Program-made: the position numbers and the translations under genes | Notes under the pieces: generated by a model | The model's input: only the letters and a program-made list of their open reading frames with translations | What the model was told of the DNA's origin: nothing | The model's database searches: none | Assembly: GCF_002224645.1 (NCBI RefSeq) | Contig: NZ_CP022121.1 | Location: 2,734,501-2,798,500 of the forward strand | DNA: 64,000 nt | Direction: 5' to 3' | Origin: Dehalobacterium formicoaceticum | GTDB lineage: Bacteria; Bacillota; Dehalobacteriia; Dehalobacteriales; Dehalobacteriaceae | Part shown: one piece after another, positions 1 through 64,000 of the stretch | Position numbering within the stretch: the first letter of the stretch is position 1 | How the letters are laid out: each line of letters opens with the position of its first letter

Positions 1-250
1 CCTGACCATCCTTTAATCTTTGAGCAACCTCTTGAAAAAATTTGGCCGGCGTCCCTTTGGTTTGGCTTTCTGCAGCTTTTAAGGCTTGAGGCAGGGGCGT
101 CAGAGTATACATGATTTCCGTTTCCAGGGTTTGGAGACCAAACTGGATCTGTCTTATTTCTTCCACATGTTTGGTGATGTTTTTACCCAAGAGGGTACCG
201 ATCAGGCCGCAGGTGATGATCACCATCCCCGCTCCGATTAATTTGATCAT
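1..250 (-). CDS. spoIIIAB: Stage III sporulation protein AB (3' part outside window)
   Basis: The visible N-terminal 83 codons begin MIKLIGAGMVIITCGLIGT, a membrane-anchor segment, and continue into a charged helical region (KNITKHVEEIRQIQFGLQTL). This matches SpoIIIAB, a component of the SpoIIIA complex built between mother cell and forespore membranes during engulfment. Its ATG overlaps the spoIIIAA stop codon as ATGA, so the two are translationally coupled. The gene runs off the left edge and has no stop in the window. Identity rests on the N-terminus and on its position after spoIIIAA. Confidence 0.88.
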   Translation of the reverse strand, partial: MIKLIGAGMVIITCGLIGTLLGKNITKHVEEIRQIQFGLQTLETEIMYTLTPLPQALKAAESQTKGTPAKFFQEVAQRLKDGQ

Positions 251-1263
251 GATTTCATCCTCCCTTCCAATAAGGGCTTCCATTCCCGATCATAGATCTG
301 TTCAATGGTACCGGGACCGTTTCTGCGACTTAAAACTACATAACGTTCAAAGACCTTATCCCTGATAAATTCTCTGATCACAGGCCGGTTTAGAAGATCT
401 TCCCTACCCATACCATGAACGGTAGTTAAGATTTTAATGCCGGCATGGATCACTTCTTCCAGGGCTTTGCCATCCTCAATACGTCCTACCTCATCTGTGG
501 CGATCACCTGTGGAGCCATAGAACGCACCAGCATCATCATCCCCTCTGCCTTGGGACAGCCGTCTAATACATCCGTCCGATGTCCGATAGGCATTTGGGG
601 GATTCCGTCCAGGCATCCGGCAATTTCTGAACGTTCATCCACTAAACCCACGTCGATGGACTTAAAGCCGGGAAATCCATCTGAAAGCAGAGTGATGATA
701 TCCCGCACTAAGGTGGTTTTCCCTGCCTGGGGGGGAGAGATGATTAAGGTATGGCAGAGAGTATTCCTCTGCACCAAATGACCGATGATTTTGGCAGCAG
801 AACCGGCAACAAAACGTGCGACACGAATGTTGACCCCGGAGATTTGTTTTAAGGTACGGATCTTTCCTCCTTCCAGCACTGCCCGTCCGACAAAACCCAC
901 CCGGTGACCGCCGGGAAGGGTAAGAAAGCCTTTCTGCAATTCTTCTTCCAAGGCATAGAGGGAGGAATTAGATAATAAGGAAACGGTTTTATCCAAGGTT
1001 CCCTTGCCCAGGGTAAGACTTGTCTCCCATTTCTCCGTTAAATCCCCTTGAGATGTAAGATACTGATCTCTGCATCTTTGTTTCAGCAACACCGGCGCAT
1101 GTATGCGCAGTCTGATTTCCTCCAGGGTTTGGATTTCCGGAGCGAGCAGCTGGTTTAATAAAATGCGCAGATCAGGAGCAAGAAAAGGAAATATTTCCTT
1201 TTTTATCTTTTCTTCGATTAGGTTTTCTTGTTTAATTGCAGGTATTTCATAGATCATAGACAC
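247..1263 (-). CDS. spoIIIAA: Stage III sporulation protein AA, ATPase
   Basis: This is the AAA-type secretion-like ATPase of the SpoIIIA-SpoIIQ channel, needed for late forespore gene expression. About 338 residues. A Walker A motif (SPPQAGKTT) sits near residue 180, preceded by the GGHRVGFVGR segment and followed by VDERSEIAG and ATDEVGR, all typical of the family. I place the start at a GTG because AAGGAGGGG lies 5 bases upstream of it; an ATG two codons later (1257) is possible, and a longer reading from 1290 would put the ribosome site inside the gene. Expression in the mother cell under sigma-E is expected from the family; I did not find a convincing sigma-E site in the short upstream gap. 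Confidence 0.95.
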   Translation of the reverse strand: MSMIYEIPAIKQENLIEEKIKKEIFPFLAPDLRILLNQLLAPEIQTLEEIRLRIHAPVLLKQRCRDQYLTSQGDLTEKWETSLTLGKGTLDKTVSLLSNSSLYALEEELQKGFLTLPGGHRVGFVGRAVLEGGKIRTLKQISGVNIRVARFVAGSAAKIIGHLVQRNTLCHTLIISPPQAGKTTLVRDIITLLSDGFPGFKSIDVGLVDERSEIAGCLDGIPQMPIGHRTDVLDGCPKAEGMMMLVRSMAPQVIATDEVGRIEDGKALEEVIHAGIKILTTVHGMGREDLLNRPVIREFIRDKVFERYVVLSRRNGPGTIEQIYDREWKPLLEGRMKS

Positions 1264-1314
1264 CTTTGTCCCCTCCTTATACCTATTCATATTAAGAGGA
1301 CAAGCAAATTAGAA

Positions 1315-1342
1315 CAAAAAAAAGAAGGCTTGCGCCTTCTTA
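1315..1342 (-). terminator. Rho-independent terminator after CD1247-type gene
   Basis: The 8 bp stem AAGAAGGC/GCCTTCTT with a 4-base loop is followed on the minus strand by eight T's. It overlaps the stop codon of the gene ending at 1340 and separates the aro/efp transcript from spoIIIAA. Confidence 0.88.
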
Positions 1343-1825
1343 AATATCTTCTGTATGGGATTCTTTTTCCTCATCATCATCATCGAAATCAAATTCATCC
1401 AGCTCGTGGTCCCCACAGCATGTGCAGGGATCATCATAACTGCCGTCATTTATATATACTACTTCATCGCAGTGGGGGCAAGTGACTTCGATCAGGTCAT
1501 CATCCTCTAAAATGTCTGCATCAAAACAAACAATATCGTTGCAGTTGGGACATTTTACTTCTACATAATCTGTGTCGTCTTCGTCATCATCTTCGTCATC
1601 TTCATCATAGAAATCATCTTCCAAATCAGTTAAATCATCATCAATACCTTCCAGGTAATCTTCCATTTCGGACTGCTGCATTTCCAGATCAGTAATGGAT
1701 AGCGCCATTTCTTCCAAAACATTGATGATTTGTTTAATTACTTTCCCTTCCTTAGTTTCTTCAGAAATCCCCAATCCTTCTGCCAAACCTTGTAAGTATG
1801 CAATTTGTTGTTTTAGATCCTTCAT
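1340..1825 (-). CDS. CD1247 N-terminal domain-type acidic zinc-ribbon protein
   Basis: 161 residues. The N-terminus (MKDLKQQIAYLQGLAEGLG) is the helical CD1247 N-terminal domain found in Clostridia. A very acidic linker rich in D and E follows, then two CxxC pairs (CPNC...CPHC) that look like a zinc ribbon, then a CTCC motif and another acidic tail. Function is unknown. The start is set by AGGAGG seven bases before the ATG; an upstream ATG at 1843 lies before that ribosome site. It is the last gene of the aro-efp run and ends in a strong terminator. The family name is from memory of the domain and not from a search. Confidence 0.8.
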   Translation of the reverse strand: MKDLKQQIAYLQGLAEGLGISEETKEGKVIKQIINVLEEMALSITDLEMQQSEMEDYLEGIDDDLTDLEDDFYDEDDEDDDEDDTDYVEVKCPNCNDIVCFDADILEDDDLIEVTCPHCDEVVYINDGSYDDPCTCCGDHELDEFDFDDDDEEKESHTEDI

Positions 1826-1905
1826 TTTAAAACCTCCTATCATTTTAACTTATAATTGAAAGAACTCTATCTTTCTAGTATGCCTTAATGTAAGATGTTT
1901 TAATC

Positions 1906-2463
1906 TTAAGCTCGTCCAATATAATCCCCTGTTTTCGTATTAATGGTTATCAGATCCCCGACATTAATAAAGAAAGGAACCCGCACCACAGCTCCGGTTT
2001 CCACTGTGGCAGGTTTGGAACCGCCGGAAGCCGTATCACCTTTGATACCCGGTTCCGTCTCCGTAACCTCCAGATCTACTTGAGATGGCAAATCGACACC
2101 GATTACCTGATTCTGGAAAAGGAGAATATGTATGTTCATGTTTTCTTTGAGATACTTTTTGCCATCACCGATTTGATCATCATTCAACGACATTTGTTCA
2201 AAATTATTGACATCCATCATCACAAAGGCTGTCCCATCATGGTATAAATATTGCATTTCCTTTCGTTCCAAATGAGCTTTGGGAAGCTTTTCACCTGCAT
2301 TAAAGGTCTTTTCAATCGTTGCTCCGGTACGAACATTCCTCAGCTTAGAACGGACAAAAGCAGACCCCTTCCCCGGTTTGACATGTTGGAAATCCACCAC
2401 TTGATAGGCATCTCCATCTAATTGAATGGTCACCCCTGTGCGGAAATCATTTGTTGAAATCAT
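1906..2463 (-). CDS. efp: Translation elongation factor P
   Basis: EF-P relieves ribosome stalling at polyproline stretches. The 185-residue length and the three-domain layout fit. The loop [11 protein letters not shown] carries Lys32, the position modified in many bacteria, although the modifying enzyme varies and none is recognisable here. The C-terminus ([24 protein letters not shown]) is typical. AGGAGG precedes the ATG. It follows aroQ, as in many Firmicutes, but the usual intervening Xaa-Pro peptidase gene is absent. Confidence 0.97.
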
Positions 2464-2514
2464 TGAAATACCTCCTAGTTGACAACTAAATTTTATGCGT
2501 TGAAATGACTTTTT

Positions 2515-2955
2515 TTAACGCCGCTTGATCATGTTCAAAGCCGCAAAGAAAGCCATTTCATAACCAAAATGGCCAAATCCGCTCACCTGTCCCGCAGCTA
2601 CAGGAGCAATGACAGAATGATGCCTAAACTCTTCCCGGGCATATATATTGGATAAATGAACCTCGATGACAGGAGTTTGAATTGCTTTTACAGCATCACG
2701 AATGGCAATACTATAATGGGTATATGCAGCAGGATTTAAGATCACACAATCAGAGGTACTGCCTTCGTCATGCAAAAGATTGATAATCTCCCCTTCCACA
2801 TTAGACTGGGCAAACACCATGGTAATGTGAAATTTTTCCCCCAATTGAGTAAGGTTTTCATTAATCCTTTCCAGGGAACCATCCCCATAAACTTCTCTTT
2901 CTCGTAAGCCGAGGAGATTCAGGTTCGGTCCGTGCAAGACCAGGATTTTTGCCAT
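2515..2955 (-). CDS. aroQ: Type II 3-dehydroquinate dehydratase
   Basis: Third step of the shikimate pathway: dehydration of 3-dehydroquinate to 3-dehydroshikimate in the cytosol. The 146-residue size, GPNLNLLG at residues 9-16, the catalytic-loop Arg/Tyr (REREVYG), NPAAYTH, and EVHLSNIYAREEFRHHS are the standard type II signatures. It belongs to the same directional gene run as aroC-aroK-aroB but is separated from them by tldD-pmbA. Confidence 0.96.
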   Translation of the reverse strand: MAKILVLHGPNLNLLGLREREVYGDGSLERINENLTQLGEKFHITMVFAQSNVEGEIINLLHDEGSTSDCVILNPAAYTHYSIAIRDAVKAIQTPVIEVHLSNIYAREEFRHHSVIAPVAAGQVSGFGHFGYEMAFFAALNMIKRR

Positions 2956-3013
2956 ACCTTACCACCAGCCTTTCGTTAGCATTTTATCACAGATTTATTT
3001 ATTTGAACAGTAG

Positions 3014-4360
3014 TTAACAGCCGCTGACCGTCATTTTAGCGATTTTTAAAGTAGGACTGCCTTTACCCACAAAGAAGGTTAAATCCGAACCTACGCCATC
3101 AATGTTGGAAAATAAGTCAAAAACATTGCCGGCGATAGCGATTCCCCGCACAGGCTTGGTTAATTCACCCTTTTCAATCAATAAGCCGCTGGCGCCTAAA
3201 GAAAAGTCTCCAGAAATGGGATTTGCCGTATGCATGCCCATCACATCTGTAATATAAATTCCCTGATTGGCTTGTTTCAGCAATTCCTCTTTTTCTGTGT
3301 CTCCGCCGGCAATGTATAAATTGGTGGTACCTACTTCCGGCATTCCTTTATAGGAACCTCTGATGCCATTTCCTGTGGATTTTTTCCTTTCCTTGGCCCC
3401 TGTATAGGTGTTGTATAAAAAACCTGTCAGCATGCCATCTACAATCAGGTCATTTTTTTGACAGGGGACTCCTTCCCCGTCAAAAGGAGCAGACATAATT
3501 TCCCCTTTTCTGGCGCCGTCATCAATAATAGTGATCAGAGGTGAGGCCACCTGGGAATTGATCTTCCCGGCAAAAAAAGATTTGCTCTTTTGCACTGCTT
3601 CAGAAGACAAAGAATTCCCCATTAAGCCCAGGAATTTAGTCCCAATGTAAGGGTCCAATACGGTCACCATGGTTTGGGTACTAATGTTCTTGGCTCCCAG
3701 CATGCGCACGGCCTTTTCGGCTGCTTCCAGGGCGATTGCTTCCGGGTTTAATTCCTGATATTTTAAGCGATATTGAAAACCAAAACCCGTTTGGGAGTCT
3801 CCTCCTTCTTCTGCCACCAAAAAGGCAGAAGCACCGCAATAGGAACCCTGGTACTGCCCGTAAACCCCAAGGGTATTCATAATTACCACCTGATAAAACG
3901 CATCGGAATAAGCACATCGTTCTGTAATTTTAATGCGGGGATCATATTGCCTGGCTCGTCCTTCAATTTCTTTTGCCAGGGAAATTTTTTCTGATACAGG
4001 CACTTGAGGAATTTGGGGATCGATCAGATCCATTTCAGGATAGTAAGTAACAGGTTCCGGCAGGGTATAAAATTCATCCTGGGCTGTAATTTGAGCATTA
4101 TCAATCCCCTGGGTGACCATTTGATCTAAAGCAGTATCAGAAAAATCCGAGGAATAAGCAAACCCCAAACGGTTATGATGGAACAGACGCAGGCACAGCC
4201 CAATTTCCTCCGCTAATTTCATTGTCTCTACCTGCTGATCGCTCACATCAATAGATAAATCCCTGGACCTGGTTAAGAAAACCTCAGCCAAAGAAATTCC
4301 CCGAGATGAAACTGATTTCAGTACTTTTTCGCCAATATTTTGCAGATTAATCTCTGTCAC
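3014..4360 (-). CDS. pmbA: TldE/PmbA-family subunit of the TldD/E protease
   Basis: The non-catalytic partner of TldD; together they form a metallopeptidase that degrades unfolded or modified peptides. 448 residues. It shares the TldD fold, with paired motifs such as DDGARKGEIMSAPFDGEGVP and STGNGIRGSYKG, but has no HExxxH zinc motif, which marks it as the E subunit. It starts at GTG behind GAGGAGGG and lies 24 bases after tldD, so the pair is probably co-expressed and forms a heterodimer. Confidence 0.92.
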   Translation of the reverse strand: MTEINLQNIGEKVLKSVSSRGISLAEVFLTRSRDLSIDVSDQQVETMKLAEEIGLCLRLFHHNRLGFAYSSDFSDTALDQMVTQGIDNAQITAQDEFYTLPEPVTYYPEMDLIDPQIPQVPVSEKISLAKEIEGRARQYDPRIKITERCAYSDAFYQVVIMNTLGVYGQYQGSYCGASAFLVAEEGGDSQTGFGFQYRLKYQELNPEAIALEAAEKAVRMLGAKNISTQTMVTVLDPYIGTKFLGLMGNSLSSEAVQKSKSFFAGKINSQVASPLITIIDDGARKGEIMSAPFDGEGVPCQKNDLIVDGMLTGFLYNTYTGAKERKKSTGNGIRGSYKGMPEVGTTNLYIAGGDTEKEELLKQANQGIYITDVMGMHTANPISGDFSLGASGLLIEKGELTKPVRGIAIAGNVFDLFSNIDGVGSDLTFFVGKGSPTLKIAKMTVSGC

Positions 4361-4384
4361 TGTATTCCCTCCTCAAGTACCACA

Positions 4385-5806
4385 TTATAAACGTTTCATG
4401 GTGGTTTTGCTCTTCGCCTCAGTCTGCGCAGTGCCCCCCACGATCAGTTCCTGAATACGGATGGTAGGTTGGGCATCGGACACAGGAGCTCCCTGACCAT
4501 CCTTACCGCAAGTGCCGATGGCAAAACCTAAATCGGAGCCGACCCGATCCACCATGACCAAAGCTTGGGGGCCATTGCCGGTGAGCGTTGCGCCCCGAAC
4601 CAAGTTCTTAATCTCACCATCTTCGATGATGTAACCTTCCGCCACATCAAACACAAAGTCACCGTTGGTAGTATTGACTTGACCGCCGCCCATCCTTTTC
4701 ACAAAGATGCCATTTTTCGTATCTTTGATAATTTTTTCCGGGTCATCTTTACCGGCGGCAATATAAGTATTGGTCATGCGCGGGATGGGTTTTTCCCGAT
4801 AAGATTCCCGCCGGCCATTACCGGTGGATTTCTGATGATCCTTTTGAGCGGTGAGATGATCGTACATATAACCTTTTAAAACTCCGTTCTCAATCAGAGT
4901 TTTCTTTTGCCCATGGATTCCTTCGTCATCAAAGCGGTAGGTACCGAATTTTCCTAAAATAGTAGCATCATCTACCACGGCGACCAAAGAAGAGGCCACC
5001 TTTTGCCCAATTTTATCACCATAAACAGATAATTTCTTTTGCACCAAATCCGCTTCCAAACCGTGGCCGCAGGCTTCGTGAACCATGGTGCCTCCTGCCT
5101 CCGATGCCATGACCACTGTCATTTTGCCTGCCGGAGCAGGGGCTGCCTTTAAAAGAGCGCATGCTCTTTCTCCGGCAGCCTTGCCTAATTCTTCTGCATT
5201 ATGACATTTAAAGATTTCAAAGCCCTGGGTGCCTCCTAATGATTCGTAACCTGTCTGTACCTGACCTTGATCGGAAGCTACGGCATGAACAATCAGTCGG
5301 GTTCGGATGCGGCGATCTTCCACTTGGTCACCCAAGGAATTAGCGATCAATACATCCTGAATCACATCCCCATAGCCGACAGAAACTTGTTTAATTTTTT
5401 CGTCAATGTTCCGGGCTCCCTGATTGGCCAGCTGAACTTGTTCCACCTTATGGGAAACAGATACTTGATGAGGAGGCATTTCTATTTCAAAATCAAATTG
5501 AGGCATTTTTTTAGTGATTTTGACAGGTTTGTTGCTGCGCTCGCTTTTAGCCGCCCGGGAAGCGATCTGGGCAACCTCCAAAAGCCCGTCAAGAGATACA
5601 TCATTGGTGTAGGCATAAGAAGTGGTTTCACCGCTGATCACCCGCACACCGGCTCCCATATCTATCCCTGTATTGACCCGTTCAATTTTATTGTCTTCGC
5701 AGCCAATGCCCGTGGTAACTTTTTTTTCCATAAAAATATCGGCAAAGTCACCCCCTGCTGCCAGAGCTTTATCCAATATTTTTTCCAATTCATTTTTTGA
5801 GAGCAT
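4385..5806 (-). CDS. tldD: TldD-family metalloprotease, catalytic subunit
   Basis: 473 residues with the HEACGHGLEAD zinc motif (HExxxH), followed by FDDEGIHGQKK and STGNGRRESYRE, all typical of TldD. It acts with the downstream PmbA/TldE-like subunit. In other bacteria this pair trims peptide precursors and removes damaged peptides; no precursor peptide gene is visible beside it. The start is taken at MLSKNELEK because AAAGGA lies 11 bases upstream; the earlier ATGATG at 5836 lacks a ribosome site. It lies between aroB and pmbA. Confidence 0.92.
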   Translation of the reverse strand: MLSKNELEKILDKALAAGGDFADIFMEKKVTTGIGCEDNKIERVNTGIDMGAGVRVISGETTSYAYTNDVSLDGLLEVAQIASRAAKSERSNKPVKITKKMPQFDFEIEMPPHQVSVSHKVEQVQLANQGARNIDEKIKQVSVGYGDVIQDVLIANSLGDQVEDRRIRTRLIVHAVASDQGQVQTGYESLGGTQGFEIFKCHNAEELGKAAGERACALLKAAPAPAGKMTVVMASEAGGTMVHEACGHGLEADLVQKKLSVYGDKIGQKVASSLVAVVDDATILGKFGTYRFDDEGIHGQKKTLIENGVLKGYMYDHLTAQKDHQKSTGNGRRESYREKPIPRMTNTYIAAGKDDPEKIIKDTKNGIFVKRMGGGQVNTTNGDFVFDVAEGYIIEDGEIKNLVRGATLTGNGPQALVMVDRVGSDLGFAIGTCGKDGQGAPVSDAQPTIRIQELIVGGTAQTEAKSKTTMKRL

Positions 5807-5855
5807 GTTTTTTACAGTCCTTTCAAAAAACATCATACAGGAAATTTTAATCTCT

Positions 5856-6929
5856 TTATCCTTGGAGTTCCTGTTCCACCACTTTTCGAATCAATGAAGG
5901 CTCCACCGGGGCGATCTGAACCGATCCGATGGCAGTAGGCAGGATAAAATTAATATTACCAGACTGGGCCTTTTTATCCGCCTGGATATGAAACCATAAT
6001 TCATCCCAATTCACCCCGGTAAAGCGGATGGGAAGTCCGGTCCGAAGAATAAGTTTCTTGATTCTGTCCGTCTCTTCTTTGGTGATCAGTCCCATTTCCT
6101 GGGCAATTAAAGCAGCGCCAACCATGCCAACGGCCACCGCCTCACCGTGACGATAAACCTGATAAGAAGTGGCTGCCTCCAGCCCATGACCGATAGTGTG
6201 GCCAAAATTTAAAATGGCGCGCTGACCCTGATCCAATTCATCATTTTTGACCACCTGAGCTTTGATAGTACATGATTTTTCAATAATCTCCGTCAAAAAA
6301 TGATCATCATAAACAGTATGTTCTTCTAAGTAAGAAAAAAATTGATCATCTGCAATGACCCCATATTTGATAACCTCCGCCATGCCGGAACGGATTTCCC
6401 GTGACTCCAGCGTGGAAATGGTATCAATATCTATAAAAACCAATTTCGGCTGATAAAAGGCGCCGATCAGGTTTTTTCCCCGGGGATGATTCACGGCAAC
6501 CTTGCCTCCCACGCTGGCATCCACCTGGGCCAAAAGAGTGGTGGGAACCTGGATAAAATTGATGCCCCGCATGTAGGTCGCGGCTGCAAATCCGGCCATA
6601 TCACCGATTACTCCTCCGCCTAAGGCCAGCATGGTACCATAACGGTCCAAGCCAAAAGAAACAGCATGATCATAAATACGGGATACAGTTTCCAAAGTTT
6701 TAAAATCCTCTCCATCGGGTAAGATCAGTGTTTCCAGAGCAAAACCCGCTTCCCGGAGTGTCTTTGCAACCACATCTCCGTATAGGGGGGCAACAGTCGT
6801 GTTGGTGATGATGAGAATTTTCTCCGGAATTTTTAATTTTTTTAATTCAGTTCCCAGATGTGCCAGCATCTTTGAACCAATTTGAATTTGGTAACTGCGG
6901 GCTCCTAATAAAACCTCAACTTTTTTCAT
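5856..6929 (-). CDS. aroB: 3-dehydroquinate synthase
   Basis: Second shikimate step: NAD- and metal-dependent conversion of DAHP to 3-dehydroquinate. 357 residues. GGGVIGDMAGF, the active-site run GGKVAVNHPRGKNLIG, and the metal-binding histidines in NFGHTIGHGLE and YRHGEAV are present. Its start overlaps the end of aroK by 14 bases, showing translational coupling in the aroC-aroK-aroB block. Confidence 0.97.
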   Translation of the reverse strand: MKKVEVLLGARSYQIQIGSKMLAHLGTELKKLKIPEKILIITNTTVAPLYGDVVAKTLREAGFALETLILPDGEDFKTLETVSRIYDHAVSFGLDRYGTMLALGGGVIGDMAGFAAATYMRGINFIQVPTTLLAQVDASVGGKVAVNHPRGKNLIGAFYQPKLVFIDIDTISTLESREIRSGMAEVIKYGVIADDQFFSYLEEHTVYDDHFLTEIIEKSCTIKAQVVKNDELDQGQRAILNFGHTIGHGLEAATSYQVYRHGEAVAVGMVGAALIAQEMGLITKEETDRIKKLILRTGLPIRFTGVNWDELWFHIQADKKAQSGNINFILPTAIGSVQIAPVEPSLIRKVVEQELQG

Positions 6930-7443
6930 AACTCCATTTTTCCTTTACGATACGTATGATTTGTCTTGCCGAATCTTCAATATCCTGACGGGAAGTATCT
7001 ATAGTAGCATCCGCATAATAATGATAGCTTTCTTCCCTTTCCGCCAAAAGATTATTAACATTTTCTAAGTTGCGACCCTTAGCCAACAAGGGCCGGGTAT
7101 TCTTTCTGGATACACGCTCTAAAATAACCTCCGGATCAGCGGTGAGGAGCACAAAATAACCATTCTTTTTCAAAGCTTCCATACTTTTGTGATTTAAAAT
7201 GGCACCTCCTCCGGTGGCAATCACTAAGTGATCCCCCTTGGCCAATTTTTCTAAAACCAGGTCTTCCTCGGAACGAAAACGAATTTCCCCGTGTTTGCGG
7301 AAAATCTGATTCACGGTCAACCCTGTTACTTCTTCAATCATTTGATCCGAATCAACAAACTTAAAGTTTAAAGCACGGGCTATGACCCGGCCAATGGCAC
7401 TTTTCCCTGTTCCCATAAAACCGATTAAAACGATATTGGGCAT
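6916..7443 (-). CDS. aroK: Shikimate kinase
   Basis: Phosphorylates shikimate with ATP. 175 residues from the chosen ATG. P-loop GFMGTGKSAIGR lies at the N-terminus, then the shikimate-binding DSDQMIEE and FRSEE, GGGAI, and the RPLL lid region. The start two bases after aroC ends is preferred over an in-frame extension to 7593, which would lie entirely within aroC. An AGGTG sits just upstream. Confidence 0.96.
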   Translation of the reverse strand: MPNIVLIGFMGTGKSAIGRVIARALNFKFVDSDQMIEEVTGLTVNQIFRKHGEIRFRSEEDLVLEKLAKGDHLVIATGGGAILNHKSMEALKKNGYFVLLTADPEVILERVSRKNTRPLLAKGRNLENVNNLLAEREESYHYYADATIDTSRQDIEDSARQIIRIVKEKWSYEKS

Positions 7444-7445
7444 AA

Positions 7446-8609
7446 CTACACCTGCCTTAAATATATTCTGTATTTCTTCACCCTTTCTTTCATTTCTTCC
7501 AGGGTATCTCCTCCAAACTTTTCTTGAAGTGAGCGGGCGATTTCCCATGCTGCCACTGCTTCCCCGACCACACAGGCGGCAGGAACAGCACATACATCGG
7601 ACCGTTCTACTTGGGCCGTTAACTTTTCCTTTGTAGCACGATCCACCGTATTCAAGGGCTTCATCAAAGTGGGAATCGGTTTCATGGCTGCCCGGATGAC
7701 GATGGGTTCACCGTTGGACATCCCCCCTTCGATGCCCCCGGCATGGTTGGAATAACGGAAAAAGCCGTTATTTTCTTCATACCCAATCTCATCATGTACT
7801 TTGGAACCCGGTTGGTCAGCTGACTGAATACCCAAGCCCACTTCTACACCTTTAATTCCCTGAATGCTCATTAAAGCCCCCGCTAAACGTCCGTCAATTT
7901 TCCGCTCCCAATGAACATGGCTGCCCAAGCCTGCGGGTACCTTGGTAATGATGATTTCAAAAACCCCTCCTAAGGTATCCCCTTCCTTTTTGGCCTGATC
8001 GATCATTCTCAAAATGTTTTCAGAAACTTGCTCATCAAAGCAGCGTACAGGAGAATTTTCTACTTGGGAAAATAACTCTTCCCAGGGAATTCCGGGCAGG
8101 GGATTGGTATCTTTGATCCCTCCAATCGCTACCACACGTCCAAAAACCATGATATCCATTTCCTTGAGCAGCGCTTTGGCCACTGCACCAACGGCTACCC
8201 GAGATGCTGTTTCCCGGGCACTGGATCTTTCCAGGATATTTCTCATATCACCCTGATCATATTTTATGCTGCCGGTTAAGTCGGCATGACCGGGACGTGG
8301 CCGGGTAATTTTTTTTGTTGTCATATCCGCTCCCGGTGCAGGTGACATCACTTCGGCCCAGTTCACCCAATCCCGGTTCTTAATTTGTAAGGTAATGGGG
8401 CTTCCCATGGTCAAACCATTACGCACCCCAGACAAAATTTCCACTTGATCTTGCTCAATCTGCATCCTGCCCCCCCGTCCATAACCCATCTGCCGGCGGG
8501 CTAATTCCTGGTTGATAAAATCGGCCGTTAGGGGCAAATTTGCCGGAAACCCTTCAATAATAGCTGTCAGCATCGGTCCGTGGGATTCTCCTGCTGTAAG
8601 AAAACGCAT
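7446..8609 (-). CDS. aroC: Chorismate synthase
   Basis: Last shikimate step: EPSP to chorismate using reduced FMN. 387 residues. Motifs [14 protein letters not shown] at the N-terminus, [13 protein letters not shown], and the [18 protein letters not shown] flavin-binding segment are diagnostic. AAAGGAGG precedes the ATG. It is the first gene of the aro run and has a promoter-like sequence about 70 bases upstream. Confidence 0.98.
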
Positions 8610-8650
8610 AGCCTGCCTCCTTTGTTCGTTTCAACGGATCTAATATACAG

Positions 8651-8677
8651 AAAGAACACGCAGTCCACGTGCTCTTT
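8651..8677 (-). other. Hairpin in the aroC leader
   Basis: AAAGAGCACG and CGTGTTCTTT form a 10 bp stem (one G-U pair) just downstream of the proposed promoter and before aroC. It has no long U tract. It could be a weak terminator for the pilus-side gene or a 5' leader structure for aroC. Confidence 0.45.
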
Positions 8678-8678
8678 A

Positions 8679-8707
8679 ATTATGCCGGGAAAATAAAACT
8701 TTGTCAA
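8679..8707 (-). promoter_or_regulatory. Sigma-A type promoter for the aro operon
   Basis: TTGACA, a 17-base spacer, then CATAAT on the minus strand, in the gap between the stalk-protein gene and aroC. The -35 is a perfect consensus and the -10 differs by one base. Transcription would start near 8672. Confidence 0.65.
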
Positions 8708-8741
8708 TTATTGGCCGGAATGATCCGGCTGGCAACTAGGT

Positions 8742-9947
8742 TTATTTTTTAATAAATTTAAAATCCGCTAAAACGGCGGTCAAATCATTGTACTTCCCTT
8801 CAGATCCAGGAATCCAAGTGACACGAATCGTCACCGTCAAGGCATCGGAAATGTCTGTCACCGCAGGACTGATATATTTGGGATAAGAAGCGGGGTAGAT
8901 AGGACCGCCTAAAAAGAGAGGTTTTTTCTCATAAAGATGGGAATTAACCGGATACTCAGTTTGATAAAGTCCGGGCTGACCATCTTTATTATCTCCATCA
9001 TCAACTTCCATGTCTACCAGCTGATAGTCATAATCATACTCCTTAGGGGTACGCTTAATTATTTTTTCCGCACCTCCTTCTGTGATCACATTACTGAGTA
9101 CTTCATGACTATCGGAAAAAATTGAAAGGTAATAAGCACCGTTGGTATTATTGGTTTCGTCATCAACGCCCAGCCAGCCTTCGATGGCCTGAAATTCTCT
9201 GTTGGTTCTCAGCACTATTTCTGCACTGCCGGTACTTAAACGCACCCCTAAACCTTTAGCATAAGTGTCGGCAACAATGACAAAGGGATCCCTTTGGCGA
9301 AAGAATGGTCCTACGTTGCGAATCACCATCATATCCTGTAAGTCAACTTTCTTTTCCCGGGAGGATCCGGTACTTTTGTTATCTGAGGGGATATTATCCT
9401 TTAAGTTGACGTTTTTAGGCATGGTGCCGATATAAACCTTGTTTTCCATGCCATCCCAGTTGACTGGGAGTCCGGTGGCCTCAACAACTCCGCGGAGAGG
9501 AACCATGACAATGCCTTTGCCGGTTAAAATAAAAGGTTCTTCGCCTGTAATCTTACGGGATCCGGAAAAAATTTGAATATTGCGATAGGTGACCGCAACT
9601 TCCTGTTTTGCCGCGTCCAAAGAAAGGACGGATCCACCCGTTTTTCCCTGATTGGTCTGAGAGTTGATTGACTCAGAGATTCTTACCATATTTTCTGCCT
9701 GATCCCAGAGGACAGTTCTCCCGGTGGCCTCTGCGATGGTACGCACCGGAACCATAACAATTCCCTTTTGATTCAAAATAAAAGGTGCTTCTCCGCCGAT
9801 GATCTGACCATTCAGATAAACCTGAATGCCCCGGTAAGTAACGGAAACCCGGGTGGAGTAGGAATTTTCCGACCCAAAGACAGGGAGAGCAAAAATAAAA
9901 AGGGTAAAAAATATAAACATAGATATGAAAACGTTTTTGTTCTTCAT
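8742..9947 (-). CDS. Secreted stalk protein: two copper-amine-oxidase-N repeats plus an NPCBM-like domain
   Basis: 401 residues with a signal peptide (hydrophobic IFFTLFIFALPVFG, cleavage near residue 25). Two repeats of the copper amine oxidase N-terminal (stalk) domain follow, near residues 35-95 and 112-172 (shared core PFIL..KGIVMVPVR...ATG). A linker rich in D, K and S precedes a region with KGLGVRLSTG and WLGVDDETNN that resembles NPCBM/NEW2 carbohydrate- or cell-wall-binding domains. No enzyme residues are evident. It is the last gene of the pilus locus, 20 bases after pilO, so it may be a surface protein associated with pili or wall anchoring. The NPCBM match is by eye. Confidence 0.72.
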   Translation of the reverse strand: MKNKNVFISMFIFFTLFIFALPVFGSENSYSTRVSVTYRGIQVYLNGQIIGGEAPFILNQKGIVMVPVRTIAEATGRTVLWDQAENMVRISESINSQTNQGKTGGSVLSLDAAKQEVAVTYRNIQIFSGSRKITGEEPFILTGKGIVMVPLRGVVEATGLPVNWDGMENKVYIGTMPKNVNLKDNIPSDNKSTGSSREKKVDLQDMMVIRNVGPFFRQRDPFVIVADTYAKGLGVRLSTGSAEIVLRTNREFQAIEGWLGVDDETNNTNGAYYLSIFSDSHEVLSNVITEGGAEKIIKRTPKEYDYDYQLVDMEVDDGDNKDGQPGLYQTEYPVNSHLYEKKPLFLGGPIYPASYPKYISPAVTDISDALTVTIRVTWIPGSEGKYNDLTAVLADFKFIKK

Positions 9948-9967
9948 CTTTCCATCCTTCTCATGCT

Positions 9968-11050
9968 TTATTCCCTTACCGGGAAACTATAATCACCGGT
10001 TTCCTTGACAAAGACTTCCGGCACGGGTGATGAGACCTTTTCCTTATTTGCAGGAGCAGTTGGGGTTTTTTCCTCTTTTTCGGTCTTCATCTCGGACCCT
10101 GCCGCCCCTTTCGGTTTAGCCGAACCTGTTGGATCTGCAGCTGACGAGATAGGAGATTTAGTAGCAAATGGATCTCCTGAATCATCAATAATAGGATCCA
10201 TCTCCGGAGCACTTAGATTTTCATCCGTCACAACTGTTTCGGATTCTTCCATGCCGACCGTACCGACAGGGTTTGCAGGTACATCAACTGTTGGATTAAA
10301 AACGTCAAAACGTCCCAATGGGATGCTTTCCTGAGCCAGTTGTAAATTTTCCGGGCTGCGTACCATATAAGTTACGATACTTAAAACACCCACAACCTCC
10401 GGATTATTACCGACAATGACGGGATCTTGATAGTCGGCAGGTGACGTGTCCTTTTTTTCTTCCTTTTCCACATTTTCCTTGTTTCCCTGGCTTGTTTTAT
10501 CTGCATTATCATTTGTAGTTTTCTGGTTTTTCGCTGTATCCTTTGTCTCCTCATCTTCTACATATGGATGTAATTGGAGTGACAAAAGCTCAGAGGTATT
10601 GGGCATATCCTGCTCCACCAGTCTGATAAAATTCACGATATCCTGATAATATCCCCGCACCCGGATCTCAAAAGGAATTTTGAGAACGGCCTGATTGCTG
10701 TCCAAGGGTTTGGGATTGACTTGGGTGATAATTATATTGTTATCGACGGCATGCTGGCCAATAAAGTAATAATTGATGCCATTTCTCACCTCTGTGTTCA
10801 TGGGGATTTTAAGGCGGTCTGCATCTTCCTTTAACTGCAGGTATTCTTCTTCCAGGTTGGGGAGCATGGCAATCAATGCCCGGGTTTCTTCCAGTTCACT
10901 TTTCTTTCCCTCAATTTCATGAGCCACCACAGCATATTTGGGGAATAAAACCCGGCCAAAACCCCAATAAATTAAGGCAATGAGAATAAAGGCCAGTAAG
11001 ATGTTGATAAGATTTTTTTCTCTTTTAGACAAGGATTCCAGCATTATCAT
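9968..11050 (-). CDS. pilO: Type IV pilus inner-membrane protein PilO-like
   Basis: 360 residues. One N-terminal membrane helix (NLINILLAFILIALIYWGF) is followed by a coiled coil and a PilO ferredoxin-like domain (YYFIGQHAVDNNIIITQVNP...GYYQDIVNFIRLVEQ). The C-terminal third is a long low-complexity tail rich in E, K, P, S and T, unusual for PilO. With PilM and PilN it forms the alignment complex of the pilus machine. Its ATG overlaps the pilN stop as ATGA. Confidence 0.88.
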   Translation of the reverse strand: MIMLESLSKREKNLINILLAFILIALIYWGFGRVLFPKYAVVAHEIEGKKSELEETRALIAMLPNLEEEYLQLKEDADRLKIPMNTEVRNGINYYFIGQHAVDNNIIITQVNPKPLDSNQAVLKIPFEIRVRGYYQDIVNFIRLVEQDMPNTSELLSLQLHPYVEDEETKDTAKNQKTTNDNADKTSQGNKENVEKEEKKDTSPADYQDPVIVGNNPEVVGVLSIVTYMVRSPENLQLAQESIPLGRFDVFNPTVDVPANPVGTVGMEESETVVTDENLSAPEMDPIIDDSGDPFATKSPISSAADPTGSAKPKGAAGSEMKTEKEEKTPTAPANKEKVSSPVPEVFVKETGDYSFPVRE

Positions 11051-11595
11051 TCACTTCCCTCTGCTAACTTTCCCACCAGCACATAATCCACCAAGATGGC
11101 TGTTCCTACCTTGATTTCTTTGGAACGTACCAGACGGAGTTCCTGAAAATAAGGAAGCTCATTAAGCTCATAAAGAAATACCCCGATGGTGGAAAGATTG
11201 CCAGCTAAACCCTGCAGTTGGAAGTTTTTTTCCTGGTCACAGGTAAAATTTGTAATCCAAATATCCTGGGGTAACCGATTGTTTATATCTGCGAGAAAGG
11301 GAGACCATCGTTTTTTTTCCTTCGTAATATTTGTTAATTCGACGATTTCCTGTTCCAATCGTTTACTTTCTTTTTGGAATGTTTCTGCTTCCGATTTTTC
11401 CGGCAAGATAGACGTTAATTGGCGTTCCAGACGTACTGAACGGTATTCGGAAAACTTAATCCAGCCAAAGAAAAGAGTGTACCCAGCCAGAACGGTAACT
11501 CCAATCAGGACCAGCAAAACCTTCATTAAATCAATCTGGTTTTTCGTGGTGCTGTTTCGTAATTTCGGCGGCAAGAGATTGATGTTTTTGTTCAT
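11047..11595 (-). CDS. pilN: Type IV pilus assembly protein PilN
   Basis: 182 residues. It begins MNKNINLLPP, the conserved PilN cytoplasmic peptide that binds PilM, followed by one membrane helix (VLLVLIGVTVLAGYTLFFGW), a coiled coil, and a small periplasmic-type domain (WITNFTCDQEKNFQLQG). The ATG is preferred to a GTG six bases upstream because AGGTG lies five bases before it. It overlaps or abuts both pilM and pilO. Confidence 0.93.
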   Translation of the reverse strand: MNKNINLLPPKLRNSTTKNQIDLMKVLLVLIGVTVLAGYTLFFGWIKFSEYRSVRLERQLTSILPEKSEAETFQKESKRLEQEIVELTNITKEKKRWSPFLADINNRLPQDIWITNFTCDQEKNFQLQGLAGNLSTIGVFLYELNELPYFQELRLVRSKEIKVGTAILVDYVLVGKLAEGSE

Positions 11596-11597
11596 GG

Positions 11598-12719
11598 TCA
11601 CACCTCTCTCAAAGCCAGGCCAATGGCAACGGCAAAGGCCGGATCAACCTGATTCATTTCATGGCCTTTCAACTCAGCATCTTCTTGAATCGTAAAATTT
11701 TGCAAGCCGGGAATAACCCTTAGCTCCATCTCTTGGTGAAAGAAATCCACCATGCCTTTTAATTTGGAGCCTCCCCCGGTAATAATCATGGCTTGGGGAT
11801 CACTTTGCTTATATTGGGAGCGGTAGAATTCCATAGATCGGCGAATTTCAGCAATCAAAGGAGGCACGCTTTCCCGAAGTACATGATAAAGATTTTCTTT
11901 TTCCGGGGAGAGGTTTTCCTCTTCTTCTTTAAAAAGTCTGCCATCCCTTTCTTTAATCAGCTGGGCGGCATTAAATTCTAATCCCAATGAATTGACCACT
12001 TTTTTCGTTAAGTCATCCCCGCCGATGGTAATATTGCGAGAGAATTTCAACTCTTCGCCCTGGAAAACCACCAGGTTAGATGCTTTGGCCCCAACATCCA
12101 AACCGATAAAGGTATCCATACGGTTCACTACAGCTCCCGTTCGTATCACCACATTGCTGCCTATACTGCGCCATAGGGATAGTGGTTCAATTTCTACCGC
12201 CATTAATGTCAGATCAGCTTTGGTAAAGGTTTCATGGATCAAATAAACCAACCGTCTGGGCACTGCAACTAAGAGCACATTCATCAGGGGCGCGCCCTCC
12301 TCCATGGTATCACCCAGCACCAAATGTTCAATAATCAAATCTGTGCCGGAAGAAAGAGGAATATACTTGTCTGCATCCCATTTCAGGGTAGAGGCCACTT
12401 CTTTTTCACTCATTCTGGGTAATTTAATATAGCGAATGATAACATTTTTCCCGGAAATAATGGTTACTGCCCTGCGGGTCTTAGTTCCGGATTGCGCTAC
12501 CATAGAGCGCAGTGCATCTGCCACTTGCTCTACCTGCACTATGGCGCCATCATCTACGGCACCGTCAGGGGTGGGGATGCGGCCCATGCGGGTAATCTGA
12601 GTTTGGCTTTTGGCAGCCATCTCCACCATTTTAATATCCCGGGTTCCGATATCGATGCCGAGAAAGTTCTCCTTCTTAAGGATACGTTTTTGGAATTGCG
12701 TGGTGATTTTGTTCAGCAA
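11598..12719 (-). CDS. pilM: Type IV pilus assembly protein PilM, actin-like ATPase
   Basis: 373 residues of the FtsA/PilM actin-like fold: GIDIGTRDIKMVE (phosphate 1), FIGLDVGAKASNLVV (phosphate 2), and IITGGGSKLKGM (adenosine loop). It binds the PilN N-terminus inside the cell. The start is a TTG with GGGAAGGG upstream; the next in-frame ATG would remove the ATP-binding motif. Confidence 0.94.
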   Translation of the reverse strand: MLNKITTQFQKRILKKENFLGIDIGTRDIKMVEMAAKSQTQITRMGRIPTPDGAVDDGAIVQVEQVADALRSMVAQSGTKTRRAVTIISGKNVIIRYIKLPRMSEKEVASTLKWDADKYIPLSSGTDLIIEHLVLGDTMEEGAPLMNVLLVAVPRRLVYLIHETFTKADLTLMAVEIEPLSLWRSIGSNVVIRTGAVVNRMDTFIGLDVGAKASNLVVFQGEELKFSRNITIGGDDLTKKVVNSLGLEFNAAQLIKERDGRLFKEEEENLSPEKENLYHVLRESVPPLIAEIRRSMEFYRSQYKQSDPQAMIITGGGSKLKGMVDFFHQEMELRVIPGLQNFTIQEDAELKGHEMNQVDPAFAVAIGLALREV

Positions 12720-12845
12720 GTTGTTATTCCCTTCCCTAGAAAAATTTGCTTACGTAAGCATCTAAGCCAAAGCCTAATGTGCACTTATTCCTTCAACAAT
12801 AAACAACTAATAAATACTAAAAGAATAAAATCTTAAAATAGGTCC

Positions 12846-13895
12846 TTATTTCCAATTAACGATATCAAAATTAATATTGCTGTAAGATAATGTAGTGTTG
12901 ATAAAACTATTAAAGACATTGGCAAGTTCCTCATTATATGTTATGGTAAAATCTTTTTTGGCATAAAAATAATCCTTACAAAGGATCGTCCCCGTAAAAT
13001 TTCCTGCTTTATCTATGTCCACAGAACCATAAGGCGCGAGATATACCCCAGAATATTTATTTTCTTTTTTAATTTCAATGTCCCCAAAGGTAATGATGAT
13101 TAAGGAATTGTCAACATAATTATCTTGTTCGACAGCATTAATCGCAGTGTCTTTCCTGAGTTTAACACTATCATCAAAAACCAATACAATATGTCCTGAA
13201 TAAGTGCCATAAAATTCTATAGGAGATGAACAATAATAATTCCCCGGAGCTAATTCCGCTAGGTCTCCTGACCATCCAAGGGGAGGGGATTGCCATGATG
13301 TAAATTGATTCAAATCTAAATTGGGAATCAATTCTGGTTGTTTTTCAAAAAGTTCTCCTGTAATGGTAGTATCTTTCTTATACTCGATTGTACTGCCTGA
13401 TACGATTGCTGCATCTTCCGGTAGTATCCAGCCGTCAGCCAAAGAGATCCGGGATTGAACTCTCAGGTTTTTTGTTGCCTTTCCGTATTTACCTGAATAG
13501 TTACCGGTCACTTCAGTTGAAAGGGTAATATCATCAGGATTATTTTTTTGAACGGTAAAATGCACATATTTCTTTGGGTTAGGCCAGGTAATTCCTCCAT
13601 TCTCAGCTATTATCGGTATACTTAAGTCAAAAGAAGCTTTTCCGCCCATAGGCAGATCATTGATAATGGTTTTTAACGCCATCAGTTTATCTTCATCAAC
13701 AAGTAGTTGAGCCATCACCTGATTAAAAATTGATTCCGCATTGTAATTTGCCTGTACTCTGGCCACCTGGGTTTTGCTTATATCAAAATCTGTTTTAGAA
13801 ATGTCCAGCAAAAAAGTGCCTAAAACAAATAAAGTGACCAAAGCAAAAGCGACAAATACAAGGATGGCCCCCCTGTCATTTTTAACAAGCTTCAT
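12846..13895 (-). CDS. PilX-like pilus-associated membrane protein
   Basis: 349 residues. The N-terminus (NDRGAILVFVAFALVTLFVLG) resembles PilX-type minor pilus proteins, with a short charged leader and a hydrophobic helix but no canonical GFTLIE cleavage site. The remainder is a beta-rich extracellular domain, with GVYLAPYGSVDIDKAGNFTGTIL near the C-terminus like DUF7305-type regions. The ATG is chosen over a TTG immediately before it because AGGTGGG is nine bases upstream. It lies between three minor prepilins and pilM. Confidence 0.7.
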   Translation of the reverse strand: MKLVKNDRGAILVFVAFALVTLFVLGTFLLDISKTDFDISKTQVARVQANYNAESIFNQVMAQLLVDEDKLMALKTIINDLPMGGKASFDLSIPIIAENGGITWPNPKKYVHFTVQKNNPDDITLSTEVTGNYSGKYGKATKNLRVQSRISLADGWILPEDAAIVSGSTIEYKKDTTITGELFEKQPELIPNLDLNQFTSWQSPPLGWSGDLAELAPGNYYCSSPIEFYGTYSGHIVLVFDDSVKLRKDTAINAVEQDNYVDNSLIIITFGDIEIKKENKYSGVYLAPYGSVDIDKAGNFTGTILCKDYFYAKKDFTITYNEELANVFNSFINTTLSYSNINFDIVNWK

Positions 13896-13911
13896 CAATT
13901 TGATCCCACCT

Positions 13912-14424
13912 TTATCTGCTTACTGCACGCAGTACGATACTGGATGTCATGATTATTTCATGACCATCCTGCCCCATACCCACTAAGGTAATCTCTAATG
14001 TAGACATAAGTTCGTTATATTCGAAAGTCACAGATTTGATCTTATTAGCAACCGGCTGATAGGAACCAGGTTCTTCCTTTCGTTCTAGCTCTTTGTCTCC
14101 TGTGTCATATTGATAAGAAATTTTTGCAGTTCCAATAAATTTACCTGCAGCATCAATTTTGGGGATATAAAAAGAAATTGTTGAAGCAGTTGTTCCAGTG
14201 GCAGGAAGAACCGGTGCTGGATCTTTCACAGTCTGACGGATCTCTGAGGTCATACGGTCCATAGTAAAACGCATATTTTGCACCACATCGATTTGTTCCG
14301 TCCCATGAGTCCAGGACTTTAAACCCGATGAAAAAAGGGCAAAAGCCGGCGTTAAAAGGATACCAAATAAAACCATGGAAATAACGATTTCAATTAATGT
14401 TAAGCCCTGATCATTTTTCATCAT
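13912..14424 (-). CDS. Minor prepilin, type IV N-methylation motif (PilW-like)
   Basis: 170 residues. The leader MMKNDQG is followed by LTLIEIVISMVLFGILLTPAF, a class III prepilin signal cleaved after Gly7 with Glu at mature position 5. The rest is a small globular domain with DKELERKEEPG. It is probably an initiation or tip pilin. It follows the upstream prepilin by 8 bases. Confidence 0.9.
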   Translation of the reverse strand: MMKNDQGLTLIEIVISMVLFGILLTPAFALFSSGLKSWTHGTEQIDVVQNMRFTMDRMTSEIRQTVKDPAPVLPATGTTASTISFYIPKIDAAGKFIGTAKISYQYDTGDKELERKEEPGSYQPVANKIKSVTFEYNELMSTLEITLVGMGQDGHEIIMTSSIVLRAVSR

Positions 14425-14432
14425 TATTCCGC

Positions 14433-14828
14433 CTACTTCCCGGCCGTATAGTTCCTCAAGAAAACTTCATGCTCCTGTCCTAGGGACCCCCATTTCACCC
14501 AAACTTCAACACGATAGAATTGCACCTGTTCCCCATTAACCGCATAGGATACATCCGTGATCTTATTTTTATATTCGTATCCCTTGGATCCAGCGACTTC
14601 AGTCCAGTCAGAAGTTTCAATATATGTACTTAGGTCCACTTCCCCTAACCCTTCAATTTCTTTTTCCGCGATATGAAGGGCAACGGATGTTTTCGTGGAG
14701 CGGTCATAATTTCTCAGGCTGCTGTTAAGAAGGCCCAATAAAGGGATCACCCCAATCATAATAATGACCATAGCTACAATTACTTCCACAAAAGTAAAAC
14801 CGGCATCACATCGATTTTTCCTATTCAT
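14433..14828 (-). CDS. Minor prepilin (PilV/GspI-like)
   Basis: 131 residues. MNRKNRCDAG precedes FTFVEVIVAMVIIMIGVIPL, a prepilin signal with cleavage after Gly10. The length and the hydrophobic run followed by LLNSSLRNYDRST are typical of PilV-like minor pilins. The start is set by GAGG six bases before the ATG; an upstream ATG at 14870 has no ribosome site. Confidence 0.88.
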   Translation of the reverse strand: MNRKNRCDAGFTFVEVIVAMVIIMIGVIPLLGLLNSSLRNYDRSTKTSVALHIAEKEIEGLGEVDLSTYIETSDWTEVAGSKGYEYKNKITDVSYAVNGEQVQFYRVEVWVKWGSLGQEHEVFLRNYTAGK

Positions 14829-14953
14829 GATGAACCTCATTCTTATAATTTCATCCAAACCCAAAATCAATTTTTATATTGGCAAAACTTATTCTCCAAA
14901 GGTTTAGAATGAAAATGGGCTATCACCGTATGTCCCGTTATAAATTACACCGT

Positions 14954-15415
14954 TTATGGCGCCGGTGGGATGTCAGAAGCTCGTATTCTTCCCGTTGTAT
15001 TGAGCACGTAAATGAATTTTTTATCGTTAACTGCGTTTTTAAGAAGAAAATGTCCTGCCCGGCTGGTTGTCCCGGAGGGTCTCAAATAAAATTCACTCAT
15101 TCCCTCTGTAGGGCTAATACTCGTTATCATGGAGCTTAAGTCTCTGACCTCCTTAATTTTCATCCCATCCCGAAAAGAATAGGTTTTTTTACCGGCATCT
15201 AAAACAAAGCGATAATCCTTTTGCTCAGCAATGGCTTGAAATTGCCATTTCCTGATATCGGATATCATATACCGAGTGGCCATCTCTAAATCAAATTTGT
15301 ATTTTAAATGGGCAGCCCTGGGATAAGCAATAGCTAATAAAATTCCAAAAATGACTAAGACCAGGGTAATTTCAATCAGGGTAAAGCCCTTTTGGTTATT
15401 ACTCCTTCTCATCAT
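14954..15415 (-). CDS. Minor prepilin (GspH/FimT-like)
   Basis: 153 residues. MMRRSNNQKG precedes FTLIEITLVLVIFGILLAIA, a class III prepilin signal, and the mature part resembles GspH/FimT pseudopilins (ATRYMISDIRKWQFQAIAEQ). The start is placed at the ATG pair downstream of ATGAGG, which serves as the ribosome site; a formal start at 15430 is unlikely. Confidence 0.88.
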   Translation of the reverse strand: MMRRSNNQKGFTLIEITLVLVIFGILLAIAYPRAAHLKYKFDLEMATRYMISDIRKWQFQAIAEQKDYRFVLDAGKKTYSFRDGMKIKEVRDLSSMITSISPTEGMSEFYLRPSGTTSRAGHFLLKNAVNDKKFIYVLNTTGRIRASDIPPAP

Positions 15416-15621
15416 CAGAAGAAACCTCATTTATATCAATTTGCATAATAATCTAAATAATCTAAGATTTATAGTTTCCTTATTATTTCCACATATTCAA
15501 GAAGACCTATGAGAAACTAAGAGGATCAAAGCTAATAATATGATGTTTGTCTTTTGATTTGTTGGAAAATGGTCATATTTTGTCTCTTAGAATCTGTACT
15601 TAAAACAACGTGATCATCATC
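15416..15621. other. Intergenic gap, no recognisable feature
   Basis: About 200 bases, AT-rich, between the pilD reading frame and the first minor prepilin. I see no clear promoter, terminator or riboswitch in it. Confidence 0.5.
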
Positions 15622-16367
15622 TTAAAAAAATCTTGCAACATACCATGAGATGATGTTGTTGCCAAACATGATACTTGTCAGTGCACCCAAAGATAAAAAA
15701 GGTCCAAAAGGAATGGCATCCTTTCTGGATTTACTTTTACCCGAAATCAGAAAAATGCTTATTATGGAAGCAAAAAGGGCCCCCATAAATATGGTGAGTA
15801 ACACCAGCTGCCATCCCAGATAAAAACCGATCATGGAACCCAGCTTAATGTCCCCCCACCCATACCTCCCCGACTGGCTAAAGAAATTAAAAAAAGTATC
15901 CCGCCTCCGGTCATAAAACCGGGCAAAGCATCGAACCAATATATAAAGGGACAAAAAATATTAAAAATGATCCCAGTGACCAAACCTAAAAGGATTAAAT
16001 AATTAGGTATTCGAAAATGATCCAGGTCAATAAAGGAAATCACTATCAATATTGAGGTTAGGATCAAGTAAGGTAAAATTTTCACATCCCAAGGAGTAAA
16101 ATAATATACCAAGAAAAAAACAAAACCGGTGAGAAGTTCAAGCCCGGGATAGCGCCAGGAAAGTGAAGTCCCGCAATTACGGCATTTCCCATGGAATAAC
16201 AGATAACTGATTAAAGGAATCAGCTCTATTGGTTTTAAGCTCTTCCCACAGCTCTCACAATGACTGGGAGGATAAATTACGGATTCTCCTTGGGGAATCC
16301 GGTCAATACACACGTTTAAGAAACTGCCGATCATCAAACCGATGAGAAAAATTAAGAAATAGTCCAT
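15622..16367 (-). CDS. pilD: Prepilin peptidase, frame broken by a one-base deletion in a G6 run
   Basis: The membrane aspartyl protease and N-methylase that processes the prepilins encoded alongside it. The N-terminal part (16367 to about 15853) carries two CxxC zinc pairs (CESC, CRNC), several membrane helices, and the first catalytic Asp region (SFIDLDHFRIPN). The second catalytic motif GGGDIKLGSMIGF is only reached in the next frame. The break is at the run of six C's on the plus strand (15852-15857): one extra base restores a continuous ~248-residue protein through GGMGGGDIKLGS. No other damage is visible, so I read it as an intact gene with a sequence error, or less likely a slippage-switchable one. 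Confidence 0.88.
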
Positions 16368-16397
16368 TAAGCACCTCAGATTTGTGGGATGTATTTA

Positions 16398-16431
16398 GGA
16401 GTGACAGGATTATCATGGATCCTGTCACTCC
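16398..16431. other. Perfect 13 bp inverted repeat between pilA and pilD
   Basis: GGAGTGACAGGAT and its exact complement are separated by 8 bases, just downstream of the pilA stop. It lacks a U tract, so it may partly terminate or stabilise the pilA transcript, allowing more pilin than peptidase. It could also be a protein-binding site. Confidence 0.7.
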
Positions 16432-16456
16432 GGAATTAGGTTTATTCTCCTTCTCC

Positions 16457-16843
16457 TTAAGGTGTAGCAGGTGTGGCAGGCGTAGCTTTGAACTCACCAC
16501 CAGTAACTTCATATGTGTATCCTGCCGGTGGGACGGGAACGTCCTTAATATAGCCATTAGTAATCAGGTTGGCAAATCCCGTCTCTGTCTTAGCTCCATC
16601 AGAATCATACGCAGTAACATTGTCAAATGTTCTTGTCGTATCATCAGCTAAATACAAATCAATGGCATTTTGAACTATCTTTGTGTCCGCATCAGCTCTT
16701 GCCTTAGTAGCAGCTTCTGTTCGATCCATAAACCGAGGAATGGCAATAGCGGCCAGGATACCGAGAATTACAACGACTACCACCAATTCAATTAGGGTAA
16801 AACCTTTATCACTCTTGATCAGATCACGAATTTTTTGTAACAT
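16457..16843 (-). CDS. pilA: Major type IV prepilin PilA
   Basis: 128 residues. MLQKIRDLIKSDKG is the leader, cleaved after Gly14, followed by FTLIELVVVVVILGILAAIA and PRFMDRTEAA, the classic type IVa pilin helix. The C-terminal domain is short (about 70 residues), with a PATPATP end. No cysteine pair is present, common in Gram-positive pilins. A perfect AGGAGGTG ribosome site precedes it. Its own 200-base upstream region and a hairpin at its 3' side suggest it is expressed above its neighbours. Confidence 0.95.
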   Translation of the reverse strand: MLQKIRDLIKSDKGFTLIELVVVVVILGILAAIAIPRFMDRTEAATKARADADTKIVQNAIDLYLADDTTRTFDNVTAYDSDGAKTETGFANLITNGYIKDVPVPPAGYTYEVTGGEFKATPATPATP

Positions 16844-16901
16844 TTTTTCACCTCCTTTATTAAAGATTTTTTGTTAATTTATTCCCAATCAAAATCCTTC
16901 C

Positions 16902-16935
16902 GCTAAAAAGATGGATCGCACTCCATCTTTTTAGC
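16902..16935 (-). terminator. Terminator-like hairpin between pilC and pilA
   Basis: A perfect 14 bp stem (GCTAAAAAGATGGA and complement) with a 6-base loop. Its 3' arm on the minus strand ends in CTTTTTAGC, so the U-rich part lies inside the stem. It probably ends or attenuates the pilBTC transcript before pilA. Confidence 0.6.
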
Positions 16936-16947
16936 ATGAAAATTTTG

Positions 16948-16967
16948 CTCCGGCACTCTCCGGCACT
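16948..16967. repeat. Tandem 10 bp repeat upstream of pilA
   Basis: CTCCGGCACT occurs twice head to tail (AGTGCCGGAG on the pilA strand). It lies between pilC and the pilA hairpin. It may be a regulator site; no known consensus fits it. Confidence 0.6.
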
Positions 16968-17043
16968 TTTTAAGGAGATTTCTTTGATAAGTGCACAATT
17001 GCCGAAATTTTGGGAAATTGATATCTTATTTTAAATCATAAAT

Positions 17044-18258
17044 TTAAATCGTGGAACCTGATGTAATATCCAAAATGGGCAGCATCATGGCAATAATCAT
17101 AAAACCCAAGACCACACCCAATCCTACAATCAGAAGTGGTTCTACCAACGATGCCAGTCGATCCAAACGGGTATCCACTTCCCGGTCGTAAAAGATGGCT
17201 ACCTTTTCCAGCATGGTGTCTAAAGCACCGCTTTCCTCCCCTACAGCAATCATATTAACCACCATGGGAGGAAACACCTGGGAATATTTTAAAGGCTCGG
17301 CAATGCCTTTTCCTTTAAGGATGCTTTCCTTAGCAATGTCCACTTCCCGGGAAACAGCCAGATTTCCTACAGTGCGTTGTACAGTGCCTAAGGCTTCCAC
17401 AATCGGCACACCGGAGCGCAACATACTTCCCAGTGTCCGGGAAAAACGGCTCACAATGTAGATTTGAATTAATTCACCAAATACCGGCATCTTTAATAAA
17501 AACCGATCGAAAGCTTCCCGCACATTTCTTTTCTTAAAAGCCTGTTTGGTACCATAATAAAGACCAATAAAAATCAAAAGAATGAGATACCAATAGTTTT
17601 TTGTAAATTCACTGGCACCGAGCACGATGCGGGTGATTAAAGGAAGTTCTGCCCCATTTTCTATTAACATACCGACTAACATGGGAACAATAAAAATCAG
17701 CATAATGGACATGCCTAAAACCGCCACAATAAGAATGACCAATGGATAGGTCATGGATGATTTTACTTTTTCCCGGATGTCATGTTCGCGTTCATAGTTA
17801 ATGGCTAAGCGCTCCATTACCTCATCAATGGTACCGCTTAGTTCTCCCGTTTCCACCATATTGACAAAAATATCCGGAAAAACTTTGGGATACGGACGCA
17901 GGGATTGGGCTAAGGAGTTTCCTTCTTCCAGGTGACTTACAACCTCCTGTAAGGCGTCTTTCAGCACGCCCTTCTCCGTTTGCTCCTGGAGAATTCTTAT
18001 GCAGTTGACCAGGGGCACACCGGCATTCATCAAAGTGGAAAGTTGCCGGCAAAACATAGCCAGGTCTTTTGCTTTAACAGAAGATTCCAGTTTGGGTAGT
18101 TTAATATTAAAATTCCGCACGGTTTTTTCTGCTACATCCACAATAAGATAATCCCGATTGCGTAATTCTTCCACGACTATGCGTTCATTTTCCGCTTTCA
18201 TGGTACCGGTAATTACTCTTCCCCCCATATCCCGCACCTTATAAGCATATTCCGCCAT
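17044..18258 (-). CDS. pilC: Type IV pilus inner-membrane platform protein PilC
   Basis: 404 residues. It has two GspF domains, each with the MCRQLSTLMNAGVPLV- and FSRTLGSMLRSGVPIVEAL-type core, membrane helices near residues 170-190 and 215-235, and one at the C-terminus (PLLIVGLGVVLGFMIIAMM). It couples the PilB and PilT motors to the fibre. The start MAEYAYKVRD has GGAGG four bases upstream; an upstream ATG at 18288 is rejected. Confidence 0.96.
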   Translation of the reverse strand: MAEYAYKVRDMGGRVITGTMKAENERIVVEELRNRDYLIVDVAEKTVRNFNIKLPKLESSVKAKDLAMFCRQLSTLMNAGVPLVNCIRILQEQTEKGVLKDALQEVVSHLEEGNSLAQSLRPYPKVFPDIFVNMVETGELSGTIDEVMERLAINYEREHDIREKVKSSMTYPLVILIVAVLGMSIMLIFIVPMLVGMLIENGAELPLITRIVLGASEFTKNYWYLILLIFIGLYYGTKQAFKKRNVREAFDRFLLKMPVFGELIQIYIVSRFSRTLGSMLRSGVPIVEALGTVQRTVGNLAVSREVDIAKESILKGKGIAEPLKYSQVFPPMVVNMIAVGEESGALDTMLEKVAIFYDREVDTRLDRLASLVEPLLIVGLGVVLGFMIIAMMLPILDITSGSTI

Positions 18259-18390
18259 GGTTCCTCCACTCCGTTTGTCATGCATCAATAATAATTGTAT
18301 GTAATTTCTCTCTGCTTTTAGTCTTATAGCTTATTCGACTTAAAATGAAGATTTCCTTCAAATTTCTGCATCTGTTATATTAATTTTCCA

Positions 18391-19437
18391 TTAAATAGAT
18401 TGCGCTTGGAAATTTGCATTTTGTGTCAAAGCTTCTTTCATCAAAATCGTACCCTCATGAATCATCTTTCTTAAGGTAGAGTCCAGGCTTTGCATGCCAT
18501 ATTGCCCCCCGGTCTGAATCATGGAATTTAATTGGTGTGTTTTCCCTTCCCTGATTAAATTACGCACAGCCGGCGTACCGATCAATATCTCTGCCGCTGC
18601 AATGCGTCCTTTTCCGTCTGCCCGTTTTAAGAGAGTTTGAGAAATAACCCCCTGGATGGTGGAGGCTAATTGTACTCGAATCTGTTGTTGCTGATGTGGA
18701 GGAAAAACGTCAATGATTCTCTCCACCGTCTGAGCGGCACTGGAAGTATGGAGGGTGGTTAACACCAAATGGCCGGTTTCTGCAGCGGTTACGGCAATGG
18801 AAATGGTTTCCGGATCACGCATTTCTCCCACTAAAATTACATCCGGGTCCTCCCGGAGACCGGCGCGCAATCCATCTGAAAAAGAATGGGTATCAGTACC
18901 GATTTCCCTTTGGTTGACGATACAATTCTTATGTTTATGAAGAAATTCTATAGGATCCTCCAAGGTGAGAATATGTTTTTTGTATTCTATATTGACCAAA
19001 TCGATCATCGAGGCCAGGGTGGTGGATTTACCGCTTCCCGTTGGTCCCGTCACCAGTACCATGCCCCGTGGTCTCCGGGCAAGCTCTCCCACCACAGGAG
19101 GAAGATTTAGTTCCTCCAGACTGACGATCTCCGGATTGATCACCCGGATAGCCGCACAGAAACTATTGCGCTGCTTAAAGACATTGACCCGGAAACGGCC
19201 TAATCCGGCGAGGCCATAGGCAAAGTCCACCTGTCCCTGACCATCCATCTCATCAGACAATCGTGGGGTAAACATTTCCCGACACAAAGCTTCCGTATCC
19301 GGGGGCAGGAGCATTTTCCATTGCTCCTGGGCATGCAAATCTCCCAGCAAACGAAAAAGAGGCGGCCGCCCGGCGGTCAGGTGTACGTCTGAGGCTTTCA
19401 TTTCTACAGCCTTCGTCAAAATTTCACTGATATTCAT
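18391..19437 (-). CDS. pilT: Pilus retraction ATPase PilT
   Basis: 348 residues. Walker A GPTGSGKSTT, the Asp box EDPIEFLHKHKN, Walker B ILVGEMRDPETISIAVTAAETGHLV and the His box LHTSSAAQTVERIIDVFPPHQQ are all present, together with the PilT C-terminal AEILIGTPAVRNLIREGKTHQ. It powers retraction, so twitching motility or DNA uptake is plausible. The ATG is placed about 11 bases after AAGGAGGAGC, since earlier codons overlap that ribosome site. Confidence 0.96.
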   Translation of the reverse strand: MNISEILTKAVEMKASDVHLTAGRPPLFRLLGDLHAQEQWKMLLPPDTEALCREMFTPRLSDEMDGQGQVDFAYGLAGLGRFRVNVFKQRNSFCAAIRVINPEIVSLEELNLPPVVGELARRPRGMVLVTGPTGSGKSTTLASMIDLVNIEYKKHILTLEDPIEFLHKHKNCIVNQREIGTDTHSFSDGLRAGLREDPDVILVGEMRDPETISIAVTAAETGHLVLTTLHTSSAAQTVERIIDVFPPHQQQQIRVQLASTIQGVISQTLLKRADGKGRIAAAEILIGTPAVRNLIREGKTHQLNSMIQTGGQYGMQSLDSTLRKMIHEGTILMKEALTQNANFQAQSI

Positions 19438-19464
19438 AAGTTGATCTGCTCCTCCTTGACGCAA

Positions 19465-19509
19465 GTTCTAAAAACTTGGCAAGTAATTTTCTTGCCAAGT
19501 TTTTAGAAC
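19465..19509. other. Perfect 19 bp inverted repeat between pilB and pilT
   Basis: Two exactly complementary 19-base arms (starting GTTCTAAAAACTTGG) flank a 7-base loop just upstream of the pilT ribosome site. It is followed by no U run on either strand. Long perfect arms suggest a transcript-processing or attenuation hairpin, or a remnant of a small palindromic element. Confidence 0.75.
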
Positions 19510-19527
19510 TGCTAATGCATGACTTAA

Positions 19528-19567
19528 TTGGCATTTGACTCCTGCCTAAGCAGGAAACTTATGCCAA
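19528..19567. other. Nested hairpin just downstream of pilB
   Basis: An outer 7 bp stem TTGGCAT/ATGCCAA encloses an inner CCTGC/GCAGG stem with a 4-base loop. It sits 10 bases after the pilB stop, next to the 19 bp inverted repeat. No U tract. Confidence 0.5.
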
Positions 19568-19577
19568 GTTAGTCAGG

Positions 19578-21275
19578 TTAGAGTCCGGTTGTTGCCACGC
19601 GCATCACTTCGTCAATGGTCGTCAGGCCCAGTAATGCCTTTTGGATACCGTCCTGGGTTAAAGACAGCATCCCGTCTTCAATGGCAGATTGAGCGATTTC
19701 ATTGACCGGAGAGCGGGCCAGGATCAATTGTTGCTGGGTTTCCCGGACCGGCAGCAGCTCTTGGATGGCTATCCGTCCTCGATATCCGGTAAAACTGCAT
19801 TGGGGGCAGCCGCTGCCTCGGTAAAGGGTTACGCCTTGATCAGGTCCAATGCCCATGAATTTTCTTTCCACGGCATGCTCCGCCAATTCATAAGCTTCCT
19901 TGCACAAGGGACAGATTAAGCGCACTAACCGTTGGGCCATCACTCCAATTACGGTGGAGGCCACTAAAAAAGGCTCTATCCCCATATCTATTAATCGGGG
20001 CAGAGCTCCTGCTGCATCGTTGGTATGCAGTGTGGTCAAAACCAAATGGCCGGTAGTAGCCGCCCTGACGGCAATACCAGCCGTTTCCCCGTCCCGGATT
20101 TCCCCGATCAGGAGAATATCCGGGTCCTGACGCAAAATCGCCCGCAAACCATTGGCAAAATTCAGCCCCGCTTTATCATTCACTCTAATTTGGTTGATCC
20201 CTTCCAAAACATATTCCACCGGATCTTCAATGGTTACGATGTTTTTTTCCGGCGCATTGATTTCTGAGATGGTGGAATATAGGGTGGTGGTCTTTCCGGA
20301 GCCGGTGGGACCGGTTATAATAATCATGCCGTAGGAACGCTGAACCATTTGTCTGTAAATAGGTAAAATATCCGGTGAAAGGCCTAACTTGTCAAGGGTT
20401 ACAATCACGCCGCTTTTATCCAAGATACGGATCACCACTTTTTCCCCAAAAATCGTGGGCAGGGTGGATACCCGTAAATCCACATCCTGTTGAGCAATTT
20501 TGACCTGGATTCTTCCATCCAGAGGAATTCTTTTTTCGGCAATATCCATATCTCCCATGATCTTGATCCGGGATACCACTGAAGCATGGGATTGCTTCGG
20601 CAGGGCTAATATATCCTTTAAAACACCGTCGATACGAAAACGAATCAGCAATTGCTCTGCCCGGGGCTCGATATGAATGTCACTGGCTCGATCCTGAACA
20701 GCTTGCTTAATAATGGAATTGACAATACGCACCGTCGGAGCCTCAACGCCATAAGCTCCCGGGGGTTCATCCAAATCAAAAGCAACTAAATTTGCCTGCG
20801 GCTGAATTTCAAATTCCAAAATGGCTTGATTAACAAGATCCTGAAAACCGAAAAGCTTTTTAATAGCACCATCAATATCTTGTTCCATGGCTATCATGGG
20901 TACAATAGTAAGCCCGGTAGCCAGATGAAGATCATCCAGCACCACCAGGTTTAGGGGGTCCGGCATGGCAACAAAAAGCTTATTGCCCTCTTTTTTTACC
21001 GGGACCACCCGCTGCTGTTTAATTAAAGCTTCCGGCACCAATTTGGTCACATTGGGCAGCAGGACGACGCTGCCTAGTTTAATGGCATCTACATTCAATT
21101 GCCGGGCCAAAACCTGCATTATATCATGTTCCGTGGTAAAGCCCTGGTTAACCAATATCGTACCAAGCCGCTCCCCAGTGCGTTTTTGAATGTTCAGGGC
21201 TTCCTGCAAATTACGATCAGTAATCATCCCGGCTTCTATGAGCCAATCCCCCAGTTTCTTTTTTGTCCTGTCCAC
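19578..21275 (-). CDS. pilB: Pilus extension ATPase PilB
   Basis: 565 residues. An N-terminal MshE/T2SSE_N region (KLGDWLIEAGMITDRNLQEAL) precedes the motor: Walker A GPTGSGKTTT, EDPVEYVLEGINQIRVN, Walker B ILLIGEIRDGETAGIAVRAATTGHLV. A tetracysteine zinc motif (CPLC...CPQC) lies in the C-terminal domain, diagnostic of PilB/GspE rather than PilT. The MshE-type N-terminus binds c-di-GMP in some family members. The start is a GTG with AGGAG seven bases upstream. Confidence 0.96.
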   Translation of the reverse strand: MDRTKKKLGDWLIEAGMITDRNLQEALNIQKRTGERLGTILVNQGFTTEHDIMQVLARQLNVDAIKLGSVVLLPNVTKLVPEALIKQQRVVPVKKEGNKLFVAMPDPLNLVVLDDLHLATGLTIVPMIAMEQDIDGAIKKLFGFQDLVNQAILEFEIQPQANLVAFDLDEPPGAYGVEAPTVRIVNSIIKQAVQDRASDIHIEPRAEQLLIRFRIDGVLKDILALPKQSHASVVSRIKIMGDMDIAEKRIPLDGRIQVKIAQQDVDLRVSTLPTIFGEKVVIRILDKSGVIVTLDKLGLSPDILPIYRQMVQRSYGMIIITGPTGSGKTTTLYSTISEINAPEKNIVTIEDPVEYVLEGINQIRVNDKAGLNFANGLRAILRQDPDILLIGEIRDGETAGIAVRAATTGHLVLTTLHTNDAAGALPRLIDMGIEPFLVASTVIGVMAQRLVRLICPLCKEAYELAEHAVERKFMGIGPDQGVTLYRGSGCPQCSFTGYRGRIAIQELLPVRETQQQLILARSPVNEIAQSAIEDGMLSLTQDGIQKALLGLTTIDEVMRVATTGL

Positions 21276-21413
21276 GATGATTCTCCTCAGTCTGGTTTTA
21301 TTAAGATCATAAAGCAAAAACTTCGTCAAAAAAGATCAATGCATTAATAACTTCCACTAAATTCTTCAATTTCCTGCAATATTCAACAAAATATCCATTG
21401 GGACAAGTCGGTT

Positions 21414-21863
21414 TTAGCTGCTGAATTTGCGGGTAAGAACCTGCCATAGGCTTTTCTGCTGTTCTTCAGTAAGCTTGTCCTCAATGTCCTCTTTCTCCTT
21501 GCGTAGTAGTTCCAACTGTCTGGCCAGATTCTTGCTTTCTTCCCGAGTTTTTTGCAGTTCCTGGATAATGGCGGAAAACATAAAAAACACCGTCGTTTTA
21601 AAATTGGAGTCTATTCCTAATCCGCTGGTTAAGGTACGTTCCATCTCCAATCGTCTTTTGGCACCTTTAATCGTGTATTGTTCGTTATAGAGAAGTTCTT
21701 TGATCTGGGAAAACATTTCAATATTTTCCTCAGTATACCGTGCTCTTTGTCCCTTAGGGCAATTAATATTTAAAAAGTCATTAAATTCCTTTTCCCAATA
21801 TCTTAGAGTACTTACCTCTACTTGCAGGATATTGCCGGCTTGATCAATGGTTAAAGCAGCCAT
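21414..21863 (-). CDS. MerR-like regulator with C-terminal coiled coil
   Basis: 149 residues. The N-terminal helix-turn-helix MAALTIDQAGNILQVEVSTLRYWEKEF is MerR-type, followed by the wing region RARYTEENIEMFSQIKELL and a helical, probably coiled-coil C-terminus (QELQKTREESKNLARQLELLRKEKEDIEDKL). It has no metal-binding cysteines, so the inducer is unknown. AGGAGG precedes the ATG. It is the first gene before pilB and in the same direction, so it may control the pilus locus. Confidence 0.85.
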   Translation of the reverse strand: MAALTIDQAGNILQVEVSTLRYWEKEFNDFLNINCPKGQRARYTEENIEMFSQIKELLYNEQYTIKGAKRRLEMERTLTSGLGIDSNFKTTVFFMFSAIIQELQKTREESKNLARQLELLRKEKEDIEDKLTEEQQKSLWQVLTRKFSS

Positions 21864-21978
21864 CAAAATCCTCCTTTCCTTCCTCAGGCACATTTTTGTT
21901 ATAACCTGATATATATTCCTCAAATTAAATTGATTTCCTCTCCATCTCAGGTAATTATTACCGAATAATTGCGACAAG

Positions 21979-22000
21979 AAAAGCGCCTTTCAGCGCTTTT
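21979..22000 (-). terminator. Terminator-like hairpin after aroE
   Basis: AAAAGCGC/GCGCTTTT stem with a 6-base loop, ending in TTTTCTTG on the minus strand, between aroE and the MerR gene. It separates the polyamine-aroE transcript from the pilus locus. Confidence 0.65.
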
Positions 22001-22057
22001 TCAAAATTTTAGTCATAATCATTATCTTTGATGCAAGCTTGTTCCAGGATCATGCCA

Positions 22058-22927
22058 TCATTCATGTGCGGATGTATCAATTTTTTTCAGCTTTTTTTCC
22101 AAGGATGCTCTCATAGCCCAAACAGGTGCTTCCACACCTGTCCACAGACGAAAAGCTTCCGCTCCCTGATAGATTAGCATGCCCAGTCCTGATAATGTGG
22201 CACAGCCTTTCTCTTTCGCCTGCTTTAACAGCAAGGTTTCCTGGGGATGATATATAATATCGGCGACCAATTGACCTCCGTGCAGACCGTCCAAGTATTC
22301 TGTTAAAAGAGATTGATCCGGGGGATATAGACCGACAGAGGTGGTATTAATTATGATTTGGGCACTTTGTATTTTCTCTGTAAGATCTTCCGGGGAAAAA
22401 TCATATATGGAAGATGTCCCCCCCATGTTTTGAATCATTTCCTGAATAGGTTCTGCCCGGGCAAGGGTACGATTCAAAATCATAATTTCCTTTGCTCCCT
22501 GAAGGATCATAGCGGCGGCAATAGCGCGAGCTGCTCCTCCGGCTCCCAAAAGTAAGATTGTCTTCCCGTAAGGATCGCATTGCCCTTCCTCTCTTAAAGA
22601 GCGAATAAAACCTAAACCATCGGTATTATAGCCTTTCAGCCTTCCATTTTCATGGAGAACGGTATTAACAGCTCCGATTGCTAGGGCCTGGGGATCTAAA
22701 TCATCCAATAAGGGCAGGACTTTTTCTTTATGGGGCAGCGTAATATTAACGCCTCTCGCACCCAGCACGGGCAATGATGCCACGGCTGCTTCCAAATGCT
22801 CCGGTAAGATATCAAATGGTAGATAAACATACTTTTGATCCAAACCCGTTTCCTGAAGGGCAGCATTTTGCATGTCAGGTGACAATGAATGGGTGATCGG
22901 ATGGCCAAAAATACCTAATAACTGCAC
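22058..22927 (-). CDS. aroE: Shikimate dehydrogenase
   Basis: NADP-dependent reduction of dehydroshikimate to shikimate. 289 residues. GHPITHSLSPDMQN, the catalytic-Lys motif NITLPHKEKV, NTDGLGF, the nucleotide loop LLGAGGAARAI, NRTLARAEP and GLGMLIYQGAEAF are all present. The start is a GTG with AGGAGGAG upstream. It lies apart from the aroC-K-B-Q cluster, following the polyamine operon. Confidence 0.97.
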   Translation of the reverse strand: MQLLGIFGHPITHSLSPDMQNAALQETGLDQKYVYLPFDILPEHLEAAVASLPVLGARGVNITLPHKEKVLPLLDDLDPQALAIGAVNTVLHENGRLKGYNTDGLGFIRSLREEGQCDPYGKTILLLGAGGAARAIAAAMILQGAKEIMILNRTLARAEPIQEMIQNMGGTSSIYDFSPEDLTEKIQSAQIIINTTSVGLYPPDQSLLTEYLDGLHGGQLVADIIYHPQETLLLKQAKEKGCATLSGLGMLIYQGAEAFRLWTGVEAPVWAMRASLEKKLKKIDTSAHE

Positions 22928-22992
22928 GGTCTCTCCTCCTGTTATTTTCTCTGATTCTCTGGTGTAAGGTTTAGTTCAAGGTAGTCTAAGCC

Positions 22993-23021
22993 AAAAAAGA
23001 GCTAAAATTCAGCTCTTTTTT
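22993..23021 (-). terminator. Terminator after the 80-residue gene
   Basis: AAAAAAGAGCT/AGCTCTTTTTT, 11 bp stem, straddles the stop codon at 23002 and ends in T's on the minus strand. It lies before aroE, so aroE may need read-through or its own promoter. Confidence 0.8.
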
Positions 23022-23244
23022 CTGTAGCAAGGGCTTGCTCTTCCCCTTGGGAAAAATAAAGCTTTACCCGGATACCGCCCTTAGCACGGTACATGCCAAC
23101 ATTAATCAGTCTTGAATTTTTTAGTTCCGGATGGGTAATCTTAATTTCTTCTACCTGGCTTCGGATCTTCATTAAAAGCAACGTGGCGCTGATAATTTTT
23201 TCAGGCGCAGGTAAAAACAAACTAAAGGTATGGGTTGCGCTCAT
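23002..23244 (-). CDS. Small protein of unknown function (80 aa)
   Basis: 80 residues, MSATHTFSLFLPAPEKIISA at the start. It is mixed alpha/beta with a basic stretch and no cysteines, signal peptide or known motif. A GGGGG-containing ribosome site lies eight bases before the ATG, and a terminator follows it. It sits between yqeG and aroE, downstream of a 113 bp repeat element. I do not recognise it. Confidence 0.6.
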   Translation of the reverse strand: MSATHTFSLFLPAPEKIISATLLLMKIRSQVEEIKITHPELKNSRLINVGMYRAKGGIRVKLYFSQGEEQALATEKRAEF

Positions 23245-23310
23245 TCTTGAACCCCCAAATTTGGTTTGTTCTTATTCTGCCCTGACGAGAGAATCTTTAA
23301 ACAACACCTT

Positions 23311-23423
23311 TATCAAATTCCATGACTCCAACTTCTATAAGTGGGAGCTCCTATTTTCACTTCAGGTGGGGTAGATTCCCCATCTGAAGCCCCGATGTTC
23401 AGCTTTAGCTGAACAAGTTCACT
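23311..23423 (-). repeat. Triple-hairpin repeat, copy 1
   Basis: 113 bp. On the minus strand it begins AGTGAACT, in which TGA is the yqeG stop codon. Three hairpins follow: GTTCAGC/GCTGAAC, CTTCAGATGGGG/CCCCACCTGAAG, and a weaker CCCACTTATAGAAGTTGG. It ends in an AT-rich GAATTTGATA. It is nearly identical to copies at 26620 and 33088. Confidence 0.9.
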
Positions 23424-23925
23424 TAGGTCTTTTAATGCCCGCCACTTTTAAAAAGATGCGTTCAATACATCGGTTCACCTTGGTCCCGGCGAATTCTTTG
23501 GCACCAATGGGGTTAACCAAAATAGTATAAAGTCCGGTGCGATTTCCGCCGAGGATATCGGTAAAAATCTGATCTCCCACCACTACTGTTTCCGCCTCTG
23601 TGGTTTTAAGTACCTCCATAGCTCTGCGATATCCACTGCGTCGAGGTTTGGTCGCTCTGGACACATATGAAATCCCTAATTTTTGAGCAGCTTCCATGAC
23701 CCGGGGTCCCTTGTTATTGGAAAGCAGACAAGCGGAAATACCGAGCTGCTGCAGGTTCGCAAACCAATGCATCATTTCATCTTTTATTTCCGGATTGTTC
23801 CACTCTGTAATGGTATTATCCAGATCCAGAATCATACCTTTAACATTTCTTTTTGCCAAGTCCTGTAGGGGAATATCCAAGACAGATACGGTCATCATGT
23901 CCGGCATAAAGTTATTGGTTTTCAA
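23419..23925 (-). CDS. yqeG: YqeG-family HAD phosphatase
   Basis: 168 residues of the HAD IIIA subfamily. MILDLDNTITEW (nucleophile Asp34, Asp36), LLSNNKGPRV (motif II), the KPRRSGYR lysine and VVGDQIFTDILGGNRTG (motif IV Asp) are present. In Firmicutes yqeG often sits beside aroE, as here. Substrate unknown. The start is a TTG with GGGGGAGAGA upstream. Its stop codon is inside a repeat element. Confidence 0.9.
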   Translation of the reverse strand: MKTNNFMPDMMTVSVLDIPLQDLAKRNVKGMILDLDNTITEWNNPEIKDEMMHWFANLQQLGISACLLSNNKGPRVMEAAQKLGISYVSRATKPRRSGYRRAMEVLKTTEAETVVVGDQIFTDILGGNRTGLYTILVNPIGAKEFAGTKVNRCIERIFLKVAGIKRPK

Positions 23926-23941
23926 AAAATCTCTCTCCCCC

Positions 23942-24199
23942 TTAGACGGTTTTCCAAATAAGCCACTGAAACTTCTCCATAAAAAGATCTTTCATAGTCT
24001 GGTACAGACTGTCTGTGCCGGTTCTTTTTTCATTAATTTCATCCATTGTGATAGGTACAAACTGATCCTTCATACGAATTAACCAATGGACTTTTTCCTG
24101 ATCAAATTTTTCCAAGGCTACATCCAAGCCAAAGGGCTGGCTCTGCAATTCTTCAATAATTTGATTTATGGTTTCCTGTATTACTTGTATCTTTTCCAT
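23942..24199 (-). CDS. Small acidic protein of unknown function (85 aa)
   Basis: 85 residues, MEKIQVIQETINQIIEELQ... with alternating charged residues and several tryptophans near the C-terminus (HWLIRMKDQF, KFQWLIWKTV). No motif is recognised. GAGGAGG lies eight bases before the ATG, so it is very likely translated. It lies 40 bases after the carboxyspermidine decarboxylase and 16 bases before yqeG, in one apparent transcript. Confidence 0.65.
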   Translation of the reverse strand: MEKIQVIQETINQIIEELQSQPFGLDVALEKFDQEKVHWLIRMKDQFVPITMDEINEKRTGTDSLYQTMKDLFMEKFQWLIWKTV

Positions 24200-24239
24200 G
24201 CTTTTTTCCTCCTCGGTGCAAATCCCTCTGACCTTTCCA

Positions 24240-25382
24240 CTAGGAAAGGCGGTTTTTAAAATCATAATAGCCGAATTCTTTAATTATTTTCAACCCGTCC
24301 CGATCATTAAAAACTCCAATGGAAGGCAGCTTAATGCCATTAAAGGTGTTGTTTTTTACCATGGTATAATGAGCCATATCGCAGAATACCAAAGGATCTC
24401 CTGCCTTTAAGGGTTGGGGAAAGGAATAATCCCCGATGATATCTCCTGCCAGACAAGTAGGACCGCCTAAACGATAAGTATAAGGAAAATCCCCCGGTAA
24501 GCCGCTGCCGATAATCTGTGGACGATAAGGCATTTCCAGCACATCCGGCATATGACAGGCAGCGGAGGTATCCAATATGGCAATATCCAGGCCATTATGA
24601 ACAAAATCAAGGACCCGGGCCACTAAATAACCGCAATTTAATACTACCGCTTCCCCCGGCTCCAGATAAACCTGCACCCCGTATTTTTCCCGGGCAAAGT
24701 GCAGGAATTTTTCCAGGGTTGCCAGATCATAATCAGGCCGGGTGATATGATGGCCTCCCCCCAGGTTAAGCCATTTCATCCCCTTCATAAAGGTACCGAA
24801 TTTTTCGTCAAAGACCTTTAATGTACGGGCTAAAACGTCTGAATTCTGCTCACAAAGGGTATGAAAATGAAGACCTTCGATGCCCTCCAAAAGCTCCGGT
24901 TCAAAATTAGCGAGAGTGACCCCTAGACGAGAGCCGGGAGCGGCAGGATCATAGATGCCATGCTCCTGCTCCGAATATTCCGGGTTGACCCGAAGACCGC
25001 AGGAGATAGGACGAGGCCCCTGCTTTACCCGATCTTTAAACCTTCTCCATTGAGCAAAAGAATTAAAGACGATATGGTCACAAATTTGCAGAATTTCGTC
25101 AAATTCATGGTCTAAATATGCCGGGGAAAAAATATGAACCTCCCCGCCCATTTCTTCATAGCCCAGCTTTGCCTCAAAAAGACCGCTGGCGGTTGTACCA
25201 TGAAGATATTTTTTGATCAACGGATATTCATAAAACATGGCAAAACTTTTTTGCGCCAGAAGAATCCGGCAGCCGGTCCGCTCTGTCAAACCCCGGAGAG
25301 TGGACAGGTTTTTTATCAGCAGCCTTTCATCCAGCAGGTAACAAGGGGTAGGGACTTTACTAAAATCAATTTCCTTGACCAT
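24240..25382 (-). CDS. nspC: Carboxynorspermidine/carboxyspermidine decarboxylase
   Basis: PLP-dependent alanine-racemase-fold decarboxylase that converts carboxyspermidine to spermidine. About 380 residues. VPTPCYLLDE, the PLP-Lys region RILLAQKSFAM, GLHFHTLCEQ, WLNLGGGHH, YLEPGEAVV and the C-terminal ACHMPDVLEMPYRP are typical NspC features. It begins four bases after the dehydrogenase stop, so the two enzymes form a unit. An upstream extension to 25481 lies within the dehydrogenase gene. Confidence 0.93.
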   Translation of the reverse strand: MVKEIDFSKVPTPCYLLDERLLIKNLSTLRGLTERTGCRILLAQKSFAMFYEYPLIKKYLHGTTASGLFEAKLGYEEMGGEVHIFSPAYLDHEFDEILQICDHIVFNSFAQWRRFKDRVKQGPRPISCGLRVNPEYSEQEHGIYDPAAPGSRLGVTLANFEPELLEGIEGLHFHTLCEQNSDVLARTLKVFDEKFGTFMKGMKWLNLGGGHHITRPDYDLATLEKFLHFAREKYGVQVYLEPGEAVVLNCGYLVARVLDFVHNGLDIAILDTSAACHMPDVLEMPYRPQIIGSGLPGDFPYTYRLGGPTCLAGDIIGDYSFPQPLKAGDPLVFCDMAHYTMVKNNTFNGIKLPSIGVFNDRDGLKIIKEFGYYDFKNRLS

Positions 25383-25386
25383 CTCT

Positions 25387-26586
25387 TTAATCAACCAATT
25401 CCGGATTGAAGCTTTCCTGCCAGGGTAAACCGAATTTATTAAGGGCGTCCATAAAAGGATCCGGATCAAATTCTTCCACATTAAAGACTCCGGGTTTCTT
25501 CCATTTTCCTGTCAGTACCATCATGGCGCCAATCATCGCCGGCACTCCGGTGGTATAGGAAATGGCCTGGGAACCAACCTCAGCATAGCTTTCTTCATGG
25601 TCGCAAACATTATATACATAGTAGCGCTTTTCCTGACCGTCCTTTAATCCCTGGAAAATACAACCGATGTTGGTTTTCCCTTTGGTCCGAGGCCCTAAGA
25701 AAGCCGGGTCAGGAAGTACGGCTTTCAGAAACTGGAGAGGAACAATTTTTTGTCCATTAAAGTCAATAGGATCAATGGAGGTCATTCCCACATTTTCCAG
25801 AACCCGCAGGTGGGTAAGGTAATTCTCGGAAAAAGTCATCCAGAACCGAATTTTTTTAATACCTTTGATGTTTAAGGCCAGCGACTCCATTTCCTCATGG
25901 TGCAGGAGATAGATATCTTTTTCCCCGATGACGGGGAAATCATAGACTCGTTTGATGGACATGGGTTCTGTTTCGATAAATTGGCCATTTTCAAAATAAC
26001 TGCCCTTAGCCGTAATCTCCCGAATATTGATTTCCGGGTTGAAGTTGGTGGCAAAGGGATAGCCATGATCTCCCGCATTGGCATCCAGGATGTCAATTTG
26101 ATGAATTTCATCAAAATAATGTTTTTGAGCAAAGGCAGAAAAAACGCCGGTGACTCCGGGATCAAAACCGCTGCCTAAAACAGCCGTAATGCCGGCCTCC
26201 CGGAATTTATCCCGGTAGGCCCATTGCCATTTATATTCAAATTTAGCCGTGTCCAAAGGCTCATAATTGGCGGTATCCAGATAATCCGTTTTGGTAGCCA
26301 GACAAGCATCCATAATCGTTAAATCCTGATAAGGCAAAGCCACATTGATGACGATGTCCGGTTTTTCTTTGCTAATAAGCTCTACCAGTTCCGCCACCTT
26401 GTCTGCATCCACCTGGGCGGTGGTGATTTTGGTTTTTCCCCCATCCAGCTTAGCTTTTAATGCTTCACATTTCGCTACAGTTCGGCTGGCGATACAAATT
26501 TCCTCAAAAACCTCCGGGTTTTGACAGCATTTATGAACTACCACGCTGCCTACGCCTCCGGCACCAATAATTAACGCTTTTCCCAT
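25387..26586 (-). CDS. Carboxy(nor)spermidine dehydrogenase (saccharopine-dehydrogenase-like)
   Basis: 399 residues with an N-terminal Rossmann fold (ALIIGAGGVGSVVVHKC) and the saccharopine-reductase C-terminal region (GSGFDPGVTGVF, ITAKGSYFENGQ). Next to nspC it is most likely the enzyme that condenses putrescine with aspartate semialdehyde to carboxyspermidine (or diaminopropane to carboxynorspermidine) using NADPH. The protein itself would be annotated only as saccharopine dehydrogenase; the role comes from the neighbour. Confidence 0.92.
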   Translation of the reverse strand: MGKALIIGAGGVGSVVVHKCCQNPEVFEEICIASRTVAKCEALKAKLDGGKTKITTAQVDADKVAELVELISKEKPDIVINVALPYQDLTIMDACLATKTDYLDTANYEPLDTAKFEYKWQWAYRDKFREAGITAVLGSGFDPGVTGVFSAFAQKHYFDEIHQIDILDANAGDHGYPFATNFNPEINIREITAKGSYFENGQFIETEPMSIKRVYDFPVIGEKDIYLLHHEEMESLALNIKGIKKIRFWMTFSENYLTHLRVLENVGMTSIDPIDFNGQKIVPLQFLKAVLPDPAFLGPRTKGKTNIGCIFQGLKDGQEKRYYVYNVCDHEESYAEVGSQAISYTTGVPAMIGAMMVLTGKWKKPGVFNVEEFDPDPFMDALNKFGLPWQESFNPELVD

Positions 26587-26619
26587 TGATTATCCCTCCG
26601 AATCATGATTCATTCTTCA

Positions 26620-26731
26620 TTAAATTCCAAGACTCCCCACTTCTATAAGTGGAAGTTACTATTTTTACTTCAGGTGAGGTAGATTCCCCCTCTGAAGCCT
26701 CGATATTCAGCTTTAGCTAAACGAGTTCACT
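26620..26731 (-). repeat. Triple-hairpin repeat, copy 2
   Basis: 112 bp, the most diverged copy. It starts at the speB stop codon (CAG TGA ACTCG) and ends 34 bases before the dehydrogenase start. The same three hairpins are kept in outline, but the first has lost a pair (GCTAAA) and the third reads CCACTTATAGAAGTGG. Confidence 0.88.
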
Positions 26732-27578
26732 GATCCAATGTTAATAATAATTCCCTTAACAGCTTACAGGCTAGTAACGTAGAGGCCCCGCTGGGATCGT
26801 AGACAGGGCATAATTCATTCATATCTACTCCCACCAAATTCAAGCCTTTTACCTGGGTAAACACTTTTAATAAATCCAAAAAGCCCACGCCCCCTGCCTC
26901 CGGAGTACCGGTGCCGGGTAAAACGGCAGGGTCTAAAACATCCAAATCCAAGGTCAGGTAAACCGGCTGATCCTTTACTTTTTCTACTACATGATCCACC
27001 TGGTTCAAGGTGAACTTTTCCATGAAAACATGGTCCTGTGCCCAGGAAAACTCCTCCCTATCACCGCTTCTGATCCCGAATTGAAAGATTCGCCCGTCCC
27101 CCACCAGGTCCCAGCAACGACGCATCACGGTAGCATGGGAAAGCTTTTCCCCTAAATAGTCCGATCTTAGATCTGTGTGGGCATCAAAATGGAGAATATG
27201 CAGCTGAGGATATTTTTGTAAGACCGCCCGCACCCCTCCCAAGGTTACTAAATGTTCTCCGCCGATCATCAGAGGCAGCTTATTATCATGAAGCACTTGG
27301 GCGGTATAATTTTCAATGACAGTCAGGGCTTTCTCCGGGTTTCCGAAGGCAAGCTCCAGGTCACCTCCGTCATAAATTTTCAGATCCGTGAGATCCCGAT
27401 CCAAATAAGGACTGTAGGTTTCAATGCTGTAGCTTTCATTGCGTATCGCAGCACTGGCAAAACGTGCGCCGGGGCGATAAGAGGTGGTGCTGTCAAAGGG
27501 AGCGCCGAAAAGAACAATCTTACTCTCCACATAGGTGCCGTCACAACCGATAAAGGTATGGAACTTTCTCTCATGCAT
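26727..27578 (-). CDS. speB: Agmatinase
   Basis: Hydrolyses agmatine to putrescine and urea. 283 residues of the arginase/ureohydrolase fold, with binuclear manganese ligands in GGEHLVT, HFDAHTDLRSDY and TLDLDVLDPAVLPGTGTPE. It overlaps speE by 8 bases. Its stop codon lies in a repeat element, and the C-terminus appears full length. Confidence 0.95.
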   Translation of the reverse strand: MHERKFHTFIGCDGTYVESKIVLFGAPFDSTTSYRPGARFASAAIRNESYSIETYSPYLDRDLTDLKIYDGGDLELAFGNPEKALTVIENYTAQVLHDNKLPLMIGGEHLVTLGGVRAVLQKYPQLHILHFDAHTDLRSDYLGEKLSHATVMRRCWDLVGDGRIFQFGIRSGDREEFSWAQDHVFMEKFTLNQVDHVVEKVKDQPVYLTLDLDVLDPAVLPGTGTPEAGGVGFLDLLKVFTQVKGLNLVGVDMNELCPVYDPSGASTLLACKLLRELLLTLDQ

Positions 27579-28419
27579 TGGCCAACAGCTCCTTTACATA
27601 GTTGGGCAGGGCAAAAGAGCCTTGGTGAATTTCAGTATTATAATATTTGGTTTTAAGACCCAAACCATTCCACCAATCCTGATCGATATGGGTGACCGGG
27701 TCGTATTTTTTTGAAGCAAATCCAAACAGCCAGTGTCCCGAAGAATAGGTGGGGATATGAATCTGATAAACCTTACTGATGGGGAAAATGGATTTTATTT
27801 TCTGATGGGCTCTCTGCATGGCATAAGCATCCCTTGGGTAATAAGGACTCTCATGTTGGTTGATCAAGATGCCATCTTCACTTAAGGCTTTGAAACAATT
27901 TCCGTAAAACTCCTTGGTAAAAAGACCCTCACCCGGTCCAAAAGGATCCGTTGAATCTACAATAATTAAATCATATTCATTTTGTTTGGTTCGCACAAAT
28001 TTGAGTCCGTCCTCGTAGTAGATATTGACTCTGGGGTCCTTTAAACGGCAGGAGATATGGGGCAGGTATTCCTTGCATACATCTACCACCATTTCATCAA
28101 TTTCCACCATATCAATATGCTCCAAACTTTCGTAACGAGTTAATTCCCGAATCGTGCCCCCATCTCCGGCGCCAATCACCAGCACCTTTTTAATTTTGGG
28201 ATTGACGGCAAGGGGTGGGTGCACAATCATTTCATGATAAATAAATTCATCTTTTTCTGTCAGCATCAAGTAACCGTCCAAAACAAGGATTCTTCCGAAT
28301 TCATAAGACTCAAAGACATCAATCCGTTGGAACTCACTTTGCATGCTTACCAATTGTTTGTCGATTTTAATGGAGAAACGTACCATTTCCGTATGATATT
28401 CTGTGTACCATAAGTCCAT
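27571..28419 (-). CDS. speE: Spermidine synthase (polyamine aminopropyltransferase)
   Basis: Transfers aminopropyl from decarboxylated SAM to putrescine. 282 residues. MDLWYTEYHTE start, VIGAGDGGTIRELTRY (SAM site), EIDEMVVDVCKEYLPH, IIVDSTDPFGPGEGLFTKEFY (catalytic Asp). GGAGG lies upstream, and the start directly follows the speA stop. Its cosubstrate requires SpeD, and no speD is in this window. Confidence 0.95.
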   Translation of the reverse strand: MDLWYTEYHTEMVRFSIKIDKQLVSMQSEFQRIDVFESYEFGRILVLDGYLMLTEKDEFIYHEMIVHPPLAVNPKIKKVLVIGAGDGGTIRELTRYESLEHIDMVEIDEMVVDVCKEYLPHISCRLKDPRVNIYYEDGLKFVRTKQNEYDLIIVDSTDPFGPGEGLFTKEFYGNCFKALSEDGILINQHESPYYPRDAYAMQRAHQKIKSIFPISKVYQIHIPTYSSGHWLFGFASKKYDPVTHIDQDWWNGLGLKTKYYNTEIHQGSFALPNYVKELLANA

Positions 28420-29880
28420 TTATATATCCTCCACAACATTGATATTTTCTATCTCCATATCCTGGGTTCCTGTTAAAAAAGAACCTTTTTCTTTGGCATA
28501 GGAAATATAGGCTAAAACCTCCTCAGAGATTTTTTCTCCCGGCGCCAAAATGGGAATGCCCGGTGGATAACACATGACAAATTCGCCGCTGATGCAGCCT
28601 TTGCTTTGCTCTAAAGGAACAGCATGTGTTTTGCTGTAAAATGCATGTTGAGGTGCTAAAACCACGTCCGGTTTAATGTATTCGTGGTCAAACATGCCAC
28701 GGTTATCACCTGAATACAAGCGTTTAATTTCTGATAAAGCAGAAATCAAACGTTCAATTTCCAATGCCCGATCACCGGCAGAAATGATGGCCAGAATATT
28801 TCCAATGTCCCCAAACTCGATTTGAATCCCATACTCATCCCGTAATAAGTCATAGACCTCAATGCCGGCCAGACCGATTTTTCGCGTATGGATAGAAAGT
28901 TTGGTGATATCAAAGTCAAAAACGGTATCATGATTGATCAATTCCCGGGAAAAAGCATAATAACCGGTCAGTTTATTAATTTCATCCCGGGCATATTGGG
29001 CAAATTGCACTGTTTTACGAAACATTTCCTTGCCATTCAAACTAAGATTTTTCCGGGCAATATCCAGGGATGAAAGGAGCAAATAGGAAGCGCTGGTGGT
29101 TTGGGTTAAATTAATAATTTGCCGCACGTAATCCGGATTAACTTTCGGTCCGCTTAACAAAATGGAGCTCTGGGTCAGGGAACCTCCCGTTTTATGCATA
29201 CTCACTGCCGCCATGTCTGCCCCTGCTGCCATAGCGGAAACCGGTAAATCTTCTCCAAAATAAAAATGGGTTCCATGGGCTTCGTCCGCTAAGACCATCA
29301 TGCCAAAATTATGGGCCAACGTCACAATTTCCTGTAAATTAGAACAGATCCCGTAATATGTTGGGTTATTCACCAAAATTGCCTTGGCATCCGGATGAGT
29401 TAAAATGGCTTCCTTAACATCGTCCACCGACATGCCTAAAGGAATTCCCAGTTCTTTATTTAATCCCGGGTTTATGTAGATCGGTATCGCCCCGCAGATT
29501 ACCAAAGCATTTATGGCGCTCCGGTGAACATTTCTGGGCATGATAATTTTATCTCCGGCCTTGCAGCAGGACATAATCATCGCCTGAACTGCCCCGGTGG
29601 TACCATTTACCATAAAAAATGAGTGGTTGGCCCCAAAAGCTTCTGCTGCCAGTTCCTGGGCTTCTTTAATAACGGACATTGGATGGCTGAGGTTGTCCAG
29701 GGGCTTCATGGAATTCACATCTAATTTTAAACAATTTGCCCCTAAAAAATCAGTTAATTCTTTATTGCCCCGACCCCCTTTGTGACCGGGCACATCAAAA
29801 GGAACAACGCGATTTTTCATGTGTTTTTCTAAGGCTTCATAAATAGGTGCATTATGTTGTGTCAGCATTTTTTCTATCAT
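28420..29880 (-). CDS. speA: Biosynthetic arginine decarboxylase (fold type I, Orn/Lys/Arg family)
   Basis: PLP enzyme that forms agmatine from arginine, given agmatinase downstream; the family also includes lysine and ornithine decarboxylases. 486 residues. VPFDVPGHKGG near the N-terminus, SMHKTGGSLTQSS carrying the PLP lysine, VLADEAHGTHFYFGE, and the C-terminal domain with CYPPGIPILAPGE. The chosen ATG follows a GGGGC-type site. First gene of the polyamine operon. Confidence 0.92.
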   Translation of the reverse strand: MIEKMLTQHNAPIYEALEKHMKNRVVPFDVPGHKGGRGNKELTDFLGANCLKLDVNSMKPLDNLSHPMSVIKEAQELAAEAFGANHSFFMVNGTTGAVQAMIMSCCKAGDKIIMPRNVHRSAINALVICGAIPIYINPGLNKELGIPLGMSVDDVKEAILTHPDAKAILVNNPTYYGICSNLQEIVTLAHNFGMMVLADEAHGTHFYFGEDLPVSAMAAGADMAAVSMHKTGGSLTQSSILLSGPKVNPDYVRQIINLTQTTSASYLLLSSLDIARKNLSLNGKEMFRKTVQFAQYARDEINKLTGYYAFSRELINHDTVFDFDITKLSIHTRKIGLAGIEVYDLLRDEYGIQIEFGDIGNILAIISAGDRALEIERLISALSEIKRLYSGDNRGMFDHEYIKPDVVLAPQHAFYSKTHAVPLEQSKGCISGEFVMCYPPGIPILAPGEKISEEVLAYISYAKEKGSFLTGTQDMEIENINVVEDI

Positions 29881-30158
29881 CACAGCCCCTGTCTTTTGAA
29901 ATTGCGGATTCAATATAGCATTTTTAGACAAAAAATGCAATCACAATTGATTCTTTGGGGTTCATCTTTGGATGGGCGAAATATCATATTCATATTTCGA
30001 TAAACAAAAATTTAATCCTTTAAATTCTGCTCAATTACCGGTAATTTAAACAATTCGTCGCAGTTAGTTATCGGATAAAATGGGTATTGCATAACAAAGG
30101 GTCATTATGTCAAAATATATGATAGTACTTGATTAAGAAATAAGAAAGGATTGATCAT
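29881..30158. other. Divergent intergenic region
   Basis: About 280 bases between speA (minus) and the selenoprotein gene (plus). It holds a perfect 8 bp inverted repeat CGAAATAT/ATATTTCG at 29977-29999, a possible operator on the speA side, and an AAAGGA ribosome site for the plus-strand gene. No strong promoter consensus was recognised. Confidence 0.5.
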
Positions 30159-30764
30159 ATGCACCCCCTCAAAATCGTGCTCTTTTCAGATTATGCCTGA
30201 CCCTTTTGCTACATAGGGAAAGGTATTCTCTACAAGCTGCAAAAGAAATATCCTTTGGAAGTACAGTGGGTGGGATACGAACTCCATCCCGAAACCCCTA
30301 AAGAAGGGATCTGGCTTAGAGATCAGTTCCCGAATGCTGATCTTGACATGATGAAAAGGAATTTAAATCTGGCCGGTAAGCCCTATGATGTGGTATTTAA
30401 TAAAATGGAAAGAAGCTCTAATACCAAATTGGCGTTAGCAGCCACAGAATTTGCCCGGGAAAAGGGGAAACTATGGGAGTTCCAGGATGTTGTTTATCAA
30501 GCTTATTTCGGGCTGGGAGAAGACATTGGGCAGTTGGATATTGTATTAGCATCTGCGCAGAAAATCGGCTTGGATGTTGGACAACTAGAGAAAGCCCTCC
30601 AGGAAGAAAAATATACGTCTATTCTTAAAGAATCCCATGCATTAGGCGAAAAATATCATGTCGAGGGCATACCCACCTTTATTTTTGAGAACGGAAAAAG
30701 AATTTTTGGCGCCGAGCGTTATGAGATTTTTGTCAAAGTGCTTAAAGAGCTTTCGGAAAGATAA
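30159..30764 (+). CDS. DsbA/FrnE-family selenoprotein with UxxC active site
   Basis: Predicted thiol-disulfide (selenol) oxidoreductase of the thioredoxin fold. Reading from the ATG (AAAGGA eight bases upstream) gives MHPLKIVLFSDYA, then in-frame TGA at codon 14 (30198-30200), then PFCYIGKGILYKLQKKYP and on without interruption to 30764, 201 residues in all. FrnE-like proteins normally have FSDYxCPFCYIGK there, so the TGA replaces the first active-site Cys of CxxC. The helical insert and the cis-Pro loop VEGIPTFIF are intact. A SECIS-like hairpin follows at the right distance. This suggests selenocysteine and not a nonsense mutation. It has no signal peptide, so it is cytosolic. Physiological substrate unknown. 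The only clear plus-strand gene in the window. Confidence 0.87.
30203..30245 (+). promoter_or_regulatory. Bacterial SECIS-like hairpin inside the selenoprotein gene
   Basis: A lower stem CTTTTGC/GCAAAAG (7 bp) and an upper stem TAGGGA/TCTCTA (one G-U) present the 7-base apical loop AAGGUAU. The loop begins 20 bases after the UGA, and its GGU falls at bases 22-24. In the E. coli fdhF element the loop AGGUCU is bound by SelB at about this distance, so position and loop sequence both fit. Confidence 0.78.
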
Positions 30765-30784
30765 ACAGAAAAGAGAAAAATTTT

Positions 30785-30823
30785 GGATGGCCTGAGGAAA
30801 TAGTTTATCCCTGATGGCCATCC
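30785..30823. other. Inverted repeat between convergent genes
   Basis: GGATGGCC/GGCCATCC, 8 bp arms 23 bases apart, between the selenoprotein stop and the HD-gene 3' end. A run of six T's follows 9 bases later on the plus strand. Possibly a weak terminator. Confidence 0.35.
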
Positions 30824-31455
30824 CTGATACTTTTTTGCATAAATATTTGAATCGTTTCTTCTTCTTGTGCTTTGTTTCGATTTGATCGTCCTAAACGGTC
30901 ACATAAACCAAGGAGAGCCACTTCCCGGATGTCAACTTCTTTCTTCATCGACTTAATGTCGGCAAAGGGCAGATTTTTTACGACAAAAAGAATTTGCATA
31001 TGCCACCGGATCAGTTTAACAACTTCTTCGATCCAGTTGGTCTCATCTGTTAATGCCAGCAAAAATTCCCTGGCCAATTCCGCACCAACCTTGTCGTGAT
31101 CATAGGCGGTTATTTTCCCCTTGCGTTCTCTGGTTGTGTCCGGCTTACCAATGTCATGGAGCAGAGCCGCCCACATCAAAACCCGGGCATTTTTGCTCTG
31201 TGCCCTCCTTTGTGCCGCCTCATTCACCACCAACAAAGTATGATTCCAAACAGAACCTTCCGGATGATGCTGGGGAGATTGTTTCGTCTCTTTTAATTTC
31301 TTCAGGAGAGTAAAAGGAAATTGGAGAAAAATCTGCCCCTGTGAAATCCGGCTTAAATACTCACCAGGTCTGGGGTCATTTAACAGATGATCGTTGATTT
31401 CAAAATACCATTTTTCCATAGAATCGGTCTTTATTTGCATGATCCTTATTTGCAT
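30805..31455 (-). CDS. HD-domain phosphohydrolase
   Basis: 216 residues. The HD signature is complete: SVWNHTLLVVNEA, LMWAALLHDIGKPDTT, AYDHDKVGAELARE, IRWHM and a final LCDRLGR aspartate. It resembles the HD region of tRNA nucleotidyltransferases, without the nucleotidyltransferase domain. Substrate unknown. The start is uncertain: in-frame ATGs at 31455 and 31440 both have weak ribosome sites, and a later one begins MEKWYF. Confidence 0.85.
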   Translation of the reverse strand: MQIRIMQIKTDSMEKWYFEINDHLLNDPRPGEYLSRISQGQIFLQFPFTLLKKLKETKQSPQHHPEGSVWNHTLLVVNEAAQRRAQSKNARVLMWAALLHDIGKPDTTRERKGKITAYDHDKVGAELAREFLLALTDETNWIEEVVKLIRWHMQILFVVKNLPFADIKSMKKEVDIREVALLGLCDRLGRSNRNKAQEEETIQIFMQKSIRDGHQG

Positions 31456-31502
31456 CCCAAACTCACTGGCACTTTCTGCCCGCAGATCACGCTTGGCCTC
31501 CC

Positions 31503-31631
31503 TTATCTTTTGGTGTTAGGACCTAATGCTTCTTTTTTAATATTATGATTTTGGTTTTGATTTTCCGGAACAACTGTCTTTAGTCCTTGATTTTTGTTTT
31601 CTTTTTGGTACGGTTTCTTGTTTTTTTCCAT
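31503..31631 (-). CDS. Small basic protein (42 aa), possible spore-associated
   Basis: 42 residues starting MEKNKKPYQKENKNQG and ending NIKKEALGPNTKR, rich in K, N and Q. A strong GAGGTGAAGG site precedes the ATG. The ending KKEALGPNTKR seems familiar from short uncharacterised proteins of spore-forming Clostridia, but I cannot name a family. It lies between sigK and the HD gene on the same strand. Confidence 0.65.
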   Translation of the reverse strand: MEKNKKPYQKENKNQGLKTVVPENQNQNHNIKKEALGPNTKR

Positions 31632-31743
31632 CGTCCTTCACCTCAATGGTAGTGTACCCTTGGCCCAAAAAATTAATACTTTTGGCAAACGTATCGAGTG
31701 AAACTTTCTCTATTAGGGGTTTAACGGACGATTAGCAGATGAT

Positions 31744-31787
31744 AAAGAGAATGTCATCGGATAAATAATTCCGATGACATTCTCTTT
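31744..31787. terminator. Perfect 18 bp hairpin, bidirectional terminator-like
   Basis: Arms starting AAAGAGAATGTCATCGGA pair perfectly across an 8-base loop. TTTTAA follows on the plus strand and ATCATC on the minus strand. It lies in a gene-poor stretch between sigK and the small protein gene. Confidence 0.65.
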
Positions 31788-31799
31788 TAAAGAATAGAA

Positions 31800-32285
31800 T
31801 AGAATATAGCTCCAACGAACCTTTATTGACTTTTCCCTACAACTATCATCCATTTTTGCGTTCCATTACTTTACTTATCAAGTAAACATAACCTTCATCT
31901 AACAGTTTTTTCAGTCTTCCGTTGCCTACCTCAGGACCCTTTCACTTCCGTTCTTCCATCACTCCATCTTTTCAGATTTTTGTAAAGGCGATCTTCCATG
32001 GGTCTTTCCTGCTGTAACCACTTTCTCCTGAAACCTCTTAGACACTGAATCCTGAATCCATAGATTAATTTTGATAAGTTTTAATGTTACGTTTCCGTTT
32101 CTGACGCTGTAGGATTTCCGTCTTAGGAATTCCTTGGAGCTTAGGTAAATAATACTCGATTTTCTTCCATCCGTCAAAGGGTGAAAAATCCCATATTCGA
32201 TTAAATTGTTTTGTCTAATGCAATTGTTTAAATAATTGCTCTAATAATCTTCCTTTTACTTGGTTTTTCAAAATATTTAAAACAA
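31800..32285. other. Gene-poor stretch downstream of sigK
   Basis: About 490 bases with only short broken frames on the minus strand: a 72-codon frame at 31959-32177, and an overlapping one reading GWKKIEYYLPKLQGIPK before stopping. Neither has a ribosome site or a recognisable family. It could be a decayed gene or mobile-element remnant. Confidence 0.4.
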
Positions 32286-32996
32286 TTAAGAGCTGTTTCC
32301 GGACTTGCTTAATTCTTGGGTAAGTTTTTGAATGGCTTTTTTTTCAATGCGAGACACATAAGAGCGGGAAATACCCAGCTTTTTAGCGATTTCCCTTTGG
32401 GTCCGTCTCAGACTGTTAAAAAGTCCGTAACGGGATTGTAAAACGAAGCGCTCGCGGTTTTCCAAGGTTTCTACCTTTTCCAATAATTCTTTCTGCTCGT
32501 AATAGGATTCTATCGATTGCAGGACTAAATCGCCCTCTGTACCCAGAACATCGACCAGAGAAACCTCATTTCCTTCTTTATCCGTTCCAATGGGATCATA
32601 TAAAGACACTTCTGTACGCATATTCTTGGTGGAACGAAGATGCATCAAGATTTCGTTTTCAATACACCGAGCGGCATAGGTGGCTAATTTCGTTCCCTTA
32701 CCCCGATTAAAGGTATTGATGGCCTTGATTAAACCAATCGTTCCAATGGAAATCAAATCATCTTTATCTAAGCCCGCGCTTTCGAATTTTTTCGTAATAT
32801 GAGCAACCAATCGTAAATTGTGCTCAATTAGTAGATTCCTCGCTTCTTCATCACCATTTTCAAACTTTTCCAACGTCTTTGTTTCTTCCTCTTCTGATAA
32901 AGGATGAGGGAAAGCGTTGTTGCTGATATATCCAAAAACACAATGCAGACCTTTAAGCATCGATAAAGACAGGATTGCTGCCCATTCTGGTCCCAT
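32286..32996 (-). CDS. sigK: RNA polymerase sporulation sigma factor SigK
   Basis: Late mother-cell sigma factor. 236 residues. It has a hydrophobic pro-sequence-like N-terminus (MGPEWAAILSLSMLKGLHCV) and then the SigK hallmark NNAFPHPLSEEEE. Region 2 is NLRLVAHITKKFE...DLISIGTIGLIKAI...KLATYAARCIENEI, and region 4 is RTQREIAKKLGISRSYVSRIEKKA. The gene is continuous, with no skin-type insertion. The ATG follows GGAGGTG by six bases; a TTG at 33011 overlaps that site. Confidence 0.95.
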   Translation of the reverse strand: MGPEWAAILSLSMLKGLHCVFGYISNNAFPHPLSEEEETKTLEKFENGDEEARNLLIEHNLRLVAHITKKFESAGLDKDDLISIGTIGLIKAINTFNRGKGTKLATYAARCIENEILMHLRSTKNMRTEVSLYDPIGTDKEGNEVSLVDVLGTEGDLVLQSIESYYEQKELLEKVETLENRERFVLQSRYGLFNSLRRTQREIAKKLGISRSYVSRIEKKAIQKLTQELSKSGNSS

Positions 32997-33026
32997 CCAA
33001 AGCACCTCCAAGAGTGTCGGTTCTAC

Positions 33027-33053
33027 ATTTTATGACAATTTATATAAAATGTG
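33027..33053 (-). promoter_or_regulatory. Possible sigma-E-type promoter for sigK
   Basis: CACATTT, a 12-base spacer, then CATAAAAT, 30 bases before the sigK start. It resembles the sigma-E pattern (ATATT and CATACAAT) that drives sigK in Bacillus. The same bases form an imperfect palindrome ACATTTTA/TAAAATGT. Confidence 0.35.
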
Positions 33054-33087
33054 ACACTTTTGGAGGGGGAAATTTTACCAAATATTT

Positions 33088-33200
33088 TATCAAATTTCAA
33101 GACTCCCACTTCTATAAGTGGGAGCTCCTATTTTCACTTCAGGTGGGGTAGATTCCCCATCTGAAGCCCCGATGTTCAGCTTTAGCTGAACGAGTTCACT
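33088..33200 (-). repeat. Triple-hairpin repeat, copy 3
   Basis: 113 bp, the cleanest copy. It opens AGTGAACTCG at the PBP stop codon and contains hairpins GTTCAGC/GCTGAAC, CTTCAGATGGGG/CCCCACCTGAAG and CTCCCACTT/AAGTGGGAG before the AT-rich end GAAATTTGATA. It lies about 35 bases upstream of the possible sigK promoter. Confidence 0.9.
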
Positions 33201-34881
33201 GAATCATTCCTTCCAGCCGGGCCAGACGGTCAATAATTTCTTTGAAAATTGGAGCAGCTTCCCTGCCGCCCGAAGTACCCTTTTGGACGAATACCACCAC
33301 AGCCCATTTGGGCACATCCAAAGGTGCAAATCCGGCAAACCATACCCCTGCTGTTTCAGAAGAACCTGTTTTACCGGCAGTCTCAATTCCCGGTACTTGA
33401 GCCGCTGTTCCGGTACCCTCCTCTACCGCCAAGTGCAAAACCGATTTTACCGCACCGGTGCTTTCTTCCGTAATAATCCTCTCTCCCATGGTGCTGGGAT
33501 ATTCCTTTACAATCTCCCCCTGGTCATTATGAAGCTCAGATACCAGGCGAGGTGTAATACTGAATCCTCCGTTGGCCACCTGGGCGATGAGTTTGGCAAC
33601 TAACAGGGGACTAAGGCTAACTCCCTTTTCTCCCATAATTACGTTGACCAGATCTCCCTCAACCCTGTTATTAAATTGAAAATGAGAAGTCAGGGGAAGA
33701 TCATAGCCAATGATTTTATCATCACGAAGGCCTAACTTGCCTGCGTATTCTAAAATTTTTTCCCCACCCAATTCTAATCCGGCTTGAATAAAAACAGGAT
33801 TGCAGGAGTAAGCAGCACCTTGGGCAAAAGTGATTTCCCCATGTCCCTCTTGATTCCAGCAGGATACCTTGCGTCCGGAAGGCAAGGTAATTTCTCCCGG
33901 ACAGATAAATTGATCCTCCGGCTGCACCAGGCCTTCTTCCAGGGCAGCCAGCATGATCAGAATTTTAAATACCGAGGCGGGAGGATAATTTTGTAATGCT
34001 TTATTAATATATGCATCTTTTCCCTCGGGTGTTTCTGACATGGATGGATCATATTCAGGGCTGGAAGCAATAGCTAGAATATCTCCATTCCAAACATCAA
34101 GAACTACGGCAGCTCCTTCATAACCTTCCAATGCTTCTTCGGTAATTTTTTGATAATCCTGATCCAGGGTTGTAACCACATGAGTAGGCAAATCCGTTGA
34201 TTTTATTTTATCCGGAATTAAAGTAAAGCCCGCCCCCTTTACGTGTTGCCCATGTACGTCAACCATAGCGGCAATTTTTGCTGATTCACCCCCTCTCAGC
34301 ACTTCTTCATATTGCCTCTCCAGGCCGTTTTTCCCGATAACATCTTCTCGCTGATAATCTTGCTCTCTGTCTTTCAGCTGTTGATATTCTTCTTCACTGA
34401 TCTGACCCACGTTCCCGATCATATGCACGGCGGGCCAATTCCTTTGATAGCGGGGAACGACCGGTAAGACATAAACACCAGGCAGGTTTGTTTTTTCTAT
34501 CAAGGATACTTCTGCTTCAGAAAGACCGGTTTTGAGCACGACCGGATCCCCATTCAGTCGATTGGTTACTGACTCCACAGGAAGCGACAAAACAGAGGAT
34601 AAGAAAGATGCCGCTTCAGATCGGTCTTCCGGCATCATCAGGGGAAAAACAACGGCTGCAGGCTGCTCTTCGACATTTGTCAAAGGACGAAGTTTTCTAT
34701 CCAAAATCTGACCCCTGGGAAATTGAACATAGTTTACGGTTTGCTGACGCTGTGCCACCGCTTGTTGGGCGTATTTGGCACCATCAATGATCTGAATTTG
34801 AAACAATCTGCCCAACAATAAAAGAAAGGTGCCGGCGAAAAGAAGATAAAGAATTAAGACCCGCTTCTGTTTAAAAAACAA
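33196..34881 (-). CDS. Class B penicillin-binding protein (transpeptidase)
   Basis: 561 residues. One N-terminal membrane helix (RVLILYLLFAGTFLLLLGRLF), a PBP dimerisation domain (NYVQFPRGQILDR..., DVIGKNGLERQYEEVLRG), then the transpeptidase domain with SVFK (SxxK), SCN (SxN) and KTGS. No PASTA domains. It cross-links peptidoglycan; a role in elongation or sporulation is possible, and nearby sigK may hint at spore cortex, but this is inference. The likely start is a TTG five bases after GGGGTGG (a GTG at 34890 would overlap the site). The ribosome site lies inside a terminator-like hairpin. Confidence 0.9.
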   Translation of the reverse strand: MFFKQKRVLILYLLFAGTFLLLLGRLFQIQIIDGAKYAQQAVAQRQQTVNYVQFPRGQILDRKLRPLTNVEEQPAAVVFPLMMPEDRSEAASFLSSVLSLPVESVTNRLNGDPVVLKTGLSEAEVSLIEKTNLPGVYVLPVVPRYQRNWPAVHMIGNVGQISEEEYQQLKDREQDYQREDVIGKNGLERQYEEVLRGGESAKIAAMVDVHGQHVKGAGFTLIPDKIKSTDLPTHVVTTLDQDYQKITEEALEGYEGAAVVLDVWNGDILAIASSPEYDPSMSETPEGKDAYINKALQNYPPASVFKILIMLAALEEGLVQPEDQFICPGEITLPSGRKVSCWNQEGHGEITFAQGAAYSCNPVFIQAGLELGGEKILEYAGKLGLRDDKIIGYDLPLTSHFQFNNRVEGDLVNVIMGEKGVSLSPLLVAKLIAQVANGGFSITPRLVSELHNDQGEIVKEYPSTMGERIITEESTGAVKSVLHLAVEEGTGTAAQVPGIETAGKTGSSETAGVWFAGFAPLDVPKWAVVVFVQKGTSGGREAAPIFKEIIDRLARLEGMIQ

Positions 34882-34921
34882 AAAGACCACCCCTATAATT
34901 CATACTCTTAATAGGGTGGTC
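34879..34921 (-). terminator. Terminator-like hairpin overlapping the PBP ribosome site
   Basis: GACCACCCTAT and ATAGGGGTGGTC pair (one bulged base) around a 14-base loop, followed by TTTTTGTTTTTT. Its 3' arm contains the PBP Shine-Dalgarno sequence, and its T tract encodes the first PBP codons. It follows the DUF4911 gene. Confidence 0.7.
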
Positions 34922-34968
34922 GGAAAAATTAAGAATTATTCATGGAAAGAAATGATCCGGGTTTAAAG

Positions 34969-35184
34969 TTAAGATTCCGATACTATCTCTATGGGAAAGG
35001 GGAGGTGTTTCAACAAACGCAAGGTATCTTTTTTTGTGTCCGGGGTGACCCGTACCAGAAGTTGCCCCAAAGCGGGCTCGATGGCCGTTACTAAGGCCAA
35101 ATTGTCATAACCCTCGATAATTTTATTAAAAACATCGATATTTTGGGGGTCAAGGCGGACCCAAATATTTAAACTTTCTGCCAA
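34969..35184 (-). CDS. DUF4911 protein
   Basis: 71 residues, small alpha/beta protein: MAESLNIWVRLDPQNIDVFN, GYDNLALVTAIEP, LVRVTPDTKKDTLRLL. This matches the DUF4911 family, commonly found beside U32 and O-methyltransferase genes in Clostridia. No known function. The start is a TTG eight bases after AGGAGG. It lies 23 bases after the U32 gene. Confidence 0.82.
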   Translation of the reverse strand: MAESLNIWVRLDPQNIDVFNKIIEGYDNLALVTAIEPALGQLLVRVTPDTKKDTLRLLKHLPFPIEIVSES

Positions 35185-35207
35185 AATCTCTTCCTCCTCT
35201 TTACCTC

Positions 35208-36431
35208 CTAATGTGCGCGGCGAATCAGGGCACAGGGCGGGATTTTTTGCGCCGGAGCTGCCATAGTCACGATTTGCTGAGGATGTGGAGCATGACGAAT
35301 GGGTTCTCCCTGGTCATTTTTCATCTCTCTGATTTCCCAGGAAATAAAATCACCCTGAGGTGGCAAAATTTCGATTTTATCACCGACTGACATCCGGTTA
35401 CGCTGCTCCACCCGCATTTCCCCGGTCTCAGGAAGATATTCCAATACCTGCCCGATAAAGTCATAGCTCCGCACATAAGCAGAGGTCTCATAACGATGAT
35501 CCTCGGCATCCGGTTTTTTAAAAGCAAAACCTTGGGTATAATGGCGATGACTCACCTTCCCTAATTCCTCCAGCCAACCTTTGTCAAAGGAGAAATGCAC
35601 CGAATCCTTCCAATAGGCATCAATGACTTCCCGATAAACCTTGACTACCGTAGCCAGATAGTAGGAGCTTTTCATGCGTCCTTCAATTTTCAGGGAATGG
35701 ACCCCAGCTTTAATCAAGGCTGGAATCTGTTCCACCAGGCAAAGATCTTTGGAGTTGAAAATATAGGCGCCCCTTTCATCCTCCTCCACCGGAAAATATT
35801 CCCCTGATCTTTTTTCTTCCATCAACCGATAATTCCAGCGGCATGGATGGGCACAATCTCCCTGGTTACTATCCCGACCGGTCAGATAATTGCTAAGTAA
35901 ACACCGCCCGGAATATGAAATGCACATGGCGCCATGAACAAAAGCTTCTAATTCCAATGTCGTTTTATCTCGGATTTCCCTGATCTCTTGAATGGAAAGT
36001 TCCCGGGCGAGGACGATACGCTTTGCCCCCATTTCTTGCCAGAAAAGGGCTGTGGCCCAATTGGTATTGTTGGCCTGGGTACTAATATGGATGGCTAACT
36101 GGGGAAATCTTTCCCGGATCAAACGAAAAATTCCGGGATCGGAAACCAGAATGCCATCAATCTTTAAAGCATCTAAGGTTTCAATATAAGGGATTAAGCC
36201 CTCTAGATCCTGATTATGGGCAAAAATATTGACGGTGACATAGACCTTAACCCCCTGATCATGGGCAAAACGGATCCCTTGTGCCATCTCCTCATGAGAA
36301 AAATTGCCCGCCCCTGCCCGAAGACCAAAATCTTTTCCTCCAAGATAAACAGCATCGGCACCAAACCTAACTGCGGTATAAAGTTTTTCTAAATTGCCTG
36401 CCGGGGCCAATAATTCCGGTTTCTGCATCAT
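35208..36431 (-). CDS. Peptidase U32 family protein, TrhP-like tRNA hydroxylation factor
   Basis: 407 residues of the U32 family: LLAPAGNLEKLYTAVRFGADAVYLGG, EAFVHGAMCISYSGRCLLSNYL, CAHPCRW and SLKIEGRMKSSYYLA. The cysteines are those that bind an iron-sulfur cluster in this group. Members next to yrrM/trmR (TrhP in Bacillus) hydroxylate U34 of tRNA using prephenate; that assignment is supported by the neighbour. Bacillus has two such genes, and only one is present here. Confidence 0.88.
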   Translation of the reverse strand: MMQKPELLAPAGNLEKLYTAVRFGADAVYLGGKDFGLRAGAGNFSHEEMAQGIRFAHDQGVKVYVTVNIFAHNQDLEGLIPYIETLDALKIDGILVSDPGIFRLIRERFPQLAIHISTQANNTNWATALFWQEMGAKRIVLARELSIQEIREIRDKTTLELEAFVHGAMCISYSGRCLLSNYLTGRDSNQGDCAHPCRWNYRLMEEKRSGEYFPVEEDERGAYIFNSKDLCLVEQIPALIKAGVHSLKIEGRMKSSYYLATVVKVYREVIDAYWKDSVHFSFDKGWLEELGKVSHRHYTQGFAFKKPDAEDHRYETSAYVRSYDFIGQVLEYLPETGEMRVEQRNRMSVGDKIEILPPQGDFISWEIREMKNDQGEPIRHAPHPQQIVTMAAPAQKIPPCALIRRAH

Positions 36432-36438
36432 TTTGTAA

Positions 36439-37068
36439 TCACTCCATCATTTTATCACGGACGCTAAGTTGGCGTCGGCATACCACCAATCCGTCTCCAA
36501 TTGAGAATAATCTGGCAGATAGCTCGGAATGCCCCAACACCAGATTTAAAAAATCTCTTAATCTTTGCTGCATGGTTCTGCGTCTGCGGGGGATTTGATA
36601 ACGATCCCGAAAAATTAAATTTTCGAAAAGAACATTATCACCAATCAACAGTCCTCCCGGCGCAAGCTTTGGAAACAGGAGCTGAAAAAAATCAAGGTAT
36701 TGCCCCATGGCCGCATCCATAAAAATGAAATCGAAGGAATCAGTAAGACAAGGAAGCACATCTTGGGCATCCCCGGCATAGGAGCGAATATTTTGCAAAC
36801 CGCTTAAGGAGAAATACTCTCTGGCCCGCTTCACCCGCTCCGGCATCCGTTCAATGGTGACAACAGCGCCCTCTTGTTTTGCGGCCGCTTGGGCAAAAAT
36901 CAGGGTAGAATAACCCAGGCCCGTTCCGATTTCCAGAATGCGCCGAAAATTACCCCATTCTATTAAAAGCTTCAAATAACTTGCCGTTTCCGGTGCAATT
37001 AGTGCCACATGGTTTTTGGCACAATCATCAGTCATCATTTCCAAAATGTCCCTATTGACAATCTCCAC
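36439..37068 (-). CDS. trmR: O-methyltransferase TrmR-like (tRNA 5-hydroxyuridine methyltransferase)
   Basis: 209 residues. SAM-binding EIGTGLGYSTLIFA, VTIERMPERVKRARE, and the metal-site segment FIFMDAAMGQYLDFF...DNVLF place it in the class I, catechol-OMT-like family. In Bacillus the homologue (YrrM/TrmR) methylates ho5U34 in tRNA, with the U32 protein next door supplying the hydroxyl. Same mltG-trmR-trhP order as Bacillus yrrL-M-N-O. The start is a GTG with CGGAGTG upstream. Confidence 0.88.
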   Translation of the reverse strand: MEIVNRDILEMMTDDCAKNHVALIAPETASYLKLLIEWGNFRRILEIGTGLGYSTLIFAQAAAKQEGAVVTIERMPERVKRAREYFSLSGLQNIRSYAGDAQDVLPCLTDSFDFIFMDAAMGQYLDFFQLLFPKLAPGGLLIGDNVLFENLIFRDRYQIPRRRRTMQQRLRDFLNLVLGHSELSARLFSIGDGLVVCRRQLSVRDKMME

Positions 37069-37097
37069 GAAAAAAACACTCCGTTTGACAGGCTATT

Positions 37098-38099
37098 TTA
37101 ATATTTCCTTTTTCCTTCATTATGTTCCGCTAATGTTCGGCTGAAATAATGAGAACCGTCAGGTTTGGCGACAAAATAAAAGAAATTACTTTCTGCCGGA
37201 TACAAGGCCGCTTTAAGGGAATCTTTCCCTGGGTTGGCAATGGGTCCGGGAGGCAGTCCACCATTTAAATAGGTATTATAAGGGGAATCAATTTTTAGAT
37301 CTTCATAGAGAAGAACTTCTTTCACCTCACCTAAAGCATATTGCACCGTGGCACAAGACTCCAAATGCATGCCGATCTTCATGCGATTATAAAATACACT
37401 GGCAATAACAGGACGATCTTCTTCCACCTTAGCTTCCTTTTCAATGATGGAAGCCAAAGTAACGATTTCAGGGATCGTCGTATTCATTTCCTGGGTTCGA
37501 TCATGCCATTCGGGGAGAAAAACATCATCAAATCTTTTGAGCATCATCGCAACAATTTTCTCTTCCGGCCAGCCGGGAATGATTTGATAAGTATCGGGAA
37601 ATAAATATCCTTCTAGACGGTCTTCACTGTTCTTAGGTGGCAGATATGGATAAGAGAAATCCCCTGATTGAGTAACTTCCAAAAACTTATCATAATCAGC
37701 TAATCCTTTTTCTTCCAACAATAGGGCGATTTGTTCTACATTATATCCTTCCGGAATGGTAACCTTATCGGTTTGAGCTTGTCCCCGGGAAAGCTTTGCT
37801 CCAATATCGGTCAAAGTAATTTTTCCGGAAAAACTGTACTCCCCTGCTTTTAATTTCCTGTCTAAGCCTGTGAACCGAATGTACATTTCAAAAAGTAATT
37901 TATTGCGAATCAAGCCCTCATCTTCAAGGATTTGGGCAATATCACCCGTCGTAGCCTGTCCGGGGACTTGGAAGGAGACCTCCTGATGCACAGGAACCGG
38001 TGCCAACATAATTCCGGTGTAAAAGACCGCTAAAGCGGTGATTATGATGATCACAAAGTTCCTTCCTGTCCTTTTCTTTTTGCGGTGTCCTTTGACCAT
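37098..38099 (-). CDS. mltG: Endolytic transglycosylase MltG (YceG family)
   Basis: 333 residues. A basic N-terminus and one membrane helix (FVIIIITALAVFYTGIML), a LysM-like part (YNVEQIALLLEEKG), then the YceG catalytic core with ASIIEKEAK (catalytic Glu) and PYNTYLNGGLPPGPIANPG. It cleaves nascent glycan strands at the membrane and sets their length. The ATG follows GGAGG by five bases. Confidence 0.94.
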   Translation of the reverse strand: MVKGHRKKKRTGRNFVIIIITALAVFYTGIMLAPVPVHQEVSFQVPGQATTGDIAQILEDEGLIRNKLLFEMYIRFTGLDRKLKAGEYSFSGKITLTDIGAKLSRGQAQTDKVTIPEGYNVEQIALLLEEKGLADYDKFLEVTQSGDFSYPYLPPKNSEDRLEGYLFPDTYQIIPGWPEEKIVAMMLKRFDDVFLPEWHDRTQEMNTTIPEIVTLASIIEKEAKVEEDRPVIASVFYNRMKIGMHLESCATVQYALGEVKEVLLYEDLKIDSPYNTYLNGGLPPGPIANPGKDSLKAALYPAESNFFYFVAKPDGSHYFSRTLAEHNEGKRKY

Positions 38100-38227
38100 G
38101 CATTCCTCCGTCATTTTCATTAATAAATAAAATATAGAAAGCTGTTTTAATTATACAGGCAATATCAAATATTAACAATAATTATCACAAAATTGGATCA
38201 TTTTGAACCATGAGCTGACTTATGCCC

Positions 38228-39574
38228 TTATTGACCGACGGGCACTCTGATCACTGTTTGTGCTCGATATCGATCTCTGGTAATTTTTTCACGGGAAATC
38301 AGACTGCCGTCAGAAGCCAGGAATTCGCGATACAAGTCTACCACCATCCCTTTTTGCCCCTTTTTTTCCACAATTACTTGTTCCGGCCCCAAGGTTTTAT
38401 CGTGAATAATTTCTTCTTCCCCCTCAAGATATTCTATAATTTCACTGAAGAGCCTGACTTCTTGGAAATCCCCCTTGGTGGCAAAGAGATAAATTTTGAG
38501 TTTGCCCTTTGTATATTCCGTATGAAGCAAGACCGGTTTTTGCCGATTATTTAGAAATTTTAAATCTGCCCAGTCATATGATACGGTGGCATCCCGACCT
38601 GGTTCTACATAGGTTACCGGCAAGGAATGAGGATGCCGTTCTAAGATGGGTAAATTTGCCATCAGGATCACATTATATAAAGTTGAAGATACCTGGCAGA
38701 CCCCTCCTCCGACTCCGCTTATAAATTCATTATTTTCGATCACCAGTGATTCCTTGTAGCCTGTTTCGGTAGTACGCCGGCCCACAATTTCGTTAAAGGA
38801 GAATACTTCCTGAGGCATTAGGAGGACTTGATCCAGCGCTTGGGCCGCCGTTTTGATATTGGAGGATCTTTCTTCCTGAGCAGCATTAAAAAAAGTTTCA
38901 AAACTGGCCACCACACCATTAATCTGCCATGAGAGCACGGTTTCCTCCGTGATCTCCGGTTCCACGGTCTGGATAATTAAGGAAACCACCGTCTGATCTC
39001 CTGATCGCAATACTTCTTTGATTTTATCTTTACTCTGCTCCACATGCACCTGAATACCGGGTTGCTCCGCTTTAATCCCTATCCGATGATCCTGATCAAT
39101 GGTCAGCTCGGCGCTTGCTCCTTCATGATCAATTGTTTGCGCCATTTTCTCTACTTCCTGCTGAAGGACCTGGTCGTCTAACTGAAAAGCCAAGGGGATT
39201 GTGATCCCATTTTGTTTTGTTTCCCAGCGGGTGAACCATCTTTTCCAAAATGGTCCCACTCTGCCAATAGACCAGGCATCCCGAATGGTTGCAGCGCTAT
39301 CCTCCTTTAATCCTAATTTCTGAGGAGAATAAGACCAGCTTTCATCTGCTCCTTGAATGATGATCTTTCTTGCCATCGCTTGTTGATAAATAGGATCCAG
39401 GGAGAGCTGACTGCGATTTCTCTCCATATTGTCTGATTCCATTCCGGCAATGGTCACTCCGGGCAGGATTTTGTTGCTGTGCATCACCTGGAACTCATAA
39501 AAAAGGACAGCAAATAAAATCAGTAAGAGGCAAATACCCAGAGTTATTTTGGCCTTTTGTTGATCCTTAGACAA
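38228..39574 (-). CDS. VanW family protein with C-terminal G5-like domain
   Basis: 448 residues. Membrane anchor (ITLGICLLLILFAVLFYEF), peptidoglycan-binding-like region, then the VanW domain FSFNEIVGRRTTETGYKESLVIENNEF...GGGVCQVSSTLYNVILMANL, and a C-terminal beta-rich region like G5. Probably cell-envelope associated; VanW proteins have no proven biochemical role. Outside a van cluster it does not imply glycopeptide resistance. It starts at TTG after GAGGTGA. Confidence 0.9.
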   Translation of the reverse strand: MSKDQQKAKITLGICLLLILFAVLFYEFQVMHSNKILPGVTIAGMESDNMERNRSQLSLDPIYQQAMARKIIIQGADESWSYSPQKLGLKEDSAATIRDAWSIGRVGPFWKRWFTRWETKQNGITIPLAFQLDDQVLQQEVEKMAQTIDHEGASAELTIDQDHRIGIKAEQPGIQVHVEQSKDKIKEVLRSGDQTVVSLIIQTVEPEITEETVLSWQINGVVASFETFFNAAQEERSSNIKTAAQALDQVLLMPQEVFSFNEIVGRRTTETGYKESLVIENNEFISGVGGGVCQVSSTLYNVILMANLPILERHPHSLPVTYVEPGRDATVSYDWADLKFLNNRQKPVLLHTEYTKGKLKIYLFATKGDFQEVRLFSEIIEYLEGEEEIIHDKTLGPEQVIVEKKGQKGMVVDLYREFLASDGSLISREKITRDRYRAQTVIRVPVGQ

Positions 39575-39668
39575 ATTGGGTCACCTCACCCCACTATTTC
39601 CTTAATTTTATGTTATGAGAGACCAATTCATCTTATGTTTGAATATTTTCGCGCTTCGTGCATAAAGA

Positions 39669-39706
39669 AACCTTCATCAGGGTTTCAAAGAACTCTGATG
39701 AAGGTT
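39669..39706 (-). terminator. Terminator after the DUF1292 gene
   Basis: AACCTTCATCAG and its exact complement form a 12 bp stem, followed by TTTCTTT on the minus strand. It ends the alaS-ireB-ruvX-type cluster before the VanW gene. Confidence 0.75.
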
Positions 39707-39722
39707 GCATATTTTCTTTGTT

Positions 39723-40004
39723 TTATTCGTTTTCCTCATCTTCTAACATGCTGTCATATGCATCGGCAACTTTTTCCCACTCTTCATCATCTTCGATTTC
39801 CGTAAGAAGTTCCTCGCCATTTTCATCCTTCTCAATTTTTAAGATGATGGCTTCATCCACTTCTTCCTCGCCTTCTGCCAGTATGGGGAATAGGATGGCG
39901 TATTCCGCCCCATCTACTTCGATAATGTCAAGAACCTCAAATTCATGTTCTGCACCTTCTTCATCTAATAAGACAATTTTTCTGTCTTCAAAATCAGTCA
40001 TCAT
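39723..40004 (-). CDS. DUF1292 protein (YrzB family)
   Basis: 93 residues, very acidic: KIVLLDEEGAEHEFEVLDIIEVDGAEYAILFP and a C-terminus rich in D and E. A conserved partner of ruvX and ireB in Firmicutes. Function unknown. GAGGTG lies upstream of the ATG pair. Confidence 0.9.
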   Translation of the reverse strand: MMTDFEDRKIVLLDEEGAEHEFEVLDIIEVDGAEYAILFPILAEGEEEVDEAIILKIEKDENGEELLTEIEDDEEWEKVADAYDSMLEDEENE

Positions 40005-40089
40005 TACACCTCATTTTCTTAAATTACGGACATTGTAAACGATTCATGAAATGATGTCAATGGTTACCATAAAGTAAAATCCATTTCGG

Positions 40090-40514
40090 TCAAGATTTCT
40101 GATTCGCATAAAAATCTAAATAACTTTGAAGGATGATCACCGCTGCCATCTTGTCAATTACTTTTTTTCTCTTCGCTCTCGACACATTTCCTTCCAAGAG
40201 GGTTTTTTCCGCGGCCATGGTTGAAAGCCTTTCATCCCACATTTTAATAGGAAGTCCTGTCTCTTGGGCAATTACATCGGCTATTTCCTGAGCTCGTACC
40301 GCCGAGGGACCCAGGGTTCCATTCATGTTTTTGGGTAATCCAACTACAATTTCTTCTACTCCATACTCATCAAGCACCAATTTAAGATGGTCCAGGTCCT
40401 CTTTTAAATCCCCTTTGCGGCGAATGGTATCCACCCCTGGGCTGTCCAGCCAAGGGGATCACTTACTGCAATACCTATGGTTCTTTCTCCTACATCTAAA
40501 CCCATAATTCTCAT
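40090..40514 (-). CDS. ruvX: Holliday junction resolvase-like RuvX (YqgF), frame broken by a one-base deletion
   Basis: Read from the ATG at 40514 (AAAGGAGCAG upstream) it starts [20 protein letters not shown], then shifts frame at a run of four C's on the plus strand (40434-40437). Adding one base gives [11 protein letters not shown] and joins the rest, with [14 protein letters not shown] and [16 protein letters not shown], for about 141 residues. RNase H-fold nuclease implicated in 16S rRNA 5' end maturation. Otherwise intact, so the break is most likely a sequencing error. Confidence 0.88.
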
Positions 40515-40571
40515 GAACATCTGCTCCTTTATCAAATCATCAATTATCTTTGACGATCACAAGTTGACTAT

Positions 40572-41519
40572 TTAAATTACTTTAATATAAAAATCAGGAC
40601 AGACAGAGGCGCAATATCCGCAGAGGACACATTTTTCCATATTAACTGTGGACTTGCCTTCATGAAAGGATAAAGCTCCCTGGGCACATTTCTCCAAACA
40701 TCTGCCGCATCCTGTACAATATTCTTCAATTAAGAGTTTCCTGGGTTCTCTCGTTACTTTGGCTAAATCTTCAGGAGCAGGCTCTATTCCTTCTGACCAG
40801 GCCACATTAATACGCACCTCTTCAGGACTCTTCATGCCGATCGCCACCGCATCAATGCAATCAAGCTGAAAGGACCACTTTAAAGCAGCCTCCACCTGGG
40901 CCATCAAGTTTCCCCCTCCAATGGCCTTCATACCGTAAATTCCTTTACCTGCTTCCTTTGCTTGCTTCAGTGCCCGAAGCATATCCTCAACATTGCCATC
41001 CTGTATGCCCAGCCCTGCCATGTTAAGCATCGGATGAATCACTTCAATTTCTTTGACTTCTGTGGTTGCATTTACCCCTTCCACCCGATGGGTGGAGATT
41101 CCCACAGCCCCCACTATCCCTTTGGCTTTCGCTGCTAAGAGATATTCAACAGCTTCCCAGTGTCCTTTCAATGTCAGAAGAGATTCTTGCTCATGGAGCA
41201 GGAATATGTCAATTCGATCCCGGTCTAATTCCCGCCGGGCATTTTCCAGGCTCCGGGCCATTAATTCCTTTGAGTAAGCGTAAGATTTGGTGGCAATGAT
41301 AGCATCTTTAGGATGCCCTCTTAAAGCTTCTTTAATATACGCATAGTTTTGGTATAATTCCGCCGTATCAATAAAGTTAATTTCTAAATCCAAGGCGGTT
41401 TTTATCACCTGGGCCCCCTGATGAATATTTAAATTAGCTTGCAAAGGTCCAATGGTTAAAGAACCAAAACAAATTTTCGAGACCTGAAAGCCTGTTTTCC
41501 CTAATTGATGATAGATCAT
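40572..41519 (-). CDS. Aldo/keto reductase fused to a 2x[4Fe-4S] ferredoxin domain
   Basis: 315 residues. An aldo/keto reductase barrel (YHQLGKTGFQVSKICFGSL, NFIDTAELYQNYAYIKEALRG with catalytic Asp/Tyr, ATKSYAYS, IDIFLLHEQE) is followed near the C-terminus by two ferredoxin cluster motifs (CTGCGRCLEKC, CVLCGYCASVC). Such fusions are common in anaerobes; substrate unknown. It has inserted into the usual alaS-ireB-ruvX-yrzB order. The start at MIYHQL has AAGGA ten bases upstream. Confidence 0.88.
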   Translation of the reverse strand: MIYHQLGKTGFQVSKICFGSLTIGPLQANLNIHQGAQVIKTALDLEINFIDTAELYQNYAYIKEALRGHPKDAIIATKSYAYSKELMARSLENARRELDRDRIDIFLLHEQESLLTLKGHWEAVEYLLAAKAKGIVGAVGISTHRVEGVNATTEVKEIEVIHPMLNMAGLGIQDGNVEDMLRALKQAKEAGKGIYGMKAIGGGNLMAQVEAALKWSFQLDCIDAVAIGMKSPEEVRINVAWSEGIEPAPEDLAKVTREPRKLLIEEYCTGCGRCLEKCAQGALSFHEGKSTVNMEKCVLCGYCASVCPDFYIKVI

Positions 41520-41669
41520 GATACCATTATCCTTTAAGTTGAATTTTGCTAAACCTGGTCTGCTGCCAGGTAAATAAAACTTGGCTGCTACAAGCCGAAA
41601 GCTGGGCGGAAGTCTTAGTTGCACTTATCCTTTCAATCTTAAACTTTTACTTTCTGAAAGTACAAAAAC

Positions 41670-41691
41670 AAGACGACCTGTAGGTCGTCTT
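41670..41691. terminator. Terminator after ireB
   Basis: AAGACGACC/GGTCGTCTT stem with a 4-base loop; GTTTTTG follows on the minus strand and AAAAAA on the plus strand. Confidence 0.82.
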
Positions 41692-41704
41692 AAAAAATTA
41701 AAGA

Positions 41705-41980
41705 TTATCTATCTAAATAGTTTCGAACCAACTCTTCGATCAAATCATCCCGTTCTACACGACGAATCAAGCTGCGTGCCTGCTTATGACTGGTGATATA
41801 CGCCGGATCGCCGGAAATCAAATAACCTACCAGCTGGTTAATGGGATTATAACCTTTTTCCTCTAAAGCTTTAAAAACAAACAATAAAGTTTCCCTGGGA
41901 TTAAGCTGTTCTTCTCTTTCTACCTTAAACATCATCGTTTCTTCCAGATGATCTCCATGATCACCACTAGGTCCAGCCAC
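41705..41980 (-). CDS. ireB: IreB family regulatory phosphoprotein (UPF0297)
   Basis: 91 residues. [47 protein letters not shown] and [13 protein letters not shown] are the family core. In Enterococcus IreB is a substrate of the Ser/Thr kinase IreK. Its usual neighbours (alaS, ruvX, DUF1292) are here. The start is a GTG after GGGGGTG. Confidence 0.94.
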
Positions 41981-42099
41981 AAAAACACCCCCGCTCTTTC
42001 TATCTTAATACTATTCGCTTATGACCATCAAATTCCCTTTTACTTTTTTACAAGATCAACGAATTCTGATAACTTTATCACTTTATTCCGATAACTAAC

Positions 42100-42143
42100 T
42101 GCCACTAATACCCACGTTTCATAAAGCGATGGGATAAGTGGCA
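42100..42143 (-). other. Hairpin downstream of alaS
   Basis: TGCCACT...AGTGGCA arms extend to imperfect inner pairing (TATCCCA/TGGGTAT). It follows the alaS terminator and precedes ireB by 120 bases. No U tract; possible second terminator or leader element. Confidence 0.4.
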
Positions 42144-42169
42144 CTAAGTTCCTGGATAACGATTTCTAA

Positions 42170-42203
42170 GCATCAGATGGAGTTAAAAAACTCCACCTGA
42201 TGC
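42170..42203 (-). terminator. Terminator after alaS
   Basis: A 15 bp stem (GCATCAGGTGGAGTT on the minus strand, one G-U pair) with a tight AT loop, 12 bases after the alaS stop. U-poor downstream, but the stem is strong. Confidence 0.65.
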
Positions 42204-42215
42204 CAAGAACTCTGT

Positions 42216-44892
<2,677 letters not shown>

Positions 44893-44974
44893 TTAACTTC
44901 TATTTTAGCACTTTTTTGATATATTACACGCTCTTTTTCCTTTTTTAATGTAAAATTATCCATTATTCTCTCAA

Positions 44975-45004
44975 ATTATACTTAAAATAAGACTATGCTG
45001 TCAA
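44975..45004 (-). promoter_or_regulatory. Sigma-A promoter for alaS
   Basis: TTGACA, an 18-base spacer, TATAAT, both perfect consensus. The -35 overlaps the stop codon of the AI-2E permease gene. The ~105-base leader has no T-box. Confidence 0.85.
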
Positions 45005-46044
45005 TCCAGCTTTACGCCAACCGCTTTTTGATAAAGATAATTGATTAGAATACGCAGCACAGCAGTGACAGGAACAGAAAAAAGCATCCCCCAGATGCCA
45101 AAATAAAAGCCCCCCAAAAGAAGAACAAAAATAATCGTTAAGGGATGAAGTCCCACGCTGTCACTGATAATCTTTGGTGTAATAACGGAACTTTCAATTT
45201 GCTGCACCACAACCATCACGATAATGGTATATAATGCCAATTTTTTTGATTGTAAATAAGCTAAACATACAGCCGGGATCGCACCGATAAAGGGACCAAA
45301 ATAAGGAATAATATCAGCCAGTCCGGCAATAAAACCTAAGGTTACAGCAAACTTAACTCCGATGAGTTTGAGTCCGATCATGGTCAGAACTCCTACCAGA
45401 AAAGCCACCGTAAGGTGGCCATAAATAAATCTTCGTAAGACCTGGTTTATCTTAAACCACAGGTTTAATATTTCCGATCTCTTATTGGGGGGAAGAAAGG
45501 AAATCAGCTTTTGGGTAATCAATGCGTGATCCTTAAGGAAATAATAGGTTAAGATGGGCAGGATAAGCAAACTAAAAGTGTAGCTAAAAAGTCCAATGAT
45601 GATGGAAGCAGAACTTCGCACTATTTCGACAATTCGCGCTTCAATGGAGAGAATATTTTCATCCACAATCTGCCTGATACTGTCAGGGATATTAAAACGG
45701 CTATAACGTTCTTGCCATTCCAGCAGAGAATTTTGAAAACTTTGAGCATAGGAAGGAATTTCTCCGGCAAATTGGGTAAGCTCAGAAAAAATGCCTGGAA
45801 AAACATAAAGTACCAGAATAAAAACCATAATACTGCAGGCCAAATAGACAATGAGAATTGCTCCGGTCATAGAAAATCGATGCAGCACCAGAAATTCAAC
45901 AAGAGGCAATAGGATATAAGCCAGGAGAATCGCTAATAGAAAAGGCATGATAATGCTTCTGATTTGAAATAAAAACAATCCTGCCAGAAGAAATATGGCC
46001 AGACCCGAAATGATGCAGACGATCATGCGCTTTTTTTTCTCCAC
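45001..46044 (-). CDS. AI-2E family transporter
   Basis: 347 residues, about eight membrane helices. The family core is visible in LTYYFLKDHALI, YGHLTVAFLVGVLTMIGL, FAVTLGFIAGLADIIPYFGPFIGAIPA, and QQIESSVITPKIISDSVGLHPLTII. Members export diverse substrates or act as antiporters; the autoinducer-2 role is not general. The start is a GTG six bases after GAGGTG. It precedes alaS. Confidence 0.93.
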   Translation of the reverse strand: MEKKKRMIVCIISGLAIFLLAGLFLFQIRSIIMPFLLAILLAYILLPLVEFLVLHRFSMTGAILIVYLACSIMVFILVLYVFPGIFSELTQFAGEIPSYAQSFQNSLLEWQERYSRFNIPDSIRQIVDENILSIEARIVEIVRSSASIIIGLFSYTFSLLILPILTYYFLKDHALITQKLISFLPPNKRSEILNLWFKINQVLRRFIYGHLTVAFLVGVLTMIGLKLIGVKFAVTLGFIAGLADIIPYFGPFIGAIPAVCLAYLQSKKLALYTIIVMVVVQQIESSVITPKIISDSVGLHPLTIIFVLLLGGFYFGIWGMLFSVPVTAVLRILINYLYQKAVGVKLD

Positions 46045-46111
46045 TTCAATCACCTCTTTTTTGGTGCTAAAAAAATCTTCTTTCTTATTCCGGCAACAAC
46101 AAGGAAAGAAA

Positions 46112-46131
46112 AAGTGAGGTTACCCTCACTT
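46112..46131 (-). terminator. Terminator after the YtxH gene
   Basis: AAGTGAGG/CCTCACTT stem, 4-base loop, then TTTCTTTCC on the minus strand. Confidence 0.85.
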
Positions 46132-46147
46132 AAAAATAACAAATTAT

Positions 46148-46345
46148 TTATTTCATCATCTCTGAAACGCCTTTATTGATCCCTTTTAATACTCTTTTTG
46201 CTTTGCTTTGCAGATGTTGGGTTTGACCAATCATTTTTTGCGCGCTTTCCGGAAAGGGTTTTCTTTGCGGAGCCGTAAACATGCCCAACACAGTCCCGAT
46301 AATACTGCCCGCCAAAATTCCTTTGATAAATGATCTGTTGTTCAC
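46148..46345 (-). CDS. YtxH-domain small membrane protein
   Basis: 65 residues. A glycine-rich membrane segment (FIKGILAGSIIGTVLGMF) is followed by a basic amphipathic helix (QHLQSKAKRVLKGINKG), as in YtxH-like proteins. Probably membrane-anchored; function unknown. The start is taken at a GTG nine bases after AAGGAG, since the ATG at 46354 abuts the ribosome site. Confidence 0.75.
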   Translation of the reverse strand: MNNRSFIKGILAGSIIGTVLGMFTAPQRKPFPESAQKMIGQTQHLQSKAKRVLKGINKGVSEMMK

Positions 46346-46365
46346 GTCATTCATCTCCTTATCTT

Positions 46366-46521
46366 TTATTGTGCTGCTGAATCCAAATTTGTTAATGTCC
46401 CGTCTTCCGAAATCTCAAAAACTTCATTTTGCTCATTAAATTCTACAAGACAATTCCAACAAAAAAATTGGTTCGTTCCTATCTTTCCTATTTCTCGTCC
46501 ATTACATACAGGGCATCCCAT
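46366..46521 (-). CDS. Small zinc-ribbon protein (51 aa)
   Basis: 51 residues: MGCPVCNGREIGKIG, then NQFFCWNCLVEF, giving two CxxC pairs typical of a zinc ribbon, and an acidic tail ending TNLDSAAQ. AGGAAGGTG precedes the ATG by five bases. It lies between the PRC-barrel and YtxH genes on the same strand, and is too short for routine gene calling. Function unknown. Confidence 0.75.
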   Translation of the reverse strand: MGCPVCNGREIGKIGTNQFFCWNCLVEFNEQNEVFEISEDGTLTNLDSAAQ

Positions 46522-46556
46522 GATAACACCTTCCTTTTATTCCCCAAGTATCTCTG

Positions 46557-47042
46557 TTAACTCCAAAGATCTTCATTCACCTGATCGACAATGAATACAT
46601 CTTTTTGATTTAACTGAATTTGCGGCCAGGGAATCATTTTTCGACCCTGATTTAAATCTGCCCAAAAACCTCCGGAAAGCTCAATTCCTAAAATTTTTCC
46701 AGTTGACCTTTCAAAGACCAGATCCTTCATCGTGCCAATATCTGCCCCTGTCACAGAAAACACATTTTTTCCTGTTTTATTTTGCCAAGATAAATCCCTG
46801 AGATCATTTGCTTCCTCCAGCACATCTTCCTGACCGCTGATGATCAAAGCATCTCGACCTGCCTGTATCAAATGACTCCAGAGAATAATCCGGGCATTTT
46901 TTAAAATGCTTCGATTTTCCAGAATGATTCCTTTCAGATAACCTTCTGAAGTATCTACGATTAAGTCTTCAACACGACCGATTTCTTTGCCCTCTTTTAA
47001 AGTCATGACCTTTTGCCCGATGATTTGCTGTCCCTTTAACAA
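46557..47042 (-). CDS. PRC-barrel domain protein
   Basis: 161 residues containing two PRC-barrel repeats (GQKVMTLKEGKEIGRVEDLIVDT and ...GADIGTMKDLVFERSTGKILG). PRC barrels mediate RNA-processing and protein contacts, and in Firmicutes occur in YlmC/YrrD-like proteins of uncertain role. The start is a TTG after AGGAGGACGG. Confidence 0.87.
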   Translation of the reverse strand: MLKGQQIIGQKVMTLKEGKEIGRVEDLIVDTSEGYLKGIILENRSILKNARIILWSHLIQAGRDALIISGQEDVLEEANDLRDLSWQNKTGKNVFSVTGADIGTMKDLVFERSTGKILGIELSGGFWADLNQGRKMIPWPQIQLNQKDVFIVDQVNEDLWS

Positions 47043-47094
47043 GTCCGTCCTCCTCTAATCGATCTAGCATTTAGTATTGACCGATAAAGAAGAA

Positions 47095-47118
47095 AAAAAA
47101 CGTCTAACGACGTTTTTT
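47095..47118. terminator. Terminator after mnmA
   Basis: AAAAAACGTC/GACGTTTTTT, loop TAAC, with T runs on both sides; it acts on the mnmA transcript. Confidence 0.88.
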
Positions 47119-47139
47119 TACATTGCAAATAAAGGTATT

Positions 47140-48222
47140 TTATTCAATAACTCCTCCGCCAACCACATATTCATCTTGGTAGTATACTACAGCTTGGCCA
47201 GGGGTAATAGATTTTTCCGGTTCTTTAAATTCTACCAGTACCCGGTTATTTTCCAAGGGAGAAATAACTGCCGGTGTTTCCTGAGCCTTGTAACGAACCT
47301 TTACCTTAACTTCCATGGGCTTTTCCAATCGATCCATTAAAATGAAATTATTGTGATGAGCAATAAGGGTTGTCTTAAACAAATCCTTAGCGTCTCCGAT
47401 GACGACTCCATTTTTCTCCTGTAATATATTCACCACATAAGCAGGCTTACCTAAAGCCATACCTAATCCCTTTCTCTGACCGATAGTATAATAAGGAATA
47501 CCTTGATGTTGACCGATCACATTCCCTTGGATATCAAAAAAAGGTCCGCCTTTAATCTCCTGACCTGCTTTTTCCTTCAAAAAGCGGCGATAATTATTAT
47601 CCGGGATAAAACAAATTTCCTGACTTTCCGCTTTTTCAGCGACCAGGGACAAATTCATTTTATGTGCCAATGCCCGGATTTCCGGCTTGGTATAGGTGCC
47701 TAAGGGCAGCAACACTTTGGATAATTGATCTTGGGTAAAATTATACAAAACATAGGTCTGATCTTTATTTTGATCCTGCGCTTTTTTTAATACATATCGG
47801 TCTCTTTCCCGGTCAAATAAAATCCTGGCATAATGGCCGGTAGCCACGAAATCGGCGCCTAAGGCCATGGCTTTATGAAGCAGTGCAGCAAATTTAACAT
47901 ATTGATTACAGGCAATACAAGGATTAGGAGTTTTACCTTGTAAATATTCCCGAATAAAATAGTTAATTACCTTGTCTTGAAATAGATCCCTGAAATTCAT
48001 GACATAATAAGGAATATCCAGCGCTTCTGCTACTCTTCTCGCATCATCCACAGCGGAAAAACTGCAACATCCTCCAGACCCATCGGGATCCGGCTGATCC
48101 TGAGGCCAGATTTGCATGGTAACACCGAATAAGTCATAACCCTGCTCTTTTAAAAGGGCAGCTGTCACAGAGGAATCTACACCGCCGCTCATCGCCACCA
48201 GTACCTTTTTTTTATCTGCCAT
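47140..48222 (-). CDS. mnmA: tRNA 2-thiouridylase MnmA
   Basis: Adds sulfur to U34 of Glu, Gln and Lys tRNAs. 360 residues. PP-loop AMSGGVDSSVTAALL, catalytic Cys in NPCIACNQYVKF, GHYARI, KDQTYVLYN, and the second Cys in ESQEICFIPDN. The usual cysteine desulfurase gene is not adjacent. Confidence 0.97.
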   Translation of the reverse strand: MADKKKVLVAMSGGVDSSVTAALLKEQGYDLFGVTMQIWPQDQPDPDGSGGCCSFSAVDDARRVAEALDIPYYVMNFRDLFQDKVINYFIREYLQGKTPNPCIACNQYVKFAALLHKAMALGADFVATGHYARILFDRERDRYVLKKAQDQNKDQTYVLYNFTQDQLSKVLLPLGTYTKPEIRALAHKMNLSLVAEKAESQEICFIPDNNYRRFLKEKAGQEIKGGPFFDIQGNVIGQHQGIPYYTIGQRKGLGMALGKPAYVVNILQEKNGVVIGDAKDLFKTTLIAHHNNFILMDRLEKPMEVKVKVRYKAQETPAVISPLENNRVLVEFKEPEKSITPGQAVVYYQDEYVVGGGVIE

Positions 48223-48254
48223 AATTTTATTTCCCTACCTTAATCCTAACTTTT

Positions 48255-49553
48255 TTAGTCTGTCCAGAATTTTTTTTCTAAGCCATTTTCCGTGGGGTGA
48301 TAATAGATGGTTCCAGCTAATTCCTCCGGTAAATATTGCTGAGCTACAAAATTACCGGGATAGTCCTGGGGATATTGATAATGTTCCCCATGACCTAATT
48401 TTTTAGCCCCTTGGTAATGAGCATCCCTTAAATGCATAGGCACTTCACCGGTGGGACGAACTTTTACATCGCTTAAAGCACCGTCGATCCCCTTAATCAC
48501 TGCATTGGACTTAGGGGCACAAGCTACATAAATTGCAGCGGAAGCCATGGGCAGTCTGGCTTCCGGTAAACCCACATAGGCTAAAGCCTGGGCTGCAGCC
48601 ATCGCATATTTTAAAGCCTCCGGATCAGCTAAACCCACATCCTCAGCAGCACAGATTATGATTCTGCGCATAATGAATTCCGGATCCTCCCCGGCATCCA
48701 GCATCCTGGCCATCCAATGGAGGGTGGCATCGGGATCGGAACCCCTCATGCTCTTAATAAAGGCGGAGACAATATCATAATGATAGTCTCCTTTTTTATC
48801 GTATTTTACCGCCCGCCGCTGAATAGATTGCTCAGCTACCTTTAGGTCAATATGCCTGATCCCGTCCTCCTGAGGCGGGGTGGTAGTAACGGCTAACTCT
48901 AAGGCATTTAAAGCAATACGGGCATCTCCCCCGGCCATATCAGCCAGGTGGTTTAAGGCATCTTCATTGATCTGAACCCGGTAGCCCCCTAAGCCTTGTT
49001 CCCGATCATCAAGTGCCCGGAGCAATATTTTTTTAATATCCTCCTGAGATAAAGTTTGCAAACGGAAAATCCTGGAGCGAGAAAGAAGAGCTGAGTTGAC
49101 CTCAAAATAGGGGTTTTCTGTCGTGGCGCCGATTAAAATCAGAGTGCCGTCTTCCACGGCGGGCAAAAGGGCATCCTGCTGCCCCTTATTAAAACGATGA
49201 ATTTCATCAATAAATAAAATCGTTTTCTGGTTGTACATGCCCAGCCGGTCTTTGGCTTCCTGAATGACTTTTTTTAAATCGGCAATCCCTGCTGTGACAG
49301 CACTTAATTCTTCAAAATGAGCCTTGGTACTATTGGCGATTACCTGGGCTAAGGTGGTTTTTCCGGAGCCGGGAGGACCATAAAAGATGGCAGAGGAAAA
49401 CTGATCCCCTTCAATGGAACGACGGAGCAGGGAGCCGGGACCGACAATTTCTTCCTGACCGAAGAAATCCTCCAGACCTTTTGGCCGCATACGGGCAGCC
49501 AAAGGGGCTGCTTTTTTTAGTACTTCTTTCCGGGCGTATTCAAATAAATCCAC
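48255..49553 (-). CDS. rarA: Replication-associated recombination protein A (RarA/MgsA)
   Basis: AAA+ ATPase that acts at stalled forks. 432 residues. MRPKGLEDFFGQEEIVGPG, Walker A YGPPGSGKTTLAQ, Walker B ILFIDEIHRFNKGQQDALLP, GATTENPYF sensor, and C-terminal SDPDATLHWMARMLDAGEDPEF...HMRDAHYQGAK tetramerisation domain. GTG start after AGGTGG. Confidence 0.97.
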   Translation of the reverse strand: MDLFEYARKEVLKKAAPLAARMRPKGLEDFFGQEEIVGPGSLLRRSIEGDQFSSAIFYGPPGSGKTTLAQVIANSTKAHFEELSAVTAGIADLKKVIQEAKDRLGMYNQKTILFIDEIHRFNKGQQDALLPAVEDGTLILIGATTENPYFEVNSALLSRSRIFRLQTLSQEDIKKILLRALDDREQGLGGYRVQINEDALNHLADMAGGDARIALNALELAVTTTPPQEDGIRHIDLKVAEQSIQRRAVKYDKKGDYHYDIVSAFIKSMRGSDPDATLHWMARMLDAGEDPEFIMRRIIICAAEDVGLADPEALKYAMAAAQALAYVGLPEARLPMASAAIYVACAPKSNAVIKGIDGALSDVKVRPTGEVPMHLRDAHYQGAKKLGHGEHYQYPQDYPGNFVAQQYLPEELAGTIYYHPTENGLEKKFWTD

Positions 49554-49582
49554 AGGAGCACCACCTATTATTGACCTTAATT

Positions 49583-49614
49583 GGGAAAAAGACCGGATAA
49601 CCGGTCTTTTTCCC
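49583..49614. terminator. Terminator after trxA
   Basis: A perfect 14 bp stem (GGGAAAAAGACCGG) with loop ATAA. T-rich on both strands; ends the trxA transcript before rarA. Confidence 0.88.
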
Positions 49615-49657
49615 TGTATATAAGTGAAACATCTTTCAGTAGTAAAAAATATTTAAC

Positions 49658-49987
49658 TTAGAGGGCGCCGTTTAAGATCGCGGCCAATTCATTCTTGGAC
49701 TTATAACCTACCACCCTTTGAACTTCTTTGCCATTCTTAAAAAGCAACAAAGTCGGAATACTCATGACAGAAAATTTACCTGCCGTAGCATTGTTTTCAT
49801 CTACATTTATTTTACCAACGATGACTTTACCGTCAAATTCATTGGCAATTTCATCTACCACAGGAGCAATCATTTTGCAGGGGCCACACCAAGCTGCCCA
49901 AAAATCTACCAAAACTGGTTTTTCAGCCTGTAATACAGTCTCTTGAAAATTTGCATCGGAAAACACTTGAACTTTTTCGCTAGCCAT
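49658..49987 (-). CDS. trxA: Thioredoxin
   Basis: 109 residues. [20 protein letters not shown] active site, [25 protein letters not shown] with the cis-Pro. Cytosolic disulfide reductant. The ATG is seven bases after AGGAG. The CsoR-type regulator lies just upstream. Confidence 0.97.
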
Positions 49988-50106
49988 ATGCAATCTCCTC
50001 CCAATTAAATAATTAAATTATGTTATTTTCATTGTTGACTTAAATTATACCTTATTCCAGATAGAATTGCCATGATTTTCTTCCCGTATACCCTTTCCGG
50101 AAAGGA

Positions 50107-50373
50107 TTACTTAGTGAATTTAATCATAACTTGAATGAGATCGTCAATCATTTTATCTTCTTGGTTCACCTCCAAAGCGTCCTTCAGGCACTTCCTGGTG
50201 TGGTTTTCAAATAACATGACGCCCACCTTATTAATCGCAGCTCGAATAGCTGCAATCTGTGTTAAAATATCTGCACAATCTTTTTCATTTTCAATCATTT
50301 TTTGAATGCCTTTGACCTGGCCTTCTATTTTCTTCAAACGGTGCATGATGTCATCCTTATTACACCCTGCCAA
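50107..50373 (-). CDS. CsoR/FrmR family metal-sensing repressor
   Basis: 88 residues, all-helical DUF156 family. Cys33, His58 and Cys62 (DCADILTQIAAI, ENHTRKC) form the C-H-C copper-binding pattern of CsoR. This argues against the persulfide sensor CstR, which lacks the His. The start is a TTG after GGAGGTG. Its own promoter and a G-tract palindrome precede it, suggesting self-regulation. No copper transporter gene is adjacent. Confidence 0.88.
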   Translation of the reverse strand: MAGCNKDDIMHRLKKIEGQVKGIQKMIENEKDCADILTQIAAIRAAINKVGVMLFENHTRKCLKDALEVNQEDKMIDDLIQVMIKFTK

Positions 50374-50388
50374 GAAAAAACACCTCCA

Positions 50389-50403
50389 TACCCCTACCCC
50401 GTA
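50389..50403. promoter_or_regulatory. Candidate operator for the CsoR-type regulator
   Basis: TACCCCTACCCCGTA: a G/C tract flanked by TA ends, as in CsoR operators, placed between the -10 and the start codon. Confidence 0.5.
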
Positions 50404-50410
50404 TATTTAT

Positions 50411-50439
50411 ATTATAATCGATGATGGGATGTTTTACAA
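50411..50439 (-). promoter_or_regulatory. Sigma-A promoter for the CsoR-type gene
   Basis: TTGTAA, a 17-base spacer, TATAAT (perfect -10). Transcription start would fall near 50404, next to the candidate operator. Confidence 0.75.
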
Positions 50440-51157
50440 CTAGCTTGTCAAATTAGAACAAAAATTATGAATGAATCGGGTAGGAAGCTGATAATTATTT
50501 GATCAGCTGACCTCCCACAGCACCTTATCCAGACAAATCCGTTAACTATTTTTAATGCGGTTCCATTGAAAAATGAAACAACGGTGCTCCGTGCATCCTT
50601 TTTAACGGAATAATGCACAGATCGTTGACATATGCCTGAACGCTAACATCTCTGGCACCAGCGTTATCCTAAATTCTCATCCTTTTTAGCTTATTGTTCC
50701 GCTGAACAAATTCTTTAGCATTGTATGAATGTCCTCCATGCTGTTACATTCCTGTACCAATAGTTTTACTAATTCATTTGTTCTTTCGTTCATTGATAAC
50801 ATCTCATTTAACGTTATTATTACCAATTACACGAAAGTTCAAACGTCTGAGAATTATTACACAATCCCCTGTACCCGCATTTCTCCGAAAAAAATCTATT
50901 ACGTTTCTATAAACGGAATTTCTCAGTGTTCTTCCAAATCAGGTTTTTACTTATTTTTATGCCCTTTGTCAAGACCTATTTAGATTTTCGAAAGTACATA
51001 ATAAAAGCAAAGAACGAAAATTGATATGACCAACGATACCGCAAACAGTTTTAATATTTCATCTTTTTTTCGCTAATTTGTAAAATAATCAACTAATCTC
51101 GCTATTGCAGAAGTACTAATGATGATAAATATTAGGAAAGTAAACAATTTATCCATT
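50440..51157. other. Gene-free stretch
   Basis: About 720 bases with no convincing gene; short frames on both strands lack ribosome sites. A small GCTGAT/ATCAGC hairpin lies near 50485-50505. Probably eroded sequence. Confidence 0.5.
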
Positions 51158-51376
51158 TTATTTACCCCACAATTTAAAATACACTGCTCTTGTAATATCA
51201 TCTAAGTCATCATATGTATCCGACCATGTACGCGGATTTGCAAATTGTATATAGTTTAAACTTTCCATGGCATCATCAAATTCAGGATCACCACTTGATA
51301 GTATAATTTCACCAAATAGCGGTGAGGTTTTAGAAATTATTCTTTTGTCATGTAGATTCCAGCACATATCTTTCAT
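51158..51376 (-). CDS. Short open frame, unknown (72 codons), possibly a fragment
   Basis: Encodes a 72-residue acidic sequence ending TWSDTYDDLDDITRAVYFKLWGK. No clear ribosome site and no recognised family. It lies just after a broken lipoprotein gene and may be the 3' remnant of another gene. Confidence 0.3.
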   Translation of the reverse strand: MKDMCWNLHDKRIISKTSPLFGEIILSSGDPEFDDAMESLNYIQFANPRTWSDTYDDLDDITRAVYFKLWGK

Positions 51377-51393
51377 GCCATGATAGTGTTTCT

Positions 51394-51851
51394 TTATTCC
51401 AATCTTCTGATCTTCTTATTTGCAACATGTAAACGCCCGCCTTCATTATCAGGATTAATGGTATCCACATTATAATCAATTACAAAAAGTCCATAGTCAT
51501 CCTTATCAGTTTTAATATCGAAATCAAAGCGAATCATCAGGGATCTTTTTTCCCCCATCCATTGATTCAGAGGACCAACTGTCTCTTTCCCAAGAAAATA
51601 TATCACCTTGTATGAGATCAAACAAATAATCAATTCTGTTATCGATGTCATCGGTTTCGTCTAGTGCCTTTTTAGAAAATAATGATTCTAACGTCTCTTT
51701 ATCCTTGTCCTTAAGCGCTGAGATTATTGTTCCATTCGTGCATCAGCCTTTTTTCTTCACTCACAGCGAATCCTCCTACTACTCCACCTTTTCCATCATC
51801 TCCTATTATATTGCAGGAGCCAAATAACAGAATGGTGTGATTATCACCCAT
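51394..51851 (-). pseudogene. Broken DUF5104-like lipoprotein gene
   Basis: Joined frames read LLFGSCNIIGDDGKGGVVGG (lipobox-like), SEEKRLMHEWNN, then LKDKDKETLESLFSKKALDET, IDYLFDLIQGDIFSWE, and finally RFDFDIKTDKDDYGLFVIDYNVDTINPDNEGG. That is the layout of DUF5104-type lipoproteins of Clostridia. At least two frameshifts separate these pieces, the C-terminal part is missing, and the 5' end abuts a GTCCC-rich repeat with no ribosome site. One break is near a homopolymer, the other is not, so decay is likely. Confidence 0.6.
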
Positions 51852-51873
51852 CTCATCTAAGACAACAATTAAA

Positions 51874-51940
51874 GAGGGACACAGTACCTGTCCCCGCGTC
51901 CCTGCGCGTCCCTGTCCCCGCGTCCCTGCCCGCGTCCCTC
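51874..51940. repeat. GTCCC-rich palindromic repeat cluster
   Basis: A palindrome GGGACA/TGTCCC at 51876-51894 is followed by iterated CGCGTCCCTG units. This resembles REP-like sequences associated with TnpA-REP (RAYT) elements. No transposase is present. Confidence 0.65.
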
Positions 51941-51952
51941 GATATATAGAAA

Positions 51953-51972
51953 AAAGAGCCTTTCGGCTCTTT
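51953..51972 (-). terminator. Terminator downstream of the 6S RNA candidate
   Basis: AAAGAGCC/GGCTCTTT, loop of four, then TTTTTTC completing the U tract on the minus strand. It would end transcription from aspS and the RNA gene. Confidence 0.85.
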
Positions 51973-52003
51973 GTAATAATAGATATTTTAAATGACGAAA
52001 GAT

Positions 52004-52187
52004 AAAACCCCACATATGTCGTAGAACCGATGTTTTGAACCTGCCTCAGCAGGTGGGTGCCCTCCTGGTTATCTTCTAGGTCCTCTTACGAGAGAGGCTG
52101 AAAGTCCATGATCAGAGTCAGGCTCCCGAAAATAAAGTGTTGGAACAAAACTATTCGGTAGAAACGTGCATCGCAGGGTTTTTCTTT
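52004..52187 (-). ncRNA. ssrS: 6S RNA candidate (SsrS)
   Basis: About 180 bases downstream of aspS (in Bacillus the 6S-1 gene bsrA is also next to aspS). The ends AAAACCCTGCGATG and TATGTGGGGTTTT pair to close the molecule. A second stem, ACCGA..GTTTTG with CAAAAC.TCGGT, leads to a large open region. A hairpin CCTGC/GCAGG sits in CACCCACCTGC...GCAGGTTCAA, similar to the conserved 3' side of 6S RNA. It has its own sigma-A promoter. The match is by structure and context and was not modelled. Confidence 0.68.
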
Positions 52188-52193
52188 AGATTT

Positions 52194-52222
52194 ATATTAT
52201 CATAATTAAAGTTTTATTTCAA
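52194..52222 (-). promoter_or_regulatory. Sigma-A promoter for the 6S RNA candidate
   Basis: TTGAAA, a 17-base spacer, TAATAT; start near 52187, between the aspS stop and the RNA 5' end. Confidence 0.68.
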
Positions 52223-52248
52223 TCAAAATAAATATTTTATCTTGCCAA

Positions 52249-54036
52249 TTATTTCTTTGGAACATTCAGCTTAATGTGTAATTCCCGCAATTGTTTGGGA
52301 GCCACCGGACCGGGAGCCTTAATCATTAAATCCGTGGCACTTTGGGTCTTGGGGAAAGCTATGACATCACGGATGGTGTCTTTTTTCAACATGAGCATCA
52401 CCAGACGATCAATACCGAAAGCAATTCCCCCGTGAGGCGGTGCTCCATATTCAAAGCCTTCCAACATAAAGCCGAATTTTTCTCTTGCTTCTTCCGGAGT
52501 AAAGCCAACCAAATTAAATAATTTTTCCTGAATCTCACGTTGATGAATTCTGATGCTGCCGCCCCCTACTTCCACGCCGTTTAATACCATATCATAGGCC
52601 TTTGCCTTTACCTGACCCGGATCACTTTCTAATAAAGGCAAATCCTCATCTCTAGGGGAAGTAAACATGTGATGTTTGGCCACCCATCTCTTTTCCTCAT
52701 CATCATATTCTAAAAGGGGAAAATCCACTACCCAGACAAAGTTTAGCATATTATTATCAATCAAGTTCTCTCTTTTGGCTATTTCAAGGCGCAGGTGACC
52801 AAGACTATCTGCTACCACGGAGGGTTTATCTGCCACAAAGAGAAGGACATCTCCCTTTTGGGCATGAAAACGATCCAACAGACGATTGATTTGATCCTCA
52901 CTAAAAAATTTGGCAATGGGGGATTTAACCCCATTTTCTTCCACAGTAATCCAAGCCAATCCCTTGGCGCCAAAGACGGCAGCAATTTTTGTCAAATCAT
53001 CTAATTCCTTGCGGGAATAATGTCCGCAACCGACAGCGTTTATCCCCTTCACTTGTCCACCGGCAGCTAAGGCGTTTTTAAAGACTTGGAAGTTGCTTTC
53101 GGCAGCAATATCAGCCACATCTACCAATTCAATGTCAAAACGGAGATCCGGTTTATCAGAGCCATATTTACCCATAGCCTCATCATATGGAATCCGGGGA
53201 AACGGCGTCGTCAATTCGATATTCAGCACTTTTTTAAATAAATTGGCTGTCATCTCTTCCATAAGGGAGAGAACATCTTCTCTGTCCACGAAGGACATTT
53301 CAATATCCAATTGGGTAAATTCCGGCTGCCGATCGGCTCTTAAATCCTCGTCCCGGAAGCAACGTACCACCTGGAAATATTTTTCCATGCCTGCCACCAT
53401 TAAAATCTGTTTAAACTGTTGTGGTGACTGAGGCAAAGCATAAAACTCCCCCGGATGTACCCGGCTGGGTACCAAATAATCCCGGGCACCTTCAGGTGTG
53501 CTGTTTGCCAGCATAGGGGTTTCAATTTCTAAAAATCCATGTTCATCCAGAAAAGATCGCACTGCCATGGTCGTCTGATGCCGGGCAATCATAGCCTGCT
53601 GCATTTCTGGGCGACGTAGGTCCAGATAGCGATATTTTAGTCTTAAAATTTCATCTACGTCAATACTATCCTCAATATAAAAAGGCGGGGTTTTGGCCGA
53701 GTTTAAAATATGTAATGCATCGGCATAAATTTCAATTTCTCCCGTTGCCATATTGGGATTAATAGTGCCTTCAGGTCTGATTCCTACCTGACCGGTGATG
53801 GCCAATACATATTCGTTACGTACTGCTTCGGCTTTTTGAAAAAAGCTCCCGGATATCTGGGGGTCAAAGACCACTTGGACATATCCGGAACGATCCCTCA
53901 GATCAACAAAAATCAAGCCGCCATGATCCCGTCGTCTCTGCACCCAGCCCATTAATACGACTTTTTCTCCTTGATTTAAGGCTGTTAATTCACCACAGCC
54001 ATGGGTTCGTTTTAAACCCAACATTCCTTCTGCCAC
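52249..54036 (-). CDS. aspS: Aspartyl-tRNA synthetase
   Basis: 595 residues, bacterial-type class IIb. [30 protein letters not shown] (OB fold), [11 protein letters not shown], motif 2 [23 protein letters not shown], the bacterial insertion domain, and motif 3 [22 protein letters not shown] start after AGGAGG. It lies 38 bases after hisS, co-transcribed under the T-box. Specificity for Asp alone or Asp/Asn cannot be judged here. Confidence 0.97.
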
Positions 54037-54074
54037 GAGACTTCCTCCTTATTTTAAAACCGTCTTGTTGAAAT

Positions 54075-55337
54075 TTATTTTACCGCTTTTTCTATAAAAT
54101 TTAATGTATCCGCAACCATCATTTCTTTTTGTTCCGAGGTTTCCATATTCCGTATCATGACTGTACCCTTAGCTAATTCATCCGCTCCAATAATCAGCAC
54201 ATACTTCACCTGGAAACGGTTCGCCGCTTTCATCTGTGCTTTCATACTCCGGTTCATATAGTCTTTTTCTGCTTTGATGCCCATTTTGCGCAAGTCCATC
54301 AACAGTTGAAAGGCTTTTTTTTGCCCTTCTTCTTCCATGGCCACCAAGTACACATCCAGCATTTTTTCCGGGTTAAGCTCAATCCCCTGGGTGGCTAAGG
54401 TGGGGAAAATTCGCTCCATGCCTAAGGCAAAACCGACACCCGGTGTTGGGGGACCTCCTAAAGATTCCATTAAACCGTCATAGCGTCCACCACCGCAAAT
54501 GGCACTCTGGGCGCCGATTTCCTGCACGACCACCTCAAAAGCAGTTTTGGTATAATAATCCAAGCCCCGAACCAGTCTCTCGTCCACCTGATACTGAATC
54601 CCGGCCATCCCCAGATACTCTTTGACAGCGGCAAAATGATCCACACATTCTGGACAAAGAGAGTGTAAGATCGTGGGAGCTCCTGCCGTGATTTTTTGGC
54701 ATTGGGGATTTTTGCAATCCAGAATGCGTAAGGGATTTCGATCATATCTCCCCTGACAATCGGGACAAAGCTGTTCCAAATCCTGTTTTAAAAATTGCTG
54801 CAGGGCTTGACGATGGGCTGGACGACATTTCGGACATCCGACACTGTTTAAACGCACTTCTAGACCGGTCAAACCTAATCGTTGATAGAAAGCCATGGCC
54901 AGTGCAATCACCTCAGCATCAACCCCTGGATCTGAGGAGCCAAATACCTCCACGCCAAATTGGTGAAACTGACGATAACGTCCCGCCTGGGGTCTTTCAT
55001 AACGGAACATGGGGCCCATATAATAAAGCTTGACCGGCTGAGGCAGGGCACTCATTTTATGCTCCAAATAGGCACGTGCGGTAGAAGCCGTTCCCTCCGG
55101 TCTTAAAGTAATGCTGCGCTTACCCCGGTCCATAAAAGTATACATTTCTTTTTCCACAATATCCGTGGTTTCCCCTACCCCTCGTTGAAATAACTCCGTA
55201 TGCTCAAAAATAGGGATGCGGATTTCATGATAATCAAATTCTTCACAGATTTCCCGAAGGATTTTTTCAATCAACTGCCATTTTTCAGTTTCCTGAGGCA
55301 AAAAATCATTGGTTCCTCTGGGTCTGGTTGTTAACAA
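54075..55337 (-). CDS. hisS: Histidyl-tRNA synthetase
   Basis: 420 residues, class IIa. RPRGTNDFLPQE, motif 2 LRPEGTASTARAYLEH and FRYERPQAGRYRQFHQFGVE, the histidine-binding LVRGLDYYTKTAFEV, motif 3 GVGFALGMERI, and the C-terminal anticodon-binding domain. A tetracysteine-like insert (CPKCRPAH, CPDCQ, CKNPQC, CPEC) is present in the insertion domain. TTG start after AAAGGAGG. Confidence 0.97.
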   Translation of the reverse strand: MLTTRPRGTNDFLPQETEKWQLIEKILREICEEFDYHEIRIPIFEHTELFQRGVGETTDIVEKEMYTFMDRGKRSITLRPEGTASTARAYLEHKMSALPQPVKLYYMGPMFRYERPQAGRYRQFHQFGVEVFGSSDPGVDAEVIALAMAFYQRLGLTGLEVRLNSVGCPKCRPAHRQALQQFLKQDLEQLCPDCQGRYDRNPLRILDCKNPQCQKITAGAPTILHSLCPECVDHFAAVKEYLGMAGIQYQVDERLVRGLDYYTKTAFEVVVQEIGAQSAICGGGRYDGLMESLGGPPTPGVGFALGMERIFPTLATQGIELNPEKMLDVYLVAMEEEGQKKAFQLLMDLRKMGIKAEKDYMNRSMKAQMKAANRFQVKYVLIIGADELAKGTVMIRNMETSEQKEMMVADTLNFIEKAVK

Positions 55338-55357
55338 ATGAAAAGCCTCCTTTCAAC

Positions 55358-55623
55358 AAAAAAACTCCCCCCACTGACGAATTATCATCAGGGACGAGAG
55401 TTGTTCCCGCGGTACCACCCTAATTGGATCAGAAAATCCCACTTTTATCGTCTGATAACGGGTAGATCCCGGGCATTCTTTAAATAAATGCCAGCTCCTG
55501 GGTGTTCCTTCAGCAGCAGTTTTTAGAAAAGCTTTCAGTCACGTCTTTTCCTCCCTGTAAAAACAAATCCTGTCTGAAAATCCCATTCTTCGCTTTTTAA
55601 TGCCATACTTCATGGTATTACAC
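55358..55623 (-). promoter_or_regulatory. T-box leader controlling hisS-aspS
   Basis: The conserved T-box GGTGGTACCGCGGGAACA is followed by a terminator hairpin (CTCTCGTCCCTGA...TCAGTGGGGGGAG) and seven T's directly before hisS. The T-box sequence can pair with the 5' arm region to form the antiterminator when uncharged tRNA binds. In stem I the run GGAACACC places CAC (His) after GAA at 55502-55504, the likely specifier, consistent with hisS. Confidence 0.9.
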
Positions 55624-55629
55624 TGAATA

Positions 55630-55658
55630 ATTTTATCTAAAGTTTGATGATTTGTCAA
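55630..55658 (-). promoter_or_regulatory. Sigma-A promoter for the hisS T-box transcript
   Basis: TTGACA, a 17-base spacer, TAAAAT; start near 55623, beginning the T-box leader. Confidence 0.85.
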
Positions 55659-55709
55659 TTTAATATTCCGAAAAAACCATGGTTTAAGCTGCTTTCCGGA
55701 CTTCCGGAC

Positions 55710-56330
55710 TTAGGCAAGAAAAGGATTTTCCTTCCTCTCCCGGTCAATGGTGGTATGAGGTCCATGTCCCGGATATACCGTCAGATCATCATCCAAAGTT
55801 AAGAGCTTATTTTTAATGGAGGAGATTAAAACCGAAAAACTTCCTCCGGCAAAATCCGTGCGTCCGATGGATCCTTTAAAAAGGGTGTCGCCCACAAAAA
55901 CAACTTTGTCTGCCACTAGAGAAATACCTCCCGGGGTATGGCCCGGAGTATGAAGCACTTTAAAAGACAGATTTCCCACCGTCACCATATCTCCTTCTTT
56001 TAGAAGGCAATCTGCTTTAATACCTTCACCTTTATTTCCAAAGGAGGATCCTAAATTGAGTTTTTCGTCTGTGAGATAATCACTGTCTGCTTCATGAATT
56101 AATATCGGAGCTTGTGTTAATTCTTTCAAGGCTTTATTGCCCCCAATATGATCCCAATGACCGTGGGTATTCAAAATGGTGGTAATTTTGAAACCATTCT
56201 GTTCAGCCAATTTAAATATTCGATCTGCTTCATCTCCGGGGTCAATCACCATTGCTTCTTTCGTGTCGGGACATGCCACCAGATAACAATTGGTACCAAT
56301 CATTCCTACCTGAAATTCATGGATAATCAT
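55710..56330 (-). CDS. Metallo-beta-lactamase fold hydrolase (glyoxalase II-like, YqgX type)
   Basis: 206 residues. Zinc motif THGHWDH (HxHxDH), HTPGHTPGG, VFVGDTLF and YPGHGPHTT. Hydroxyacylglutathione hydrolase-like, but in Firmicutes without glutathione the thiol ester substrate is uncertain. The ATG follows AGGAGG by seven bases. Conserved neighbour of dtd, rel and hisS. Confidence 0.92.
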   Translation of the reverse strand: MIIHEFQVGMIGTNCYLVACPDTKEAMVIDPGDEADRIFKLAEQNGFKITTILNTHGHWDHIGGNKALKELTQAPILIHEADSDYLTDEKLNLGSSFGNKGEGIKADCLLKEGDMVTVGNLSFKVLHTPGHTPGGISLVADKVVFVGDTLFKGSIGRTDFAGGSFSVLISSIKNKLLTLDDDLTVYPGHGPHTTIDRERKENPFLA

Positions 56331-56428
56331 ATCATTTCCTCCTATATTCATACTGTTAAAGAAAATATATCACTTGTAGGGAGTTCAGTTAGCACTGCAA
56401 ATACAGCGTTAAAAATTCAAATGCCTAC

Positions 56429-56896
56429 TTACAACAAGTTAGTCCGGTTAAAAGTTTTTTGACTATCTAATAATAAGGTCACCGGACCGTCATTTTCAAT
56501 GGATACCAACATATCTGCCTGAAAGATTCCAGTTTCAACGGGAATGCCTTTCTCTTTCAGCGATTGAATAAAAGCTTCGTACAGTTCCTTTCCCTGCTCC
56601 GGTGAGGCAGCATCAGAAAACCCCGGTCGGCGTCCTTTACGGCAATCTCCATACAGGGTGAACTGTGATACGGCCAGAATTGCACCTTGGACATCAACTA
56701 AAGATAAATTCATTTTATCCTCTTCATCAGGGAAAATTCGTAAATGGATAATTTTATCCGCTAAATACTCCCCATCTTTTTTGGTGTCTTCTTTTCCGAC
56801 GCCTAAAAAGACGCATAATCCTGTATCAATAGTGCCCACCCTTTCCCCGGCCACAGCAACCTGAGCTTTCTTTACTCTTTGCACAACAGCTCTCAT
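56429..56896 (-). CDS. dtd: D-aminoacyl-tRNA deacylase
   Basis: 155 residues. [15 protein letters not shown], the catalytic [17 protein letters not shown] and the Gly-cisPro motif [12 protein letters not shown]. It removes D-amino acids (and Gly from tRNA-Ala) mischarged on tRNA. It follows rel by 35 bases, as in many Firmicutes. Confidence 0.96.
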
Positions 56897-56931
56897 GTTA
56901 TTCTCCCTTGCTCAATTTTGTTGCTTGTCAA

Positions 56932-59109
56932 TTACAAATCGGTATTTCCGCTGGGCGTTACCCTTTTCACCTCAAGAATATCCTTTAAACGCTTTACCTT
57001 ATTCATAATATATTCCAAGTGATCCAAGCTTTTAATTTCCATTTTTACATTTACAGATGCATGTTTATTTTTGGTTGCCCGGGCGTGGACTGAATTAATG
57101 GTCGTTTTGGTATCGGCAATGGCACTCATCACATCCATCGCCAAGCGGGGGCGATCCAAGGCAATGGCTTCGATTTCCACTTGGAACAATCCCTGTTCTT
57201 TTTGATCCCATTCCACCTCAATCAATCGCTCCTGTTCCTGCTGGTGGGCGTGGAGTACATTGGGGCAATCCGCCCGATGGATAGAAACTCCTCTTCCCCG
57301 AGTGATATAGCCGACAATGGGATCCCCAGGCAAAGGTTTACAACAGCGGGAAAAGCGCACCATCGCATTATCAATGCCCCGTACAATGATTCCTTGAGAA
57401 GGTTTGCCCGATTCTGCCCAAGGCTTCATCTCAGGAAGAGGAGCTGCCAGTTCCTTATCCTTACGAAAATCTTCTTTGATCTTGGTGAGCACTTGCAGAG
57501 GAGAAATGATACCATCCCCCACGGCAACTAATAAATCATCTCCGGACTGATAATTAAATTTTTTTGCTGCTTCCGCCAATCTTTCCGCTTTAAAGAAGTA
57601 ACCCGTATCTTGTCCGTACTTTTTTATTTCCTTTTCCAGAATCTCTTTGCCTCGTAAGATATTATCTTCTCTTTTTTCCTTTTTGAACCACTGGCGGATT
57701 CTGCTCTTAGCCTGAGACGTTTTGACAATTTTCAGCCAGTCTTGACTAGGTCCGCGGCCCTTCATCGTCAGAATTTCAACAATATCGCCATTAGACAGTT
57801 GATAATCCAGGGGTACAATCTTGCCGTTGATTTTTGCTCCGATGCATTGATGTCCGACCTGAGTGTGGACCCGATAAGCAAAATCAAGGGGAACCGCTCC
57901 TGCCGGTAATTCCACCACATCTCCCTGAGGTGTAAAAACATACACAGAATCAACAAACAGATCGACCTTAATCGATTCCATAAATTCCGTCGCATCTTTA
58001 AGATCTTGCTGCCATTCCAGCATCCCTCGTAACCAGGTTAGTTTTTTTTCAAACTCTTTATCGCCGCTGCGCCCTTCTTTGTAACGCCAATGGGCCGCAA
58101 TCCCATATTCTGAGGTACGATGCATATCCCAGGTTCTGATTTGGATTTCAAAGGGTTCCCCGTTATTGCCGATCACTGTCGTATGAATAGATTGATACAT
58201 GTTTTGCTTAGGCATAGCAATATAGTCTTTAAACCGGCCGGGGATAGGCTTCCACAAGGTATGAATAATGCCCAGGACACCATAGCAATCCTTGACACTA
58301 TCCACAATAACCCGAACTGCCATCAGATCATATATTTCGGAGAGTTCTTTATTTTGATTAATCATCTTGCGGTAGATGCTGTAAAAACTCTTTGGTCGGC
58401 CGGTCACATCTCCCTTAATGTCCACTGCCTCTAATTTTTCATTTATCGTTTGGCATATTTCCTCGATAAATTGTTCTCGTTCGGCACGTTTGGCAGAAAT
58501 CTGATCGACCAGACTGTAGTATTTCTCCGGTTCTAAATACCGTAAAGACAAATCCTCAAGCTCCCACTTAATCTTAAATATTCCTAACCGATGTGCCAAT
58601 GGGGCAAAGATTTCTAAGGTTTCCTCAGCGATTTCCTTTTGCCTTTTTTCTGATTGATGGTAGCGCAGGGTACGCATATTATGGAGACGATCTGCCAATT
58701 TAATGAGAATTACCCGAATATCCTTGGCCATGGCGATAAACATTTTACGCAAGTTTTCTACCTGCTGCTCTTCCCGGGATTTATATTCCAGCTTTCCTAA
58801 TTTGGTCACTCCATCAACCAATAAAGCAACTTCTTCACCGAATTCCTTGATAATATTAAAGCTGGTGATATTGGTATCTTCTATGACATCGTGAAGTAAA
58901 CCGGCAACGATTGTAATATCATCCAGTTGAAGCATAGCCAAGATTTCGGCAACAGCTAAAGGATGTTTGATATAGGGTTCGCCGGAATAACGGATCTGCG
59001 TTCCATGGGCATCCGCTGCATACCGATAAGCTCGTTTAATCAGTTCTCCGTCGCTGGCCGGATTATATTTTTTAATTTCTGCTACCAACTCGTTAATATC
59101 CATTGCCAT
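56932..59109 (-). CDS. relA: Bifunctional (p)ppGpp synthetase/hydrolase Rel
   Basis: 725 residues. HD hydrolase domain (GEPYIKHPLAVAEIL, GLLHDVIEDT), synthetase domain (GRPKSFYSIYRKM, GRFKDYIAMPKQNMYQSIHTTV), TGS (YVFTPQGDVVELPAGAVPLDFAYRVHTQVG), a zinc-finger-like region with RCCKPLPGD, and a C-terminal ACT. The RFKD motif is that of bifunctional Rel enzymes. The usual apt gene between recJ and rel is missing. Confidence 0.97.
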   Translation of the reverse strand: MAMDINELVAEIKKYNPASDGELIKRAYRYAADAHGTQIRYSGEPYIKHPLAVAEILAMLQLDDITIVAGLLHDVIEDTNITSFNIIKEFGEEVALLVDGVTKLGKLEYKSREEQQVENLRKMFIAMAKDIRVILIKLADRLHNMRTLRYHQSEKRQKEIAEETLEIFAPLAHRLGIFKIKWELEDLSLRYLEPEKYYSLVDQISAKRAEREQFIEEICQTINEKLEAVDIKGDVTGRPKSFYSIYRKMINQNKELSEIYDLMAVRVIVDSVKDCYGVLGIIHTLWKPIPGRFKDYIAMPKQNMYQSIHTTVIGNNGEPFEIQIRTWDMHRTSEYGIAAHWRYKEGRSGDKEFEKKLTWLRGMLEWQQDLKDATEFMESIKVDLFVDSVYVFTPQGDVVELPAGAVPLDFAYRVHTQVGHQCIGAKINGKIVPLDYQLSNGDIVEILTMKGRGPSQDWLKIVKTSQAKSRIRQWFKKEKREDNILRGKEILEKEIKKYGQDTGYFFKAERLAEAAKKFNYQSGDDLLVAVGDGIISPLQVLTKIKEDFRKDKELAAPLPEMKPWAESGKPSQGIIVRGIDNAMVRFSRCCKPLPGDPIVGYITRGRGVSIHRADCPNVLHAHQQEQERLIEVEWDQKEQGLFQVEIEAIALDRPRLAMDVMSAIADTKTTINSVHARATKNKHASVNVKMEIKSLDHLEYIMNKVKRLKDILEVKRVTPSGNTDL

Positions 59110-59142
59110 AGTTACAAAACTCCTTTACTTGATACCGGTTCT

Positions 59143-61718
59143 TTAACCCAGCAGAGCAGAAATTTCTTCATTCAACTGGGGAGAAAGAGCAACCTTAGAC
59201 CAATGTTCAAAAGAATTTCTTTCGTTCATTCCTTGAGCATAGTATAAAGAATCGCCTAGATTACATTTATTTCCTTTTTCTATCAATTCTAGACGTAAAT
59301 CCTTCCCCCATACCGATAATTTTACTAATCCTAATTCCGACATAATGGAAATCCAAGCTTCTACTGCTTGTTCTTTCCCATGGGCCAAATGATCAATCTG
59401 AATCTTTTGTAAAATTTCTTTGCGGGAACCGACAATTTGATTACGGGGAGCTCCTGCTTTTTTTACCGCTCGATAAATATTTCCCAATAGTTCCCGATCA
59501 GGAAAAAAGACTTTAAAGTCCAGGTCTAAGGCTTCCATATCGTTTTTATTATACAATAAATGAATTTTTGGTGTGTCCTGTGCTTCTCCTTTGATCATAA
59601 ACCGGAATAAATCTTCGATCTTTCTGGGGCTGTGAAAAAAAACAACATGATGAAAAATTTCCTTTGTTTTTGCATGCAAATTTCCCGTAAAAAATACCGC
59701 CTGGGTAATTTTTTCTTAACCTTGGCCATGGTATACTCCTGCTGCCAAGGTCTTTGGATATCAAAACATCGGTCAAAGGTGACGGAAGGGCAGAACTCCG
59801 CAACGATACGGCTGATTGATTCCAAATGTTGAGGAGATGCAAGATAAATTAAAGTAGGTTCTCCCTTTTTTAATAAGTCTATCAGATATTTTTCCCGATT
59901 GTCTGTTTCTCTGAAATCTACCCAGGAATCGGACCAACCCTTTTTCCCTTGTGCCTTTCTGAACAGGGGCAGCAAGGAGTCCTTGGTTTGGGAAATTAAA
60001 TGAGGTTTGATATCTTTAATCATCAGCTGAATTTTTTCCTGACCATTCCATTGATTTCGCTCTAAAGAAGCAGCCACATCTACCGTTGTAAAAGGATGAA
60101 TCCAGGAAAGATGCTCGGCCAGCTGAAAGCCAATCCCATCCAGGAGATAATCTCCGGCAGAGAAGCTAATTTTAAGATGGTTTTTATCGGTCCCTACTCC
60201 CCGGGCTTCTAAAACTTTAAGACCCCGATAAGCAAAAACCGGTTGTGCATTCCCGGATCCGTAAGGCGCTAAACTCTCACTATCCCGGAGATAACCTTCC
60301 TCTCCTCCCCAGGCAGCCAATTCTAAATCAAGTTTTAAAGGTTGCATCAAATCTTTCTTATCCAGAAACTGCTCAGCATATTGATTGATCCTTTGCCGGA
60401 ACAATTCAATGTTTTCTTTTTTTAATTTCAGGCCTGCCGCCATCTTATGACCGCCAAATTGAATTAAATCATCCCGACAATAATCAAAAGCTTGATACAT
60501 ATCTAAAAGATCAATACTGCGCGCACTTCCTTTGGCCGTCTCACCGTCAATACTTAATAAAACTACCGGCCGATAATATTTTTCCATAAGACGGGAGGCA
60601 ACAATGCCAATAACGCCGGGATGCCAGTTTTCACTAGCTAAAACGACAACCAAGTTTTTATCTAAGTCCATATCATCTGCCATCATTTTTTCAGCCTCTT
60701 GAAAGATCTCTCCTTCAATCGCTTGCCGTTTACCATTGATTTCATCCAATTGTTGAGCTAAAATCAGCGCCGTCGGCAGTTCATCCGTTGTCAACAATTT
60801 TACCCCCAGACTGCCCTGAGCTAATCGGCCGGCAGCATTCAGACGGGGCGCCAGCATAAAACCAACCTGTCCGGAAGTAACCTCTTTATGTTCCAAGCCG
60901 GTAATTGCCAGTAAAGCCTGGATTCCCGGTCTGCTGGATTCAGATATTTTATTTAATCCTAAGGATACAACCACCCGATTTTCACCCATAAGGGGCACCA
61001 CATCCGCTAAAGTACCTAAAGCCACCAGATCAAGATATTCAGGCAAAACAATGTCTTGGTCTCTTGTTTTTTGATCATAACTCATTTCCAGCGCTTGAGC
61101 CAGTTTCCAGGCCACCCCCACGCCAGCCAATTGGTGAAAGGGATAAGGGCTGCCCGGTATTTTGGGGTTAATAATTACGTCCGCTGCCGGAAGTATTGCT
61201 GGAGGTGTATGATGATCGGTAATGATTATTTTTATGCCCAGGGCACGAGCCATCTCAACCTCCGCTTTGGAGCTGATTCCGCAATCAACGGTTATTATCA
61301 GATTAAATCCTTCCCGGGAAGCCCATTGTAAGGCTTGCTCATTTAATCCATATCCTTCCTCCAGCCGATCCGGAATATAATATGATACGTCAGCTTTCAT
61401 CCTTTTTAAGTAAAGGTAAAGCAAAGAGGTGGCTGTGATGCCATCCACGTCATAATCCCCATAGATTAAGATTTTCTCTTGCCGGGACATTGATTCTTCG
61501 ATGATTTGAACTCCTTTTGCCATTTGGGGGAAAAGAAAAGGATCATGGATCTCCTCTAGCTTCATATGCAGAAAATTGTTTATGCTTTCTTCTGTCACAA
61601 GTCCCCGATTAATACAAAGCTGGGCTAAAAGAGGTGATATGTTTAATTTTTCAGCAAGTCTTACTTGTAAATCACTGTCATAGGGTGCTAACAACCATTT
61701 TTTCGCTGTAACCGTCAT
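59143..61718 (-). CDS. recJ: Single-strand DNA exonuclease RecJ, frame broken by a one-base deletion
   Basis: The main frame carries the DHH nuclease core: LIYGDYDVDGITATSLL, ITVDCGISS, IITDHHTPP, NPKIPGSPYPFHQLAGVGVAWK, GRLAQGSLGVKLL, and the DHHA1 GGHKMAAGLKLKKE. The frame breaks near codon 670 at the T6 run 59709-59714. With one base added it continues ...KKKITQAVFFTGNLHAKTKEIFHH into the long C-terminal domain typical of Firmicute RecJ, for about 858 residues. The start is the ATG after GGGAGG. Read as intact with a sequence error. Confidence 0.92.
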
Positions 61719-61768
61719 AAATCCTCCCAATGAGTATTGCATAAAGCTTCAAATGCTCTTATTGATTT

Positions 61769-61793
61769 AAAAAAGCACCTGAGGTGCTTTTTT
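61769..61793. terminator. Terminator after lapA
   Basis: AAAAAAGCACC/GGTGCTTTTTT, 11 bp stem with a 3-base loop, T runs on both strands. Confidence 0.9.
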
Positions 61794-61815
61794 AAATATA
61801 TCATAAAATTAAGAA

Positions 61816-62145
61816 CTATTGCTCTACCGAGTGGTATTCTTGAGATGGTGCTTCTGTTGACTGGGCAGGAACCGTTTCCTTAGGAGCTAAGTTGTGTAAT
61901 TCTTGTTCCAGGGATTGATTTTTTTTATCCAAAGCCCGAATCCGGCGATAAAGAGTTATCTGCTTAAATATGCTTAAAAGAAAGACAATCAAGGCGCCTG
62001 CTAAGACAGAAAGAAGGATCACATATACCAATGAAATCTCTCCCTGATACATGAGAAAGCCGATTTCAACAGGTGTAGCGTTTTGCACGGCAAAAATAGC
62101 CACCCCTAAAGCAAAAATAAGAGCAAATATTAATAGAATTTGCAT
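61816..62145 (-). CDS. lapA: LapA-domain (DUF1049) membrane protein
   Basis: 109 residues. Two membrane helices (LLIFALIFALGVAIFAVQN and LVYVILLSVLAGALIVFLLSIF) around VEIGFLMYQGEISL, then a coiled coil (RIRALDKKNQSLEQELHNL) and an unstructured tail. This matches lipopolysaccharide assembly protein A-like DUF1049 proteins; in a monoderm the role is unknown. It sits where secD-secF are usual. Confidence 0.82.
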   Translation of the reverse strand: MQILLIFALIFALGVAIFAVQNATPVEIGFLMYQGEISLVYVILLSVLAGALIVFLLSIFKQITLYRRIRALDKKNQSLEQELHNLAPKETVPAQSTEAPSQEYHSVEQ

Positions 62146-62448
62146 TTTACCACCTCATTATTTTTTCGCAGCATGGCTCTGATCCTTTTTCTGCTTTCAG
62201 AAAGTATAAATTCTTTCTCTGGTTCTTACCAGTGTATCATAGCATATTATTCTACATTTTCCCCTACTTTCCTGCCGTTTTTTTGATTGCTTACGGTTTT
62301 TTCTTATCTTGATAACAAAATCCTGGGGAAAAATAAAAGAATTAGAACCATGGGCACAAAGTTCAAATTCTTTCTGATTTTGATAATTTTTATGCAATCA
62401 AAAATAACAAGAGTATCGTTGATGGGTCTGCATTCTTCTTGTAAAATG
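62146..62448. other. Intergenic region without a convincing gene
   Basis: About 300 bases between yajC and lapA. It holds an imperfect hairpin at 62336-62373 (AAAGAATT.GAAC / GTTC.AATTCTTT). A 66-codon minus frame has no ribosome site and no recognisable content. Confidence 0.45.
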
Positions 62449-62479
62449 AAAAAATAGGCTTACAAAGAGCCTATTTTTT
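62449..62479. terminator. Terminator after yajC
   Basis: AAAAAATAGGCT/AGCCTATTTTTT, 12 bp, loop of seven, T tracts on both strands. Confidence 0.9.
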
Positions 62480-62752
62480 TTCAGTTCCCTGAACACTACT
62501 CACGGCAGATTTTAGAACTTCAATTTCAACCTTGTCGGCAACTTTCAGCCATACAGAGTTATCCTTAACTCGAGTGATGGTCCCAAAGATACCCCCGGCT
62601 GTAACGACATCGTCATTTACCTTGAGAGATTCCAGAAGTTCACGGTGTTGTTTTTGCCGTTTTTGCTGCGGACGAATCAACACCAAATAAAAAATCCCCA
62701 AAATAAATATAAAATAAACGACTGTTCCCATCCAGCTTTCCAAAAATACCAC
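62471..62752 (-). CDS. yajC: Preprotein translocase accessory subunit YajC
   Basis: 93 residues. One membrane helix (TVVYFIFILGIFYLVLIRPQQKRQKQH) and the small domain LKVNDDVVTAGGIFGTITRVKDNSV. Normally part of the SecDF-YajC complex; here followed by a terminator and no secDF. The start is a GTG with AAAGG upstream; a TTG at 62743 is also possible. Confidence 0.95.
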   Translation of the reverse strand: MVFLESWMGTVVYFIFILGIFYLVLIRPQQKRQKQHRELLESLKVNDDVVTAGGIFGTITRVKDNSVWLKVADKVEIEVLKSAVSSVQGTEKK

Positions 62753-62847
62753 ACCTACCTTTCCATTATTATTTTAAATGTTTCGCCGTATTAAGATGAA
62801 TTCCTCTTTCTCTGACCATATTTTATGAGGAAAACGCAATGATATCA

Positions 62848-63960
<1,113 letters not shown>

Positions 63961-63971
63961 TTAACCTCCAT

Positions 63972-64000
63972 TTAAATAATCAACATCGCATCTCCAAAAC
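63972..64000 (-). CDS. queA: QueA, 3' end only
   Basis: The last eight codons read FGDAMLII before TAA, the typical C-terminus of S-adenosylmethionine:tRNA ribosyltransferase-isomerase, directly upstream of tgt in the usual queA-tgt order. The rest lies outside the window. Confidence 0.78.

Follow-up and report, generated by a model that had tools for sequence, protein, structure and literature searches.

A gene in the window, by which we mean the whole 64,000-nucleotide stretch of Dehalobacterium formicoaceticum DNA analysed here, carries a single in-frame TGA that is almost certainly read as selenocysteine (Sec), an active-site residue of a redox enzyme. With high confidence, the product is predicted to be a soluble, probably cytosolic thiol-disulfide oxidoreductase of the FrnE type, in which Sec replaces the attacking Cys (giving UPFC) and would be inserted via SelB and a SECIS hairpin. 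It is a clean selenoprotein candidate in a dichloromethane-fermenting anaerobe. The coding features are the following:

30143..30150, + strand: AGAAAGGA, a ribosome-binding site-like sequence 8 bases upstream of the ATG, read directly from the sequence.
30159..30764, + strand: complete coding frame of the putative FrnE/DsbA-type selenoprotein, stop codon included, based on translation with TGA=U, the Pfam DSBA match and full-length orthologues.
30198..30200, + strand: the in-frame UGA, almost certainly read as Sec, at position 1 of the U-P-F-C motif, based on the codon found at this place in relatives.

When TGA is translated as U, the frame 30159-30764 yields 201 residues with its only TGA at codon 14. 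The N-terminal part of the product reads MHPLKIVLFSDYA-U-PFCYIGKG..., and the frame is intact on both sides, just as the sequence-only reading had claimed in placing one TGA exactly at the first Cys of a CPFC site. A mechanical scan of the window for frames split by a TGA found eight, and only this one has a redox motif at the TGA. The search for further hidden selenoproteins in the 64-kb window thus gave seven other TGA-split frames, none of them with such a motif.

Without recoding, the ordinary open reading frame that is left encodes 169 amino acids from a TTG at 30255 and loses the active site, which bears out the expectation of an ordinary gene start near that position. Routine gene calling would therefore give a 169-amino-acid protein lacking the active site, and many relatives are probably misannotated in the same way. 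It could be argued that this shorter protein is translated alone and that the upstream part is irrelevant, a reading that draws on the mechanically found frame from TTG 30255. It is barely tenable, as both FSDYA (before the TGA) and PFCYIGKG (between the TGA and 30255) are conserved in relatives, and a Shine-Dalgarno-like site lies ahead of the ATG at 30159.

The main evidence for Sec comes from relatives, which were sought in 398 Bacillota genomes and in one order of 113 genomes. Many matches had one TGA in the matched stretch. In all 34 extracted genes, that is, the gene in the window and 33 relatives, several of them far apart, the TGA falls at the same codon, and the aligned codon in 96 homologues is TGT or TGC. 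The Cys expected at position 14 of FrnE homologues was thereby confirmed, including in the genome's own Cys paralogue (CPFC, at 3479348). Two extra loci, L112 and L162, likewise read UPFC, L112 with a second stop (TAG), and a further locus, L153, has a TAA close to or at the end of the stretch that matched. A chance TGA is disfavoured because at least 33 relatives have TGA at the same codon, which we regard as strong evidence. Purifying selection acts on the relatives, with a dN/dS of about 0.07-0.17 in close pairs of Sec genes; in the pair that the window's gene forms with its nearest relative, synonymous sites are saturated and dN/dS is not computable. There is only a very slim chance that a Cys-type FrnE gene has here acquired a nonsense codon, whether as a pseudogene or through a sequencing error. 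One stop codon is indeed the sole difference from an ordinary FrnE frame, but that frame has no other lesion, 33 relatives share the TGA, strong purifying selection acts on those relatives, and the hairpin described below is maintained by compensatory changes.

The putative Sec insertion signal lies directly 3' of the UGA and is organized as follows:

30203..30245, + strand: SECIS hairpin, a fold within the published model limits, with an inner stem 99.4% paired and a lower stem 59.8% paired among relatives.
30214-30220 paired with 30226-30232: SECIS upper stem.
30203-30209 paired with 30239-30245: SECIS lower stem.
30221-30225: SECIS apical loop, AGGUA, or AAGGUAU when the closing A-U is left open.

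For the RNA 3' of the UGA, the folding energy is -13.4 kcal/mol (z -2.35), and 7 of 200 shuffled sequences fold equally well. When this region was set against a bacterial SECIS model, the hairpin fitted, satisfying four of four published constraints. The constraint test is permissive, since 51 of 400 random window positions (about 13%) pass too, and 11 of the 34 Sec genes fail a strict version of the model; we rejected the model as stand-alone proof for this permissiveness.

Comparison among relatives is more informative about the stem-loop itself. In a set of 27 distinct sequences, 99.4% of the cells for the six inner-stem pairs hold a standard base pair. This figure is biased, since the window itself supplied the structure; double changes, which occur at three of the pairs, are the cleaner evidence. 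Compared with most relatives, the window differs at two inner-stem pairs, each time with compensation: A-U replaces C-G at one pair, and G-C replaces C-G at the other. The structure derived from the window beats every slid version on all measures. In the same 27 sequences, only 59.8% of lower-stem cells are paired. The two-part hairpin with apical loop AAGGUAU starting 20 bases downstream, as first proposed, accordingly stands as a fold and in its conserved inner stem-loop, but its lower stem is poorly conserved. Folding z-scores separate Sec genes from Cys homologues (-1.57 vs 0.03, p about 3e-11), with the reservation that related sequences are not independent. The protein just after the active site also differs between the two groups: residues 20-23 are GKGI in most Sec genes and GKRR in Cys homologues. 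The GG of the GKG codons falls inside the SECIS apical loop, and the RNA hairpin may therefore shape the protein at these residues.

The genome of D. formicoaceticum has all four of selA, selB, selC and selD, which the sequence-only reading had singled out as the machinery to look for. A selB match has an E-value of 2.2e-107, and a 466-amino-acid open reading frame immediately before it reads by eye as SelA. The tRNA-Sec (selC) scores 75.7 bits, and ARAGORN concurs. The selD gene (806763-807683, E 1.3e-112) also has a TGA within its frame (AAG-U-AAKIG); this Sec form of SelD is known and serves as a useful internal control.

In a tree of 64 rows, the gene in the window falls within a group of 26 rows, all of them Sec (SH-aLRT 90), and this clade spans several families. 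The window's gene stands there beside a gene from another class (98). Matches were found in none of the 42 other genomes of the window's class that were examined, and for this reason horizontal acquisition is favoured: the gene was probably acquired from another Bacillota class, with loss elsewhere as a further possibility. The Sec/Cys label changes five times on the tree, at least two of them by well-supported branches, and therefore Sec has been gained or lost more than once. Sec FrnE-like genes also occur outside the window's clade (L161, L163, L108, L110, L111, L104, L105 and L106). Several of these have other loop sequences and a poorer fit to the inner stem, which may point to repeated gain or loss of Sec.

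As for the protein, it matches the Pfam domain DSBA (PF01323) at 8.5e-32, with 110.9 bits vs a cut-off of 25.6, and UPFC supplies the UxxC motif. It falls below the cut-off of every NCBIfam model. The columns invariant in the alignment are D11, U/C14, P15, C17, P172 and G184, of which P172 presumably corresponds to the cis-proline beside the active site in thioredoxin folds. The best match among solved structures by sequence is FrnE (1.2e-15), and the predicted model (mean pLDDT 97.2) is also closest to FrnE in fold (TM 0.85-0.90); the original assignment to the FrnE type was thus right on both counts. The N-terminus of the model opens directly with the first strand, which fits an FrnE type without an export signal. 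Next after FrnE among the structural neighbours come kappa GST and HCCA isomerase, and the product might accordingly be a selenoprotein of the transferase or isomerase kind and not a disulfide oxidoreductase. This is quite improbable, given that kappa GST lies behind FrnE in sequence (3.7e-4) as well as in fold, and that the U-x-x-C pair is retained.

A disulfide oxidoreductase of the FrnE type would be made and would act as follows: SelB with Sec-tRNA(Sec) would recognise the stem-loop, whose apical loop starts 20 bases downstream of the UGA, and codon 14 would be read as Sec. The selenolate of Sec14 would attack a substrate disulfide to form a mixed Se-S bond, which Cys17 would resolve, leaving an intramolecular selenenylsulfide. 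The enzyme would then be regenerated, probably by the thioredoxin/thioredoxin reductase system as its likely partner. We infer both the disulfide reductase direction and the substrate; the cytosolic selenol-thiol oxidoreductase originally proposed is supported by the evidence at hand, all of it from sequence. The neighbourhood was searched for a clue to the pathway, and nothing except the gene itself is widely common to the 17 regions compared. In the window, a run of genes on the opposite strand (24240-29940, - strand) adjoins the selenoprotein gene and reads by eye as polyamine biosynthesis, with carboxynorspermidine decarboxylase-, saccharopine dehydrogenase-, agmatinase-, spermidine synthase- and arginine/lysine decarboxylase-like members. 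Further along, Rfam matches mark a 6S RNA at 52003-52182 (- strand, 85 bits) and a T-box leader at 55387-55599 (- strand, 99 bits).

By both sequence and fold, the best solved match is FrnE of Deinococcus radiodurans (DR_0659; 5cnw and others), which has CPWC at the same place and hence Cys where the window has Sec. This protein has been proposed to act as a disulfide reductase in the cytoplasm, with electrons reaching it through E. coli TrxR (PMC8945050). Its C-terminal CX4C tail is absent from the window protein, which has no Cys after residue 17, and the regeneration of the latter must therefore differ in detail. The tail is frequent in FrnE and not defining: some accepted FrnE proteins are without it (PMC8945050). 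Among the proteins compared here, it is absent from all 34 Sec members, and 68 of the 96 Cys homologues have it. It is also missing from nearby Cys relatives, and Sec as the cause of its loss was set aside, as clade membership explains the absence equally well. One could go further and regard Sec-FrnE as a distinct anaerobic-Bacillota branch without the tail, which would depend on the more reactive selenolate together with an external reductase and would serve a purpose different from oxidative-damage repair; we consider this unlikely, if conceivable.

The DsbG-like/Rcas_1661 selenoprotein (NF041057) is likewise thioredoxin-like with UxxC. Membership in that family was rejected, because the match covers only the C-terminal part and scores 35 bits, short of the 190 required. 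In the literature on FrnE and selenium, and on Sec in D. formicoaceticum, the search turned up no paper naming the gene. The closest described group is the DsbA-like selenoprotein family (form 1), which has in common with it the Pfam domain PF01323, U-x-x-C and a SECIS after the UGA; the comparison, made by description and not by aligned published sequences, gave no separating feature. A 2005 study of the Sargasso Sea reported DsbA-like selenoproteins with UxxC and placed them in COG2761 (PMC1088965), the group to which frnE (DR0659) is assigned (PMC1978522). Desulfotomaculum reducens was listed with one such protein in 2006 (PMC1794560), a 2016 count gave 45 in 41 organisms (PMC5029168), and a 2026 review lists the family as predicted only (PMC13188914). 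The gene in the window was read correctly and genuinely belongs to this already described selenoprotein family; what is new here is this member, the supported clade across several families and the likely horizontal arrival.
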